A stretch of 64,000 nt of DNA from Bacteroidota bacterium (lineage in GTDB: Bacteria; Bacteroidota; Bacteroidia; B-17B0; Aurantibacillaceae). The notes under the pieces were generated by a model. That model saw nothing but the letters and a program-made list of their open reading frames with translations. It was not told the origin of the DNA and did not search any database. Each line of letters starts with the position of its first letter. Positions within the stretch are counted from its first letter, which is position 1. This document shows, in pieces, positions 1 through 64,000 of the stretch. The stretch is taken from positions 62,001 through 126,000 of the forward strand of contig JAUXZS010000020.1 in the NCBI GenBank assembly GCA_030692515.1, written 5' to 3'. Position numbers and translations under genes: made by a program.

Positions 1-1370
1 CCACTACCATCAAAAACACCTAGAGCGAAAACATCTGCATTATTTCCAATAGTATAAGAGCCAATTGGTAGTTGAGCTGCGCTAAATGGTATTTGCGCTC
101 CTACATATAAACCTAAGGTTCCAGGCACTACAGTAAAAGCAGAGGCTGGAACTAAAGTTGTTGAACCATTAAGCGTAAATGTAGTTTCGGCTCCAGCTTT
201 ACATAAAATATTCAAATTAAATTGTAAAATTTTATTTCGAGAAAAAGCTACTAAATTTGAACCAGCGCAGTTTAAAGGAGGTAAAATTGCTGCCCCTACC
301 TCGCAACCGATACCGTCTGCTTGCCATAAGTAAACATTTTTATCTGCTTCTACATAAGTCAAAGGTTGTTGTATATTATAAAAATATGTATCCCCTTTAT
401 TTAAAGTAGTAGTAGTAACAGCTACATCCGTTATTTTAACGGTTGTAAAATTTTGAGTGGCCACAATGTATGCTCCTTCTTGTGCGCCAGCAAACATAGC
501 ACCTTTGTTAATAATATAATTTGTACCAACTATATCAACAGGTACAATTTGGTCTCCCATTAAATCATGGCATCCGCCTGCTGGGGTTCTAACAGAATCA
601 TCAGCTACAGTTACTGATATTGGTTTATCGGAAACAACAATGGTTCCAGAAAGATTATTTCCCGCTACATTAGTATTTTGAACTGGATTTTCAATAGTAT
701 AAGCATCACCAGCATTTGTCATCATTATACTGTAAGTAATATTCGCAGGATGGCCAATAATTGGACATTTAGGTGTAATCCAAACAACAGTGTTGGGCTG
801 ACTTGCTACAATGTTAATTTGAGAAATAGGTTGATTAACTCCCGCAGGAGTATTCGCGAAATTTGCTTTAAATTGATTAAACCATCTAGTTTGAAACGGA
901 CAAACAAATTCTAATCCCAAACCATTTTGTCCTTTTAAAGAAAAAGTTTCCGGATTATTACCAGTTGTAACTACGTCATATACAATTGAAATATTGGAGG
1001 TAGATGAAAAGTACAAGCCGTAGGGTAAAACTTGATCTGCAGGCCTGACTTCCAAAGAGTCGTACCCTCTATTCGCAGGAGTAGGACCCGTAGCCACAGC
1101 ACCCTTCCAAAACGTATAATTAAACGTACTATTTGGAAGAATGTTTATTGTTGTATCATAAGCATAAGTTGCAGGTGCAGCCGGTTGTCTAAGGCGGACT
1201 GTTGCTGAGGCACTAAAAGTTGAAATATGGGCTATTATGGGATGTCTGGCAGCATGATCAGGGGTAACCCATGGCGCCGCGAACCAAAAAGCTGTGTCTA
1301 TTTGAGCAAAAGACATAGTAAGTTTTATAAAGAAAAATAAAACCAAAAAGGCTATTCTATTACTTTTCAT
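1..1370 (-). CDS. IgGFc-binding N-terminal-like secreted protein, C-terminus cut by window edge
   Basis: Open minus-strand frame from ATG at 1370: MKSNRIAFLVLFFFIKLTMSFAQIDTAFWFAAPWVTPDHAARHPIIAHISTFSASATVRLRQPA...; signal peptide; resembles the N-terminus of the 2359..5859 product (AQLDTSFWFVAPDIS...). Absent from ORF track because truncated. Confidence 0.85.
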   Translation of the reverse strand, partial: MKSNRIAFLVLFFFIKLTMSFAQIDTAFWFAAPWVTPDHAARHPIIAHISTFSASATVRLRQPAAPATYAYDTTINILPNSTFNYTFWKGAVATGPTPANRGYDSLEVRPADQVLPYGLYFSSTSNISIVYDVVTTGNNPETFSLKGQNGLGLEFVCPFQTRWFNQFKANFANTPAGVNQPISQINIVASQPNTVVWITPKCPIIGHPANITYSIMMTNAGDAYTIENPVQNTNVAGNNLSGTIVVSDKPISVTVADDSVRTPAGGCHDLMGDQIVPVDIVGTNYIINKGAMFAGAQEGAYIVATQNFTTVKITDVAVTTTTLNKGDTYFYNIQQPLTYVEADKNVYLWQADGIGCEVGAAILPPLNCAGSNLVAFSRNKILQFNLNILCKAGAETTFTLNGSTTLVPASAFTVVPGTLGLYVGAQIPFSAAQLPIGSYTIGNNADVFALGVFDGS

Positions 1371-2355
1371 CTTTTTTATTTTTTAAGTTAGTTTTAATAC
1401 TATTGTCGATTGTGTTTAATTCTTCTTCGTCAGCATCCTGAATTTTATCTCCGACAGTTTTTCTCTTTTTTGCTGATTTTGTGTACGTTAAAATTATTTC
1501 GTGACTTCCTGAAGAATATTTTTGAAGTGCTGTTGTAGTATAATCATAACTATAACCAACAGTAAATTGTTTGCTAATTGTAGCTCCAAACATGGCACAG
1601 GCAGAGGTACTAACTCTGTATGCTCCACCAATCCAAAACATTTCTTTATATATACATTTTAAATTAAATTCTAATTGATATGGAGCAGGATTATTATATC
1701 GAATAAGCATTGAAGGCTGCAAAACCCATTCTTTCTTTTTATCTACTTGAAAATTATAACCCATAAAACCATAAACATGTGGTGTTAATCTTCCAATAGT
1801 ATTTTGCCAGTAAATTTTACCTTTAGATAATTGCTGGCTGCTAATCCCCATGAAAAATTTATTACTATATAAATACAAACCAGCATTTGCATCAAAGGCA
1901 TTTGCATTTAATATATTATTTTTTAAAAACTCATCATCTTTATCATACGTTTTTGCATTATATATTTTAACGTTATACTGCACTCCACCTAAACCTAAAC
2001 CTAAACCTAGATTTACATTTTTATTTAATTTTACATGATAACTATATGTACCATGAAACGATGTGCGAGATAATAAACCACTTTTATCATTTATAATAAT
2101 TCCGCCAGCAGCCATATTTTGATGTTTTTTAAACGTTCCATAACCGCTTGCCATAAATGTAACCGGAGCACCGTCAAAACCGGCCCACTGATTACGATAT
2201 CCTAAATTAAATTGAGCACCTTTATTGGCTCCAGCATATGCAGGATTATATAAATATTGGTGAAGGGTAATATTTGTAAATAATGTTTGTTGTTGCCCAA
2301 TTGAAAGCAAGCTAAAAAACATTATTATGTAAAGTGTATATAATTTTATCTTCAT
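1360..2355 (-). CDS. PorP/SprF family type IX secretion system membrane protein
   Basis: Signal peptide, QQQTLFTNITLHQYLYNPAYAGANKGAQFNLGYRNQW, typical PorP/SprF N-terminus and barrel-like sequence. Confidence 0.93.
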   Translation of the reverse strand: MKIKLYTLYIIMFFSLLSIGQQQTLFTNITLHQYLYNPAYAGANKGAQFNLGYRNQWAGFDGAPVTFMASGYGTFKKHQNMAAGGIIINDKSGLLSRTSFHGTYSYHVKLNKNVNLGLGLGLGGVQYNVKIYNAKTYDKDDEFLKNNILNANAFDANAGLYLYSNKFFMGISSQQLSKGKIYWQNTIGRLTPHVYGFMGYNFQVDKKKEWVLQPSMLIRYNNPAPYQLEFNLKCIYKEMFWIGGAYRVSTSACAMFGATISKQFTVGYSYDYTTTALQKYSSGSHEIILTYTKSAKKRKTVGDKIQDADEEELNTIDNSIKTNLKNKKDEK

Positions 2356-2358
2356 AAA

Positions 2359-5300
2359 TTATTTAAGAATAGTTACTGTTCCTTTATAAATTTTAGTATC
2401 ACTAGGGTCGTTTAAATTAATTGTATAAAAATAAACTCCAACTGGCAACGGATTGCCACTTTCTTTATAAGTTCCATCCCATGCATTTGAATAACCAATA
2501 CTAGAAAATAATAAATCTCCCCACCTGTTATAAATATTAATTTCTGCTGTTTTATAAAACACATTAATAAAATCTAAACGCCAAACATCATTTTTACCAT
2601 CATTATTTGGGGTAATCATGTTCGGAATAAGTTGAGTTATCTCAGCTGCTATATTTGAAATTTTAACAATGGCTGAATATGAACTAGTACAACCAAATTG
2701 ATCGGTAACAGTTAAAGAAACAGTATAGGTTCCATTACTTAAATAATTAGTTGTTGGATTTTGAAGGTTGCTTGTTAATCCATTTCCAAAATCCCAACTC
2801 CAAGAAACAGCAGATTTTGACGAGTCAATAAAAGCAATATTAGCACCTAAACTTAGGGCGCTATTATTTATATAAAGAAATTTAGCTATTGGTCTAGGTG
2901 TAATATTAACCGATTGTGTAATGGTAGATTTACATCCATTATTTGAGGTGATTTCGTGCGTGATATTGTAAATACCCTCAGCTGGAAATACCAAGGATGT
3001 ATCCTTCGAATAAGAAAAACCAAAACCACCAAAATCCCAATAATATCCAGTAGCAGGAATAGAAGCAGGCGCAGGAATACTTGACATATCAGTAAAACTT
3101 ATTAGCTGTGCCGATCCTGTACAAGATCTTGAAATAAGCATACTTGCAGTTGGCAAGGCATAAACCGTTACCGGTCTATAAATAGTGTCGTAACAATTAA
3201 AAGTGTTACTCACAACTAATTGAGTTGTATAATTGCCGGCTGCTGTATAAGTATAAATTGGATTAACAGCAGAAGAAGTCCCTCCATCACCCATTTGCCA
3301 TTGCCAAGTATTCAAAGAGCCAATGCCAGAAGTATTTACTGACTGGTCCGTGAAAACTGTTGTATTATTTAAACATACCGTGTTTACGATAAAATTTGCC
3401 GTTGGTTTGTCTCGAAAATCTATTTTAACTTGGTCAGACACACCAATACAAATACCATTATTAGTTGTACTAAAAGTTAAAATTACAAAGCCAGCAGCTG
3501 TCTCTCCTGGAGTTGCAATATAAGTTGGTGTTAAAGAAGTATTTGTTGAAGTAAAGGTACCTGCTCCACCATACCAAATTCCAGTTGTTGATGCTGTACC
3601 TGTGATAACAACATTTAAAGGTACAGTTGGATTGTTTTTACAACTATTTAAATCAACTCCGGCGCTAACCGTAACAGGTTGCGTAAATATTACATTTACA
3701 CTATCGGCAACCGCTTTACATTGTAAATTATTTGTACTAACTAATTTTAACCAAATATTTCCTGCTAAAATATCTGCATTGCTAGGAATGTAATTACATA
3801 ATAAGGCAAATTGATTAGGAACAAAAATCCCACTTCCAGTTGTAGACCACATTCCTGTTGATGTTGTAGTACCAGAAACCGTTCCATTTAAAAATACTGT
3901 AGAATTATTTGCGCATTTTAAAATTGGATTTACTGAACTAGCCTTGACTATTGGGGCGTGATTAATAAGTACAGTTACGGTATTAGAAACTGCGTTGCAC
4001 AAACCATTATTTGTACTTGTTAATACAAATTTTAACTGATTAAGCGCCGTATCGGTATTTGATAAAAAATAACTCGGAGAAAATGTATTAACACTCGGCG
4101 TAAATGTTCCATTCCCCGGAGCTTGGACAGACCAAACACCTTGCGTACTTGCACCAAAAACATTTCCACCTAAATTAACCGTTGGTGAATTCGAACAAAT
4201 AATAGAATTTGTCCCCGCTGTAACAATGGGCTGTTGCTTAACATAAACTCTAAATGTATCACTTTTATTAGGGCAAATGCCTGTAGAAGTTAAAACAAAT
4301 TTAACCAAGCCTCCAGAAACAGGAGGTGTTGGTGTAGGGGTAATCGCTAATGATGTATCAATTTGGTTTGGCGTATATATATTATTTATAATTTGATTTG
4401 GCCCGCCTGATAATGTTCCAAATCCATTCAAAGTCCAAATACCATTTATTGGTCCACCGCCAATTTGACCATTTAAAGTAATTGAAGTATTCGAACATAT
4501 TGTAGCAGTAGGAACGCTACTTGCTATTACGAAAGGGTTAGCGCCAAATTCACTTGCATAAGCGTAAGCACTTCCTCCTATAGTTCCACCATTGTGAACT
4601 CCTAATCCAAAAATATCATTTTGATTTTTTAAAACATTATGAGAACCCACTGGTATACTCGCAATCGGAAAGTAAATTCTTGCCGCAACAAGATTACCAA
4701 CACTACCTGGTACAGTTGTAAAACTAGCAGGCGATATCGCTACCGGCGAGCCATTACTTGTAAGGGTAAATGTATTTTGAAATCCAGTTCTAGTTACAAT
4801 ATTAAGATTTAACGAGTCGGAACTCAAACGTGTAAATGCAGTTGTATATGAACCAGCACAATAGGCTGGGGCAACTTGAGCTCCACTTAATTTACAACCG
4901 TATCCAGAAACCTGAGTAATATAAACAGGTTTATCTGTTGCTATATATGTTAACGAAGCAATATTTACAGAATACGTTTCACCAGTATTAATTAACCAAT
5001 TGATTGTTCCTGTACCAGTAGTAATAGTTAAACTTGTAGAGTTAACAGTGGCCAAAATATAAGCAACATCCGATGTTCCGCTTCCTTTCATTATTACATG
5101 TTCCTTTCCTAAATTACTACTTGTTGTAATTTGATCTGCAAAATAAGAAGGACATAATGCGGTAGATGTCCTAATGGAGCCTCCTATGGTAACCGCAATC
5201 GGTTGATCAGCAGAAATAATAGAGCCGGCCAATTCACTTGGATTAACTGCATTATTATCTTTCATCGAAAAAGTTTGTCCCTGAGTTAATGTTCTTGCAA

Positions 5301-5859
5301 AAGTTACATTTTTTGCCCTTCCAACACAAGCAGCACGTGGTGTAATTAATATAGTTGTTACACCAGTTTGGGTTGCAACAACATCAAATCCTACTCCACC
5401 ATCGGCCAGGGTTGCAGTTAAAATTGTATTAGGAAAAGGTGTGTAAAAATCCGTCCCTTTTGCTCTTTGCCCTTTAAGGCTTATCATTTCTTTGTTAGCG
5501 CCTGAACCAATTGTATAATAAACAGAGATATTTGAATTTGAACTAATATAAATTCCTTTGTTACTAACAGTGTTTGAAGGACTACTTTCTACCGCAGTAA
5601 TTGAAGCTGTTAAATTGCTAACATTTATAGTATTTGCTGGTATTGACAAGGTTAAATTAACACCTGTTGGAATGTTGGCAGGTTGCCTAACATACACCGT
5701 TGCCGCCTGAGAATGGGTTTGAATATGAAGCTCTATAGGAGATTCTCCCATGGTAGCAGATATATCAGGTGCTACAAACCAAAAACTTGTGTCAAGTTGT
5801 GCATTTGATTTTATTATAAAAAGAGAAAAGAAAACAATTAAAAGTATTTTTTTTACCAT
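2359..5859 (-). CDS. IgGFc-binding-like / PKD-domain protein with gliding-motility-type (T9SS type B) C-terminal domain
   Basis: Start placed at MVKKILLIVFFSLF (ATG 5859) rather than the 5919 ORF start; PKD motifs (WQWQMGDGGTSS, WSWDFGNGLTSN); C-term TPNNDGKNDVWRLDF...YNRWGDLLF...WDGTYKESGNPLPVGVYFYTI. Confidence 0.93.
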   Translation of the reverse strand: MVKKILLIVFFSLFIIKSNAQLDTSFWFVAPDISATMGESPIELHIQTHSQAATVYVRQPANIPTGVNLTLSIPANTINVSNLTASITAVESSPSNTVSNKGIYISSNSNISVYYTIGSGANKEMISLKGQRAKGTDFYTPFPNTILTATLADGGVGFDVVATQTGVTTILITPRAACVGRAKNVTFARTLTQGQTFSMKDNNAVNPSELAGSIISADQPIAVTIGGSIRTSTALCPSYFADQITTSSNLGKEHVIMKGSGTSDVAYILATVNSTSLTITTGTGTINWLINTGETYSVNIASLTYIATDKPVYITQVSGYGCKLSGAQVAPAYCAGSYTTAFTRLSSDSLNLNIVTRTGFQNTFTLTSNGSPVAISPASFTTVPGSVGNLVAARIYFPIASIPVGSHNVLKNQNDIFGLGVHNGGTIGGSAYAYASEFGANPFVIASSVPTATICSNTSITLNGQIGGGPINGIWTLNGFGTLSGGPNQIINNIYTPNQIDTSLAITPTPTPPVSGGLVKFVLTSTGICPNKSDTFRVYVKQQPIVTAGTNSIICSNSPTVNLGGNVFGASTQGVWSVQAPGNGTFTPSVNTFSPSYFLSNTDTALNQLKFVLTSTNNGLCNAVSNTVTVLINHAPIVKASSVNPILKCANNSTVFLNGTVSGTTTSTGMWSTTGSGIFVPNQFALLCNYIPSNADILAGNIWLKLVSTNNLQCKAVADSVNVIFTQPVTVSAGVDLNSCKNNPTVPLNVVITGTASTTGIWYGGAGTFTSTNTSLTPTYIATPGETAAGFVILTFSTTNNGICIGVSDQVKIDFRDKPTANFIVNTVCLNNTTVFTDQSVNTSGIGSLNTWQWQMGDGGTSSAVNPIYTYTAAGNYTTQLVVSNTFNCYDTIYRPVTVYALPTASMLISRSCTGSAQLISFTDMSSIPAPASIPATGYYWDFGGFGFSYSKDTSLVFPAEGIYNITHEITSNNGCKSTITQSVNITPRPIAKFLYINNSALSLGANIAFIDSSKSAVSWSWDFGNGLTSNLQNPTTNYLSNGTYTVSLTVTDQFGCTSSYSAIVKISNIAAEITQLIPNMITPNNDGKNDVWRLDFINVFYKTAEINIYNRWGDLLFSSIGYSNAWDGTYKESGNPLPVGVYFYTINLNDPSDTKIYKGTVTILK

Positions 5860-5940
5860 ATGATTCACTATCAATGAAATTAATTTTACGAATATAGTAA
5901 ATAAAATCATAATTTGCATAAATTAACAATAAATTGAGTC

Positions 5941-5948
5941 TAATTTTG
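5941..5948 (+). promoter_or_regulatory. -7 promoter box TAATTTTG upstream of DUF58 gene
   Basis: Matches Bacteroidota -7 consensus TAnnTTTG, 22 nt before ATG 5971. Confidence 0.5.
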
Positions 5949-5970
5949 CCAACATTGTATTACTCAAAAT

Positions 5971-6879
5971 ATGCCAATTAATCGACTAAAAATAGAACCT
6001 TTTAAAAAACTAGAACTTTTTGCAAAAAAAGTGGTGGAAGGCTTTATTACCGGTATGCATAAAAGTCCTTTTCATGGCTTTTCTGTCGAATTTGCCGAGC
6101 ATAGATTATATAATAAAGGCGAAAGTACCAGACATATAGATTGGAAATTATTTGCTCGTTCGGGTAAGTTATTTGTAAAGCGTTATGAGGAAGAAACTAA
6201 CCTTCGCTGTCAAATCGTAATTGATATTTCTGCAAGTATGCAGTTTCCAAAAGATTCCAAAAATAACAAACTAAATTTTAGCATTTATTCGGCTGCTGCA
6301 CTCTGCGAATTGTTAAAACAACAACGAGATGCTTTTGGTTTAACTTTATTTGAAAACGAAATTGTAAAACACTTTGCGCCAAAGGGAAGCCCTTCTCACC
6401 AAAAATTAATTTATAATACGCTTGAAGAAATTTTGGACCAAAATTTTGAGAGCAAAAAAACATCTGCCGCTAAGGCTTTAAATCAAATTGCTGAAATAAT
6501 TCATCAACGTTCCTTAGTAATTATTTTTAGTGATATGTTTGATAATACTTCTGAAAATGAAGAATTATTTTCTGCCCTTCAACATTTAAAATATCGTAAA
6601 CACGAAGTTATTTTATTTCATGTGGTAGATAAATCTAAAGAAATAGATTTTGAGTTTGACAACAAACCTTATCATTTTATTGATTTGGAAAGCGGTGAAG
6701 AAATTAAATTAAACCCAAGCCAAATAAAAGAACAATACCAACAATCAATAAATCAATATAAAGACATGTTGAAATTAAAGTGTGGTCAGTATAAAATAGA
6801 TTTTGTTGAGGCCAACATTAACAAAGGATTTGATAATATTTTATATACCTATCTAGTTAAAAGAAATAAAATGATTTAA
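5971..6879 (+). CDS. DUF58 domain-containing protein
   Basis: GESTRHIDWKLFARSGKLFVKRYEEETN motif and vWA-like DISASM. Confidence 0.92.
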   Translation: MPINRLKIEPFKKLELFAKKVVEGFITGMHKSPFHGFSVEFAEHRLYNKGESTRHIDWKLFARSGKLFVKRYEEETNLRCQIVIDISASMQFPKDSKNNKLNFSIYSAAALCELLKQQRDAFGLTLFENEIVKHFAPKGSPSHQKLIYNTLEEILDQNFESKKTSAAKALNQIAEIIHQRSLVIIFSDMFDNTSENEELFSALQHLKYRKHEVILFHVVDKSKEIDFEFDNKPYHFIDLESGEEIKLNPSQIKEQYQQSINQYKDMLKLKCGQYKIDFVEANINKGFDNILYTYLVKRNKMI

Positions 6880-6901
6880 TTTGGGGAAAATTTATTAGGG
6901 T

Positions 6902-8014
6902 ATGAGTGATCAAAATTTTGAAACAACTGCAGAAACTGCAAACACTATTAAATGTAAAAATTGTGGTGCCAATTTAAAATTTGCTGCCGGAACACAGCAT
7001 TTAAATTGTACTTATTGTAATGCCGACAATGAAATAGTGGTAGAAAAAACAGAGCTAATAGAAAATGATTACAATGCCTTTTTAGATAGTACTATTTCAA
7101 CATCAGAAAAACAAACAATATCCACATTAAAGTGTGATTGTTGCGGCTCCTCTACTACCCTTCCAGAAAATGTTACGTCTAGTAGTTGCCCATATTGCGA
7201 CACACCACTGATTATTAAAAATGGATCTACATGCAATTTAGTAAAACCAAAATATTTATTGCCTTTTAAAATTGAACGCAAAAAAGCAAAAGAAGAGTTT
7301 GTAAAATGGGTTGGTGGTTTATGGTTTGCTCCTAATAAATTAAAAGATTACGCAAACAATAGTCTCGAAAAATTAAAAGGTATTTATATGCCCTACTGGA
7401 CTTACGACACAAACACCTATAGCAGTTATTCTGGTATGCGTGGTGTGTATTATTATGTAACAGAAACCTATCGCGACAGCCAAGGTAAAACGCAAACACG
7501 TCAGGTTCGTCACACAAATTGGTATCCGGCAAGTGGTTCGGTAAATAATTCTTTTGATGATATTTTAGTTTGTGCTTCTAATTCATTACCAAAAAAATTA
7601 GTTCAAGATTTAGAACCATGGGATCTACCAGAATTAGTAAGCTATAACGATCAATTTCTAGCAGGATTTGTAACCGAAAGTTATCAAACTGAACTAAAAC
7701 CAGGCTTTGAAGAGGCTAAGGAAAGAATGCTCCCAATTATCCAAAGCTCAGTAAGGTCAGATATTGGCGGAGATACGCAACAAATTACATCAATTAGTAC
7801 AGAATATAACGATATCTCATTTAAGCATATTTTATTGCCTCTTTGGATTAGTGCTTATAAATTTAATGAAAAAGTGTATCGTTTTACTATCAATGCTAGA
7901 ACAGGGGAAGTACAAGGCGAAAGACCATATAGCGGATGGAAAATTTTCTTTTTTAGCGTTGCTGTTGTAGCAATAATTGGTACAATTATTTATTTTGTCA
8001 AAAATAAAAACTAA
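6902..8014 (+). CDS. Zinc-ribbon protein with C-terminal transmembrane helix
   Basis: Zinc-ribbon pairs CKNCGANLKF...CTYC and CDCCGSS...CPYC; single C-terminal TM helix. Confidence 0.85.
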   Translation: MSDQNFETTAETANTIKCKNCGANLKFAAGTQHLNCTYCNADNEIVVEKTELIENDYNAFLDSTISTSEKQTISTLKCDCCGSSTTLPENVTSSSCPYCDTPLIIKNGSTCNLVKPKYLLPFKIERKKAKEEFVKWVGGLWFAPNKLKDYANNSLEKLKGIYMPYWTYDTNTYSSYSGMRGVYYYVTETYRDSQGKTQTRQVRHTNWYPASGSVNNSFDDILVCASNSLPKKLVQDLEPWDLPELVSYNDQFLAGFVTESYQTELKPGFEEAKERMLPIIQSSVRSDIGGDTQQITSISTEYNDISFKHILLPLWISAYKFNEKVYRFTINARTGEVQGERPYSGWKIFFFSVAVVAIIGTIIYFVKNKN

Positions 8015-8079
8015 GCATTTTAAACTATTTTTTTAGAATTAAACCTTTCGAATAAATAAGAGTCTAAATTGAAATAAGT

Positions 8080-9168
8080 ATGACTCCGAAAATTTTAATT
8101 TTAGCTGATATTAATTCAACTCACACCCAAAAATGGGTATTGGGCCTTTCAAATGATAATTTTAAAATTGGAATTTTCTCTTTTAATGCTTCAGAATCTA
8201 ATTGGTTTAAAGACAAAAAAAACATTATTTGTTTAAATAAAAAAGAAAAGAAATCTAAATTAAATTTATTAAACAAATTAGCTTATCTTCTTTTTTGGCC
8301 CAGATTAATTTACCAAATTTTTAAATTTAAACCAGATGTAATTCACTCACATTATGCCTCAAGTTATGGTTTATTAGGAGCGCTTACTTTTTTTAAACCA
8401 TTTATTGTTTCTGCATGGGGCAGCGATTTAATGGAGTTTCCAACTAAAAACTGGTTAAATAAACTAATGATAAAATTTGTATTGTATAGAGCGGATGAAA
8501 TATGTGTTACATCAAGCGTATTGCAAAAAGAAATTTCATTATACACAAAAAAACAATCCAAAATAATACCATTCGGCATTAATTTAAATTTGTTTTATTC
8601 AAACAGGTTGAGAAATAATATTGAATTTATTTTTGGCTGCGTTAAAAATTTAGAGCCTATTTATAATATAGATAAAACAGTTCTTGCATTTAGTCTCCTT
8701 TTAAAAAAATACCCACATTTAAATTTAAAGCTAAAAATTATAGGCCATGGAAGTCAAAAAAATGAACTTATAAACTTAATGAATCAGTGCGGAATACAAA
8801 ATAACATAAAATTTATAGGCGCAGTTCCACATGATCAAATACCTTATTATCTAAATAGGCTAGATGTATTTATTAATGTTTCTGAAATTGAAAGTTTTGG
8901 CGTTAGTATTGCTGAAGCAATGGCTTGCAAAATTCCAGTAATCGTAAGTAATTTAGAAGGTTTTAAAGATCTTGTACCTGATGAGTCAGTCGGTTTAATT
9001 ACTGCTTCAACATCACCAGAAGATATTTTTATTGCAATGGAAAAAACATTACTAAATAGCGAGTTAAGAATGCAAATTTCAAAAAACGCTTATCAACGAA
9101 TTATAGAAAAATTTAATTGGAGTCAGAATCTAAATCAAATGGAAGATTTATATTTTGAATTAGCTTAA
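8080..9168 (+). CDS. Glycosyltransferase family 4
   Basis: HSHYASSYGLLGAL, GSDLMEFP, IESFGVSIAEAMACKIPVIVS. Confidence 0.92.
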   Translation: MTPKILILADINSTHTQKWVLGLSNDNFKIGIFSFNASESNWFKDKKNIICLNKKEKKSKLNLLNKLAYLLFWPRLIYQIFKFKPDVIHSHYASSYGLLGALTFFKPFIVSAWGSDLMEFPTKNWLNKLMIKFVLYRADEICVTSSVLQKEISLYTKKQSKIIPFGINLNLFYSNRLRNNIEFIFGCVKNLEPIYNIDKTVLAFSLLLKKYPHLNLKLKIIGHGSQKNELINLMNQCGIQNNIKFIGAVPHDQIPYYLNRLDVFINVSEIESFGVSIAEAMACKIPVIVSNLEGFKDLVPDESVGLITASTSPEDIFIAMEKTLLNSELRMQISKNAYQRIIEKFNWSQNLNQMEDLYFELA

Positions 9169-9174
9169 ATAAAA

Positions 9175-10005
9175 TTAAATGTACTTTCTAACTACATTAT
9201 GAATTTCAATTATCGGTTTTAAAAACTCTTCTAAATCATAAACACATAATTGAGAAGCTGCGTCACATAGAGCTTTAGAGGGCTCTGGATGAGTTTCAAT
9301 AAACATTCCGTCAATTCCGCTTGCTACCCCTGCTCTACTTAATACTGGTAAAAATTCTCTTGCGCCACCTTTAGCATCAGCACTTGGAATACCATATTTT
9401 CTTACACAATGCGTAACATCAAAAACTACTGGATAGCCAATATTATTCATGTGAAAAAAACTTCTTGGATCTACTATCAAATCGTTATACCCAAACACAT
9501 ATCCACGCTCAGTTAATATTACATTGTCATTTCCTGCATCTATACATTTTTGTACAGGATGTTTCATATTATCGGGTGCCAAAAACTGACCATGTTTAAT
9601 ATTTACAACTTTACCCGTTTTAGCAGCAGCAACTAACAAAGAACTTTGCATACATAAATATGCAGGTATTTGTAATACATCACAAACCTCACCTGCAATA
9701 GATGCCTGATAACTCTCGTGTATATCTGTTAATAATGGGAAACCAAATTGTTCTTTTACCTTGGCTAAAATTTTCATTCCTTCTTCTAAACCCGGTCCTT
9801 GATAGTAAGACAAGCTACTACGGTTATCTTTTATAAAACTTGATTTATATATAATTTTAATATTTAATCGCTCTCCAACTTCTTTTAATTTTTCGGCGGT
9901 TTTCATCATGATGACTTCATCCTCAATTACACAGGGTCCAGAGATTAAAAATAATTCTTTAGAACCACATTCTATATTTCCAACTTTAACGATTTTTTTT
10001 TGCAT
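9175..10005 (-). CDS. kdsA: 3-deoxy-8-phosphooctulonate synthase
   Basis: SGPCVIE, YKSSFIKDNRSS, LTDIHE, GREFLPVLSRAG-like KdsA motifs. Confidence 0.95.
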   Translation of the reverse strand: MQKKIVKVGNIECGSKELFLISGPCVIEDEVIMMKTAEKLKEVGERLNIKIIYKSSFIKDNRSSLSYYQGPGLEEGMKILAKVKEQFGFPLLTDIHESYQASIAGEVCDVLQIPAYLCMQSSLLVAAAKTGKVVNIKHGQFLAPDNMKHPVQKCIDAGNDNVILTERGYVFGYNDLIVDPRSFFHMNNIGYPVVFDVTHCVRKYGIPSADAKGGAREFLPVLSRAGVASGIDGMFIETHPEPSKALCDAASQLCVYDLEEFLKPIIEIHNVVRKYI

Positions 10006-10106
10006 AAATTTTATGTGTTTAACAGGCTTACAAGATAAACAATTTTATGTGTATAATAAATTTAGTTTGTTACAAAAAACAAAGGCTAAACCACTTTCTT
10101 TATGCC

Positions 10107-11471
10107 ATGGAAAAAGTTCATTTAATTGCTATTGGAGGAAGTGCAATGCACAACATGGCATTAGCCCTTCATGAAAAAGGATTTATAGTTTCTGGTAGTG
10201 ATGATGAAATAAACGAACCAAGCAAAAGTCGTTTGGCTAAAGCTGGAATATTACCTGAAAAAATTGGCTGGTTTCCCGAAAAAATTACTTCAGATATAAA
10301 TTCTATAATTCTTGGAATGCATGCACGCGCAGATAATCCAGAATTACTTCGAGCAAAAGAACTAGGTTTAAAAATATATTCTTATCCTGAATATATTTAT
10401 GAAGCAACAAAAAATAAAACCCGAATAGTTATTGGTGGAAGTCATGGTAAAACTACTATTACCGCTATGATTTTACATGTAATGCTTTTTTATAAAATAG
10501 AAACTGATTTTTTAGTTGGGGCTCAATTAGCTGGCTTTGATACCATGGTAAATTTAACAAACACTTCTAAATTTGCAGTAATAGAAGGTGATGAATATTT
10601 AGCTTCACCGATAGACAGACGCCCTAAGTTTCATTTATATAAACCTAACATAGCTATTATTAGCGGTATAGCTTGGGATCATATTAATGTATTTCCCACT
10701 TTCGAAAATTACGTTGAACAGTTTACAAAATTCATTAATTTAATTGAGCCTAAAGGCTATTTAATTTATTGCTCAGAAGATAAAGTTCTTGAAAAAATAT
10801 GTCAGAACGCTACAAACAATGAAATTACCAAAATCCCCTATGCTATTCCAAAAAATGAAATTGAAAATGGAACAACTAATTTATTAGTTAACGAACACAA
10901 AATTCCGTTAGAAATATTTGGTAACCATAACCTTATGAATTTAAATGGAGGTCGTTTAGTCTGCAATACTATCGGAATCTCTGACGAAAAATTTTATGAA
11001 GCCATTAAATCATTTAAAGGTGCGGCAAAAAGATTAGAGTTAGTTTTTAAAAACAAAGATTTTAATTTCTATAAAGACTTTGCCCATTCACCTTCTAAAT
11101 TAAAAGCAACAACCGACGCCGTAAAAAAACAATTCACTAACCGTTATATTTTAGCCTGCATGGAACTGCATACATTTAGTAGTTTAAATGAAGAATTTTT
11201 AAATGAATATAAAGGTTCTATGGATTTAGCAGACGAAGCAATCGTATATTTTAACCCGCACACCATTGCTCACAAAAAACTTAAAGAAATTACGATAGAA
11301 CAAGTAGAGAAAGCTTTTAACCGAAAAAACCTTAAAGTTTTTACGAAAAGTATAGAATTAACCGATTACCTAAAATCAAAAAACTGGGCAAATAAAGTCC
11401 TTTTAATGATGAGCAGTGGTAATTTTGATGGAATAGATTTTAATGGCTTAGCAAAAGAACTAACAGTCTAA
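10107..11471 (+). CDS. mpl: UDP-N-acetylmuramate:L-alanyl-gamma-D-glutamyl-meso-diaminopimelate ligase
   Basis: MEKVHLIAIGGSAMHNMALAL; GGSHGKTTITAMI; EGDEYLASPIDRRPKFHLYKPN; ATG 10107 preferred over 10047. Confidence 0.93.
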   Translation: MEKVHLIAIGGSAMHNMALALHEKGFIVSGSDDEINEPSKSRLAKAGILPEKIGWFPEKITSDINSIILGMHARADNPELLRAKELGLKIYSYPEYIYEATKNKTRIVIGGSHGKTTITAMILHVMLFYKIETDFLVGAQLAGFDTMVNLTNTSKFAVIEGDEYLASPIDRRPKFHLYKPNIAIISGIAWDHINVFPTFENYVEQFTKFINLIEPKGYLIYCSEDKVLEKICQNATNNEITKIPYAIPKNEIENGTTNLLVNEHKIPLEIFGNHNLMNLNGGRLVCNTIGISDEKFYEAIKSFKGAAKRLELVFKNKDFNFYKDFAHSPSKLKATTDAVKKQFTNRYILACMELHTFSSLNEEFLNEYKGSMDLADEAIVYFNPHTIAHKKLKEITIEQVEKAFNRKNLKVFTKSIELTDYLKSKNWANKVLLMMSSGNFDGIDFNGLAKELTV

Positions 11472-11503
11472 TTAATTTAAAATTAATAATTAAACAAAAC
11501 GTA

Positions 11504-11941
11504 ATGGCCAAGCAAGAAAATAATTTAATAGAAAAATATATCGAAAATAATTTTTTTGGTAAATTAATTGGCATGGATTTTAAAATAATTTCAGAAGGCG
11601 TTGTAGATTATTTTCTTACCATTAATAAAAATCACTTAGCAACTCCCAATGCAGCTCACGGCGGAGTTATTTCCTCCTTAATTGATGGGGCTCTTGGTGT
11701 TGCAGGCTTATCATCTGTTTACAAAGAAAATAAAGTTGTAAGTACAATTGAATATAAACTCAACTTTTTAGCGCCAGCATTTTTAAACGACAAATTACTT
11801 GCAAAAGCAAAAGTAGAACAAAAAGGTAATCGCATTTTAATTATTAGTTGTGATGTGTTTTGCTTAAATAGAGAAAATAAATTATTGGCAAAATCTTTAG
11901 GTACTTTTAATGCCTATGATGCAAGCAAAGCTGGATATTAA
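11504..11941 (+). CDS. PaaI-family hotdog thioesterase
   Basis: NAAHGGVISSLIDGALGVA hotdog motif. Confidence 0.9.
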   Translation: MAKQENNLIEKYIENNFFGKLIGMDFKIISEGVVDYFLTINKNHLATPNAAHGGVISSLIDGALGVAGLSSVYKENKVVSTIEYKLNFLAPAFLNDKLLAKAKVEQKGNRILIISCDVFCLNRENKLLAKSLGTFNAYDASKAGY

Positions 11942-11944
11942 AAT

Positions 11945-12358
11945 TTAATTTAAATTTAGTTGCGAAAGTTTAAGTGACATAGTATTTGTTAAGCCAATTA
12001 AAGATTTTTCAGCCATTGCCTTAATAAAAGGATTAAGATCACCCATTAATTCTATTTTACATTCACCTTTTTGATTTGGCTCTCCAATAAAAATAACCTT
12101 CAAACTAAAATTAAATTTAGCTAATCCTTCACTAGAAAATAAAATAAACTCAAAAGGTTTTGCATCAACCTTCTTTATCGTCATAGGAGTAATTCCCTTA
12201 ATATTAAAGGAACACTCTTCCTCTGTAAATTTAAAATTTTCAACTTTGTCTTCAGGTAAAATAGACTGAAAATTTTTAAAATCACTTAAGAATTCAAACA
12301 AACTTTTTAAAGTTGATTGGGTAGAATTTGTATCGCTTAAAATTGTAAAGGCTCCCAC
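11945..12358 (-). CDS. SRPBCC-like protein
   Basis: FEFLSDFKNFQSILP start, START/SRPBCC-like pattern, directly downstream of pyrE. Confidence 0.7.
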   Translation of the reverse strand: MGAFTILSDTNSTQSTLKSLFEFLSDFKNFQSILPEDKVENFKFTEEECSFNIKGITPMTIKKVDAKPFEFILFSSEGLAKFNFSLKVIFIGEPNQKGECKIELMGDLNPFIKAMAEKSLIGLTNTMSLKLSQLNLN

Positions 12359-12367
12359 AGAATTATT

Positions 12368-13021
12368 TTATTTTACTAAAGTTTGTGGCCAAGCCGATGG
12401 ATTAGCTCTCCATTGCTTAAGACTTTCTAAATCTTTATCGTTAATATATTCTTTAGTTAAAGCTGTATTTATTAAGGTATTATAATCAGTTAGTGTTTTT
12501 AAATTACACTTTGCTTTTTTAAAATTTTGCTCTGCTTCATCAAAACCATAAGTAAAAATAGCAGCCATTCCTTTAACAGTGCATCCTTTCTCGCGCAAAG
12601 CTTCCACAGCTTTTAAACTACTTCCACCCGTGCTTATTAAATCTTCAATCACCACAACATTTTGTCCACTTTGTACATCGCCCTCTATCATATTTGTTAG
12701 GCCATGTTTTTTTGCTTCACTTCTAACATAAACAAATGGCAAACCCATTTCTTGTGCAATAAGGGCTCCCATCGCAATTCCACCAGTTGCTACGCCAGCA
12801 ATTACATCAGGTTTTGCAAAATGTTTGTTAATTGTATCAACAAATGTTTGGCGAATAAACGTGCGTATCTGTGGGTAAGAAAGTGTCTTTCTATTATCAC
12901 AATATATTGGAGATTTTATCCCGCTTGCCCATGTAAAGGGATTTTCGGGTTGAAGTTTAACAGCTTTTATTTGTAATAAAAATTCAGCAACTTTATAGGC
13001 TGGGTTATCAAACGAGGTCAT
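12368..13021 (-). CDS. pyrE: Orotate phosphoribosyltransferase
   Basis: PRPP motif VVVIEDLISTGGSSLKAVEALR; GIKSPIYCDNRK. Confidence 0.96.
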   Translation of the reverse strand: MTSFDNPAYKVAEFLLQIKAVKLQPENPFTWASGIKSPIYCDNRKTLSYPQIRTFIRQTFVDTINKHFAKPDVIAGVATGGIAMGALIAQEMGLPFVYVRSEAKKHGLTNMIEGDVQSGQNVVVIEDLISTGGSSLKAVEALREKGCTVKGMAAIFTYGFDEAEQNFKKAKCNLKTLTDYNTLINTALTKEYINDKDLESLKQWRANPSAWPQTLVK

Positions 13022-13025
13022 ACCG

Positions 13026-13033
13026 CAAATTTA
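13026..13033 (-). promoter_or_regulatory. -7 box TAAATTTG, 4 nt before pyrE ATG
   Basis: Minus strand reads TAAATTTG cggt ATG. Confidence 0.6.
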
Positions 13034-13064
13034 GATTTAGTTTTATTCTTAAACACACTTTTTT

Positions 13065-13706
13065 ATGAACAAAAAAATATATTATAATAATAAAATTCTT
13101 GAATTTCCTGAAAGTGAAACTCAATCTTCGCAAAATCAAACAATTAAGATTTATGATGAAGAAAACAAACAAACGTTAAAAATTATTATAGATGATTTTT
13201 TAGACCAAACAAATCAAAACTCCTTCCAAATTTTAAATTATGATTTTGAAACAACACTTGCTTTCTTAAAAAATAATTTTTCATTTATTGAAGCTGCAGG
13301 AGGTTTTATCGAAAAAGAAAATCAGTATTTATTTATTCATAGATTAGGGAAATGGGATCTTCCAAAAGGTAAATTAGAAAAAGGAGAGGCAATTGAAAAT
13401 GCGGCAATAAGAGAATGTGAAGAAGAATGTGGGGTTACAAATTTAAAAATAACAAAAAAATTATCTTCTACATTTCATATTTATCCTTATAAAAAAGGCT
13501 TTGCTATAAAACAAACCTATTGGTTTTATATGATTACCAATCATGCAGAAATACTAAAACCACAAATCGAAGAAAACATTGACGAGGCTAGATGGTTTTC
13601 AGAAAATGAATTAAAAATAACCGTTCTTAACGACACTTATTTAACCATAAAAGATGTGATTATTGAGGCTCTAGACCCTATGAATACTGATAAACTAAAA
13701 ATTTAA
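13065..13706 (+). CDS. NUDIX hydrolase
   Basis: Nudix box GKLEKGEAIENAAIRECEEECG. Confidence 0.95.
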   Translation: MNKKIYYNNKILEFPESETQSSQNQTIKIYDEENKQTLKIIIDDFLDQTNQNSFQILNYDFETTLAFLKNNFSFIEAAGGFIEKENQYLFIHRLGKWDLPKGKLEKGEAIENAAIRECEEECGVTNLKITKKLSSTFHIYPYKKGFAIKQTYWFYMITNHAEILKPQIEENIDEARWFSENELKITVLNDTYLTIKDVIIEALDPMNTDKLKI

Positions 13707-13770
13707 CAAAAATTTGGAGTTTTAGTTAAATTTATTACCTTTATGTATACTAATTCTAGATATAAGTATT

Positions 13771-14049
13771 ATGAATATTTTTGTAAGCAACATCAGCTTT
13801 AAAGTAAGGGAACAGTCTCTGACTGAGTTATTTTCACAATATGGTGAAGTAACAAGCGTAAGAATTATCAAAGACAAAGAAACGCGACGAAGTAAAGGCT
13901 ATGGTTTTGTTGAAATGCCAAATGATGCAGAAGGAAATGCTGCAATTGAAGGCTTAAATGGAACTAATCATCACGAGAGAGACATTGTAGTTGCAGAGGC
14001 AAAAGGAAAAAGAGAAACAGATTCTCAAGCTACCAGCTCTCAAGAATAA
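13771..14049 (+). CDS. RNA-binding protein with one RRM
   Basis: MNIFVSNISFKVREQSL...RSKGYGFVEMPND: RNP2 and RNP1 motifs. Confidence 0.95.
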   Translation: MNIFVSNISFKVREQSLTELFSQYGEVTSVRIIKDKETRRSKGYGFVEMPNDAEGNAAIEGLNGTNHHERDIVVAEAKGKRETDSQATSSQE

Positions 14050-14096
14050 TCTCGCTATAGCTTAAATAAACAAGAAGTATTATAAAATATTTTGAA

Positions 14097-14124
14097 CCCG
14101 AAACAACACGTTTCGGGTTTTTTA
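14097..14124 (+). terminator. Rho-independent terminator after the RRM gene
   Basis: cccgaaac-aacac-gtttcggg 8-bp stem followed by TTTTTT. Confidence 0.85.
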
Positions 14125-14170
14125 TTAATATCTCGTCAATATCTTTCTTTTTACTATCCCATCTCTCTCT

Positions 14171-14178
14171 TATCTTTG
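14171..14178 (+). promoter_or_regulatory. -7 box TATCTTTG for carB
   Basis: TAnnTTTG match 33 nt upstream of ATG 14212, downstream of the terminator. Confidence 0.5.
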
Positions 14179-14211
14179 CAAGAATTTAAACTAAAAAATT
14201 TTCAAAGTACT

Positions 14212-17025
14212 ATGCCAAAAGATACATCACTAAAATCTGTTTTAATTATCGGTTCTGGTCCAATTATTATTGGTCAAGCTTGTGAGTTTGATTACTCAGG
14301 CTCTCAAGCTGCAAAAAGTTTACGAGAAGAAGGAATTGAAGTTACCCTTATTAACTCCAATCCCGCTACTATTATGACTGATAAAGTAACGGCCGATAAT
14401 ATCTATTTATTACCTCTTGAAGTAAAGTCAATCATCAAAATATTAGAAGAAAGAAAAATAGATGCTGTTTTACCAACAATGGGTGGACAAACAGCTCTAA
14501 ATCTAGCTCTAAAATGTGAAGATTTAGGTATTTGGAAAAAATACAATATCCGCATGATTGGCGTGGATGTTGATGCCATTAAAGTTACTGAAGATCGCGA
14601 TTTGTTTCGCATTAGAATGAACGAAATTGGTGTTGGCATGGCTCCAAGCAAAATTGCAAAATCATTTCTAGAAGGAAAAAGTGTAGCGCAAGAATTTGGA
14701 TTCCCTTTAGTTATTCGCCCATCATTTACCCTAGGAGGAAGTGGCGGTTCGGTAGTTTATGAAAAAGAAAATTTTGACGCTTTATTAAACAGAGGTTTAC
14801 AAACCTCTCCAATTCACGAAGTGCTAATTGACAAAGCCGTTTTAGGTTGGAAAGAATTTGAATTAGAATTATTGCGCGATTCAAATGATAACGTTGCTAT
14901 TATTTGTTCAATTGAAAACTTCGACCCAATGGGAGTTCATACGGGAGATAGCATAACCGTTGCGCCTGCAATGACACTTAGTGATTCTACCTACCAAAAA
15001 ATGCGTACAATGGCCATTAAAATGATGCGTAGTATCGGTAATTTTGCGGGAGGTTGTAATGTTCAATTTGCAGTTAGCAATGATGATAAAGAAGATATTA
15101 TTGCCATTGAAATAAATCCAAGAGTTTCTCGATCATCAGCTCTAGCAAGCAAAGCCACTGGATATCCCATTGCTCGTATTGCAAGTAAATTAGCAGTCGG
15201 ATATCACTTAGACGAACTAATTAATGATATTACTAAATCAACTTCTGCTTATTTTGAACCTACATTAGATTATGTAATTGTAAAAATTCCAAGATGGAAC
15301 TTTGATAAATTTAAAGGTTCTAATAGGGAATTAGGTTTTCAAATGAAATCAGTTGGTGAGGTAATGGGTATTGGGCGTAGCTTTCAGGAGGCTTTACAAA
15401 AAGCTTGTCAGAGTTTAGAAATAAAAAGAAATGGTTTAGGGGCTGATGGAAAAGAAATCACAAATCAAGAAGAATTATTAAATGCGCTTAAGCGACCAAG
15501 TTGGAATCGTTTGTTTATGATATATGATGCCATGAAAATTGGCATCTCTATTAAAACCATACAAAAACTCACAAAAATAGATATGTGGTTTTTAGGTCAA
15601 ATTGAAGAATTGATATCACTAGAAAACGAAATTTCAAGACACAACGTTAGCAATATACCTAAAGAATTATTGTATGAAGCAAAACAAAAAGGTTATGCTG
15701 ATAGACAAATTGCTCATCTAATAAAATGCATGGAGAGCGAAATTTACACTAAAAGAAATGATTTAGGTATTAAACGTGTTTTTAAAATGGTTGATACTTG
15801 CGCCGCAGAGTTTGAGGCAAAAACACCCTACTACTACTCTACTTTTGAAGATGAGAATGAAAGTATAAAAACAGACAAAAAGAAAGTGGTTATTTTAGGA
15901 AGTGGTCCAAATCGTATTGGTCAAGGAATAGAATTTGATTATAGTTGCGTGCATGGAGTTCTTGCCGCAAAAGAAATGGGCTACGAAACCATTATGATTA
16001 ACTGCAATCCAGAAACCGTTAGTACTGATTTTAGTACGGCCGACAAGCTATACTTTGAACCGGTTTTCTGGGAACATATTTACGATATTATATTACACGA
16101 AAAGCCAGAGGGAGTGATTGTTCAACTAGGCGGACAAACTGCTTTAAAGCTAGCCGAAAAGCTCGAACGTCACGGTATTAAAATTATTGGAACAGATTTT
16201 AAATCTCTAGATTTAGCAGAAGACCGTGGAAGTTTTTCTAATTTATTAAAAGAAAATAATATTCCTTATCCTCAATTTGGCGTTATTAAAGATGCAGAGG
16301 AAGGAATTGAATTATCAAAAAAATTAGGTTTCCCATTATTAGTTCGTCCTAGTTATGTATTAGGAGGGCAAAGTATGAAAATTGTAATAAACGAAGAAGA
16401 ATTAGAGCAGCATGTTGTAAAATTATTAAATGATTTGCCAGATAATAAAGTATTGCTAGATCATTTCTTAGAAGGAGCAATTGAGGCGGAATCAGATTCT
16501 ATTTGCGATGGTAAAGATGTTTACATAATTGGTATTATGGAACATATTGAGCCTGCCGGAATTCATAGCGGTGATAGTTATGCTGTTTTACCACCTTTTG
16601 ACTTAAGTCCAAATGTTATTAAACAAATTGAAGATTACACTCATAAAATTGCAATAGCTTTAAAAACTGTGGGTTTACTTAACATTCAATTTGCTATAAA
16701 AGACGAAATAGTTTATATTATTGAAGCTAATCCGCGCGCTAGTCGTACTGTGCCATTTATTGCTAAGGCATATGATGAACCTTATGTTAATTATGCAACA
16801 AAAGTAATGTTAGGCGCCAAGTTATCTGAATTTAAATTTAATCCGCGTAAAAAAGGTTATGCTATAAAAGTTCCGGTATTTAGCTACGAAAAATTCCCTG
16901 AAATTCAGAAAGAATTAGGTCCCGAAATGAAAAGCACAGGAGAAGCGATATACTTTATTGATAGCTTACAAGATGAATATTTTCAAAACATTTACAGCGA
17001 AAGAAATCTTTATTTAAGCAAATAA
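14212..17025 (+). CDS. carB: Carbamoyl-phosphate synthase large subunit
   Basis: MPKDTSLKSVLIIGSGPIIIGQACEFDYSGSQA; duplicated ATP-grasp halves; the 14092 start would lie inside the terminator. Confidence 0.96.
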   Translation: MPKDTSLKSVLIIGSGPIIIGQACEFDYSGSQAAKSLREEGIEVTLINSNPATIMTDKVTADNIYLLPLEVKSIIKILEERKIDAVLPTMGGQTALNLALKCEDLGIWKKYNIRMIGVDVDAIKVTEDRDLFRIRMNEIGVGMAPSKIAKSFLEGKSVAQEFGFPLVIRPSFTLGGSGGSVVYEKENFDALLNRGLQTSPIHEVLIDKAVLGWKEFELELLRDSNDNVAIICSIENFDPMGVHTGDSITVAPAMTLSDSTYQKMRTMAIKMMRSIGNFAGGCNVQFAVSNDDKEDIIAIEINPRVSRSSALASKATGYPIARIASKLAVGYHLDELINDITKSTSAYFEPTLDYVIVKIPRWNFDKFKGSNRELGFQMKSVGEVMGIGRSFQEALQKACQSLEIKRNGLGADGKEITNQEELLNALKRPSWNRLFMIYDAMKIGISIKTIQKLTKIDMWFLGQIEELISLENEISRHNVSNIPKELLYEAKQKGYADRQIAHLIKCMESEIYTKRNDLGIKRVFKMVDTCAAEFEAKTPYYYSTFEDENESIKTDKKKVVILGSGPNRIGQGIEFDYSCVHGVLAAKEMGYETIMINCNPETVSTDFSTADKLYFEPVFWEHIYDIILHEKPEGVIVQLGGQTALKLAEKLERHGIKIIGTDFKSLDLAEDRGSFSNLLKENNIPYPQFGVIKDAEEGIELSKKLGFPLLVRPSYVLGGQSMKIVINEEELEQHVVKLLNDLPDNKVLLDHFLEGAIEAESDSICDGKDVYIIGIMEHIEPAGIHSGDSYAVLPPFDLSPNVIKQIEDYTHKIAIALKTVGLLNIQFAIKDEIVYIIEANPRASRTVPFIAKAYDEPYVNYATKVMLGAKLSEFKFNPRKKGYAIKVPVFSYEKFPEIQKELGPEMKSTGEAIYFIDSLQDEYFQNIYSERNLYLSK

Positions 17026-17072
17026 GTAAACTATTTACAAAAAAAATTGTTTACCCTTAAAACAAAAAAAAT

Positions 17073-17645
17073 ATGAAAAAATCATTTTTAAACATTAGCG
17101 GCATTTTTTTAATTACTGCTATAGTAGCCATTTTTTGGGCGGGTACAACAACTAAAACAAACAAAACAATGATTAAAGGAAGCGTTTACGATTTTAAGTT
17201 AAAAACGATTGATGGCGAAGAAATTAGTTTGTCAAAATTTAAAGGCAAAAAATTGCTTTTAGTAAACGTGGCAAGTGAGTGTGGTTATACGCCTCAATAC
17301 AAAAACTTAGAGGCTTTGCATAAGCAATATGGAGATAAATTGGTTTTAATAGGCTTTCCAGCAAATAATTTCGGGAAACAAGAGCCAGGAACAAATGCTG
17401 AAATTAAAAGTTTTTGCACTAAAAATTATGGCGTAACTTTTTTAATGATGGATAAAATAAGTGTTGCTGGAAATGATGCTCATCCTTTATATAAATGGTT
17501 AAGCAATAAAGTAGATAACGGTGTTTGTGAAAATGCACCAAACTGGAATTTTTGTAAATATTTAATTGATGAGAAAGGAACTATTATTAAATTTTTCCCT
17601 AGTAAAGTAGATCCATTAAGTACAGAAATAACCTCTTTACTTTAA
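17073..17645 (+). CDS. Glutathione peroxidase family protein
   Basis: NVASECGYTPQYKNLEALHKQYG...GFPANNFGKQEPG...WNFCKYLID. Confidence 0.94.
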   Translation: MKKSFLNISGIFLITAIVAIFWAGTTTKTNKTMIKGSVYDFKLKTIDGEEISLSKFKGKKLLLVNVASECGYTPQYKNLEALHKQYGDKLVLIGFPANNFGKQEPGTNAEIKSFCTKNYGVTFLMMDKISVAGNDAHPLYKWLSNKVDNGVCENAPNWNFCKYLIDEKGTIIKFFPSKVDPLSTEITSLL

Positions 17646-17717
17646 AAGTAATTTTGGTTTTATTTTAAAATAATTTCTCTCGTTTATTTATATTTTTCTT
17701 TTTAAATCAAAACAATT

Positions 17718-18911
17718 ATGAAAAAAACCATTATCTCTACTTTGATATTACTTAGTTTTTCAACTTTTAGTCAAACTAAGCAAATTGTATTTGAAACTTG
17801 TAATTTTGAATCTGTTTTGAAAAAGGCTCAAAAAGAAAATAAGCTTGTATTTATTGATGCTTTTACTACCTGGTGCGGGCCTTGCAAAAAAATGTCGAAA
17901 GAAATATTTACAAATGATTCGGTAGCTAATTTTTTTAATCAAAAATTCATTAATTATAAATTTGATATGGAAAAAGGCGAAGGAATTGAATTCGCTAAAA
18001 AATATCAAGTACAATGTTACCCCAACTTACTAGTCTTAGATAGCAAAGGTAATATTATGCACAGAGGCGCTGGCTATATGAAGGCTGAAGATTTTATTGT
18101 TTTTGCGAAGACGAGTTTCTCGAGTGATGAAAATTTTATTTCTAAAAAAAACTATTTTGAAAACACTAATCTCACTCAAAAAACACTTTTAGATTATATT
18201 TCTTTAATGGAAGGTGCTTGCTTAAATCCTTCTGAAATTGTTGCAAAATATCTTAAATCGGTGAAAGAAGAAGAGCTATCAAACGAAACTAACTGGTCTT
18301 TGATAAGAGACAATATCACTGACCTTAATTCGAGAGAAATAAAATATTTAATTAAAAATCACCGAGAATTTGAATTAAAATATAATGTTCAAGTTGAAGA
18401 TAAAATTTCAAATTTAGGATTAATGAATTTTTCAGATTATTTAAAAGCAAAAGAATTAGATAAAAGAGCATTTGAAAAATCTAAGCAAGACTTTTTAAAA
18501 TTAAACTGGCCTTATAGTGAAAGAATAATTTTTGAAACCGAACTGCGTTTAAATAAACGTTTTAATAAACCAGGTTATTTTGAAATGGCATCAAAACCAG
18601 AATTCATTACTTATAATACAAAAAACGCAAACGCTCTAAACTCTATGGCTTGGACTTTTTATGAAGAGGTTACAGACAAAAAACAATTGGAGGCTGCATG
18701 TAAAATGGCTAAACATGCTTGTGAGCTAGAGAATACTTATGCGAATTTAGATACTTATGCTGCCGTATTATTTAAAGTAGGAAATTATAAAGATGCGGAA
18801 ATTCAAGCAGAAAAAGCGATTGAAAGAGCAAAAATACATTCAACCAGTTCGGACGATTACAAAGAAACAACTGATTTACTAAAAAAAATAAAGGCAAAAC
18901 TAAAGGGTTAA
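17718..18911 (+). CDS. Thioredoxin-family protein with C-terminal helical region
   Basis: FIDAFTTWCGPCKKMSKEIF. Confidence 0.9.
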   Translation: MKKTIISTLILLSFSTFSQTKQIVFETCNFESVLKKAQKENKLVFIDAFTTWCGPCKKMSKEIFTNDSVANFFNQKFINYKFDMEKGEGIEFAKKYQVQCYPNLLVLDSKGNIMHRGAGYMKAEDFIVFAKTSFSSDENFISKKNYFENTNLTQKTLLDYISLMEGACLNPSEIVAKYLKSVKEEELSNETNWSLIRDNITDLNSREIKYLIKNHREFELKYNVQVEDKISNLGLMNFSDYLKAKELDKRAFEKSKQDFLKLNWPYSERIIFETELRLNKRFNKPGYFEMASKPEFITYNTKNANALNSMAWTFYEEVTDKKQLEAACKMAKHACELENTYANLDTYAAVLFKVGNYKDAEIQAEKAIERAKIHSTSSDDYKETTDLLKKIKAKLKG

Positions 18912-18918
18912 ATAGGAT

Positions 18919-19614
18919 TTAACTTAAAAGAGACGCTGCCTGACAAACAAACAGCCCGGCCGTTTCTGTCCTTAAACGATTTTCGCTAATACTAAGCGCT
19001 TTAAAATTATTTTTTAAGGCCAAATCCACTTCTTCTTTTGAGAAATCACCTTCGGGACCAATTAAAATTAAAGTAGACTTATTTTTAAAATCTAAATCTT
19101 TTATATTTTCTTTTTCAGTGTTATAACAATGAGCAATAAAATTTTGCTCGCCTTTATGAGAAACTATAATTTCCTTAAAAGACAAAAGACCATTTATTTT
19201 TGGTAAATAAGCTTGCAAACTTTGTTTGACTGCGCTTTCAATAATTTTTGTAATTCTATCAATTTTAATAACTGTTCTTTCAGAATTCTGACAAGAAATA
19301 AAACTAATTTCATCAATCCCAATTTCAACCGCTTTTTCAATCATCCACTCTATTCTATCAATTTGTTTTGTAGGCGCAATTGCTAAATGCAAATAATAAT
19401 TTCTTTTAGCTTGTAATATTGGTCCGGATATTATTTTAGCAGTGCACTTTTTATCAGAAACTATCTCTAAAATTCCTTGATAAAAATTACCAACACCATC
19501 AATCAATTGAATTTCATCTCCGGCTTTTTTGCGTAGTACTTTTGCACAATGCCAGCTTTCTTCACTAGTAAGAATTCCAATTTGATCATTAACAGAAGCA
19601 ATAAAAACATTCAT
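18919..19614 (-). CDS. rsmE: 16S rRNA (uracil(1498)-N(3))-methyltransferase
   Basis: LIGPEGDFSKEEVDLAL...LSISENRLRTETAGL. Confidence 0.94.
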   Translation of the reverse strand: MNVFIASVNDQIGILTSEESWHCAKVLRKKAGDEIQLIDGVGNFYQGILEIVSDKKCTAKIISGPILQAKRNYYLHLAIAPTKQIDRIEWMIEKAVEIGIDEISFISCQNSERTVIKIDRITKIIESAVKQSLQAYLPKINGLLSFKEIIVSHKGEQNFIAHCYNTEKENIKDLDFKNKSTLILIGPEGDFSKEEVDLALKNNFKALSISENRLRTETAGLFVCQAASLLS

Positions 19615-19664
19615 TTCATAAAAATAAGTAAATAAGTTTTAACAGTTAGAAAAGTATATTTTTT

Positions 19665-19672
19665 TATCTTTG
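19665..19672 (+). promoter_or_regulatory. -7 box TATCTTTG
   Basis: TAnnTTTG match 23 nt upstream of ATG 19696. Confidence 0.45.
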
Positions 19673-19695
19673 TTTAAAATACAAAAAAAATAATT

Positions 19696-21576
19696 ATGAT
19701 AAAAAAATTACAAAAAATCAAAAGGTATCTTGCTTCAGGAGTTTTTTCTGTTGTAGCAGTTACTTCTGTTAATGCACAATGCTTAGGCATTACTTGTCCT
19801 GGAAACATGACGGTATCTGCCCCTACAAGTTCATGTGGTGCAATGGTAAATTATTCTTTACCGGTTTATAATAATGCATGTTCTACCCAAACATTTAATT
19901 TTACTGGCGTAATGCAAACCTATACTGTACCAGTTGGTGTAACAAGTTTAACAATTACTGCAATGGGTGCTCAAGGTGCAAATCAAACTCCAGGTGGTAC
20001 TGGTGGTTTAGGAGCTTCTGCTCAAGGAGTTCTTTCCGTTAGTGCTGGACAAGTTTTAAATATTTTTGTTGGAGGTCAGAATGGTTATAATGGTGGTGCA
20101 CTTGGTGGCGTAAATGGTAATACAGTTTTTTCTGCTCCGTCAACTGGCACTGCCGGAAATGGTGGAGGAGCCACCGACATTAGAATTGGTGGGGTAGCAT
20201 TAGCTAATAGAGTTTTTGTTGCTGGCGGCGGTGGCGGTGCAGCACACAACGGTGTTTGGCCTAGTTGTCAAACTGCTGGTCCTGCTGGTAATGGTGGAAG
20301 TGGCGGTGGTCTTACTGGAGGCAATGGAAGTGGTGGTTCATCTACTGCTTGTAATTGCACTGGTGGCGGCGGAAATGGTGGTTTCGGTGGAACACAATCT
20401 GCAGGTGGTGCAACTTCAACGTATAATAGCGGTGGCTGTTTACAAACTTGGGGTCCAGGAAATGCAGGCACATTAGGAATAGGTGGAGCAGGCTCTACTG
20501 TTTTTCATAATGGCTCAGGCGGTTGCGGCGGCGGCGGCGGCGGTTATTATGGTGGTGGTTCCGGAGCAAATGGTTCTGACACAACACCCGGTGGTGGTGG
20601 TGGTGGTGGTTCATCTTTTGTAGGAACTGCAACAAGTACCATTTTAACTGCCGGTACAAATACCGGTAATGGCAAAGTTATTATTACGTCTCCAAGTGTT
20701 GCAACAAATACCTTAACGCAAATTGCAGGATTAGCAAGTGGTTCTACTTTTTCAATTGGAACTAATGTTCAAACTTTTTCTGTTACTGATGGCGCTAATT
20801 CAAACACTTGTTCTTTTTCTGTTACTGTAATTGATGCAATAACACCCACAATTACTTGCCCAGGAAATGTTAATCAATGTACAGCTTTAGTTTCTTCTAT
20901 TGCTCCTGTATCAGTTTTAGACAATTGTCCTTCTCCTAATGTTACTTACGCTTTATCGGGAGCTACAACAGGTACTGGAACAACAAATGCAAGTGGTACT
21001 TTTAGTACCGGTGTTACTAACGTTACTTATACAGCTATGGATGCTTCTGGCAATTCAGGAACTTGTTCGTTTAGTGTTAATATTACTGTTGGACCAACAG
21101 TTACTGCTACTTCAAATGCGAGTTTAATTTGTGTTGGACAAACTGCAACTTTAACTGCTAGCGGCGCTAATACTTATACTTGGAATACTGCTGCAACTTC
21201 TACTGTTATTGCAGTTTCACCTACAGTTACAACTTCATATACAGTTACTGGTTCTAATGGCGGTACTTGTACTGTTGCTTATGTTATTACACAATCCGTT
21301 TCAGCTTGTACAGGAATTAATGGTGTTGTTATAAATAATCCTGCAATTGAAGTTTTTCCAAATCCTAACAATGGCGAATTTAATGTAAACTTAAATTCAG
21401 TTTCTGAAAATACGTTTATTGAAGTCTATAATTCAATAGGACAGTTAATTACTAAAGAAAAAACAACTCGTTTAAATAATTCTCTGAATTTAAAAAACGA
21501 AGCAAATGGTATTTATATTATTAAAATTATTGAAAATGGAGAGCTGATTCAAAAAAGCAACTTTATAAAACAATAA
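19696..21576 (+). CDS. Glycine-rich, HYR-domain secreted protein with T9SS type A sorting domain
   Basis: Signal peptide; FTGVMQTYTVPVGVTSLTITAMGAQG; poly-Gly runs; HYR-like ITCPGNVNQCTA; C-term IEVFPNPNNGEFNVNL...GIYIIKIIENGELIQKSNFIKQ. Confidence 0.9.
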   Translation: MIKKLQKIKRYLASGVFSVVAVTSVNAQCLGITCPGNMTVSAPTSSCGAMVNYSLPVYNNACSTQTFNFTGVMQTYTVPVGVTSLTITAMGAQGANQTPGGTGGLGASAQGVLSVSAGQVLNIFVGGQNGYNGGALGGVNGNTVFSAPSTGTAGNGGGATDIRIGGVALANRVFVAGGGGGAAHNGVWPSCQTAGPAGNGGSGGGLTGGNGSGGSSTACNCTGGGGNGGFGGTQSAGGATSTYNSGGCLQTWGPGNAGTLGIGGAGSTVFHNGSGGCGGGGGGYYGGGSGANGSDTTPGGGGGGGSSFVGTATSTILTAGTNTGNGKVIITSPSVATNTLTQIAGLASGSTFSIGTNVQTFSVTDGANSNTCSFSVTVIDAITPTITCPGNVNQCTALVSSIAPVSVLDNCPSPNVTYALSGATTGTGTTNASGTFSTGVTNVTYTAMDASGNSGTCSFSVNITVGPTVTATSNASLICVGQTATLTASGANTYTWNTAATSTVIAVSPTVTTSYTVTGSNGGTCTVAYVITQSVSACTGINGVVINNPAIEVFPNPNNGEFNVNLNSVSENTFIEVYNSIGQLITKEKTTRLNNSLNLKNEANGIYIIKIIENGELIQKSNFIKQ

Positions 21577-21601
21577 CAGCTTAATTTTACTTCTTTCTTA
21601 A

Positions 21602-21632
21602 AACCCATCTCATATAAGAGATGGGTTTTTTT
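21602..21632 (+). terminator. Rho-independent terminator
   Basis: aacccatctc-atataa-gagatgggtt 10-bp stem + T7. Confidence 0.9.
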
Positions 21633-21647
21633 ATTTACCTTTAGTAT

Positions 21648-22217
21648 GTGAATTATTTAGCACATGCTTTTTTATCGAATAATGACGATAACCTTTTAAT
21701 AGGTAATTTTATTGCCGATCATTTACGCGGCAATAATTTTAAAAATTATCCAACTGAAATAATAAATGGTATTTATCTACATCGTAAAATTGATTCTTTT
21801 ACTGATAATCATTTAAGCTTTAAAGCAAGTAAACGCTTATTTTACGGCAATTATGAAAGATATAGTGGCATTTTAATAGATATTTATTTTGATTACTTTT
21901 TAGCTAAAAAATTTACCAAGTATTCTAATACTTCATTAAAAGAATTTTGTGAAATAGTTTACACTACTTACTCAAATAACCAACATTATTTACCCCAAAG
22001 TAGTTCTAGATTTTTAGAATATGTGATAAAAAACAATATCTATTCTGCCTATTCATCCTTAGAAGGAATTGAAAAAGTTTTGTTTCATTTATCGCATAGA
22101 ATACAACATGGCGTTATGCTAAATGAATCAATAAGTATTTTTAGGGAAAATGAATTAGCCTTAGAATCAAATTTTGATTTATTGTTTAGCGACGCCGTAA
22201 ACGAATTTATTAAGTAA
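21648..22217 (+). CDS. acpH: Acyl carrier protein phosphodiesterase (GTG start)
   Basis: MNYLAHAFLSNNDDNLLIGNFIADHLRG; DUF479/AcpH signature; preceded by TACCTTTA gtat GTG. Confidence 0.85.
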   Translation: MNYLAHAFLSNNDDNLLIGNFIADHLRGNNFKNYPTEIINGIYLHRKIDSFTDNHLSFKASKRLFYGNYERYSGILIDIYFDYFLAKKFTKYSNTSLKEFCEIVYTTYSNNQHYLPQSSSRFLEYVIKNNIYSAYSSLEGIEKVLFHLSHRIQHGVMLNESISIFRENELALESNFDLLFSDAVNEFIK

Positions 22218-22514
22218 TTATTCGCTTTCGAAAAAGTTTATTTTATTTTTTAAGAACTTTACTTCTTCTTGTAATGAATTTACTTTTTGTAATAAATGAG
22301 ATATAGCTTCAATTCCCTCGGCATTAATATCTAAATCGTAATGCAATCGAATCATTTTTTCTAGTTCGTTTATTTTTTCTTTTTCAATATAACTTACCTC
22401 TTCATGAATAACGAAAGTTAACAAACCAAGTTCATTCAATGAATTAATAAAGGTAATATCAATTTTATGTATCTCACAAAATTGGTTTGCCGGGATATAA
22501 TTTTCAATTTCCAT
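22218..22514 (-). CDS. cbpM: Chaperone modulator CbpM-like
   Basis: MerR-like small protein, LHYDLDINAEGIEAISHLLQKV, directly downstream of cbpA-like gene. Confidence 0.85.
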   Translation of the reverse strand: MEIENYIPANQFCEIHKIDITFINSLNELGLLTFVIHEEVSYIEKEKINELEKMIRLHYDLDINAEGIEAISHLLQKVNSLQEEVKFLKNKINFFESE

Positions 22515-23413
22515 TATTTCTTTAGTTTTGCTAATTCTTGAAACAATTCTTTTTCTTTATCACTTAAGTTAGTAGGTATTTTAATTTTATACGTAACATA
22601 TAAATCACCAAACTCGCCTTCTTTTTTATAAACTGGAAATCCCTTTCCTTTTAATTTTACTTTAGTGCCATTTTGAGTTTCGGGCTTCACCGGTAATTTA
22701 ACTTTACCATCAAACGTATCAATTGTAATTTCTCCTCCTAAAACAGCGGAATAAATATCTAAATCAACATCACAATAAAGATTATTACCTTCTCTTTTAA
22801 AGTTGGTGTTATTTGAAATAGAAAAGGTAATATACAAATCTCCATTTGGTCCACCATTTACACCTTCGCCACCATGATTTGGTATTTTTATTACCTGCCC
22901 ATTTTCAACTCCTGCCGGAATAGTTAAACGAATACTTTTTCCATTTACAGTTAATGTTTGTTTATGAGTAGTATAAACATCCCTCAAGTCTAAATGTAAT
23001 TCGGCATTAAAATCCTGCCCTCTGTATTTTACTGCTCCTCCACCCCCTCTTCTACCCTGCCCGCCAAACATGGATTCAAAAAAATCAGAATAATCATCCT
23101 CAGAAAAATTTGCTCCGCCGCCCTGATGTGAACTAAAACCTCCACCGCTTTGAGATCTTTGCTGACCAGCTTTTTCAAACTCATCTGCATGCTTCCAATC
23201 CTTACCGTACTTATCAAATTTCTTTCTTTTTTCGGGATCACTTAATACTTCATTGGCTTCATTAATTTGTTGAAACTTTTTGTTAGCATTAACATCGTTT
23301 GGATTTAAATCAGGATGATATTTACGTGCTAATTTACGATAAGCCTTTTTTATATCCGCTTCAGAGGCATTTTTGTTTAATTCAAGTATTTTATAATAAT
23401 CTATAAATTCCAT
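22514..23413 (-). CDS. cbpA: DnaJ C-terminal domain protein, CbpA-like
   Basis: J domain with HPD (RKYHPDLNPND), Gly-rich linker, DnaJ C-terminal domains, no zinc-finger repeats. Confidence 0.92.
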   Translation of the reverse strand: MEFIDYYKILELNKNASEADIKKAYRKLARKYHPDLNPNDVNANKKFQQINEANEVLSDPEKRKKFDKYGKDWKHADEFEKAGQQRSQSGGGFSSHQGGGANFSEDDYSDFFESMFGGQGRRGGGGAVKYRGQDFNAELHLDLRDVYTTHKQTLTVNGKSIRLTIPAGVENGQVIKIPNHGGEGVNGGPNGDLYITFSISNNTNFKREGNNLYCDVDLDIYSAVLGGEITIDTFDGKVKLPVKPETQNGTKVKLKGKGFPVYKKEGEFGDLYVTYKIKIPTNLSDKEKELFQELAKLKK

Positions 23414-23418
23414 TTAGT

Positions 23419-24006
23419 TTATTTTTTTATTTCATTACTTGTATTGTTTTCAGATGTTTTCAGAGTTTCATTTTTTGTTCTAACTCTTTTATAAATTGTA
23501 ACGCTTAGCATTAATATTACGGCAAAAGCAATTAAACCTAAAATACCCCACAATAAACCTGATGTAGATTTTACAACAACTAAAAAAACTATACCTACCA
23601 AAAAAACAGTAGCAAGCTCATTAAACATTCGCAATTTAAATGAACTAAGTTTAAACAATCCATTATTTTGTGAATTTAAAATACTTTGACAGCCGATATG
23701 ATAAGCGGTTAATAAACCAACCGCAATTAATTTTAACCACATCCATGGCTGAGATAAATAATAAGTCATATTTGAAAATATCATCCAAAAACCAAAAATA
23801 TAAGTTCCAATCATCGAAGGCCAGCCAATAATATACCACAGCTTTTTTTGCATGATAAGCAATTGTTGCGTTAGTATAGGCCGAGCAATATCATCCTTAC
23901 CTTGTGCCTCGTTGCAATAGATAAATAATCTAACTATATAAAATAAAGCTGCAAACCAACAAATTACAAATATTATATGAAGAGCTTTAACGTATGAAAT
24001 ATCCAT
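23419..24006 (-). CDS. hemJ: HemJ-like protoporphyrinogen oxidase
   Basis: MDISYVKALHIIFVICWFAALFYIVRLFIYCNEA: HemJ N-terminus with conserved His; 4-TM pattern. Confidence 0.88.
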   Translation of the reverse strand: MDISYVKALHIIFVICWFAALFYIVRLFIYCNEAQGKDDIARPILTQQLLIMQKKLWYIIGWPSMIGTYIFGFWMIFSNMTYYLSQPWMWLKLIAVGLLTAYHIGCQSILNSQNNGLFKLSSFKLRMFNELATVFLVGIVFLVVVKSTSGLLWGILGLIAFAVILMLSVTIYKRVRTKNETLKTSENNTSNEIKK

Positions 24007-24010
24007 AATA

Positions 24011-24018
24011 CAAAAATA
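24011..24018 (-). promoter_or_regulatory. -7 box TATTTTTG, 4 nt before hemJ ATG
   Basis: Minus strand: TATTTTTG tatt ATG. Confidence 0.6.
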
Positions 24019-24075
24019 AAGTATTATGACTAATTTTACACCAGTTTTATTAACTTAAATAAAACTAATGTAAAT

Positions 24076-24591
24076 ATGAAATCAAAAACGCCCTCACAAT
24101 CAGTTACAATAAACACAGAAGTTGTTTTACCAAATGATACAAATCACGTTGGAAATTTATTTGGAGGTAAATTATTACAATGGGTTGATATAACAGCAGC
24201 AATTGCCGCGCAAAGGCATTGCGGAAGAGTTGTAGTTACCGCAGCAATTAACCATGTTTCGTTCGAGAATCCAATAAGCCAAAATAGTATTGTAACGCTA
24301 GAAGCAAAAGTGAGCAGAGCTTTTACAAGTAGCATGGAGATTTTTGTGGATGTTTTTGTAGAAAATCCAGTAACTGGAGTTAAAACTAAATGCAACGAAG
24401 CAATATTAACTTTTGTTGCTATTGATCAAAATGGCTCGCCCTTGCCTGTACCTGCTTTAGTTCCTGAAACAGAAATAGAACAAAAACGATTTGACAGTGC
24501 GTTAAGAAGAAGACAACTTTCTTTAATACTTGGTGGAAGAATGAAGCCAGAAGAAGCAACCGAATTAAGGGCGCTGTTTATGAAGGATTAA
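24076..24591 (+). CDS. Acyl-CoA thioesterase (hotdog)
   Basis: LPNDTNHVGNLFGGKLLQWVDITAAIAAQRHCG. Confidence 0.93.
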   Translation: MKSKTPSQSVTINTEVVLPNDTNHVGNLFGGKLLQWVDITAAIAAQRHCGRVVVTAAINHVSFENPISQNSIVTLEAKVSRAFTSSMEIFVDVFVENPVTGVKTKCNEAILTFVAIDQNGSPLPVPALVPETEIEQKRFDSALRRRQLSLILGGRMKPEEATELRALFMKD

Positions 24592-26115
24592 CTATTTTTT
24601 ATAATGTAATTCCTTTTTTGATTTTGGTCGCTTATCATATTGCCAATTAAAGCCTTTTAATTTAGCTTCTTCAGCATCAACATCTTTTATTGGAGTAATA
24701 ACTCCCTTTACATTAGGTTTTAATGTAACTCTATCTATATCTCCGTTTTTAAACCACATATTAATATCGGTGCAAGTTGTTTTATTTAAACCTGCTAGTT
24801 TATTTTTGTTTTTGACATAATACAACATTTCTGCATTTCCAAGAACAATAACTTTTCGTATGGTATCATTCTGAATAAATCCCTCAACACTTCGCCCTGA
24901 GAATTGATTAAATTTATTTATAGAATCAGCTTGTTGAATTAAAAAGGCATTGTTTTCTAACTTAAAACCGTTAATAGAATTTTTTCCTATGAACACTTTA
25001 ATTAATTTTGCTGTTGCTTGGGATTTTGTGCTCCACAAAACAGGACTCTTAAATAATTGCAGTAACGAATCTTTTGTGTTTAGCGATGCAGAATCTGCTC
25101 TGCCCTGCACATCACTTTTATAAATTTTTACATTATGGTAAGCATTCAAAAAATTATCAACCGAGTCCAAATCTCTATGATATAAAGTATCAGCGGCTAT
25201 AAATAGAGTGTCGTTATCAACTATTCTTGCGTAAATTGGATTTATTGTGATTAATGCTTCGGATTGTTTTTGTTTAAATTCTGCATAGCCTCCAAAAATA
25301 ATAGACTTTTGAGAAGTGTCAATTAAACGAACATTTCGATACGCTCTTCCTATTTGAGCGTTTCTATCATAAAATAAACTATCGCCGGTTAATTTTTGTT
25401 GCGATGTAACTAATAAAGCATTTACACTAAATTGTGCCTTTTCTTTATTGGTATCATACCAACCATTTTCGCAATAAATATAATCTGTTTTACTAAAAAT
25501 AATACTTGGTCCAAAAAAATAGGCGGTTTTTGAAATTGTATTATAGCGTAGCGTATCGGAATTCATTGTATACTTTGGGTTTGTAAGTACAACATCATAG
25601 TGAAATGCTAAATCTTTTGTTGCCGAATAATAGTGACCATTTTTGCTAGTTAACACATTTTCTTTATTGACAATTTTACCGCCATCATAATAATTTGCGA
25701 TTGAATTCCCTACATCAAAGGTTAATATATTTGTAGTAAGCACCATGTCTTTTTCTGTACAAGTAACGCTATTTTGAAGTGACGCTAATTTTGTTTTTCC
25801 ATCATACTGTAATTTCCCACCGGTTACTTTTATACTATCTCCTTTAGTAATAACAATATGTCCAGAGGCATCCATTCTGTTTTCCTTATCATATAACCAA
25901 GCCGTATCACAATTTAAAATAGCCCCATCATGCTCAAATACAGCGTTATTCGTTAATAGTTTGGCGTTACTTTTACTTTCATCATATGAGAGATTGCCAT
26001 GTAAAATTTTAATAAATTTTTGCTCTTTTACAGGAGGTTTAGCATCTACTTTCTTATTTGTTTGCGCTTGGTAAACAACAACTAAAAACATAAATATGTA
26101 AAAAAACTTATTCAA
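24592..26115 (-). CDS. OstA/LptA-like protein
   Basis: Repeated OstA motifs: DTAWLYDKENRMDASGHIVITKGDSIKVTGGKLQYDGKTKLASLQNSV. Confidence 0.87.
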   Translation of the reverse strand: MNKFFYIFMFLVVVYQAQTNKKVDAKPPVKEQKFIKILHGNLSYDESKSNAKLLTNNAVFEHDGAILNCDTAWLYDKENRMDASGHIVITKGDSIKVTGGKLQYDGKTKLASLQNSVTCTEKDMVLTTNILTFDVGNSIANYYDGGKIVNKENVLTSKNGHYYSATKDLAFHYDVVLTNPKYTMNSDTLRYNTISKTAYFFGPSIIFSKTDYIYCENGWYDTNKEKAQFSVNALLVTSQQKLTGDSLFYDRNAQIGRAYRNVRLIDTSQKSIIFGGYAEFKQKQSEALITINPIYARIVDNDTLFIAADTLYHRDLDSVDNFLNAYHNVKIYKSDVQGRADSASLNTKDSLLQLFKSPVLWSTKSQATAKLIKVFIGKNSINGFKLENNAFLIQQADSINKFNQFSGRSVEGFIQNDTIRKVIVLGNAEMLYYVKNKNKLAGLNKTTCTDINMWFKNGDIDRVTLKPNVKGVITPIKDVDAEEAKLKGFNWQYDKRPKSKKELHYKK

Positions 26116-27277
26116 TATTACGTTTTGTAGGTTGCCATATACTTGTTTCTACCCCTTTCACAAATATTAAAAAACCTTTTAACAATGCTAAATTCATTAA
26201 ATAAAAATGGCTAATAAATTTAAAAATTGATAACTTAAAAGGTAAAACAAGATTAATGATTGGCATTAACATTAAAAAAAATTGGACACAAAATAACACC
26301 AAAAACAATTGAGAACTAAACAAAAGAATTATTGAGCAACATAAACAAATAAGTAAAAAGAATGGTGTTAACCAACGTAAAACCTTGTGCGACCAAAAAG
26401 CAAAAGCAATTTTATTCCAAAAAGGAAAAAGGAGTTTTTTATACCTGAATAAATTTTGAAAATTCCCAATTGAAATTCTTACTTTCCTTTTAAACTCCTC
26501 GTCGGCTTGAGTTGGAACATCTTCATAACAAATTGCATTTTTATCAAAAACAATTGACTTTCCTTGTTCGATAACGTTCATTGTCATGAAAAAATCATCC
26601 ATAAAAAAATTAGTAGGCACAGGCCTATAAAATTCCTTTCTTATCGCGTAACACCCACCTTCGGCGCCCATAACAATGTTCCAGCGTTGATACTCGGCAA
26701 ACTTAATTTTATTCTCAAAAACAATATAAGATTTTTCTTGTTTAGCAATACCCAAATCAGAACCAGAAACTTTAATAATATTGGCGCAAACCTGCGCAAA
26801 TTTTTCATCTTTAAAATGCCGAACCAAATTAAAAATAGTGTCTTCTTTAAATATCACATTCGCATCGGTTAAAATAAAAATATCTTCATTAACATTTTCA
26901 GCTAAAGCATTAATGATATTTGCTTTGCCTGATCTTCCTCCAAACTTAATTAAGTTTAAGTTGGGATATTGCAGACATAACTTAGAAATGATATCGTCAG
27001 TTTTATCCGTAGAAGCATCAGAGCCAACATAAACTTTAATTTTTGATAAGGGATAGTTTGTTTTAAAAACTGATAAAAGTTTTTCTTTGATTATTTTTTC
27101 CTCATTATAAGCAGCAATTAATAAACCAACAGTTGGTAAATTATCATCTATAGAATATAGGACGTCTTCTTTTTTATCTTTTACAGTAAATAAAATCATC
27201 CATAAAGGATAAAACAAATAGGTTTGAAGTATTAATACTACCGAAACAAAAAAAAGTATAATTAAAAAACTATGCAT
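26108..27277 (-). CDS. Glycosyltransferase family 2, membrane-bound
   Basis: LIAAYNEEKIIKEKL...SDASTDKTDDI...LTDANVIF; C-terminal TM helices. Confidence 0.92.
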   Translation of the reverse strand: MHSFLIILFFVSVVLILQTYLFYPLWMILFTVKDKKEDVLYSIDDNLPTVGLLIAAYNEEKIIKEKLLSVFKTNYPLSKIKVYVGSDASTDKTDDIISKLCLQYPNLNLIKFGGRSGKANIINALAENVNEDIFILTDANVIFKEDTIFNLVRHFKDEKFAQVCANIIKVSGSDLGIAKQEKSYIVFENKIKFAEYQRWNIVMGAEGGCYAIRKEFYRPVPTNFFMDDFFMTMNVIEQGKSIVFDKNAICYEDVPTQADEEFKRKVRISIGNFQNLFRYKKLLFPFWNKIAFAFWSHKVLRWLTPFFLLICLCCSIILLFSSQLFLVLFCVQFFLMLMPIINLVLPFKLSIFKFISHFYLMNLALLKGFLIFVKGVETSIWQPTKRNIE

Positions 27278-28478
27278 TTAGTATGGTGTTATAAAACTGA
27301 ACTAATTTTGAAACTACAGTTTTATTATCAAATTCTTTATAAGCAAATTCAGACGCGTTTTTTTCAAGTTCAATTCTTTTATCAGAATTAGTTAATAATT
27401 CAATAACAGCATCGCTAAAATCATTAGCCGTATCAGCAATTAAAATATCTTTCTTTGGATCGCAATTAATTCCTTCAGCACCAATAGAAGTACTAACAAT
27501 AGCCTTTCCATAAGCCATACCCTCAATTATTTTAATTCGTAAACCGCTGCCAGAAAGCAATGGCACTAACATAATTTGATATTGCTCGTAAAAAGCTCTA
27601 CTATCAATCACATTTTCTATCACTAAAACATTTGGCAAACTTAATTGCAAAAAACTTTGAGGCATTCCTCTTCCTGCAACTACAAATCTAGAATCCGGAA
27701 CAGCTTTATAAATTTTATTCCAGCAATTTTTAAGAAACCAATTTACAGCTTCCTGATTAGGCATCCAATCCATCGAGCCAAAATAAAAAATTGTTTTTTC
27801 TTTAATATTTACATTATTTTTAGTTTGATAATTCTTCACATCAACTCCTGTAATACAAGTAAAAATATTTTTTTTAAACCCCATTGTTTCAAACAAATGT
27901 TTGTCGTTGTTTGTGATTGGAATAATAGCATCTAATTTATTAAGCACCCTATGCTCAAACTTTTTTAAACGCTTATTTTGAAGCTTTAAATAAAAATTTA
28001 GAATGCTTTTTTTTGAATTACCCAAATGTCTCTCCCAAATTTTGTTTTCTACATTATGAGCTCTAAGTATTATTTTTGCATTACTATACTTTTTAATAGT
28101 ATTAATGTAAACGGCTACAAAAACGCCTTCTAATTGAATAATATCAAATTTATTATTAGATAATATTTCAATTAATTTGGCATTAAATTCTTCGAAATAA
28201 AAACGAGAAACAAAATAAGATTGATTAGAAAATAAATTAGAAAACGCTCCTAACAAACTTGTATCGGTGTTTTTGAAAACCGAAGTGTAATTTGAATTTT
28301 GCTTAAATTCTTCGGGAACTCCAGCATCTGCTTTAAAATGTTTTTTTGTGTTAATAGTTAATAAATGTAATTTCACGCCATTCTCTATAAGCCCCTGTGC
28401 CATATTATAGATAGCAATACTACTTCCATCGTTTGCTGGAAATGGAGCCTTATTACATATTTGAAGAACCTTAAGCAA
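27270..28478 (-). CDS. Glycosyltransferase family 4
   Basis: VLQICNKAPFPANDGSSIAIYNMAQGL; GSGLRIKIIEGMAYGKAIVSTSIGAEGI. Start probably TTG 28478 (LLKVLQIC), so overlap with upstream gene is 8 nt rather than 62. Confidence 0.88.
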   Translation of the reverse strand: MLKVLQICNKAPFPANDGSSIAIYNMAQGLIENGVKLHLLTINTKKHFKADAGVPEEFKQNSNYTSVFKNTDTSLLGAFSNLFSNQSYFVSRFYFEEFNAKLIEILSNNKFDIIQLEGVFVAVYINTIKKYSNAKIILRAHNVENKIWERHLGNSKKSILNFYLKLQNKRLKKFEHRVLNKLDAIIPITNNDKHLFETMGFKKNIFTCITGVDVKNYQTKNNVNIKEKTIFYFGSMDWMPNQEAVNWFLKNCWNKIYKAVPDSRFVVAGRGMPQSFLQLSLPNVLVIENVIDSRAFYEQYQIMLVPLLSGSGLRIKIIEGMAYGKAIVSTSIGAEGINCDPKKDILIADTANDFSDAVIELLTNSDKRIELEKNASEFAYKEFDNKTVVSKLVQFYNTILNA

Positions 28479-29907
28479 GTTTTTTATTTTTAAATAATTT
28501 TGCAATCCATAAATAATAAACGGTAACATCAAAAATCGCAGAGTCTTTTGCTGCTTTGTAAGTTAAAAACATACTTATTGGTAAAAAAATAACTAAGGGT
28601 GTCCACATGGCTTGCCAGACGGGTATATTACCTTCATATGCTAAACTAGTAAATGCTTCGGTTAAAATAAAATAAGCTAAAAAGAAAAACACTGCCACTA
28701 CAACAGGTAAACCTAAACCACCTTTTTTTATTATAGCACCCAAAGGTGCTCCAACAAAAAATAAAATAATACAAGCAAAACAAACTACAATTTTTTTATG
28801 CCATTCAACATTTAATTGATCTATACTTTGTTTCTCTGAATTTACATTTAGCTCTGCGGCATCAATATAACTTGCTCCCGAACGAGCAATATTCATTGCG
28901 TTTTCAATACTTCTAACATAATCTGCAGTCGACAAACTATCATAAAATTGCTTTATTGAAATTGTTTTAATTTTACTGTTATTATTTATAAAGTTGGAAA
29001 TCCTTCCATAAAAAAATAATTTCGATTGTCTTTCCAATTCAAATAGTCGTTTATTTACAAATCTAGAAGTAGAATCTACAACTGAATCTATTTGCCAAAT
29101 ATTCATCATTTCTTCATGCCCCTTAAATTGATTTTCATCGGTACGTTTCAATTTAAAATCAACAAGCTCAATATTTACCTGCAATTGCTTAAAATTTAAT
29201 TGAGACAAAGGCTTTTTATTTGAAGGTAATCCAGACTGATTAATAACTTCTTCGTACCTATTGCCGTTTTGCAAAATCAAAACCAAAGCGCTCGTATCTG
29301 CTGTTGTTGTTAGCTTTCCTGTTTTAGCATACATCTGCACGTTATTTCCTTGATGAGCGCTATGGTCATAAATAAAAATATCTTTTAAAGTATCTTTATT
29401 GGCCGATTTTTTTCCAACGCGTAGGCTAAAATTATCTATTTTATTATAAAATATTCCTTCTTTAATATTTACTGTTGGTTTTTTTTGTCTTATGTCATAT
29501 AAAAGCGATTGAAATTTTAAATGAACAACTGGTAAAATAAAATTATTAAACAAAAAAGTCATTCCGGCCAAAATAATTATAAACACAAAAACAGGTTTAA
29601 TAATGCTAAAAAGCGATAATCCTGAAGATTTCATGGCGGCCAATTCGTAATTCTCGGCTAAATTCCCGAAACTCATAATTGAGGCTAGCAGAACCGCCAA
29701 GGGTATGCACTGTGGAATAAGGCTTATCCAGGCATAGCTAAATAATTTAATAAGATCTAAAGTATTAAGACCTTTACCAATAAATTCATCTAAATAGGTT
29801 ATAACAATGGTTACCAAAAAAAACAAGAACACACTGATGAATAGTGTTGAAATAAAAGGGGGAAGAAACGACTTTAGCGTTAGTGTATGGAGTTTTTTTA
29901 ATAACAC
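28471..29907 (-). CDS. LptF/LptG family permease (GTG start)
   Basis: YjgP/YjgQ topology; IPQCIPLAVLLASIMSFGNLAENYELAAMKSSGLS. Confidence 0.93.
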   Translation of the reverse strand: MLLKKLHTLTLKSFLPPFISTLFISVFLFFLVTIVITYLDEFIGKGLNTLDLIKLFSYAWISLIPQCIPLAVLLASIMSFGNLAENYELAAMKSSGLSLFSIIKPVFVFIIILAGMTFLFNNFILPVVHLKFQSLLYDIRQKKPTVNIKEGIFYNKIDNFSLRVGKKSANKDTLKDIFIYDHSAHQGNNVQMYAKTGKLTTTADTSALVLILQNGNRYEEVINQSGLPSNKKPLSQLNFKQLQVNIELVDFKLKRTDENQFKGHEEMMNIWQIDSVVDSTSRFVNKRLFELERQSKLFFYGRISNFINNNSKIKTISIKQFYDSLSTADYVRSIENAMNIARSGASYIDAAELNVNSEKQSIDQLNVEWHKKIVVCFACIILFFVGAPLGAIIKKGGLGLPVVVAVFFFLAYFILTEAFTSLAYEGNIPVWQAMWTPLVIFLPISMFLTYKAAKDSAIFDVTVYYLWIAKLFKNKKLA

Positions 29908-29970
29908 AATAATTGCTTAAAAATACGTTAATTTAGTTATTTTTAAGGCGGTAAATTAATTAAACTTTGT

Positions 29971-29978
29971 TATTTTTG
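29971..29978 (+). promoter_or_regulatory. -7 box TATTTTTG, 7 nt before ATG 29986
   Basis: TAnnTTTG match. Confidence 0.5.
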
Positions 29979-29985
29979 TTGGCAT

Positions 29986-30732
29986 ATGATTAATGGAAAA
30001 AAAATAATTGCTGTATTACCTGCTTATAATGCCGCACTAACATTAAAAAAAACATACGACGAGATTCCATTTGACATTGTTGATGATGTTGTTTTGGTTG
30101 ATGATCATAGTAAGGATAATACTTCTGAGGTTGCCGCAAGTATTGGCATTAAGCATATTGTTAGGCACGAGCAAAATAAAGGCTACGGCGGCAATCAAAA
30201 AACCTGTTATGATAAAGCAATGAGTCTTGGTGCAGATATTGTAATTATGTTGCATCCTGATTATCAATATACCCCTAAACTTATTCACAGTTTAAGTTAT
30301 TTAATTGCTAATGACCTTTATCCTGTAGCATTTGGCTCTAGAATATTAGGAAAAGGAGCTTTAAAAGGTGGGATGCCAATGTATAAGTATATTTTTAACC
30401 GTATGCTTACATTTACTCAAAACGTTTTATTAAATCAAAAATTATCAGAATATCATACAGGTTACCGTGCATTTTCTAAAGAGGTAATTCAAAAAATTAA
30501 TTATCACGCTAATTCAGATGATTTTGTTTTTGATAATCAAATGATATCACAAATATTTTATGCAGGATTTGATATTGCAGAAGTAACTTGCCCCACTAAA
30601 TATTTTCCTGAAGCCAGCTCGATTAATTTTAGTAGAAGTACAAAATATGGTTTGGGTGTTTTGGGTGTTTCTTTTAACCATTTTTTCAATAAAATTGGAT
30701 TAGTAAAATCAGAAATTTATAAAACCAAATAA
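29986..30732 (+). CDS. Glycosyltransferase family 2 (DPM1-like)
   Basis: VLPAYNAALTLKKTYDEIP...VDDHSKDNTSEVA...HPDYQYTPKLI. Confidence 0.93.
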   Translation: MINGKKIIAVLPAYNAALTLKKTYDEIPFDIVDDVVLVDDHSKDNTSEVAASIGIKHIVRHEQNKGYGGNQKTCYDKAMSLGADIVIMLHPDYQYTPKLIHSLSYLIANDLYPVAFGSRILGKGALKGGMPMYKYIFNRMLTFTQNVLLNQKLSEYHTGYRAFSKEVIQKINYHANSDDFVFDNQMISQIFYAGFDIAEVTCPTKYFPEASSINFSRSTKYGLGVLGVSFNHFFNKIGLVKSEIYKTK

Positions 30733-30734
30733 AA

Positions 30735-31412
30735 ATGGCTGTTTATCGTTTTAGGGTTTATTTAGAGGAGAACGAAGATATTTATAGAGATATAGATATT
30801 CGTACTGTTCAAACATTTGAACAATTTCACACTATTATTCAAGAAAGTTTTAAGTTTGATAACAAACACTCTGCTTCTTTTTTTGTTAGTGATGATTTTT
30901 GGAGAAAAGGGCAAGAAATTACTTTAAAAAAGGAAGATTTGCCTCTAGATGCCGATGAAATTCGTAAAAATGTAGATCCAAAAAAACTAATGGCTGATGT
31001 GAAAATTGCAAAATATATTGAGCAACCGCATCAACGTTTTGTTTATGTGTTTGATTTAAATGTGCAATGGAGTTTTTTAATAGAGATGTTGAAAATTGCA
31101 GATGAAAGTCCGAAAGTTACCTACCCTATTTGTATAAAAACTGTTGGTACTGCTCCAAAACAGTACAAACAAATGAACATGGCTAAGGAAGAACTTAGTC
31201 CGGATTTAGCAATGGCTGGTTTATTAAATGATGCTGAAATTGAAGATGACGAAATTTATAAAACCATAGATACTGGAGAAGAAGCTGTTGAAGAGGCAGA
31301 TATTCAAAGTTTAGAAGGTGAAGAAGGAGAAGAGGCAGATGTTGAAGACGAACATACTGATGAAGATGGTGGCGAAGATTTTGCCTTTGATGATTCTGAA
31401 GAAGATCATTAA
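30735..31412 (+). CDS. pRiA4b ORF-3-like domain protein with acidic C-terminal tail
   Basis: YRFRVYLEENEDIYRDIDIRTVQTFEQFHTIIQESFKFDNKHSASFFVSDDFWRKG fold pattern; C-terminal Glu/Asp-rich run. Confidence 0.75.
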   Translation: MAVYRFRVYLEENEDIYRDIDIRTVQTFEQFHTIIQESFKFDNKHSASFFVSDDFWRKGQEITLKKEDLPLDADEIRKNVDPKKLMADVKIAKYIEQPHQRFVYVFDLNVQWSFLIEMLKIADESPKVTYPICIKTVGTAPKQYKQMNMAKEELSPDLAMAGLLNDAEIEDDEIYKTIDTGEEAVEEADIQSLEGEEGEEADVEDEHTDEDGGEDFAFDDSEEDH

Positions 31413-31417
31413 AAAGA

Positions 31418-32896
31418 TTACTTCTTAATTAATCTGTTTTTTATTCCTGTAAAAATTTCGGGGGCTAATTTTAGCTGATATATTGCTGCAATATAAATAG
31501 TTGTTACAACACTGCCTTTTATAAATAAATTCACAAATGAATTGTTACTTAATTCAGGAAAAATAAATCCAACAAAAGAACAGATAACTATAATTACAAA
31601 AATAACAAACGACTTTATAGTGTAAGGCTGAAATTTAAACTTACGGTAAATAAAAACAAACTTAACCATATTGTAAATTAAAGATGCCGCTACAGATGCA
31701 ATAGCAGCGCCATAAATACCATAAATTGGAATTAAAAAAATGTTTAATAAAATGGTAATTACTAAAGTTAAAACCAGTAAAGTTGTACCCAAAACATAAT
31801 GTTTAGAATAAAACATGATAGCAGAATTTATACCTGTAGAAATATTTATGAGTGCTCCTAAACTAACAATGTAAACAACATTTATGCAATCTAAATAAGA
31901 ATTTGGTAATTGACCAATTTCATAAATATATTTAGTACAAGCATTAATACCAATAAACAAAAGCCCACCAATTAACAACAAATATTTTACAGAATCTTTA
32001 TATATTTTTTCAATTTCAGTGAAATTATTTTTCGCAAAACTATCTGCGATTTTAGTATGACTAATGCGCTCCAGAGCTCCTAAAGGCACTTCTATAAAGG
32101 AAGCAATAAATATAGCCGTTGTATAAACTGCAACCAATTTAAGATCTGTAGTACCTAAAATAATCACGTCTATTTTTCTAAGCGCAATAGATGCAAAAGA
32201 AGCCAAGCACAATAATAAACCAAACCTCAGCATTTGTTTTGCTGAGTATTTTTTGAATAAATTTTTATTGGGAATAAACGATAACTTATCTACAATAAGA
32301 ATATAAATAAGAATTGCTAAAAGCTCAATAGCATACAAACCAATAAAACAATAAACATAATAATCGAGGGTAATAATCTTATTAAAATATAAAATGGTAA
32401 TTAAGATTACACCCAATCTTAAACAAATATCATTTAAAAATGAGGGGATGGTCGATTTAAACAATGCCTGACAATAAGCCGTAGTAATTGTTATAGCTGA
32501 AACAATAAAGGTAAATGGAATAATAAAACTAAAGTAATTTACAAATAACGCTGCGTCATCTATATAAAGACTTGTAATTGTCGGTTTAAAAATAAGTAAT
32601 GCCGCAGCCGAAATAATAAAGCCAATTAAAAAAATAAGTAATACAAAACCTGCAAAACCATTATGTTTATTTTCCTTATCCTTAAAAAATGGAAAATATT
32701 TAACGATGATATTAGGCAAACCCAACGGTACCGCTAAGCCTATTAAATAGGCAAAATCATACAATAAACGCGTTAAGCCAAGCTCTTCCTCGCTTAATAA
32801 TTTGGGCTGAACAAAAATAATATTTACGGCACCAATAATAATACCTATGTAGGTTATTACTGTATTTTTTATTCCTTGCCTTTTTATTACGCCCAC
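31418..32896 (-). CDS. Polysaccharide flippase / MATE-like oligosaccharide transporter
   Basis: MGVIKRQGIKNTVITYIGIIIGAVNIIFVQPKLLSEEELGLTRLLYDFAYL; about 12-14 TM helices. Confidence 0.92.
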   Translation of the reverse strand: MGVIKRQGIKNTVITYIGIIIGAVNIIFVQPKLLSEEELGLTRLLYDFAYLIGLAVPLGLPNIIVKYFPFFKDKENKHNGFAGFVLLIFLIGFIISAAALLIFKPTITSLYIDDAALFVNYFSFIIPFTFIVSAITITTAYCQALFKSTIPSFLNDICLRLGVILITILYFNKIITLDYYVYCFIGLYAIELLAILIYILIVDKLSFIPNKNLFKKYSAKQMLRFGLLLCLASFASIALRKIDVIILGTTDLKLVAVYTTAIFIASFIEVPLGALERISHTKIADSFAKNNFTEIEKIYKDSVKYLLLIGGLLFIGINACTKYIYEIGQLPNSYLDCINVVYIVSLGALINISTGINSAIMFYSKHYVLGTTLLVLTLVITILLNIFLIPIYGIYGAAIASVAASLIYNMVKFVFIYRKFKFQPYTIKSFVIFVIIVICSFVGFIFPELSNNSFVNLFIKGSVVTTIYIAAIYQLKLAPEIFTGIKNRLIKK

Positions 32897-33943
32897 TTAA
32901 ACTAGTTTTTGTAATTCAGATAACAATTTAGTTTTTCTATTCTCAAAAGTATAGTTTTCTTCTATTCTCTTTCTTGCTTTTTTTCCAAGTGCAGTAACTT
33001 CATTATTATTTAATGCCGATTGAATTACTGTAAAAAGCTCATCTAAATTTTTATGATTTAAAATATAACCGCAAGCATCAACAATATCGGGCATCCCTCC
33101 AACATTAGAAACTATTGGAACACATTCGCAAAGCATTCCCTCTGATAAAGCATTAGGAAAACCTTCTGATAATGATAGTTGAAGATAAAATTGCATTCTA
33201 CTCAACAACGGTTGAATTGTTTTATTAGCCATGTTTTCTAATAATTTAACATTGGCAGGAGCTTTTGTTTTAATAGAAGAGCCACCTACAATATAAAAAA
33301 TGGCATCCGGAAATTTTGGTGCTATCTCAAAAATCAAATCAATTCCTTTTAAACTAAAACCAAATCTTGAGCCCAACCCCGCTCCAATGGTTATAAAAGA
33401 TTTTTTTTCTTTTTCAGAATCACAAAACCATTTTTTACTATCGTAACCATTTGGGATTACCTCAACTTTTGTTTTTAAGCCTTTTATAAAATAATTAAAA
33501 CCTTGTTTAGGGAAATCATTTGGTTGATACGTGTAATCATATTCTACCAATGATTGATGTACCGGTAAAATTAAATCGCAATTCTTAAAAGAAAAAGTGG
33601 TGGTAAACCTCATCAATTTATTACTAAAATTACCATAAGCAATTGATGGAAACGAAACACAATCTGTACCCCCGGCAATAATTACCGACTTTTTAAAAAA
33701 TAGTTTCGCAAACAAAATTGGTAAAAAAGAATAATGTCCAGCAAACTGACAAACAATTAATTTTGCTCCAAAAATCTTACTCAGAATAAATAATTTCTGT
33801 TTAATAAATTCAAATAAATAAGTTTTTTTATTGGTAGTATTAAAGAAGAACTCGTGAACCTCATATTTTTCCTGCAAAATCTCAATATCCTTTATTACAA
33901 AAGAAGATTTACCTGCATGAAAATATAAAAGCTTTTGTTTCAA
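32897..33943 (-). CDS. Glycosyltransferase family 4
   Basis: LSLSEGFPNALSEGMLCECVPIVSNVGGMPDIV. Confidence 0.92.
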   Translation of the reverse strand: MKQKLLYFHAGKSSFVIKDIEILQEKYEVHEFFFNTTNKKTYLFEFIKQKLFILSKIFGAKLIVCQFAGHYSFLPILFAKLFFKKSVIIAGGTDCVSFPSIAYGNFSNKLMRFTTTFSFKNCDLILPVHQSLVEYDYTYQPNDFPKQGFNYFIKGLKTKVEVIPNGYDSKKWFCDSEKEKKSFITIGAGLGSRFGFSLKGIDLIFEIAPKFPDAIFYIVGGSSIKTKAPANVKLLENMANKTIQPLLSRMQFYLQLSLSEGFPNALSEGMLCECVPIVSNVGGMPDIVDACGYILNHKNLDELFTVIQSALNNNEVTALGKKARKRIEENYTFENRKTKLLSELQKLV

Positions 33944-33949
33944 AATGCT

Positions 33950-34648
33950 TTATGCTAACTTACTTTTTGTGTTTTCGATAACACGCTTTAGCTTATTTTT
34001 TAAAATAACTTGCTTTACTGTTGGGTCTTTTTTTAAAACTATGCTCAAATAATCATTTACATCAAAATGCAAAGAATAAGGATTCATTGAATATAATTTA
34101 AAGCCATAGGGATAAGTATTATTTAATAAATCCTGCATTGACAACGATTGATCAATTATCTGTAATTTTTTAGGCTCATGCTCTCTAACCCAATTTAAAT
34201 AATTAGGCTCGGGAATATTTATTAAAATTACTGCGTTTGGACTTGTTAATTTTGAAACCGTTTCAAAAATATTGGCATGTTGCTCTACAGGAATATGCTC
34301 TAAAACATCAGGAAATACAACAAAATCAAATTTAGTTTTATGAGTGAAATTACTCATGTCATTTACCAAAAACTCGGCCTTTTTATGAAAGGCGTTAAAA
34401 GTTTTTGCCATATTGATACTTTCAGGACTAATATCTAAACCAACAAAGCTCCCATCGCTAATGTATTTTAAAATTAAATTACTTACAGTGCCAATTCCAC
34501 AACCAATTTCTAAAACATTTGAATTAGTTTTTAAACCAGCATTTTTTAAATTTTTAAAAATTGTACGATGTCTTATATTTATTCCTAATTGCTTTTGATG
34601 CTCTTTAAATGTGTCGTAATATTCTTTAACCTGTTCTTTTGTAGCCAT
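33950..34648 (-). CDS. Class I SAM-dependent methyltransferase
   Basis: VLEIGCGIGTVSNLIL motif I; start at ATG 34648 (MATKEQVKEYY), not the TTG at 34654 used by the track. Confidence 0.93.
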   Translation of the reverse strand: MATKEQVKEYYDTFKEHQKQLGINIRHRTIFKNLKNAGLKTNSNVLEIGCGIGTVSNLILKYISDGSFVGLDISPESINMAKTFNAFHKKAEFLVNDMSNFTHKTKFDFVVFPDVLEHIPVEQHANIFETVSKLTSPNAVILINIPEPNYLNWVREHEPKKLQIIDQSLSMQDLLNNTYPYGFKLYSMNPYSLHFDVNDYLSIVLKKDPTVKQVILKNKLKRVIENTKSKLA

Positions 34649-34651
34649 GGT

Positions 34652-34659
34652 CAAATATA
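34652..34659 (-). promoter_or_regulatory. -7 box TATATTTG, 3 nt before methyltransferase ATG
   Basis: Minus strand: TATATTTG acc ATG. Confidence 0.6.
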
Positions 34660-34734
34660 CGTTTTATTGAAAAACTAAAAAAGTCTTTACATTTTAAAAA
34701 CAAATGATTTAAGATGAAAGAAGGAAAGAAAAGA

Positions 34735-35034
34735 TTAATTCATTATCAATTCAGGCATACCAATTGGAGCGGCATCATAAAAAGCTAATTCATGAATATT
34801 GATTTTAACGTCTTTAATAATTGGGAAAGTACTTAAAATATCCATTACGGTTTTTTCATCTTTAGCCTCCATAAAAACCCAAACATTTTTGCGCTCCATA
34901 TCTAACGAATAGTTTAATATAACACGATTTTCTAAAAGATCATTTATTCGTTTTGTTTGCTTTGGAATTAAATCCCAAAACTTGGCAGTAAAAACTTCAG
35001 GTAAAATAATATGTACTAAAAAAACGTCTTTCAT
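34735..35034 (-). CDS. Small conserved protein resembling muconolactone-isomerase/YciI-like folds
   Basis: MKDVFLVHIILPEVFTAKFWDLIPKQ...; ATG at 35034 preceded by TAAATTTG (35051..35044). Confidence 0.65.
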   Translation of the reverse strand: MKDVFLVHIILPEVFTAKFWDLIPKQTKRINDLLENRVILNYSLDMERKNVWVFMEAKDEKTVMDILSTFPIIKDVKINIHELAFYDAAPIGMPELIMN

Positions 35035-35132
35035 GAGTATTTGCAAATTTAAACTAAAATAGAGCCCCTTTTACAAGAAACTTCAACTTCTTGCTTAAAC
35101 AATAAAATACTGGTTGTTAATGCTTTAATACC

Positions 35133-35984
35133 TTAGAGCTTAATATACTCTTCAAACGAAATACCTTTCATAAACTCAGGAGAGTATATGAATTTGTAAA
35201 TAAGTTCCGACCACTCTCTGTGCGTTTTACTACTATCAAGAATTGTGGATTCGAATGGTTTGCTAAAATGAATTTTAATGGTTTTTCGATTAGCCATAAA
35301 CATTTCATCCGGCAAAAAAAGCATTTCAATATTTGCCTTTATGCCCAAACGCTTGCGCCATTTAGCAAAATTATAAAAGAATTTAGAGTTTTCTCCTTCA
35401 ATAAAAACTGGTTGAATCATTCGTTTATGATCTATTGCTTGAGTCACAAAGCTTTTTCGCCACCTTAAATCGCGAATTAAACCGTTTTGTTTACGAGAAA
35501 CTAAGCCGGAAGGAAAAATCAATACTGCGGTTTCTGACCTAAAAACTTCCTCCATAACCCTTAGAGAACTGGCAGAAGCGGAACCCAATTTATTAACCGC
35601 TACAAATATTTCGCCGTAATTTTTCAAATTCTTTAATACATCATTCACAAAAAAACGTACATCTGGTCTAACTTCACCAACTGCTTTTATTAAAGCCATT
35701 CCATCTAATCCACCTAATGGATGATTGGAGGCTATAGTTACTTTTCCTGTTTTTGGAACAAAATGTGCATTTACCGATTCAACCTCCGCGCCAATTTTTT
35801 TTAAACCCTCTGCATTAAAATCCAAACCTTGTTTATCTCCAAGATGCAGCATTGTTGCATTAATATCGTCTTCGTGCAATTTTTTCTTAAGCCATTTAAT
35901 GGCAAACCTTGGTAACCATCTATATAGTTTATAGGCTTTTTCCTTAAGAATACTTTCTATATCTATAAATTTTTTGGTTTCCAT
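35133..35984 (-). CDS. Glycerol-3-phosphate / 1-acylglycerol-3-phosphate acyltransferase-like
   Basis: TIASNHPLGGLDGMAL (H-x4-D) and IFPSGLVSRK; start METKKFIDIES at 35984, preceded by TATCTTTG. Confidence 0.85.
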   Translation of the reverse strand: METKKFIDIESILKEKAYKLYRWLPRFAIKWLKKKLHEDDINATMLHLGDKQGLDFNAEGLKKIGAEVESVNAHFVPKTGKVTIASNHPLGGLDGMALIKAVGEVRPDVRFFVNDVLKNLKNYGEIFVAVNKLGSASASSLRVMEEVFRSETAVLIFPSGLVSRKQNGLIRDLRWRKSFVTQAIDHKRMIQPVFIEGENSKFFYNFAKWRKRLGIKANIEMLFLPDEMFMANRKTIKIHFSKPFESTILDSSKTHREWSELIYKFIYSPEFMKGISFEEYIKL

Positions 35985-36061
35985 TAGGGTGGCAAAGATA
36001 AAAAAAATGTCAAGACTGTAACATCCTTTAATACGTTCTAATTTTGATAAATTAATAGCAT

Positions 36062-36099
36062 AAAAAAGGGAGCGTCCTTTAAAGAAGCTCCCTTTTTTT
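36062..36099 (-). terminator. Rho-independent terminator (symmetrical)
   Basis: aaaaaagggagc...gctcccttttttt, downstream of the 36112..37569 gene. Confidence 0.88.
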
Positions 36100-36111
36100 A
36101 TAAAATATAAT

Positions 36112-37569
36112 TTAGTCAAATGGAATTAATCTAACACCTACGGTAAAAGGATACAACTCTGGTCCTTTGCCAGATTGGAATAATGGTGTAAGATTGTATT
36201 CTCCAAATGCAGTAAATCCTCTATAACCAATATTTACATGGGCTTTAGCCGAAAACGGGTTAAGATTATAGCTATCTCTTTTTTGTTTTGTAAACTCAAA
36301 ACCATTTTGTTCTAACTTTTGTTTTGTACGCGAAGAAATTAAAAACTCGCCAATTACACCAAATGCCATGTGAAATGATTTATTAGGGTTATTACTAGTA
36401 TTAAACTCTAATAACAATGGCACTTGAATATAAGTATTTCTGAATTTATTTTTTTTGTAATCGTAGTTATTTGTTGTGTCAACTGATGCAAATAATGGCA
36501 AACTATCTGTATTAGGGTTTAAATTAGTGTTGCGATTTAATCCGTAAGAATGATAATCGAAACCAAAACCGGTAACTAACTTTAAATTATTTCTTACAAT
36601 ATTAAGTTGACGTTCAATAATATTAAACTGAAAGTTGTAGCTACGAGAATAATCTAAATCCATATAATTTACGCCTTTTTGCAAAGTGGTACTTCCATTA
36701 GCGCCTAAATAACCATTAATACCCATCGAAAATCCAGCCCAGTGGTAAAACTCTTCGTTAGCGTGTTTGTGTTTAACATCAACAGTATCATAACTAGTTT
36801 CTCCATCTTTGTCCTTATCAATAATGATTATTTTTTTCCCTTTCCACTTATAAACGGTAGAATCTTTACCAGAAGATTTTTCAACTTTATTTTGATCTAA
36901 GGTCTTAGTAATGCTTGCGGCAGGACTAGCCTCGGCACTAATATCTTTTGCATCACCTTTAATTTTAATATTACTGGCTCCGCTAGCATTGGCTATAAGT
37001 TTTTCATTAACATAAATTTTCGCTGAAGAAGCCCCAGTAGTTGAAACGTTCACTTTATCGGCACTTAAGTCGTAGGATTTTAAAGTTGATGCCCCTGAAA
37101 GTTCGGCAAATAAATTTGGCGAGCTACCCATTAATTTGAGGTTACTTGCCCCGCTTTGTATTGATTTTATTGATTGACATTCTAATTTAGCCGAAACCTC
37201 AGACGAGCCCGATAAACTAAAATTGATAGAATCGCATTTTACAATGTTGCTTGTTTTAAATGTGGAAGCCCCGCTGCTTTGAACATCAATTAAGTTGCTG
37301 TTTTTAACATAAACATAAACCGGTGAGCTAAAGTGCCCCTTATTATTTACAATTAAAGTTGAATTTTCGAATTTTGTTTCAACATTATCAATTTCCTTAG
37401 CTGCGGCACTTACTTGTACATCTAAGGTATCTGAGCTAGTATAAATTACATTTACCGAACCGTGCGTTTCTACTTTATTAAATGGACTTGCCGGCCTAGT
37501 TTGAATTTGCTGAGCTTTAATAGAAATTACCGTGGTAATAAGGGCTATTGATAAAAATTTAGTATTCAT
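36112..37569 (-). CDS. Head-GIN (DUF2807) domain plus outer-membrane beta-barrel protein
   Basis: FNKVETHGSVNVIYTSSDTLDVQVSA; repeated SGAS turns; C-terminal barrel ending GVRLIPFD. Confidence 0.87.
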   Translation of the reverse strand: MNTKFLSIALITTVISIKAQQIQTRPASPFNKVETHGSVNVIYTSSDTLDVQVSAAAKEIDNVETKFENSTLIVNNKGHFSSPVYVYVKNSNLIDVQSSGASTFKTSNIVKCDSINFSLSGSSEVSAKLECQSIKSIQSGASNLKLMGSSPNLFAELSGASTLKSYDLSADKVNVSTTGASSAKIYVNEKLIANASGASNIKIKGDAKDISAEASPAASITKTLDQNKVEKSSGKDSTVYKWKGKKIIIIDKDKDGETSYDTVDVKHKHANEEFYHWAGFSMGINGYLGANGSTTLQKGVNYMDLDYSRSYNFQFNIIERQLNIVRNNLKLVTGFGFDYHSYGLNRNTNLNPNTDSLPLFASVDTTNNYDYKKNKFRNTYIQVPLLLEFNTSNNPNKSFHMAFGVIGEFLISSRTKQKLEQNGFEFTKQKRDSYNLNPFSAKAHVNIGYRGFTAFGEYNLTPLFQSGKGPELYPFTVGVRLIPFD

Positions 37570-37788
37570 AGTTTTGTTTTTTTTATTTATAATATTTTAA
37601 TTTAAAGCGCTTTTGTGTTATTTAAGAGTAAGACGCAGAGCTTATTAAAAAGTTACAGCTTAATAAAAATAAATTTGAAGAGTATTATTTAAAAAGTGAT
37701 TTTTGCCTTTTGTTTGGGCAGATACAATAAACTATTGTTTTTTGGGTATCTCCCTATTTATCTACAGAATTAATTAAGAATTGAACAA

Positions 37789-37796
37789 TATCTTTG
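37789..37796 (+). promoter_or_regulatory. -7 box TATCTTTG
   Basis: TAnnTTTG 22 nt upstream of ATG 37819. Confidence 0.45.
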
Positions 37797-37818
37797 AGAA
37801 ATAAAGAACTTAAATAAT

Positions 37819-39219
37819 ATGCCACTAAAATTTCCACTTCTATTAACATTTGCAATAAGTTCATTTTTAGTAAATGCTCAAAACAAAGACACCATTTCGT
37901 TTATACAATCAAAACGAATGTCGGAAGCAGACTTGGCAAAAAAACGTGAAGGAACTTTTATAACAGGAATTCCAGACTTTTCATCTGACCCTGTAACTGG
38001 GTTTGGATTTGGGGCTAGGACAAATATTTATTGGAACGGAGAGCGTACAAATCCGTTTTTTGCTTATACACCCTACCTCGCTAAACTTAAAGCTAACGCG
38101 GCTTATTATACATCAAATGCAAGAGAAATTATTTTATCTCTTGATGTGCCATATTATAAAGGAACCCGCTGGCGCTTCAAAGTTGATTTTAAAGCTCAAC
38201 AAAATCCATCTAACTTATATTTTGGCTCAGCAGAATCTACACTCGGAGAATTAAGACTACCATCAACACCAAATGGTGGACAAACTTATTCAACATACGA
38301 ATCCTTTGACAAAGCAAGAAAAACCTTACGCCCAGGCGGACCTGGCGAAGAAAGTTTTGTAACCGATGCTTTATCTAACAGATTTCGAGAAACCGAATAT
38401 ATGCTAAACCTAAAAGCCGATTATGCACTTGGGAAAAAAGGAATTTGGAGAGTTATGAGTGGCTACGAAATTCAACATTTGAGCTACAAAACGTTCGAAG
38501 GGACAGAGGCCGAAGCTATAGACCCAAACACAGGACAAGAAATTAAAGCGCCAAACGGAACTTCGTTACTCAGAAGAGATTTTCAACAAGGATTAATTTC
38601 AGGGCTTGATGGAGGTTTGGTTTCACTTATACAAGGTGCGCTAATATTTGACACAAGAGATTTTGAACCTGACCCAACTCGCGGATATTATTTTGAAATT
38701 GCAAATGAATTTTCAAATCCAATTATTGGTTCTCAATTCGATTTCAATAAATTTTTCATACAAGGACGAGTTTATAAAAAAATACCAATCGGACCACGAA
38801 CTGTTTTTGGTGCGCGTGTTGGAGCAGGAAATATTTTCGGGAATAATGCGCCATTCTTTGAGTTTCAAGACCAATGGAGTCCGGATGGCAGTATAAATTC
38901 GTTGGGCGGGAAACAATCGCTTCGTGGACATAGAGCAAACCGATTTTTAGCGCGTTCTTTAGCATTTGCAAACGTTGAGTTACGGATTAGACTTGCAGAA
39001 ATAAAATTAAAAAAGCAACGCTTTGCATTTGGCATTGCACCATTTTTTGACGCAGGGACGGTTAGGGACAAATGGCAAGATTTAAATTTTTCAAACGTTA
39101 AAACTTCTTATGGTGGTGGGTTGCGAATTGCGTGGAATCAATCCACAATTATTTCGTTTGACTACGGTGTCTCAAAAGAGGACAAATTATTTTATTTTGG
39201 CATTGGACAAGCATTTTAA
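37819..39219 (+). CDS. BamA/TamA-family (Omp85-like) surface antigen
   Basis: D15-like C-terminus: FDTRDFEPDPTRGYYFEI...GGKQSLRGHRANRF...YGGGLRIAWN...FGIGQAF. Confidence 0.87.
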   Translation: MPLKFPLLLTFAISSFLVNAQNKDTISFIQSKRMSEADLAKKREGTFITGIPDFSSDPVTGFGFGARTNIYWNGERTNPFFAYTPYLAKLKANAAYYTSNAREIILSLDVPYYKGTRWRFKVDFKAQQNPSNLYFGSAESTLGELRLPSTPNGGQTYSTYESFDKARKTLRPGGPGEESFVTDALSNRFRETEYMLNLKADYALGKKGIWRVMSGYEIQHLSYKTFEGTEAEAIDPNTGQEIKAPNGTSLLRRDFQQGLISGLDGGLVSLIQGALIFDTRDFEPDPTRGYYFEIANEFSNPIIGSQFDFNKFFIQGRVYKKIPIGPRTVFGARVGAGNIFGNNAPFFEFQDQWSPDGSINSLGGKQSLRGHRANRFLARSLAFANVELRIRLAEIKLKKQRFAFGIAPFFDAGTVRDKWQDLNFSNVKTSYGGGLRIAWNQSTIISFDYGVSKEDKLFYFGIGQAF

Positions 39220-39289
39220 ACACCAATAAACCTAAAGAGATATATAGAAAAACACGTGATTATAAGACACTCTCCATACATGCTCCCTA

Positions 39290-39402
39290 GCTCCGCAGGA
39301 TTTGTAATCCTACGGAATAACTATTAAACAATCGTATTTACACTACTTTTCGTAGCGATAATTTTAAAATAATGTCGTGCAGGATTTCAAATCCTGCGAA
39401 GC
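39290..39402. repeat. Palindromic intergenic repeat pair (REP/BIME-like)
   Basis: tccgcaggatt-tgt-aatcctacgga (39292..39316, one mismatch) and perfect gcaggattt-c-aaatcctgc (39379..39397), both with aggattt/aatcct core. Confidence 0.7.
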
Positions 39403-39491
39403 GTGGTCTTTACCTTAGCCGTTATAAAGCAACAGGCAAATGAAGTATAGAATTCCCAAAGACCTAACATGGATATTTATAAAAACAAAAA

Positions 39492-39520
39492 AGCCATTCT
39501 CTGTTTGAGAATGGCTCCTT
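39492..39520 (-). terminator. Rho-independent terminator
   Basis: agccattctc-tgttt(aaaca)-gagaatggct with T-run in minus direction, downstream of 39538..41352. Confidence 0.85.
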
Positions 39521-39537
39521 TTTATTAAACTTAATTA

Positions 39538-41352
39538 TTATTGTTTTACAACTTTAATAATATCAGGTTTATTATTGCTTATTACTTTAATATAGTAAAT
39601 ACCATTTGATAAGTTTGATATATCAACATTTACTTTATCTGAAGATGAAGTTGTGGTTAAAACAATTCTACCTGTAATATCAATTACACTAATCTCTTTG
39701 GTAAATCCGTTAACCAATTCAATAGTAATATTACCATTGCTTGGGCTAGGGTAAACATTAATTGCTGACGGTTGATTATTGGCTACTGATAGTAAGCCTG
39801 TACATAACGAAACAACGATAGAATTTGTTGCCGTATTAGAACAACCAGTTACCGTACTTGTATATGCATAATTTTGCACAAAAGTGCCTGCTACTGCGCC
39901 GGGTGTAAATATATTACCCGATACATTACTACCTGTAATTACGCCACCCACTGGGCTAACTGTTAAAGCAACAGTCGAAGAATTAATACAACTTAAAGAT
40001 TGAGTAGCACTAATTGAAACGCTTGGTAAAGCATTAACAGTAATATTTTGAACTGCTTGCGAACTACAACCAGTAACAGAAGAAGTACCAATAACCGTAT
40101 ATGTTACACTAGTAGTTGGAGTTGGAGCAATTGTTGAAGTAGTTGCGCCTGTATTCCACGTATAAGTACTAGCGCCATTAGCAGTTAAATTAACTGACGT
40201 ACCTTCACAAACTACATTTGTACCAGTAATTGAAATTGTGGGTAAAGCATTTACTGTAACAGTAATTGCAGTACGCGGACCTTCTGCACATGAATTTGTA
40301 GAAGCAGCATAATAAGTGTAGTTACCAGAACTTAAGACAGGGGTTACATAATTTTGACCTGTTGCTAAACTAATAGTTGAAGACGAAGTTGCGTACCAAT
40401 TTACAGTACCTGTGCCTACAACATTTAACGAAGCTGTAGTGTTAGCGCAAATATTTTGAGTTGAAGTAGTTTGTGTAGGTGCTGCTGCAAGGGCACAACC
40501 AGACCAATTTATAATTATCTGACCATTACCTGTTTTAAAACCTTGAGTATGCGTTACATTAGTAGCACCTGCATTTGCAAAATTGCTACCACCACCGCCT
40601 GAACCGCCGCGCCAAAGAGAACCACCACCAGTACCACTAGCTCCTATAAGTCCGCCACCATCGCCGCCATTTGGCCCATTTGCAGAGGCTGATTGGTTAT
40701 TTGCAACACATGTTCCACCAATTCCAGCTAAAGCTTGTACGCCTGCTGTACCATTACCGCCACCAGTAAATCCAAAGGCACCAAGAGCACCACCAGCACT
40801 TTGTGTGCCGCCGCCGCCGCCTGCACCATCATAGCCGCCGCCACCGCCGCCGCCGTACCAACCACCACCACCTGCACCACCACCACCTGGCCCGCAAGCT
40901 CCAACTCGAGCACCTCCAGCTCCGCCACCGCCACCAGCAACAACTAAAGCAAGAGTAGCATTATAGGTGTAAGGAGATCTGAAAATATCGCTAGCGCCAC
41001 CGCCACCGCCGCCAGTTGCTGTAACACAATCTGCGGCAGGTGTTGTACCACCTCCATTAAAACCACCAGTTGCTGTAACAGAACCACCGCCACCAACTCT
41101 TACTTGTAATACTTCACCAGGCGTAACTGTTAGTGTTGCTAAAACGCGCCCACCTAAACCACCTACACCATTATTAAGAGTGTTGGCATTACCTTGAGCA
41201 CCAGAGGCATCAACGGTAATAGATGTTACGCCAACAGGAACAGTAAAATTCTGCACGGCTCCTGTATAATTAAAAGTTTGTGTTTGAGCATTTATAGTAA
41301 TGCTTGCAGACAAACTTATTAAAGTAAAAATTTTTAATAGATTTTTTTTCAT
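39538..41352 (-). CDS. Glycine-rich secreted protein with T9SS type A sorting domain (paralogue of 19696..21576)
   Basis: FNYTGAVQNFTVPVGVTSITVDASGAQG; poly-Gly runs; C-term INVYPSPSNGNITIEL...GIYYIKVISNNKPDIIKVVKQ. Confidence 0.9.
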   Translation of the reverse strand: MKKNLLKIFTLISLSASITINAQTQTFNYTGAVQNFTVPVGVTSITVDASGAQGNANTLNNGVGGLGGRVLATLTVTPGEVLQVRVGGGGSVTATGGFNGGGTTPAADCVTATGGGGGGASDIFRSPYTYNATLALVVAGGGGGAGGARVGACGPGGGGAGGGGWYGGGGGGGYDGAGGGGGTQSAGGALGAFGFTGGGNGTAGVQALAGIGGTCVANNQSASANGPNGGDGGGLIGASGTGGGSLWRGGSGGGGSNFANAGATNVTHTQGFKTGNGQIIINWSGCALAAAPTQTTSTQNICANTTASLNVVGTGTVNWYATSSSTISLATGQNYVTPVLSSGNYTYYAASTNSCAEGPRTAITVTVNALPTISITGTNVVCEGTSVNLTANGASTYTWNTGATTSTIAPTPTTSVTYTVIGTSSVTGCSSQAVQNITVNALPSVSISATQSLSCINSSTVALTVSPVGGVITGSNVSGNIFTPGAVAGTFVQNYAYTSTVTGCSNTATNSIVVSLCTGLLSVANNQPSAINVYPSPSNGNITIELVNGFTKEISVIDITGRIVLTTTSSSDKVNVDISNLSNGIYYIKVISNNKPDIIKVVKQ

Positions 41353-41495
41353 AATTTATTCTTTTTAGTTATTATTATTAGTGGCAAGATAATAAAATTT
41401 AAAATAATTTATGAAAATTAAGTTCTCTTTTTTGCCAACATAAAAACACACCTTGTTCCGCAAAGTGATAACTTGGAGAAGGGAAATTTACTAGA

Positions 41496-42752
41496 TTAAC
41501 GCTTTTCTACGCTAAAAGCATTAAAAGAAAGGGAGTAATTGTTATTTTGAGTTTCTTCACCATCAATAGACTTAAGGCCAAGTTTATTAATTCCTTGAGC
41601 TAATTTTACGGCACGTTGCCATAAACTCTTTTTCTTCGGAGAAGATGCTATAATATCATCTTCCTCATATTGCTCAACAATTAAATAGTTTTGTTTTGAA
41701 TATTTGCTTTGGTTAAAATCAGCAAGTGCCGGTGTTTCTTTGCCGGTATCATTTAACTTAGAATTTGCTAAAGCCAATTTTGATTCATTAACTAAAGCAT
41801 TATTTTGAATAGTATCTATTGCATCCACAATTTTATTTATAGCAACTGAGTTTGTTAATGGTTCTTTTAACTCCCTTATATGTTTATTTTTATTAAATGA
41901 ATTTGTATTATTATCGGTTTTCTTAGCTATAAATGTTGATTTTTCGATTGCATTATTACTTAAACCTCCAACTGAATCAATAGGCGCAACCACTTGATTA
42001 GTAATGCTTTTTGACGTTTCGTTAAAGTTATTGTTAGCCATTTCATGTGAGACTTGCGGCTTTGAAAAATAAAAATTATAAACAACAGCTAAACCAACTA
42101 ATAATAAAATAGCTGCTGCTATTGATGAAACTAGTCTAAAACTAAATAAAGCAATAACTTTTGTTTCTTTTTTTAACTCGTCTTTATTGGGGTATTGAAT
42201 TGAATAATTAGCTTCTAATTTTGTTTTATTAAATAAATTAACTTCTTGTTGGAGGATGGAACTAGATTTTAATTCTGTTTCGAATTGTAATTTTTCGGAA
42301 GGACTTAATTGGTTTTCTATGAAGGATAAAGTTGGATTGTTTAAAATTAAATCGTCTTCTGTTCTTAAAAACTCAGCTTTTGTAACAAAAGTAATTGAAG
42401 GCTCTTGCTGTAGGATGGTTTTTTTATACTCAGTTAATTGAGAAGCTAATTCCCTATCTTTTAATATTTTAGATTCAAATAACTTTCTTTGTACTTCAGG
42501 TAAATTATTTTCTAAATAGTTGATTATTTCTTCATCTTCAATAAAAGCATCAGTTTTTTTTAATTCATTTTTAAAATCAACTTTAATAGATTCATTAGCA
42601 AATGACGGGAAATTTAAATCATTCAAATCAATCTCTAATTGAGGATTAACCAAAATAAAAGCTTTTAATTGAGCAAAGTCATCTTTACTTAAATTACCAT
42701 CTAGGTAATCTATTAAAAACGCTTCGTAATTATGTAAATTAATTTTGCTCAT
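41496..42752 (-). CDS. Putative anti-sigma-like single-TM protein
   Basis: Cytosolic acidic N-term, TM FRLVSSIAAAILLLVGLAVVYNFYF; TAATG overlap with sigma gene. Confidence 0.7.
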   Translation of the reverse strand: MSKINLHNYEAFLIDYLDGNLSKDDFAQLKAFILVNPQLEIDLNDLNFPSFANESIKVDFKNELKKTDAFIEDEEIINYLENNLPEVQRKLFESKILKDRELASQLTEYKKTILQQEPSITFVTKAEFLRTEDDLILNNPTLSFIENQLSPSEKLQFETELKSSSILQQEVNLFNKTKLEANYSIQYPNKDELKKETKVIALFSFRLVSSIAAAILLLVGLAVVYNFYFSKPQVSHEMANNNFNETSKSITNQVVAPIDSVGGLSNNAIEKSTFIAKKTDNNTNSFNKNKHIRELKEPLTNSVAINKIVDAIDTIQNNALVNESKLALANSKLNDTGKETPALADFNQSKYSKQNYLIVEQYEEDDIIASSPKKKSLWQRAVKLAQGINKLGLKSIDGEETQNNNYSLSFNAFSVEKR

Positions 42753-43237
42753 TAAATAACTGCTTCTACTTTGCCTATATAATTCTTTAAAAATGTTCTT
42801 GCCCTAAAAATATAAACCTTTACTTGACTCTCTTTTAATTGGGTAATCTCCCCTATCTCGGCATAATCATAGCCTTCATAATCGCGCAATAATAAAACTG
42901 TTTTTTGAATTTCGGGTAATTGCTCTAATCCTTGATTAAGGATTTCTTTTAAATCGCTATACTGGCTATTATGGCTATGTTGATTATAATCAACCTCATT
43001 CATCCTTGCACTTTTCGAATTTTTGCGCGTATAATCTATTAACGTGTGGTATGCCGTAGTAAATAAATAAGTTTTAGCTTTCGCACCATCAATGTTTTCT
43101 ATCTTGCGCCACATCTTTTCAAACGAATCTTGCACAATATCTTTGGCAATATCTTTATCGCGAATTTGCTTTAACACAAAACGATAAACGCCATCGGCAT
43201 GAGCATCTACACATTGATTATATTCGGTTAAATTCAA
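42752..43237 (-). CDS. ECF-type RNA polymerase sigma factor
   Basis: DKDIAKDIVQDSFEKMWRKI; LLLRDYEGYDYAEIGEITQLKESQVKVYIFRAR; TTG start. Confidence 0.94.
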   Translation of the reverse strand: MNLTEYNQCVDAHADGVYRFVLKQIRDKDIAKDIVQDSFEKMWRKIENIDGAKAKTYLFTTAYHTLIDYTRKNSKSARMNEVDYNQHSHNSQYSDLKEILNQGLEQLPEIQKTVLLLRDYEGYDYAEIGEITQLKESQVKVYIFRARTFLKNYIGKVEAVI

Positions 43238-43315
43238 ATTGTTTAAAAGTAAGACGTATAATACTCCGCAAAGTTACAAGAAGAAATTAATTTTAATTAA
43301 CTAAAAATCAAATGA

Positions 43316-43963
43316 TTACACTTCAAAGAAGGAGATTACGTTTGTAGTGGTTAAGTATTGGGTAAAGTTAGCATGGGCGGTATCGGCCCCTCTTATTTCG
43401 TATTCAATTTTTAGGCTTTCGTTTATTTTTGTTTGCTTAACAATTTCAAATTTTAATTTGAATACTTTCATGTTTTTTTCTATTTCCCTTTTTAAATCAA
43501 GATTATTATCTATACTAATTTTATAAATTTTTTCTTGATTATACCTATCTATAAATTTTTGAACCCCAGTAAATCCCAATAAAATAACGAGGGTTATCAA
43601 AGTTACTAAAATTGCAAATTCATATTGAGCAATACCACAAGCCATTCCAATTGCGGCACTAATCCAAATTAAGGAAGCCGTCGTCATACCTCTTACACTC
43701 GCACCCTCTCTAAAAATGGCGCCGGCTCCTAAAAAACCAACCCCTGTTACAATATTAGAAGCTATACGGGCCGGTTCATTATCTTTTCCTAAAATAAAAG
43801 ATAAGATCGTAAATAAGGTTGAACCCAAAGTAATTAAAATAATAGTTCTAAAACCAATGTTACGTCCTTTATACTCGCGCTCGGCACCAATTAATGCGCC
43901 TAACACTAGTGATACTCCAAGTTTTACAGAGTTTTCTGATATAAAATCGTAGTCAAAATTCAT
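43316..43963 (-). CDS. MgtC/SapB family protein
   Basis: LGALIGAEREYKGRNIGFRTIILITLGS...GVGFLGAGAIFREGASVRGMTTAS. Confidence 0.94.
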   Translation of the reverse strand: MNFDYDFISENSVKLGVSLVLGALIGAEREYKGRNIGFRTIILITLGSTLFTILSFILGKDNEPARIASNIVTGVGFLGAGAIFREGASVRGMTTASLIWISAAIGMACGIAQYEFAILVTLITLVILLGFTGVQKFIDRYNQEKIYKISIDNNLDLKREIEKNMKVFKLKFEIVKQTKINESLKIEYEIRGADTAHANFTQYLTTTNVISFFEV

Positions 43964-45307
43964 TTATAATTGATTTAAAATAGCATTTTCAATTTCTACT
44001 GAATCCCATTTAGTTTCAATATTAGGTGTTGTCATTATTTTATCCATAATGGCTTGTTGTTTTTTGCCTTCACTTAAAGCTTTACTATAACGTATGTGTG
44101 GACTATAAGTAACCATGCTGTATAAAGGAATCCATTTGTCAGGATGTTTTTCTGAAAACTTAGCTTCAATTTTTTTCTGAAGCAAAAACTTTGGATCTGC
44201 AGTTTTATCACGCATTTCAATAAAGTTGGCAATAGCTAAATCCGCTATGGCATCGGCATCGGGTTTACGAAGACTTTCATACTCAGGAAAAATCTTATCC
44301 CAATCATCCTTGTGTTTTGTAATTAAATCATTTAAAACTACACAATCTTCGAAACCACAATTCATACCTTGGCCGTAAAATGGAACGATAGCATGGGCTG
44401 CATCTCCAATCAATCCAATTTTATTATCAAAAGTCCACGGAAAACATTTAACTGTAACTAAAGATGAAACCGGGTTATTCATAAAATCTTCAATAAGAGT
44501 TGGCATTAAAGGAACTGCATCAGGAAACTCTTCATTAAAAAATTGAGTTACTTGCTCTTTAGTTTTAATTTTTTCAAATGATTTTTCGCCCTCAAAAGGT
44601 AAAAATAAAGTGCAGGTAAAATTACCATCAGGATTAGGAAGCGCAATCATCATAAAGCTGCCACGAGGCCAAATATGAAGTGCATTTTTTTCCATCAAAA
44701 ACTTACCATTTTCTCCCGGAGGAATAATTAATTCCTTATACCCACAATCAATATAATGTTGTTTATACTCAAACCTATCTGAATGTAATTGCATATTTAA
44801 ACGAGAAGCCGCAAAAGCCCCGTCAGCGCCAAAAATAAGGTCAGACGAAACTGTTTCTATTTTTTTAGTGCTGTTATCTTCGAAAGAAGTTTCAAGTTTA
44901 TTGCGTTCTATATTTATGCAACGCTTATCAAAATGGATTTTTACATTGGGTTGTTCTTCGGCTAAATCCATCAACTTCATGTTAATGTCGGCTCGAGAAA
45001 CAGAGTAAATGGCTTGATTTTCTTTTCCATATGGTTGATATCCTGTTGTTCCATCTTTATGATGAAGAAACCTACCATACATTGGAATAGCTATTTTTTT
45101 AATTTCATCGGCAATACCAACACCTTCTAATCCCTTCCAGCCTCTATCACTAAGTGCAAGATTAATCGATTTTCCGGCCGACATTTGTAACTTTCGCATA
45201 TCAGCCCGACGCTCATAAACATTAACCTTATAGCCTTTTTTAGCTAAATATATTGATACCAAAGAACCCACTAATCCTGCGCCAACTATAGTAACATTTT
45301 TACCCAT
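43964..45307 (-). CDS. kmo: FAD-dependent kynurenine 3-monooxygenase
   Basis: VTIVGAGLVGSLVSIYLAKKGYKVNVYERR; RSINLALSDRG-like motif; GDAAHAIVPFYGQGMNCGFED. Confidence 0.92.
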   Translation of the reverse strand: MGKNVTIVGAGLVGSLVSIYLAKKGYKVNVYERRADMRKLQMSAGKSINLALSDRGWKGLEGVGIADEIKKIAIPMYGRFLHHKDGTTGYQPYGKENQAIYSVSRADINMKLMDLAEEQPNVKIHFDKRCINIERNKLETSFEDNSTKKIETVSSDLIFGADGAFAASRLNMQLHSDRFEYKQHYIDCGYKELIIPPGENGKFLMEKNALHIWPRGSFMMIALPNPDGNFTCTLFLPFEGEKSFEKIKTKEQVTQFFNEEFPDAVPLMPTLIEDFMNNPVSSLVTVKCFPWTFDNKIGLIGDAAHAIVPFYGQGMNCGFEDCVVLNDLITKHKDDWDKIFPEYESLRKPDADAIADLAIANFIEMRDKTADPKFLLQKKIEAKFSEKHPDKWIPLYSMVTYSPHIRYSKALSEGKKQQAIMDKIMTTPNIETKWDSVEIENAILNQL

Positions 45308-45376
45308 TTTAAAAATTTTAGTTTTATAATATTAGTCCAAATTTATTTAAAAGAAAAATAACAGTTATGATGTTTG

Positions 45377-45985
45377 TCACTTTTTATATTTATCGTGCAT
45401 CATTTCTTTAGAAGCTAACTTAGCAATAGCTTTTTCTATTCTGCTTTTTCTAGTTTCTTCTTTTTTTGCATCTTCTATCCACATATTATATTCCTTTTTG
45501 TGTGAATAAGCTAAGGATTCAAAATAATTTAAAATCCCGGCACTTTTAAATGCCAGCTTTGTATCTGCCGCTATGATTACTGTTTTGTCTTTAGCCTGCA
45601 CCAATATTTTACCTTTTTTATTATTGTCTATAGCTTCAATCAAATATTCAAGTAAAATATCTTCGTTTATTTCTTTAACATCTCTAAATTTTAAGTGTCT
45701 ATTATGCAAATTACCGGGATTTATTTGCAGTATTTTTCTTTTATCTTTTAAAAATGTCCCTTGAAAGAACGCTAAACTGACATGTTTTTGAAAAGCGCCG
45801 AAGCCACAAATCATTCCCTCTAAATAGTAATTTGGTCCCCACTTCCAATCCTCAATTATTTTTGGATCACTCTTTAAAATGATTTTACGAAGACGTTTAC
45901 ATATTTTATTGCTCCAATCGGGCAAATTATCTATGTATTCTGTTACCTTTAAAGAAGCATCTTCTACGTGCTTTGTTGTTGCCAT
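45377..45985 (-). CDS. DUF1801 / YdeI-like (OmpD-associated family) protein
   Basis: Start MATTKHVEDASLKVTEYIDNLPDW; WKWGPNYYLEGMICGFGAFQKHVSLAFFQGT. Confidence 0.87.
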   Translation of the reverse strand: MATTKHVEDASLKVTEYIDNLPDWSNKICKRLRKIILKSDPKIIEDWKWGPNYYLEGMICGFGAFQKHVSLAFFQGTFLKDKRKILQINPGNLHNRHLKFRDVKEINEDILLEYLIEAIDNNKKGKILVQAKDKTVIIAADTKLAFKSAGILNYFESLAYSHKKEYNMWIEDAKKEETRKSRIEKAIAKLASKEMMHDKYKK

Positions 45986-45990
45986 TTTAT

Positions 45991-45998
45991 TACCTTTG
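45991..45998 (+). promoter_or_regulatory. -7 box TACCTTTG, 4 nt before tilS GTG
   Basis: TACCTTTG ttag GTG. Confidence 0.6.
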
Positions 45999-46002
45999 TT
46001 AG

Positions 46003-47322
46003 GTGCAGAGTAAATTTGAATCAAACATACTTAAAAATCAACTTTTTAGCAAACAACATTCGCTTTTGTTAGCTATTAGCGGAGGTGTAGATTCTGTGGT
46101 ATTAGCACACTTATTAAAAAAAGCCGGTTTCACATTTGCATTAGCTCATTGCAATTTTAAATTAAGAGGGAAAGATAGCGAAGCCGATGAAGCATTTTGT
46201 AAAGCATTGGCTAAAAAATTAGACGTAAAATTTTACACTCAATCTTTTAATACTGAGGCTTACCGTAAAAAAAATAATATAAGCATTCAAATGGCCGCTC
46301 GCGAGTTAAGGTATAATTGGTTTAATGAGGTGTTAAGCAAAAATAAATTCGACTATTTAGCTACAGCTCATCATGCAAATGACCAAATAGAAACCATATT
46401 TATTAATTTGTGTAGAGGAACTGGTATTAATGGTTTAAAAGGGATTCCTCAAAAAACTGAAAACATTGTTAGACCGCTTTTAAATTTTACAAAAGAAGAA
46501 ATCTCGACATTTGCGAAAAAAGAAAAAATAAAATATAGAACTGATGAAAGTAATTTGGAAGCCAAGTATGAACGTAATTTTTTACGTTTAAAAGTAATTC
46601 CAAAATTAAAAGAACTACATCCAAATATTGAGCAAACATTTTTAAACAATGTTGCCAACTTTAAAGAAGAAGCTGAGATTATATCTGATTTTTTAGAACA
46701 TAAAACCAAACAGTTGTTATCTAAAAAAGCTGAATTGCTAAGCTTAAATAAAAATCTATTAAAAACGGAAAAACAAATTACAACGGTCCTTCATTATATT
46801 TTAGAACCATTTGGCTTTAATCATGCGCAAATAGCAGACATTAAAACTAATATAACCGAGAATGGTGAAGCCGGTAGATTATTTTACACATCAACACACA
46901 CATTAACTATTGATAGAGACTTTATTTTCATTAAACAAAATACAAGTGATAATTTTAAATCGACAAGTATTAAATCGATGAGTGATTTAAAAAAATCAAA
47001 GTTATTTGTGATTGAAAAAATAAAACACTTTGATAAAGTAAAAAATAATGAATTAGTAATTGAAGACGAAAAGCTCATTTTTCCCTTAACCGTAAGAACA
47101 GCAAAAACAGGAGATAAGTTTAAACCCTTTGGTATGAATGGATTTAAACTATTAAGTGATTATTTTAAAGATCAAAAATTAAATGCTTTTGATAAGCAAA
47201 ACTGCCAACTGCTTGAAAATGGAAATAAAGAGATTATTTGGGTTATAGGCTACCGCAGCGATGATAGATATAAAATTTCAGATAAAAGTAAAAACCTGTT
47301 AAAACTAAGTTTAGTTGATTAA
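46003..47322 (+). CDS. tilS: tRNA(Ile)-lysidine synthase (GTG start)
   Basis: LAISGGVDSVVLAHLL PP-loop; TAHHANDQIETIFINLCRGTGINGLKGI. Confidence 0.94.
   Translation: MQSKFESNILKNQLFSKQHSLLLAISGGVDSVVLAHLLKKAGFTFALAHCNFKLRGKDSEADEAFCKALAKKLDVKFYTQSFNTEAYRKKNNISIQMAARELRYNWFNEVLSKNKFDYLATAHHANDQIETIFINLCRGTGINGLKGIPQKTENIVRPLLNFTKEEISTFAKKEKIKYRTDESNLEAKYERNFLRLKVIPKLKELHPNIEQTFLNNVANFKEEAEIISDFLEHKTKQLLSKKAELLSLNKNLLKTEKQITTVLHYILEPFGFNHAQIADIKTNITENGEAGRLFYTSTHTLTIDRDFIFIKQNTSDNFKSTSIKSMSDLKKSKLFVIEKIKHFDKVKNNELVIEDEKLIFPLTVRTAKTGDKFKPFGMNGFKLLSDYFKDQKLNAFDKQNCQLLENGNKEIIWVIGYRSDDRYKISDKSKNLLKLSLVD
46022..46029 (-). promoter_or_regulatory. -7 box TATGTTTG for the DUF1801 gene, inside tilS
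   Basis: Minus strand TATGTTTG 36 nt upstream of ATG 45985. Confidence 0.45.
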
Positions 47323-47854
47323 AAACGAAATATTATTTGAAGAGAAACAATACATGGGGCATAATCGCCTTAGTATTGTTATTCGCTCATTAATTACTTT
47401 GTTTTGTTTTGTTGCTTATTATTGGAGCGAAAATCCAAAGCCTGTTCAACTTTCTTTTGTAAAAATTGGGTCGTACCCTATCGAAAATACAAATGAATCG
47501 GGTTTAATATTTTTTATTATTGGAGTTTGCATTTTAATATTTTCTACCGTACTAACTTATATCCTACATATACAAACTAAAGTTTATAACGGTTTTTTAA
47601 TTTTAGATGGCTTTTGGACAGCAAGAAAAGTAAAAATTGACCTAAAAAATATTGTATCCATGCGAAAGAGTCGTTACAAAAAAAATATGCTTCGGCGGGC
47701 TGTTTATAACTTACATAACAAGGGGGTTATTCGTTTTTATACAAGCGGCGAAGAATTTATTGAATTAGTTGATAATGATGGCTTTACATACAGAATCGGA
47801 AGTCAAAAGACTCAGGAATTATTTAAAACTTTAAAAAAGCAAATTAATAATTAA
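47315..47854 (+). CDS. Membrane protein of unknown function (probable TTG start overlapping tilS stop)
   Basis: Two TM segments; LEELV-like PH/bPH pattern uncertain; alternative ATG at 47354. Confidence 0.65.
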   Translation: MIKNEILFEEKQYMGHNRLSIVIRSLITLFCFVAYYWSENPKPVQLSFVKIGSYPIENTNESGLIFFIIGVCILIFSTVLTYILHIQTKVYNGFLILDGFWTARKVKIDLKNIVSMRKSRYKKNMLRRAVYNLHNKGVIRFYTSGEEFIELVDNDGFTYRIGSQKTQELFKTLKKQINN

Positions 47855-47931
47855 CAACTGCAACCTTTTACCTTTTTTAACGTTTCATATAGCGTAATAG
47901 TTTAATAGTAATTTTTTAATAATTAAATCCG

Positions 47932-48219
47932 ATGGTTATTGCTAGCTTTCAACCAATAGAAAAAGAACAAATTGAGAATTTAAAATTTCCAGCAACTGAA
48001 GTTTTAAACGACATTATGCAAATAAAAGAAAGACGAGAAGAGCTTGATAGAGCCTTAACTTTAGGAAATTTAGAGCAGTTTAAAATTAGAATTTATTTTG
48101 AAGATGATATATCCTGTAAGGTTGTTGAAACAACTGTTTGGGGGGTAACTGATAAAAGAGTTATTTTAAAACAAGGGGTGGTTATCCCTATTCATCGTGT
48201 ACATTCTGTAAGACTTTAA
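47932..48219 (+). CDS. Conserved hypothetical protein
   Basis: 95 aa, ATG start, positioned between two confident genes. Confidence 0.65.
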   Translation: MVIASFQPIEKEQIENLKFPATEVLNDIMQIKERREELDRALTLGNLEQFKIRIYFEDDISCKVVETTVWGVTDKRVILKQGVVIPIHRVHSVRL

Positions 48220-49061
48220 AGCTTAAAAAAAGCATAAACAAAAGGCGATACAAAAATTAAACTATCAAATCTATCCAAAACACCTCCGTGGCCTGGCATG
48301 ATGCTACCACTATCTTTAATTCCGGCTTCTCTTTTTAATTTACTTTCAACCAAATCGCCAATTGTAGCCAATATAGGAATAGCTATTCCTAAGGTAGGCC
48401 AGATATGATTTTCTAATTTAAAGATAAGCGTATTAAAAGCAAAACTTAAGGTAAAGGTTATTAGAACCCCAATAATTGTTCCTTCCCAGGTTTTTCCTGG
48501 AGAAACACGCTCTATCATCTTATTTTTACCAAATAAACTGCCGCCTAAATAAGCAAAAGTATCGTTACTCCAAATTAAAAAAATAATTCCTAAAATTAAT
48601 TCAGGCTCAAAATCACTATTTGTATTTAAAACTGTTTGATTTAATAGCGCAAAAGGCAATACAGCATAAATTATTCCCCCAATAGTAAAGGTTGTACTTT
48701 GAATAGCATTTTCATTTCTTGTAAATAAAGCAACAGAGAACAAAATAAATGGGCCTATAATTATTAATGGTAAAATAACTCCAGTGATTTTATAAATAAT
48801 TAATTCGGTTGATGATGTTAGGTTACTAAAACTAACAAAAAAGAAATAAGTTAAGATTCCAATTAAAAAACCAACTATTTTTAATGGTTTTGCCCCCAAT
48901 TTCTCAGCAATTTTATAAAATTCATTCAAGCCTATCATTGAAACCGCAAAAAAGAAAATCGTAAAAGAAAGGTAATTCCAATAAACACAACCAATCAAAA
49001 GCACAACAAAAACTGCTGCGCTCATACTTCGGGTTGCTAATGTTTTTAAATTTAAGGCCAT
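48216..49061 (-). CDS. cdsA: Phosphatidate cytidylyltransferase
   Basis: SPGKTWEGTIIGV...ATIGDLVESKLKREAGIKDSGSIMPGHGGVLDRFDSL. Confidence 0.95.
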   Translation of the reverse strand: MALNLKTLATRSMSAAVFVVLLIGCVYWNYLSFTIFFFAVSMIGLNEFYKIAEKLGAKPLKIVGFLIGILTYFFFVSFSNLTSSTELIIYKITGVILPLIIIGPFILFSVALFTRNENAIQSTTFTIGGIIYAVLPFALLNQTVLNTNSDFEPELILGIIFLIWSNDTFAYLGGSLFGKNKMIERVSPGKTWEGTIIGVLITFTLSFAFNTLIFKLENHIWPTLGIAIPILATIGDLVESKLKREAGIKDSGSIMPGHGGVLDRFDSLIFVSPFVYAFFKL

Positions 49062-49161
49062 TTGATTTCTATAAAGAACAAAAATAGGATAATTTTATTT
49101 GTTTGCGTTTTATTAACGAATATACAGCATGCCAAATTGCAAAAACAAATTAAAATAACAC

Positions 49162-49169
49162 TAATTTTG
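49162..49169 (+). promoter_or_regulatory. -7 box TAATTTTG (with TTG 22 nt upstream), 4 nt before marC-family ATG
   Basis: TTG-N22-TAATTTTG ctgc ATG. Confidence 0.65.
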
Positions 49170-49173
49170 CTGC

Positions 49174-49836
49174 ATGTTTGAAACATCTGTTTTTTTAACC
49201 ATCCTAATTGGATTATTCTCACTAATTAATCCTCTTGGTGGATTGCCGGTGTATATTAGTCTTACACAGGATATGACTGAAGAAAACAAACTAAAAACGC
49301 TAAAAAAAACATGTACCTATATTATTCTTGTATGTGTTGTTTCATACTTTATTGGTGTTTATCTGCTTAATTTTTTTGGAATAACTATTCCTGCTCTAAG
49401 AGTAGCTGGGGGGTTGGTTATTTTTCGTTCGGGCTGGCAGCTTTTAAATGTTAAGCACAAAAAAGAAATTTCCGGAAAAATAAAAGAAGAAAGCGATAAA
49501 AAGGATGATATTTCATTTTCACCATTAGCCATGCCTTTACTGGCAGGGCCAGGATCAATGTCGTTTTTAATAACATTATATGCTGGTAGAAACGATGATT
49601 GGCATAAAGCCATTTGGCAAGACGTTGCTGCTATAATTGCTATTATTATTGTTTCGTTTTCTATTTATTTTATTTTTAAATACGCACCAAGACTAATGAA
49701 ATACGCGGGACAAGCGGGTTTAACATCACTTTCAAAAATAATGGGCTTTTTGGTAATTGGTATTGGAGTACAAATGATTATTTCGAGTGTTGCCCAAGTG
49801 GTAAAAAATATTTTTTTGGAGTTACAGCAGCTTTAA
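49174..49836 (+). CDS. MarC family membrane protein
   Basis: LINPLGGLPVYISLTQDM...LAMPLLAGPGSMS. Confidence 0.93.
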   Translation: MFETSVFLTILIGLFSLINPLGGLPVYISLTQDMTEENKLKTLKKTCTYIILVCVVSYFIGVYLLNFFGITIPALRVAGGLVIFRSGWQLLNVKHKKEISGKIKEESDKKDDISFSPLAMPLLAGPGSMSFLITLYAGRNDDWHKAIWQDVAAIIAIIIVSFSIYFIFKYAPRLMKYAGQAGLTSLSKIMGFLVIGIGVQMIISSVAQVVKNIFLELQQL

Positions 49837-49869
49837 TAATTGAATTTAAAGTTCAGTTAAAAAAAATAT

Positions 49870-50133
49870 TTACTGTACCTGTAAATAAATTTTGATATCA
49901 GAAAGCTTTTGAGAAATAGTTTTTAATTCATCATCTATTTCAATAATAAATGGTTCATCTTTGGTTATTTTTAAAGAATAGTTAAGTGCATCTGCTCTAT
50001 TTTTAAAAGGGTAAAGTACCACAGCCTCCTCTGTCTCTTTTTTGAAAAAATTTGTAAAAAAGAAGCAATATCCCTCTTTTTTTAAAGCTTCGCAATCGGC
50101 AAAATCAAATATTTTTAAATCTTCTGGAAACAA
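49870..50133 (-). CDS. Small hypothetical protein, start uncertain
   Basis: 87 aa ORF from TTG; no ATG in frame. Confidence 0.5.
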   Translation of the reverse strand: MFPEDLKIFDFADCEALKKEGYCFFFTNFFKKETEEAVVLYPFKNRADALNYSLKITKDEPFIIEIDDELKTISQKLSDIKIYLQVQ

Positions 50134-50382
50134 ATTAAATGGGCAAAATGAACATCTGTTAATTTATTAATTCATTTCCAATTCTTATTGATGAATTTGT
50201 GTAAAGCCCGTTTAAGTTTACCAATCCTTATTTTTGATTTGTAGCTGAGTAAAACAAAATTTTATTTATCTAATAAAAAAAATGTTAATTTAGATACATC
50301 AAAAACATACAAAAAATTCCTGCACTCAATTAATCTTATTTTACTTGTTTTATACTATTACATATAATTAAAAGCTAAAAAT

Positions 50383-51096
50383 ATGTTACGAGCTATTATT
50401 ATTGATGACGAACCAATTGGTATAAACACTTTAAAAATATTAATTGAGCGTTTAGATTTAGATGTTTTTATAGTGGCAACTTCTAGTGAGCCAGAAAAAG
50501 GAATTGAATTAATTGAATCCTTTCATCCGGATGTGATTTTTTTAGATGTAAACATGCCTAAATTAAATGGTTTTGAATTATTGGATAAATTAATTTTTAA
50601 AGATTTTAAACTAGTATTCACTACTGCACATCAAGAATATGCTCTTAAAGCTATTAAAAATAAAGCCTTTGATTATCTATTAAAACCTATTGATTCGAAC
50701 GACTTAAAAACGTGTATAGAATCTATAATAAACGCTTACTCCAAAAAAGACAATAACACTATCAAACAAAGAAGCCTTATTGAAATTGCTGTAAACGATG
50801 GTGTTGTTATTTTAAAACAAAACCAAATTATCAGACTTGAAGCCTCGGGGAGTTATACTGTAATTTATTTAAAAGATGGCGTTAAGCACACTGCTTCAAA
50901 AAATTTAAAACATTTTGAGTCGCTATTAGACCCTACAATTTTTAATAGATGTCATTTATCTCACATCATTAATTTAAATGAAATGACAAAATTAATAAGT
51001 TCTGATGGTTACTTTGCTTTAATGAGCGACCAATCTCAACCGGAGGTGGGTAAAAAACAAAAAGATATTTTATTAGAAAAATTAAAGAGTATTTAA
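50383..51096 (+). CDS. LytTR-family response regulator
   Basis: IIDDEPIGINTLKILIE...DVIFLDVNMPKLNGFELL...LLKPID; LytTR domain RLEASGSYTVIYLKDG. Confidence 0.94.
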   Translation: MLRAIIIDDEPIGINTLKILIERLDLDVFIVATSSEPEKGIELIESFHPDVIFLDVNMPKLNGFELLDKLIFKDFKLVFTTAHQEYALKAIKNKAFDYLLKPIDSNDLKTCIESIINAYSKKDNNTIKQRSLIEIAVNDGVVILKQNQIIRLEASGSYTVIYLKDGVKHTASKNLKHFESLLDPTIFNRCHLSHIINLNEMTKLISSDGYFALMSDQSQPEVGKKQKDILLEKLKSI

Positions 51097-51107
51097 AGGA
51101 GATTTAT

Positions 51108-52403
51108 TTATTTTTTAGCTATCTCAATAAATTCAATATAAAACTTTTTCATATCCTCATTAAAAGTATCGTTATGAAAAACAGATATTAATTGACCATT
51201 ATATTTTTTCACTTCATTTATAATTGGTAAAGCTAAATCCATTAGCGTTTTATTTTCTTTTAAAGAAAAATATTTTAAAGTACTTTCTGCAACACAAAAA
51301 GAATTAATAGTTAATGGCGTTAATAATTCGTTTTCTAAATTATACCAATTAAAAGGATAACAATAAGATGCCCTGAAACCGTTGTAATTAGTATAACCCA
51401 TCGAAAAATCTTCTTCTATTCCCGCCTTTAATAAATTATGATAGGTTTGAGGGAATTTTAACATCGAAAAATGTTGTCTGTTATAAATCACCGGTGAATG
51501 AATAATATTTGCAAGGCGGCTTATTTCTATTTTTAATTGTTGGGCTTTACTGTTTGAACCATAAGAAGGATGAATGCCAACCGATGAGTAATCGGCAATA
51601 TTTTTCATTAAAGCTTGGAAATTAAGATTTGTAGCTGCTTGATTTTTATCATTAGGACCATAATCACCCAATAAAAAAAAATAAATGGCCTTAATGTTTT
51701 GTTTTTTATGTACGTCAATTAAGAAAGCGTAGCAATCGTAGGGATCCTTCTTTTGTCCAACAATAACTAAAAATCTTTCTTTAAAACTCTTTAAATTTTT
51801 AGTAATTACATCGTGTAAATACCCAGCAATAGCTCTAACCACACCTTTATGCTTGTACTTAAACGCATTATCTACGTCAATAGTAGATATAAAACTATAC
51901 TGATGTTCCTTAAATTTTAAATTAGGATATAACTCATTTAAACAAAGCTGTAATTTATTGATCCATAAATTAATTAACGGCGTATCAATAAAATCATATT
52001 GATAGGCCAAACTGGATTTATAGTTAAAGCGATTATGTTTATCTGTTTTAAAAGGTAAATACTCTTCAAAACGAGTTAACAACCAAAAAGAAGCCCCAAA
52101 TAAATCAAAAGGTATTGTTGTATTGTGCCCTTTAAAGAATATTTTCTGAAATACTTCATGATTACTTACTTCTATTGGATAATCTTTTATACCGACATCA
52201 AATAAAATAGGATGAGGTTTAATAGACAAACAATTTTCAACTTTTACATCAGAATAATTAATTTTTGGTAATGAAGAATTAATAAATTCTTCAAGATTAA
52301 TTGTTAATAATACATCTAAACCCAAAGCATCACTTAATAATGTTTTTAAAACATAATGCAGTCGATTGCTTTTTTTAGCCGAGTATACAATAATAGAATT
52401 GAT
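51108..52403 (-). CDS. Polysaccharide deacetylase-family protein; N-terminus extends upstream of tracked start, start codon non-canonical or unclear
   Basis: FISTIDVDNAFKYKHKG, KAIYFFLLGDYG, VGIHPSYGS; in-frame upstream INSIIVYSAKKSNRLHYVLKTLLSDALGL. Confidence 0.75.
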   Translation of the reverse strand: MNSIIVYSAKKSNRLHYVLKTLLSDALGLDVLLTINLEEFINSSLPKINYSDVKVENCLSIKPHPILFDVGIKDYPIEVSNHEVFQKIFFKGHNTTIPFDLFGASFWLLTRFEEYLPFKTDKHNRFNYKSSLAYQYDFIDTPLINLWINKLQLCLNELYPNLKFKEHQYSFISTIDVDNAFKYKHKGVVRAIAGYLHDVITKNLKSFKERFLVIVGQKKDPYDCYAFLIDVHKKQNIKAIYFFLLGDYGPNDKNQAATNLNFQALMKNIADYSSVGIHPSYGSNSKAQQLKIEISRLANIIHSPVIYNRQHFSMLKFPQTYHNLLKAGIEEDFSMGYTNYNGFRASYCYPFNWYNLENELLTPLTINSFCVAESTLKYFSLKENKTLMDLALPIINEVKKYNGQLISVFHNDTFNEDMKKFYIEFIEIAKK

Positions 52404-52470
52404 TCGTCTAATTTAGATAGGCTACCTTAAAATCCTTTAACTAAGATAAAAAGTTATTGAACGAGCACTG

Positions 52471-52842
52471 TTAATCACAAAGAAGATGCCTAACATAGGG
52501 CCAGAAAACAAAGGAACCTGCAAGCACAGTAAAAATTGAAGCGACTAATACAGCTGCTGCCGAAACATCTTTAATATACTTTATTGTTGGATTTTGTTCT
52601 TTCGAATACAAATCACAGAGTTTTTCTATCGCTGAATTAATTAATTCTAAAGAAGTCACAAACGCGATACAAGCCGAAACAATTAACCACTCATTTACTT
52701 TTATAGAAAAATAAACTCCAGCAAATATTACTAATACTGAAATCATCAACTGTAATTGTAAATTTTTTTCGGTTTTCAATGCTTGAACGCATCCCGAAAA
52801 GGCATAACCAAAAGCGTTTATTCTATCTTTAAGATAACTCAT
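52471..52842 (-). CDS. dgkA: Diacylglycerol kinase family protein
   Basis: RINAFGYAFSGCVQALKTEKNLQLQL...ELINSAIEKLCDL...IKDVSAAAVLVASI. Confidence 0.93.
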   Translation of the reverse strand: MSYLKDRINAFGYAFSGCVQALKTEKNLQLQLMISVLVIFAGVYFSIKVNEWLIVSACIAFVTSLELINSAIEKLCDLYSKEQNPTIKYIKDVSAAAVLVASIFTVLAGSFVFWPYVRHLLCD

Positions 52843-53473
52843 TTTGTTGTGTATTAGTTGCTTCTTTTAAAGAGGCCACAATTTCAAATACTAAATATAA
52901 AAAAATTGTGAATGTAATTGTAACCGAAAAGGTTTCTTTATTACAATTCCCATCAAAAACTGAGAAAAACATTTTTCTAACTAAATAAATTGGACTAGAA
53001 ATAACATCCCAACTGTTTAAACGAAGATATCTTCCTAAATAAATGCCATAACTACTCGATAGCATAATTAAAAATTTTAAAGCACTCGTAATTAAACGTG
53101 AAGCAAATAGTGTATTAAAAATCGAGAGTAATTTATTTACACTTAAAACAAAAAACACCATGCCTAAAAATGCAAAGCTTAATATTAAAATTAAATCAAA
53201 CCACATTGGCGCAGCAATTCTTTCTCTTAAATGAAAAAGGTCGGTTAAAATATATGGTGCGTTTGGTAAAAACAAAATAGTACCTGCAACAAGACTTATC
53301 TGAACAAATCTATTTTGTTTTGCCTTAAACTTTTTAATTAATAAATAGGGAATAAAAGCCAAAAACAAATTCCATGTTAAAAAAACATACGAAAATTGTT
53401 CCGTCCTTACAATTCTTATTACAAGTAAAGCTAAACAGAAGGTAAACAATTTAACTAATTTATCTGTCCCCAT
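52829..53473 (-). CDS. DUF1361 membrane protein
   Basis: LTWNLFLAFIPYLL, FLPNAPYILTDLFHL, GIYLGRYLRLNSWD. Confidence 0.9.
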   Translation of the reverse strand: MGTDKLVKLFTFCLALLVIRIVRTEQFSYVFLTWNLFLAFIPYLLIKKFKAKQNRFVQISLVAGTILFLPNAPYILTDLFHLRERIAAPMWFDLILILSFAFLGMVFFVLSVNKLLSIFNTLFASRLITSALKFLIMLSSSYGIYLGRYLRLNSWDVISSPIYLVRKMFFSVFDGNCNKETFSVTITFTIFLYLVFEIVASLKEATNTQQNELS

Positions 53474-55358
53474 TATAAACCTCCTCTACTCTATAAGATA
53501 AACGGTTGGCATTAATAAATTCTAATTGCTCTGGATAAATAGTTTTTAGTTGCAATAATTTTAGTGAAGGGTGATTATTTAATTTTAGGAGATCATCGTT
53601 ACTTACCGTTGGGATAGATATAGTTTCTAATTTTTTTAGCAACTTTAATTTGTCAAAGTACTTTTCGCCATTATAATAATGCAACACTTCTATCTTTTTT
53701 AAATTTTTATTATGTAATACTTTTTTCAAGGAGTTTCCTTGCATATTTCCAATTGTTAATTCTTCTAAATTTTCGAAGAATGCAATAAAATCAAAATCTT
53801 GCGGAACGTTGCCAAAACTTAAAAATTTAATGTAATAAAAGTCGGAAAGATTTATTAATTGTAAATCATATCTGTAATCTAAACTTAAACGAGAAATTAC
53901 TTTATTTTCAATTAGCACTTGCATTTTTTCTTCTATTACCTTATCTCTTAAATTAAAACTTTGCCAGGTCTCCTCGTTTTTATTTATAACAAAATCATAA
54001 ATCTTAGAGGATAAATTTTTGAATTGATAATTGACATCATAATTTTTTTTAGATAAAAACATACTGTCATTCAAATTTTTAAATTGAAGTTCAGTTATTT
54101 CCGGCAAATTTGCGTTAGACAAGCTTATTAAATAAGCCATATCCAGAGATGAAAAACCTTTAGAGTTGGAGATATTATAATCTGTAATTATTTTATCCCA
54201 ATTAAGGATAGAACAAATTCCTAAAATTAAAAACCAAGCCTCAAAATTTTGTCGTACTAAATACCAACCACTTTTTGTTTTGGATATTTTTAAAAAAGTA
54301 AAAAATAAACCAACCAAGCTCAGTAATAAAAACACATAAACACCAATACGTAAATAGGTTAATTGATATTCGGCTACATACCAAGAGTTCCTTATCATAG
54401 CAGATACTACCATTACAGCGCTTTGTAAAATCCAAAAATAAACGAGCAGTTTTAAAGCTTTAGATTGTTTATTAAAATTTAATTCCCCTTTAAAAAACCA
54501 AATTATTAATCCCACTGCAATAATTATTGAGAATACTAAACTCCAAACTGCATTGTGCACAAAATCGGAGAGATAAACTCCTTTTGGCAATTCATGAGTA
54601 CCCATTAAATTTGTTAGATCTAATCCATTAACTAATACCAGCATCAGGTTTAACAATCCAAACAAAGCCAATGCAATAATTGTATTGTTTGATAATTCGT
54701 TTTCATTTCTATCTTTATTATTAATAAGAGTTTTATTAAAACTAATATCCCAACCCGACACAACTTTAATATCTCGATAATACACCAAGCCGTAAAAAAC
54801 TAAAAATCCAAAAACACTAAAGAAGCACCAGCCAATACTAATCCAACTTAAATCGATGTTTTTTGTAAATTCTTTAAACAATGGATTTGCTTGCTGATAT
54901 AGCGCGAAAAAAAGAATTGAAATAATTAATGCAATAAAAATTCCAAAATAAACTTTGCGTTTTTTTCTGTTTTCAGAAACAATATTTTGTTTTCTTAAAC
55001 TTACATAATCTGCAATAACAAAACCTATTGAAGATAAAACCGAACCGATACTAAAAGTTAAATTTAAAATAATTGAATTCTTATAATTAAAACTCTTTCC
55101 TGATAAAACAAATAGGGAAAGTATGGTTGCAAATACACTTAAATTACTATTGCAATAAAGCACTGCAAAACCGCAAAAGTTGGTGATAAAGGCATAATAC
55201 CACCATTGCCATTTCTTTAAATTTTCAGGATTAAAATAAGCAATTACACTTGTTACCAAAATTGTAAACAAAAAATAATTTACGCCTGTTGCTTGTTTAT
55301 AAAATAAAACGCTAAATAAAATTGCCGAAGCAATTAGTAACCAATCATTTTTTTTCAT
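53460..55358 (-). CDS. DUF4153/DUF4173-like integral membrane protein with LRR-like C-terminal extension
   Basis: Multi-TM N-terminal two thirds; soluble tail LEELTIGNMQGNSLKKVLHNKNLKKIEVLHYY...LKLLKKLETISIPTVSNDDLLKLNNHPSLKLLQL. Confidence 0.75.
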   Translation of the reverse strand: MKKNDWLLIASAILFSVLFYKQATGVNYFLFTILVTSVIAYFNPENLKKWQWWYYAFITNFCGFAVLYCNSNLSVFATILSLFVLSGKSFNYKNSIILNLTFSIGSVLSSIGFVIADYVSLRKQNIVSENRKKRKVYFGIFIALIISILFFALYQQANPLFKEFTKNIDLSWISIGWCFFSVFGFLVFYGLVYYRDIKVVSGWDISFNKTLINNKDRNENELSNNTIIALALFGLLNLMLVLVNGLDLTNLMGTHELPKGVYLSDFVHNAVWSLVFSIIIAVGLIIWFFKGELNFNKQSKALKLLVYFWILQSAVMVVSAMIRNSWYVAEYQLTYLRIGVYVFLLLSLVGLFFTFLKISKTKSGWYLVRQNFEAWFLILGICSILNWDKIITDYNISNSKGFSSLDMAYLISLSNANLPEITELQFKNLNDSMFLSKKNYDVNYQFKNLSSKIYDFVINKNEETWQSFNLRDKVIEEKMQVLIENKVISRLSLDYRYDLQLINLSDFYYIKFLSFGNVPQDFDFIAFFENLEELTIGNMQGNSLKKVLHNKNLKKIEVLHYYNGEKYFDKLKLLKKLETISIPTVSNDDLLKLNNHPSLKLLQLKTIYPEQLEFINANRLSYRVEEVYNGDR

Positions 55359-55360
55359 TT

Positions 55361-56062
55361 TTATTTTTTATTTGATTTATATATTGAATAAACTACTGAT
55401 GATAACATAAAAGAAAAACCTAAGAAAAAAAGCGGACTATTAAATTGTGTTGGAATGTAGTTGTCTATTTCTGAAAATAAATTTTCTTTGGAGGCGATAG
55501 ACCAAATAGATACTTTTTTATTTGCGAAAATTAAATAATCCCACATAAAAGAAACAATACAAATAATAGCTCCAGAAATTAGTAGCCACCACAAACGGTA
55601 ATCTATTTTATAATTAGGTTTTTTATCAACTTGATAAATTATAAATACCGACCCTATAATCATAAGCAAGGATAATAAGCACGGAGCCCATACAGGGCCA
55701 ACCCATGGCACAGGTATTAGAAATAAAATATCCCAAGTACTTAAAGATTGGGGCCAACCCAAACAAACATATAAAAAGATGTAATAAAAAATATCCCATA
55801 TTGCGAAGCCTAAAACAAAATAGGCAAAACGTTGTAATTTATTTTTCCCTGCAATTATGCCACAACCAACTAGCATAATAATGGTTGCTATTTCTCTGAA
55901 GAATTCGATTTTAGCAATAAATGGAGATATTTGTTTTAATGGGAAGTTGAAACCGGTTTTATAATATATCTCACGCAAATAAATAACAACCGCGCTTTCC
56001 ATAAAACCCATTGCAATTGAAAATAAAACAACCCAAATAATTATTTTTTTTGTGGAATTCAT
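55361..56062 (-). CDS. Multi-TM membrane protein of unknown function
   Basis: About 6 hydrophobic helices. Confidence 0.75.
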   Translation of the reverse strand: MNSTKKIIIWVVLFSIAMGFMESAVVIYLREIYYKTGFNFPLKQISPFIAKIEFFREIATIIMLVGCGIIAGKNKLQRFAYFVLGFAIWDIFYYIFLYVCLGWPQSLSTWDILFLIPVPWVGPVWAPCLLSLLMIIGSVFIIYQVDKKPNYKIDYRLWWLLISGAIICIVSFMWDYLIFANKKVSIWSIASKENLFSEIDNYIPTQFNSPLFFLGFSFMLSSVVYSIYKSNKK

Positions 56063-56517
56063 AATTTACGATTTAAAATTTCTAATTGATTTATTTTTCT
56101 GTAAACAAACCATAATGGAAAAAATCCAATAAAACCAAACGCACAATCGATTAGCTGATGAAAAAATGGGATGCCACGTATTGGGCCACAAACAAAAGCT
56201 AAAATAAAGACAGCTGCACAAGCAACCATGGCAACAATTAAATTGGCTTTATATCTTATTGGATCTATATATACAGGTATAAAAAACAAAGCAATAATAA
56301 TATGTGCAAAAGCTAACCAGTCTGTCCCATAAAGAACAATGTCTGGAGTTTGTTCTATTGCATTATAAACGGCTTCTATCCATAAATTAAGCTGTGATGG
56401 AAAAGAATTTTTATGCCCTATTAAAAATTCCATCTCTGTTCTTAAAGGGAAAGCAGTAACTCCACTTATAATTAAGAGAATTATAAAAAATATGAGTAGC
56501 AATCTTATTTTTTTCAT
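56059..56517 (-). CDS. Small membrane protein of unknown function
   Basis: Four hydrophobic helices; overlaps neighbour by 4 nt. Confidence 0.7.
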   Translation of the reverse strand: MKKIRLLLIFFIILLIISGVTAFPLRTEMEFLIGHKNSFPSQLNLWIEAVYNAIEQTPDIVLYGTDWLAFAHIIIALFFIPVYIDPIRYKANLIVAMVACAAVFILAFVCGPIRGIPFFHQLIDCAFGFIGFFPLWFVYRKINQLEILNRKL

Positions 56518-56574
56518 TTTATTTAATTTAATTATAAAGCACTTTGTATTTCAAAGTAATAATTCAAAAAAAAT

Positions 56575-56877
56575 CTAATCTAGTTTTTTTATTAATTTTT
56601 CCAAAGCATCTAAATGTTCTTCAAAAGCTTTCACGCCAATTTTAGTTGCACTGTAAGTTGTAGAAGTTTTTTTACCAATAAATTCTTTTTTAATATGAAT
56701 AAAGCCTTCTTTCTCCAACGCAGCAGCATGACTTGCCAAATTACCATCTGTAACTTGTAATAAATCCTTTAACGAATTAAAATCTACCTTATCATTCACC
56801 ATCAAAACACTCATAATACCAAGCCTAACCCTACTCTCGAAGGCCTTATGTAATTTATGTATGTTTGGGTTAATCAT
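56575..56877 (-). CDS. Winged-helix transcriptional regulator
   Basis: HKAFESRVRLGIMSVLMVNDKVDFNSLKDLLQVTDGNLASHAAALEKEGFIHIKKEF. Confidence 0.9.
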   Translation of the reverse strand: MINPNIHKLHKAFESRVRLGIMSVLMVNDKVDFNSLKDLLQVTDGNLASHAAALEKEGFIHIKKEFIGKKTSTTYSATKIGVKAFEEHLDALEKLIKKLD

Positions 56878-56917
56878 TTATTTATAGTCGAAAGATATTA
56901 GCAGTAGAATTAGTTGT

Positions 56918-57556
56918 TTAAGATTTTCTATCATATTTAAACCACATAATTGTTCCGTAAACAATGTGTAATACGCCAAATCCAATTGCCCAAAAAAGTA
57001 AACTGTAACCTAAATAAAAACTCGCTAAAATTCCTAATACTATTTGCATGCATCCTAAATATCTAATATCATGTAAAGTGTACTTGCTTCCATTAACCAG
57101 AGCCAGGCCATAAAATATTAACATGGCGGGGCCAACTAAAACAACAAAACCATCGCCATGAAATAACATTGCTATGCAAAAAACACCACCTGCAGCAAGC
57201 GGAATAAACATATTAATTAATAATTGCCAGGTTGTATGATCAAATAATTTTTGTCCAGTTTTTTTTGCTTTTCTACCAGAAAAAATAAATGCTGTTATTA
57301 ATGACATCCCTAAAACTAAAGCGCAAATAACCGCGCACATTACTATCATTACATTGTACTTCTCTTCAGAATAATCATTTAATCGGCAATCACTAATAAA
57401 ATTCATAATTACAACATGTCCGGCATAAGCTCCAATTAAAGCATATATACCCGCAAAAATTCCCGAAAGACCGCTTAATGATAAAAAGCGGTTGGATTGC
57501 TTCATTAATTGCCTAATATCTTTTAGGGCATCTAAATGTTGTTGTTGGTTTTCCAT
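56918..57556 (-). CDS. Membrane protein of unknown function
   Basis: Start MENQQQHLDALKDIRQLMKQSNRFLSLSG (57556); 5-6 TM helices. Confidence 0.75.
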   Translation of the reverse strand: MENQQQHLDALKDIRQLMKQSNRFLSLSGLSGIFAGIYALIGAYAGHVVIMNFISDCRLNDYSEEKYNVMIVMCAVICALVLGMSLITAFIFSGRKAKKTGQKLFDHTTWQLLINMFIPLAAGGVFCIAMLFHGDGFVVLVGPAMLIFYGLALVNGSKYTLHDIRYLGCMQIVLGILASFYLGYSLLFWAIGFGVLHIVYGTIMWFKYDRKS

Positions 57557-57648
57557 ATAAAAAGCACTTTGAGATACAAAGTTAAATATAAAAATCATAT
57601 CTACAAGAAATTTTCAATTTTTTAACTAACTACCTATCCAAAGGTTAA

Positions 57649-57790
57649 TGTCAGTTCGAGTGATTTTTGCCAACCCGAAAAATTCTGGCGAGCCTGCCTT
57701 TAGCAAAAATAGTATCGAGAACATGATTGATGTATCTCGATACAGATTAAAAAATCTGTATTTATCTGTTAAATCGGTGTCTTCCGTGTT
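57649..57790. repeat. Structured intergenic repeat-like element
   Basis: Hairpins atttttgc/gcaaaaat, gtatcgaga/tctcgatac, acagatt/aatctgt in about 110 nt, in a gap with no coding frame. Confidence 0.6.
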
Positions 57791-57886
57791 CTATCAAGTT
57801 CCTAATACTCTCTTGTTAATATAAAACATCCCCTACTCAACTTTTACTATCATATGAAACCTATTTTTAAATAAAATATATTAAGC

Positions 57887-59065
57887 ATGAGCGATATTGC
57901 GCATTTTTTTAGTCCGGTTAACATTGAAGAGATTAACAACAACCAAAATTATAAAGAAACCCAATTAGGGAACCTAATTACTATTTACAAAGAGGGAGAC
58001 GATTTTCCTGAAATTGAAGGAATAGATATTGCACTAATTGGAGTTTGTGAAGATCGTAATTCAGAAAACAATGAAGGCTGCAAGCTGGCGCCGGATTCTG
58101 TTCGTCCATTTTTATATAAATTATACGATACCGGTTTAAATTTAAAAGTGGCTGATTTAGGAAATATTAATCCCGGCCATTCAACAGAAGATACTTTTTT
58201 TGCTTTAAGAACTACTGTTGACGCTTTAATTCGTAAAAATATTATTCCAATAATTATTGGTGGCTCACAAGATTTAACCTATGCTCAATTTTTAGGTTAT
58301 AAAGACCTAGAGCAAACAATAAACATTACTGCCATTGATAGCATGTTCGATTTAGGAAATCCTGATGAAGACATTACTAATACTTCCTATTTAGGAAAAA
58401 TCATTTTGCATCAACCTAATTATTTATTTAATTACAGCAACATTGGATATCAAACCTATTTAGTAGATCAAAATAGTTTACAAATGATGAACCGTTTGTA
58501 TTTTGATGTTTATCGTTTGGGTCAAATTCGTGATAAGATTGAAGAAGCTGAACCAATTATTCGTCAATCTGATATGATTACATTTGATATTACAGCCATA
58601 AAACATTCAGATGCACCTGCGAATCCTAACGCCTCTCCAAATGGCTTTTATTCTGAAGAAGCTTGCCAAATAATGCGCTATGCGGGAATGAATGATAAAC
58701 TATCATCTATTGGTATTTATGAACTAAATCCAAAATTTGATCAAAACGGTAAAACAGCGCATTTAGCAGCGCAAATGATTTGGTGCTTTTTTGATGGATT
58801 TTATAATCGCAAAAATGATTTTCCTAGTCGTACCAATCCAGATTACATTCGCTTTCATGTAGTGTTACAAGACGATAAGTACGAAATTAATTTTTACAAA
58901 AGTAAAAAAAGCGATCGTTGGTGGATGGAGATACCATACCCACCTCACAAAGACCTAAAGTTTGAACGCCACACGTTAATACCTTGTAGTTATAAAGACT
59001 ATGAGCTAGCTATTAGCAATGAGATTCCTGATAGATGGTGGCAAACCTATCAGAAACTGAGTTAG
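57887..59065 (+). CDS. Arginase/formimidoylglutamase-superfamily protein with degraded metal site
   Basis: Ureohydrolase-like layout: GIDIALIGVCEDRNSENNEGCKLAPDSVRPFLY; IIIGGSQDLTYAQ in place of GGDHS. Confidence 0.8.
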   Translation: MSDIAHFFSPVNIEEINNNQNYKETQLGNLITIYKEGDDFPEIEGIDIALIGVCEDRNSENNEGCKLAPDSVRPFLYKLYDTGLNLKVADLGNINPGHSTEDTFFALRTTVDALIRKNIIPIIIGGSQDLTYAQFLGYKDLEQTINITAIDSMFDLGNPDEDITNTSYLGKIILHQPNYLFNYSNIGYQTYLVDQNSLQMMNRLYFDVYRLGQIRDKIEEAEPIIRQSDMITFDITAIKHSDAPANPNASPNGFYSEEACQIMRYAGMNDKLSSIGIYELNPKFDQNGKTAHLAAQMIWCFFDGFYNRKNDFPSRTNPDYIRFHVVLQDDKYEINFYKSKKSDRWWMEIPYPPHKDLKFERHTLIPCSYKDYELAISNEIPDRWWQTYQKLS

Positions 59066-59193
59066 AAATTTATTGTAATATCTCAAGCACCAATATTTTT
59101 GCACCGCAATTTACTTACGGTTAATCTTCATTGATTAGGTTCGTTGTTTTATTAAATGCTAAAATCTTACTATATTTATGTAAAGTCAATCTC

Positions 59194-60149
59194 ATGAAAA
59201 AATTATTGCTTACATCAATTATAACACTGTTTGTTTTAAAATTTCAGTGCCAAAGTACATATGTACCAATGCCGATGCAGAATTGTGAGTGGCAAGTATC
59301 TCACAATAGTAATTGCACTTGGTTAACCAATCCTGGCACATCATCAGAATCCTACACCCTTTTCCCAAATAACGACACAATAATTGCAACAAAAAAATAC
59401 GTTAAGTTTTATGTAAGTCAAACTTATACTACCTCTGGTGCAGGCTGTGTTAGTGCAAGCCGAACCAATGGCTATTGGGGAGCAGTTAGACAAGATACTG
59501 CAAACCAAAAAGTATACGTAAAATTAAATGGGAATGGAAATGAAGTTTTATATTATAATTTTAATCTAAATAAAGGAGACACTATGAAAACATATTTAGG
59601 CTATCCAAACCCTATTCCTTATCAAATAATAGATAGCGTTTACAATCAGTCATTTTCAGATGGCATTTGTCGTAGAGTTTTCCTTTTCAAATACCCGTCA
59701 AATTGGAATAATAATGGCAATAATTATACTTTTTATAATAAAGTAATAGAAGTATAGGTTTTAATACTGGATTTGAAAGTACTATTTCTACTTCGCAAAG
59801 TGGTTCTGGTAATGTTTCAGAAACCTACTATAATTCATTAAAAATAAACAATCAAACTATTTTAGCTACAACAACTAATACATGCGTGCAAACTATTGGC
59901 TTAAGGGAAAACATAAACGATTTAAAATTAAAAATTTACCCAAATCCTTCTAATGAAACAATTACTATCTCTGCACCAATAAACCATGATGATTTGCACT
60001 TTATATTACTAGACATGTTTGGAAATGAAATTTTAACTTCTGAGAAATTTAATATAAATGTGAGAAATTTAAAAAACGGGATTTATGTTATAAAAGGCAT
60101 CAACACTAAAAATAATGAAGTGATTGTTACAAAATTCATTAAAAATTAG
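59194..60149 (+). pseudogene. Frameshifted T9SS type A cargo protein (59131..59757 + 59886..60149 ORFs)
   Basis: MKKLLLTSIITLFVLKFQCQ...YNKVIEV* then in another frame IGFNTGFESTISTSQSGSG...IYPNPSNETITISAPI...NGIYVIKGINTKNNEVIVTKFIKN. Confidence 0.8.
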
Positions 60150-60308
60150 TGTATTAAATATAAGTTAACAGCACTTACAAAGGAAAAAGAAACAGCTGGA
60201 AGCCAGTCATTCGGTTTTCTATTCCAAATTAGCTTCTTTTTTTATTATTGTTAAATTGATTTGTTTCTGATAAAGATTATTTTATCTTTAATATAGATTT
60301 AGTTCATC

Positions 60309-61463
60309 ATGTCTGATATTAAGGAAATTAATCTTTTAGAAGAGTTAGATAGCATATCCAAAATCCATTTCTTGCATAGAGAGGATATTGATGCTATAAT
60401 GACCGATTTTGCCAAACATTTATGTGTTTGTTTAAAAATGGAAAGAATGAGTGTTTGGTTATATAATCAAGATCATTCAGCCTTAATTTCAATTGGAGAA
60501 TATGATACTCGTTATGAGAAATTTTCAAAAAATACTATATTATTAGAAAAAGATTATCCGGTTTATTTTAAGGCTATTATTGCCAATGAAATAATTATTG
60601 CTGAAGACATTTACACACATCCTTTAACAAAAGAGCTTACTACTAATTATTCCAAACCAAATGATATTTATAGCTTGCTTGACATTCCTTTAAGAATATC
60701 AGGAGAATTGGTTGGCGTAATGTGTTACGAAAAAACTGGAGTGGCTAAAACATTTACTAAAGATGAAATAAATTTTTGTTTAAGTGTATCGTTTGTATTG
60801 GCGTCTAATTTAGAAAGTAGAAAAAGACGAGCTACTCAAGAAAAATTAGAAAAAGCCCTACAAGAAAAGGATTTGCTTTTAAAAGAAATTAATCATCGGG
60901 TAAAAAATAATTTTTCTATTTTAATTAGCTTAATGCGCTTAAGAAAAGCGCGTGTAAATAATGTAGAATCTAAAGCTTTATTAGAAGAATATGAACAAAG
61001 AATATTTTCTATGCTTAAAATTCATGATATGTTAGAGAAAAACAATCTTTATTCTAAGTTAAGTTTATCTGATTATATTAAAGAACTAATTGTTGAGTTT
61101 AGAGTTACCTATCCACAAATTAATAAAAATTGTAAAATTGAAATTAATCATTTAGATTTTTTAATCTCAACAAAAAAAGCAATTCATTTAGGATTAATTG
61201 TTTCTGAAATATTGCTTAATGCAATTAAACATTCTGATTTTAAAAAGGATGGTTTCGAAATGATTGTAAGCTTAAAAAAACTCACAGAAAATGATATAGA
61301 ATTAAAAATTGGTGATAATGGAAAAGGATTTGATTTTGAAAAAGAAATCGCTAAAAACACTTTAGGTTTAGCTTTAATAAAAGATTTGGCCGATTCACTT
61401 GAACTTATTGCTAAATACCCTACCAATAAAAATTGCTATTATACTTTTAATTTTAAAATGTAA
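60309..61463 (+). CDS. GAF-domain sensor histidine kinase (HisKA_2/HWE-like)
   Basis: GAF N-term; LLKEINHRVKNNFSILISLMRLRKARV; ATPase IGDNGKGFDFEKE. Confidence 0.93.
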   Translation: MSDIKEINLLEELDSISKIHFLHREDIDAIMTDFAKHLCVCLKMERMSVWLYNQDHSALISIGEYDTRYEKFSKNTILLEKDYPVYFKAIIANEIIIAEDIYTHPLTKELTTNYSKPNDIYSLLDIPLRISGELVGVMCYEKTGVAKTFTKDEINFCLSVSFVLASNLESRKRRATQEKLEKALQEKDLLLKEINHRVKNNFSILISLMRLRKARVNNVESKALLEEYEQRIFSMLKIHDMLEKNNLYSKLSLSDYIKELIVEFRVTYPQINKNCKIEINHLDFLISTKKAIHLGLIVSEILLNAIKHSDFKKDGFEMIVSLKKLTENDIELKIGDNGKGFDFEKEIAKNTLGLALIKDLADSLELIAKYPTNKNCYYTFNFKM

Positions 61464-61474
61464 TAGTTTAAACA

Positions 61475-61511
61475 AAAAAAAGGCGACGTTATTAGCAACG
61501 TCGCCTTTTTT
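61475..61511. terminator. Bidirectional rho-independent terminator between convergent genes
   Basis: aaggcgacgtt-attagc-aacgtcgcctt 11-bp stem with flanking A and T runs. Confidence 0.92.
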
Positions 61512-61527
61512 ATTCTATAATTATTTA

Positions 61528-63099
61528 TTATTTAATATTTAGAGTACTTCTTTTTTGGCTGTAAACGAAATATATTATCAATCCAAAAATCATCCACACA
61601 CCTGCAGATGCTAGTGTAAATAAGTCAAGGGCTATAATCATAAACGAACAAACTAACATTCCTAAAATTGGCACTAAAGGAACTAACGGCGTTTTAAATG
61701 GACGAGGTATTTCAGGATTCTTCTTTCTCATGATTAATATTCCTAAACATACAATCACAAAAGCAAATAAAGTTCCAAACGAAGTTAAATCGCCAGCAAC
61801 GCTTCCAGGAATAAATCCAGCAAATATCCCAACAAAAACAAATAAAATCATATTTGATTTATAAGGTGTTTGAAATTTAGGATGAAGGTGCGAAAAAACA
61901 CTTGGTAACAATCCATCTTTAGACATTGAGTAAAAAACTCTAGATTGCCCCATTAACATTACAAGAATAACCGAAGAAAAACCTGCAAGAATTGCAATGG
62001 TTACACTAGTTCCTAACCATTCGTAACCAATCATATATTTTTGAATAGCATAAGAAACTGAAGCTTCTTTTCCTGCTGCTCCAAACTCGCTCCAATGAGC
62101 GACACCTGTTAATACGTATGAAAATAAAACATAAAGTATTGTACAAACAACTAAAGAGCCCAAAATACCTATTGGCATATCTCTCTTAGGATTTTTTGCC
62201 TCTTGAGCAGCCGTAGAAACTGCATCAAAACCAATAAAAGCAAAAAACACAACTGCTGCTCCTCCTAATATTCCTCCATATCCCCAAGTAAAAAATCCTT
62301 CATGACCTTTTGTTCCTTCAGGAATTAAATAAGGAGTGTGATTTTCAGGATTAATAAACTTCCAACCAATGGCAATAAATATTAATACTATAGCCAACTT
62401 AACAAATACAATTATTCCGTTTACAAAGGCTGATTCTTTTGTACCCTTAATTAATAATAGTGATAGAACCAACAAAATACCTAATGCAGGTAAATTAACC
62501 ATGCCTGAAAAAGTTGTTACTTGACTTTTTAAACCTTCTGATAATCCCGCAAATTGATCATCAGAAAGAATTAAAATTCCACTTTTTGCTGTTTTAGCAA
62601 TTTCTTCAGGGAATTGTGATATAGCATCACCTATAACTTTATAAGTGTGCTCAAAAGGCGAATGGCACCATTCATATGGTATCTTCCCTCCTAAAAGATT
62701 ATTTAAGTATTCACTCCACGCAATAGAAACTGTTGCCGCTCCTAAGGCATATTCCATAATTAATGACCAGCCAATTATCCAAGCAACAACTTCTCCCATT
62801 GTTGTATAGGCATAAGTGTATGCACTACCTGCTATTGGAATCATGGCCGCAAATTCTGCATAACATAAGCCAGCAAAAGCACAACCAACGGCTGCAACAA
62901 CAAACGACATTGTTACTGCAGAGCCCGCATTATCTGCTGCTGCTGCTGCTGTTCTTACGAATAAACCAGCGCCAATAATAGCACCAATTCCCAAGGCTAC
63001 TAATGACCAGGTTCCTAAGGTCTTCTTTAATCCTCCTTCACCCGAGGCCGCATCTGCCAACAATTTACTAAGTGATTTTGTTCTAAACAATTCTGACAT
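61528..63099 (-). CDS. APC-family amino acid permease
   Basis: LGIGAIIGAGLFVRT; GFDAVSTAAQEAKNPKRDMPIGI. Confidence 0.94.
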   Translation of the reverse strand: MSELFRTKSLSKLLADAASGEGGLKKTLGTWSLVALGIGAIIGAGLFVRTAAAAADNAGSAVTMSFVVAAVGCAFAGLCYAEFAAMIPIAGSAYTYAYTTMGEVVAWIIGWSLIMEYALGAATVSIAWSEYLNNLLGGKIPYEWCHSPFEHTYKVIGDAISQFPEEIAKTAKSGILILSDDQFAGLSEGLKSQVTTFSGMVNLPALGILLVLSLLLIKGTKESAFVNGIIVFVKLAIVLIFIAIGWKFINPENHTPYLIPEGTKGHEGFFTWGYGGILGGAAVVFFAFIGFDAVSTAAQEAKNPKRDMPIGILGSLVVCTILYVLFSYVLTGVAHWSEFGAAGKEASVSYAIQKYMIGYEWLGTSVTIAILAGFSSVILVMLMGQSRVFYSMSKDGLLPSVFSHLHPKFQTPYKSNMILFVFVGIFAGFIPGSVAGDLTSFGTLFAFVIVCLGILIMRKKNPEIPRPFKTPLVPLVPILGMLVCSFMIIALDLFTLASAGVWMIFGLIIYFVYSQKRSTLNIK

Positions 63100-63241
63100 A
63101 ATTCTTTTTTAGAGTTAAAATTTTAAGATTAATCAAATTAACTAATTCCGCTTTAAATATACAAAACATATATTGGCAAACAACTTAATATCATTTAACA
63201 AAAAACAATAGATTCTTAATTTATTTTCAAGAATTTCTTGC

Positions 63242-63249
63242 TACTTTTG
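63242..63249 (+). promoter_or_regulatory. -7 box TACTTTTG upstream of HYC_CC_PP gene
   Basis: TACTTTTG gtat ATA GCA ACT. Confidence 0.55.
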
Positions 63250-63253
63250 GTAT

Positions 63254-63658
63254 ATAGCAACTTTTAAAAAATATTTGTTTGGATTAATTGTAACATCCTA
63301 TGTTATTTCATCGGTTGGCATTCCTATCTATTTACATTATTGTGGCGGCGAACTTGAAAACATTAATTATGTTATTAAGGGAAGCACTTGCTGCGGAGAA
63401 GAAGAAGATTCTGAAATGATGAATGACGATTGTTGCAAGGATGAAAACCTCATTGTAAAAAATAGCCCTGATTTTACTTTAAAACAACTTAATAATTATA
63501 CGCTTGTAAAATCATTTTGCCAAGTATTTTATACAGCAGCACCCTTTTTTGAGTATAATTTTAAATCAAACAGTGACTTCAATTTACAATCCATTGAAGC
63601 CCCTCCGCCAAAACTACAAGCTAGTTTAGTAATTTCTACTTCTGTTTTAAGAATTTAA
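63254..63658 (+). CDS. HYC_CC_PP-family protein, predicted ATA start (track uses internal TTG 63275)
   Basis: (I)ATFKKYLFGLIVTSYVISSVGIPIYLHYCGGELE...STCCGEEE...DDCC...EAPPPKLQ: HYC, CC and PP motifs. Confidence 0.75.
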   Translation: MATFKKYLFGLIVTSYVISSVGIPIYLHYCGGELENINYVIKGSTCCGEEEDSEMMNDDCCKDENLIVKNSPDFTLKQLNNYTLVKSFCQVFYTAAPFFEYNFKSNSDFNLQSIEAPPPKLQASLVISTSVLRI

Positions 63659-63746
63659 TGGTTTTTTCGAATTTAAAAATTCGTTTATTCTTCTATTATT
63701 AAATGCTCGTTAAAGGGCTAATTAAAAACCATTAAAAAAATTAATT

Positions 63747-64000
63747 ATGAAAGCTATTATTTTATTTATATCACTATTTTTCGCCATAAATCTTAATGCA
63801 CAAGATAAAAGCGTAACAACAGCAACTATATCCGTAAGAGGAAATTGCGAGGAATGTAAAACCAGAATTGAAAATGCCGCAGATATTAAAGGCGTAAAAT
63901 TGGCTGTTTGGGACGAAACAACGCAAGCTTTAACTGTAACCTATAAAACCGATAAAATTACGCTTGAACAAATAGAAAAAGCTATTGCAGCTAGTGGACA
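63747..64000 (+). CDS. Heavy-metal-associated (HMA) domain protein, truncated by window end
   Basis: MKAIILFISLFFAINLNAQDKSVTTATISVRGNCEECKTRIENAADIKGVKLAVWDETTQALTVTYKTDKITLEQIEKAIAASG; CxxC variant CEEC. Confidence 0.85.
   Translation, partial: MKAIILFISLFFAINLNAQDKSVTTATISVRGNCEECKTRIENAADIKGVKLAVWDETTQALTVTYKTDKITLEQIEKAIAASG

Follow-up and report, generated by a model that had tools for sequence, protein, structure and literature searches.

The HYC_CC_PP gene near the end of the window, the whole 64,000-nucleotide stretch of DNA analysed here, raises the question of where its translation begins and on which codon. In the window sequence, TACTTTTG occupies positions 63242-63249, GTAT follows at 63250-63253 and ATA at 63254-63256. 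The frame opened at 63254 reads ATA GCA ACT TTT AAA AAA TAT TTG (63275) TTT GGA and runs to a stop codon that ends at 63658. This gene (63254..63658, plus strand, stop included) encodes a product of 134 amino acids when read from the ATA, with a signal-peptide-like N-terminus that carries KK at codons 5-6. The ATA-started product matches the NCBIfam family NF047658 (HYC_CC_PP) with 46.4 bits (E=5e-12) relative to a curated cut-off of 28 bits, and the HYC, CC and PP motifs are all visible. Weak PDB matches to trypsins were discarded as chance HYCGG/HFCGG likeness. From the upstream stop to the HYC core, the window sequence contains no in-frame ATG or GTG, as the initial annotation had stated, and its placement of the ATA exactly 4 nt after TACTTTTG is likewise correct. 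The sole canonical in-frame candidate upstream of the HYC core in this genome is the TTG at 63275..63277 (plus strand), which is the start that a gene caller would pick.

Conservation of the start codon among orthologues

The genus of the window comprises uncultivated Bacteroidota, with 40 species in the comparison set, and the near relatives of the window are metagenome-assembled genomes. Searches of the genus and family returned 85 distinct HYC_CC_PP family sequences, orthologues and paralogues together, among which the orthologue clade consists of 27 sequences (21 from genus g1 and six from g7). Counting back 27 residues from the H of HYC, the codon is AUH (AUA, AUC or AUU) in 26 of the 27 orthologues, namely 20 of 21 in g1 and all six in g7, and is written as ATC in 16, ATT in six and ATA in four. 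The initial annotation had left room for an ATG at this position in close relatives, but none of the 27 orthologues has one and ATC or ATT is carried there instead. In 20 of the 27 there is no ATG, GTG or TTG at least 20 codons before the HYC motif, and the 26 AUH orthologues share a conserved AUH start without a usable canonical one. On this comparison the ATA, which the initial annotation had proposed as the start, is the window species' version of a clade-wide AUH start whose commonest form is AUC, and AUH initiation at HYC_CC_PP is near certain.

The only orthologue without AUH at the aligned codon is L018, which has TTG there. This locus also carries an ATC six codons upstream, 3 nt after AAATTTG, and may have shifted its start. 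Paralogues in the same genomes begin with ATG, GTG or TTG at 24 residues before the motif, and relatives from genus g10 begin mostly with TTG at 28 residues before it. Because both groups have canonical starts, the absence of one is specific to the orthologue clade. The g10 loci (L050-L053 and L092-L104) have a -7-like box about 18-20 nt upstream of their mostly TTG starts, and weak start codons seem to be common in the HYC_CC_PP family.

Evolution of the codon was followed on a tree of 58 sequences that was built with the start codon left out. The AUH or canonical label requires four changes on this tree, and AUH codons have changed at their third base at least eight times, always among A, C and T and never to G. 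This avoidance of G is suggestive, though not decisive by itself given the number of changes on which it rests. Among eight close species, the first two bases of the start codon are invariant, while the third base has a divergence of 0.46 and varies as freely as synonymous sites, the third positions of the gene diverging by 0.38-0.48.

Two readings would place initiation elsewhere than at the AUH codon. The TTG at 63275, which would give MFGLIVTSY..., has in its favor that this genome offers no other canonical in-frame codon before HYC. The initial annotation had already doubted it, and the relatives contradict it: most orthologues have TTA, TTC, TTT or ATT at this position, only three of those with AUH share the TTG, and most relatives would then be left without any start. 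The KKY that precedes it is conserved in relatives and would be lost along with the basic N-region. Since KKY is conserved and most relatives have TTA, TTC or TTT, a start at 63275 is unsupported and is considered highly improbable. Barely credible, and the weakest of the readings weighed here, is a frameshift from an upstream out-of-frame canonical start or readthrough of the stop from an upstream in-frame one. An ATG does lie 38-50 nt upstream in another frame in L004, L005, L007, L008 and L010, but these frames close at differing and mostly early places with no common frame or stop, do not occur in the window or in most g7 species, and start from ATGs that lie upstream of the -7 box. As for the in-frame variant, ten species have an in-frame stop 0-1 codon upstream of the ATH, with the stop TAG directly adjoining ATC in L006 and one non-start codon intervening in the nine others. 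These stops block any upstream canonical start and so rule out a longer in-frame protein in the ten species. A sequencing error at 63256 is also unnecessary as an explanation, because relatives have ATC or ATT.

The promoter box and the expected 5' end of the mRNA

The box TACTTTTG (63242..63249, plus strand) has the form of the Bacteroidota -7 promoter box, TAnnTTTG. It stands exactly 4 nt before the ATH in 19 of the 26 AUH orthologues, a count by inspection that includes seven lacking only the first T of TAnnTTTG. Divergence of the box among the eight close species is 0.17, compared with 0.46 and 0.39 in its flanks. The box is named for its position at -7 in B. fragilis and F. johnsoniae, as quoted in PMC7366714. 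With a box at -7 that lies 4 nt from the AUH, the 5' end of the transcript should therefore coincide with the A of the AUH codon or be adjacent to it. No Shine-Dalgarno sequence precedes this codon in the window or in the orthologues, and the window shows no evident -33 TTG element before the box. Within this genome, 16 genes have a conserved canonical start with TAnnTTTG within 60 nt, and 4 nt is the commonest spacer among them (four of 16), which agrees with the initial annotation's remark that the spacing equals that of leaderless ATG and GTG genes. From the position of a conserved promoter box at fixed spacing, the HYC_CC_PP mRNA appears to be leaderless, as had been suggested. For B. thetaiotaomicron, 5' UTRs of fewer than 10 nt make up only about 3.7% of the total (PMC7366714). 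Five AUH orthologues (L014, L019, L020, L081 and L082) have no box at 3-5 nt, and the mRNA in these is therefore probably leadered.

Further upstream, a TTTAACAAAAA motif at 63194..63204 (plus strand), about 50-60 nt before the AUH start, is conserved between g1 and g7 and is found at the same distance in L004-L010, L040, L083, L084 and L086. It is a possible regulator site. In several species the interval from TTTAACAAAAA to the -7 box contains a short inverted repeat, such as AAAGCAA..TTGCTTT in L007.

HYC_CC_PP is the first gene of its operon. The next gene, which encodes an HMA-domain protein (63747..64000, plus strand, running past the window), has a normal ATG wherever it could be read in the orthologue clade and the clade's neighbors (27 of 27 loci). 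A TonB-dependent receptor follows the HMA gene outside the window, as seen in L130, where positions 5748-8347 correspond to the window from 63747 onwards. With these two partners downstream the operon resembles a unit for the uptake or handling of metal, which suggests a function of this kind for HYC_CC_PP.

A second AUH gene, infC and the extent of AUH use

The same window contains a second gene with a box, 4 nt and AUH, which the initial annotation had not included. The gene for a DUF7033 protein (51108..52403, minus strand) has no canonical start and begins with ATC AAT at 52403. The aligned codon is AUH in 26 of 30 genus orthologues, being ATC in 19, ATT in five and ATA in two. A -7-like box, TAAATTAG (52408..52415, minus strand), stands 4 nt before the AUC start, and TAnnTTnG is located exactly 12 nt upstream of the start in 23 of the 30 species. 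The DUF7033 box mostly ends in TTAG rather than TTTG, and the design is otherwise that of HYC_CC_PP. TAA forms the first three bases of the box at most DUF7033 loci, and the box there itself provides an in-frame stop, four codons upstream of the start.

Use of AUH is not relaxed across the genome. Stop-to-stop frames from 710 kb of this genome were compared with those of about 1.2 Mb of G014, yielding 102 non-overlapping reciprocal-best pairs, and in only two of these, HYC_CC_PP and DUF7033, does a well-conserved protein clearly begin upstream of every canonical codon. The other candidates were rejected, either because both partners share a canonical start only a few codons downstream or because the frame is short and antisense. 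The pattern TANNTTTG-N4-ATH-AAY is not enriched genome-wide (44 occurrences relative to 36 in the control), and the class of such genes is therefore small. An order-level search found no family besides the window's own.

The infC genes of the same genus serve as a positive control. At the 28 loci with a placeable start (within L166-L194, the own-genome copy being G000:C44:1272-1475, minus strand), infC has no usable ATG, GTG or TTG, its first codon being ATC or ATT. Ribosomes of this genus thus evidently do initiate on AUH. The strong Shine-Dalgarno sequence of infC is GCGGAGG or ACGGAGG, located 5-6 nt before the AUH. As read from these loci, AUH starts with and without a Shine-Dalgarno sequence coexist in the same genomes. 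Only ordinary CAU tRNAs were present among the 30 tRNA loci examined, and a special initiator tRNA was rejected as an explanation.

These comparisons bear on two further readings, both of which retain the AUH start. One of them proposes a short-leader mRNA that originates from a promoter further upstream, with TACTTTTG as an incidental or minor promoter. The missing -33 element and the five orthologues without a box at 3-5 nt speak for it, and four of the five (L014, L019, L081 and L082) have TTTG about 17-19 nt upstream of the start. The box is nevertheless kept at exactly 4 nt while its flanks have diverged, is found at the identical fixed position in DUF7033 and has the short spacer that is also commonest in ordinary genes, and HYC_CC_PP has no Shine-Dalgarno sequence whereas the AUH-started infC of the same genus has GGAGG. 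A short leader is accordingly judged to be quite unlikely. According to the other reading, which is given slightly more weight but is still considered unlikely, what keeps the AUH start is an overlapping DNA operator, which in some species takes the form of a TTGATATATCAA palindrome, or else a tolerance of weak starts, rather than selection for weak or regulated initiation. A perfect palindrome does span the box and start in L004, L005 and L007, the avoidance of G at the third base rests on only about eight changes, and TTG, which is also weak, dominates in genus g10. Against this reading, the palindrome is not retained in the window or most orthologues while AUH is, and DUF7033 has AUH without a palindrome. 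Purifying selection is described as normally favoring AUG (PMC5622118), which also counts against it.

Proposed mechanism and relation to known systems

The reading preferred over these combines a TAnnTTTG promoter, a transcript whose 5' end is at or near codon 1, an AUH start and a low rate of synthesis set by that codon, and this combination is regarded as likely to be correct. The AUH start and its conservation are established by the comparison of orthologues. From the promoter position, transcription would begin at codon 1 or a few nucleotides from it, so that translation of HYC_CC_PP, and of its orthologues from 26 species, appears to begin right at the 5' terminus of the mRNA on AUA, AUC or AUU, a mode of initiation that textbooks treat as scarcely workable. 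Codon 1 is AUA in the window and AUC or AUU in most relatives, and the initiator tRNA would pair with its first two bases, with the third mismatched and no Shine-Dalgarno sequence to assist. The likely outcome would be a deliberately low synthesis of HYC_CC_PP relative to the downstream HMA protein, whose gene retains its own AUG, and to the TonB receptor. The yield should also vary with the state of IF3, IF2 and the initiator tRNA. IF3 discriminates against AUU, AUC and AUA and antagonizes leaderless mRNAs (PMC4611024, PMC9031893), and because both effects would apply here HYC_CC_PP would be expected to respond to IF3 on two counts. Both this response and the low expression are inferred from the scheme.

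Conserved AUH starts are best known from infC, which encodes IF3 and is autoregulated by IF3 through an AUU, AUC or AUA start (AUU in E. coli, ATC in Streptomyces and AUA in S. aureus). HYC_CC_PP resembles infC in having AUH conserved over many species with no canonical in-frame start. It differs in that infC of this genus has GGAGG 5-6 nt before the AUH while HYC_CC_PP has none and appears leaderless, and the autoregulation belongs to infC and is not implied for HYC_CC_PP. Outside infC, conserved AUH starts have been known since 2026 from S. aureus cvfC1 (AUU) and ccpN (AUA) (PMC13009471), and the same source cites a conserved AUU start for E. coli pcnB. Like HYC_CC_PP, cvfC1 encodes a small protein, is first in its operon and has an AUH start. 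The S. aureus AUH sites all have extended Shine-Dalgarno motifs (PMC13009471), whereas HYC_CC_PP has none. Known conserved AUH starts are mostly led by a Shine-Dalgarno sequence, whereas those of HYC_CC_PP and DUF7033 appear to be leaderless.

A further parallel is Streptomyces sigR, whose conserved GTC start, repressed by IF3, keeps this leading operon gene at a lower level than its partner (PMC5472188). Both cases involve a first operon gene, a non-canonical start conserved over a genus and a normally expressed partner, and in both the start would act like a setter of stoichiometry. The sigR start is GTC rather than AUH and has a strong conserved ribosome-binding site, and its control by IF3 has been demonstrated by experiment, whereas that of HYC_CC_PP is a prediction.

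Leaderless mRNAs are initiated by 70S ribosomes at a 5'-terminal start codon. HYC_CC_PP would resemble them in having its start codon at the expected 5' end without a Shine-Dalgarno sequence, and sensitivity to IF3 would be shared. It differs in having AUH in place of the start codons of known leaderless mRNAs, which are AUG, or GUG in actinobacteria (PMC9031893). In E. coli, leaderless mRNAs need AUG, and GUG, UUG and CUG all failed to substitute for it (PMC4611024). A search of the literature, which was not exhaustive, found no description of AUH on a leaderless mRNA.

HYC_CC_PP and, so far, DUF7033 may represent a small class of Bacteroidota genes with a -7 box, 4 nt and AUH (mostly AUH-AAY), whose leaderless mRNAs would be initiated at AUC, AUU or AUA under the control of IF3, IF2 and the initiator tRNA. 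Such a class would be a leaderless counterpart of the infC switch, a proposal that is plausible but tentative. Gene callers ignore AUH and mis-start or miss such genes, and HYC_CC_PP would lose the N-region of its signal peptide in this way. If the class is real, it conflicts with the rule by which a leaderless mRNA must begin with AUG. According to reviews, leaderless mRNAs require a 5'-terminal AUG, and IF3 discriminates against AUU, AUC and AUA. Two gene families that retain AUH directly behind a promoter box over many species, together with an AUH-started infC led by a Shine-Dalgarno sequence in the same genomes, would provide a natural test of both rules.
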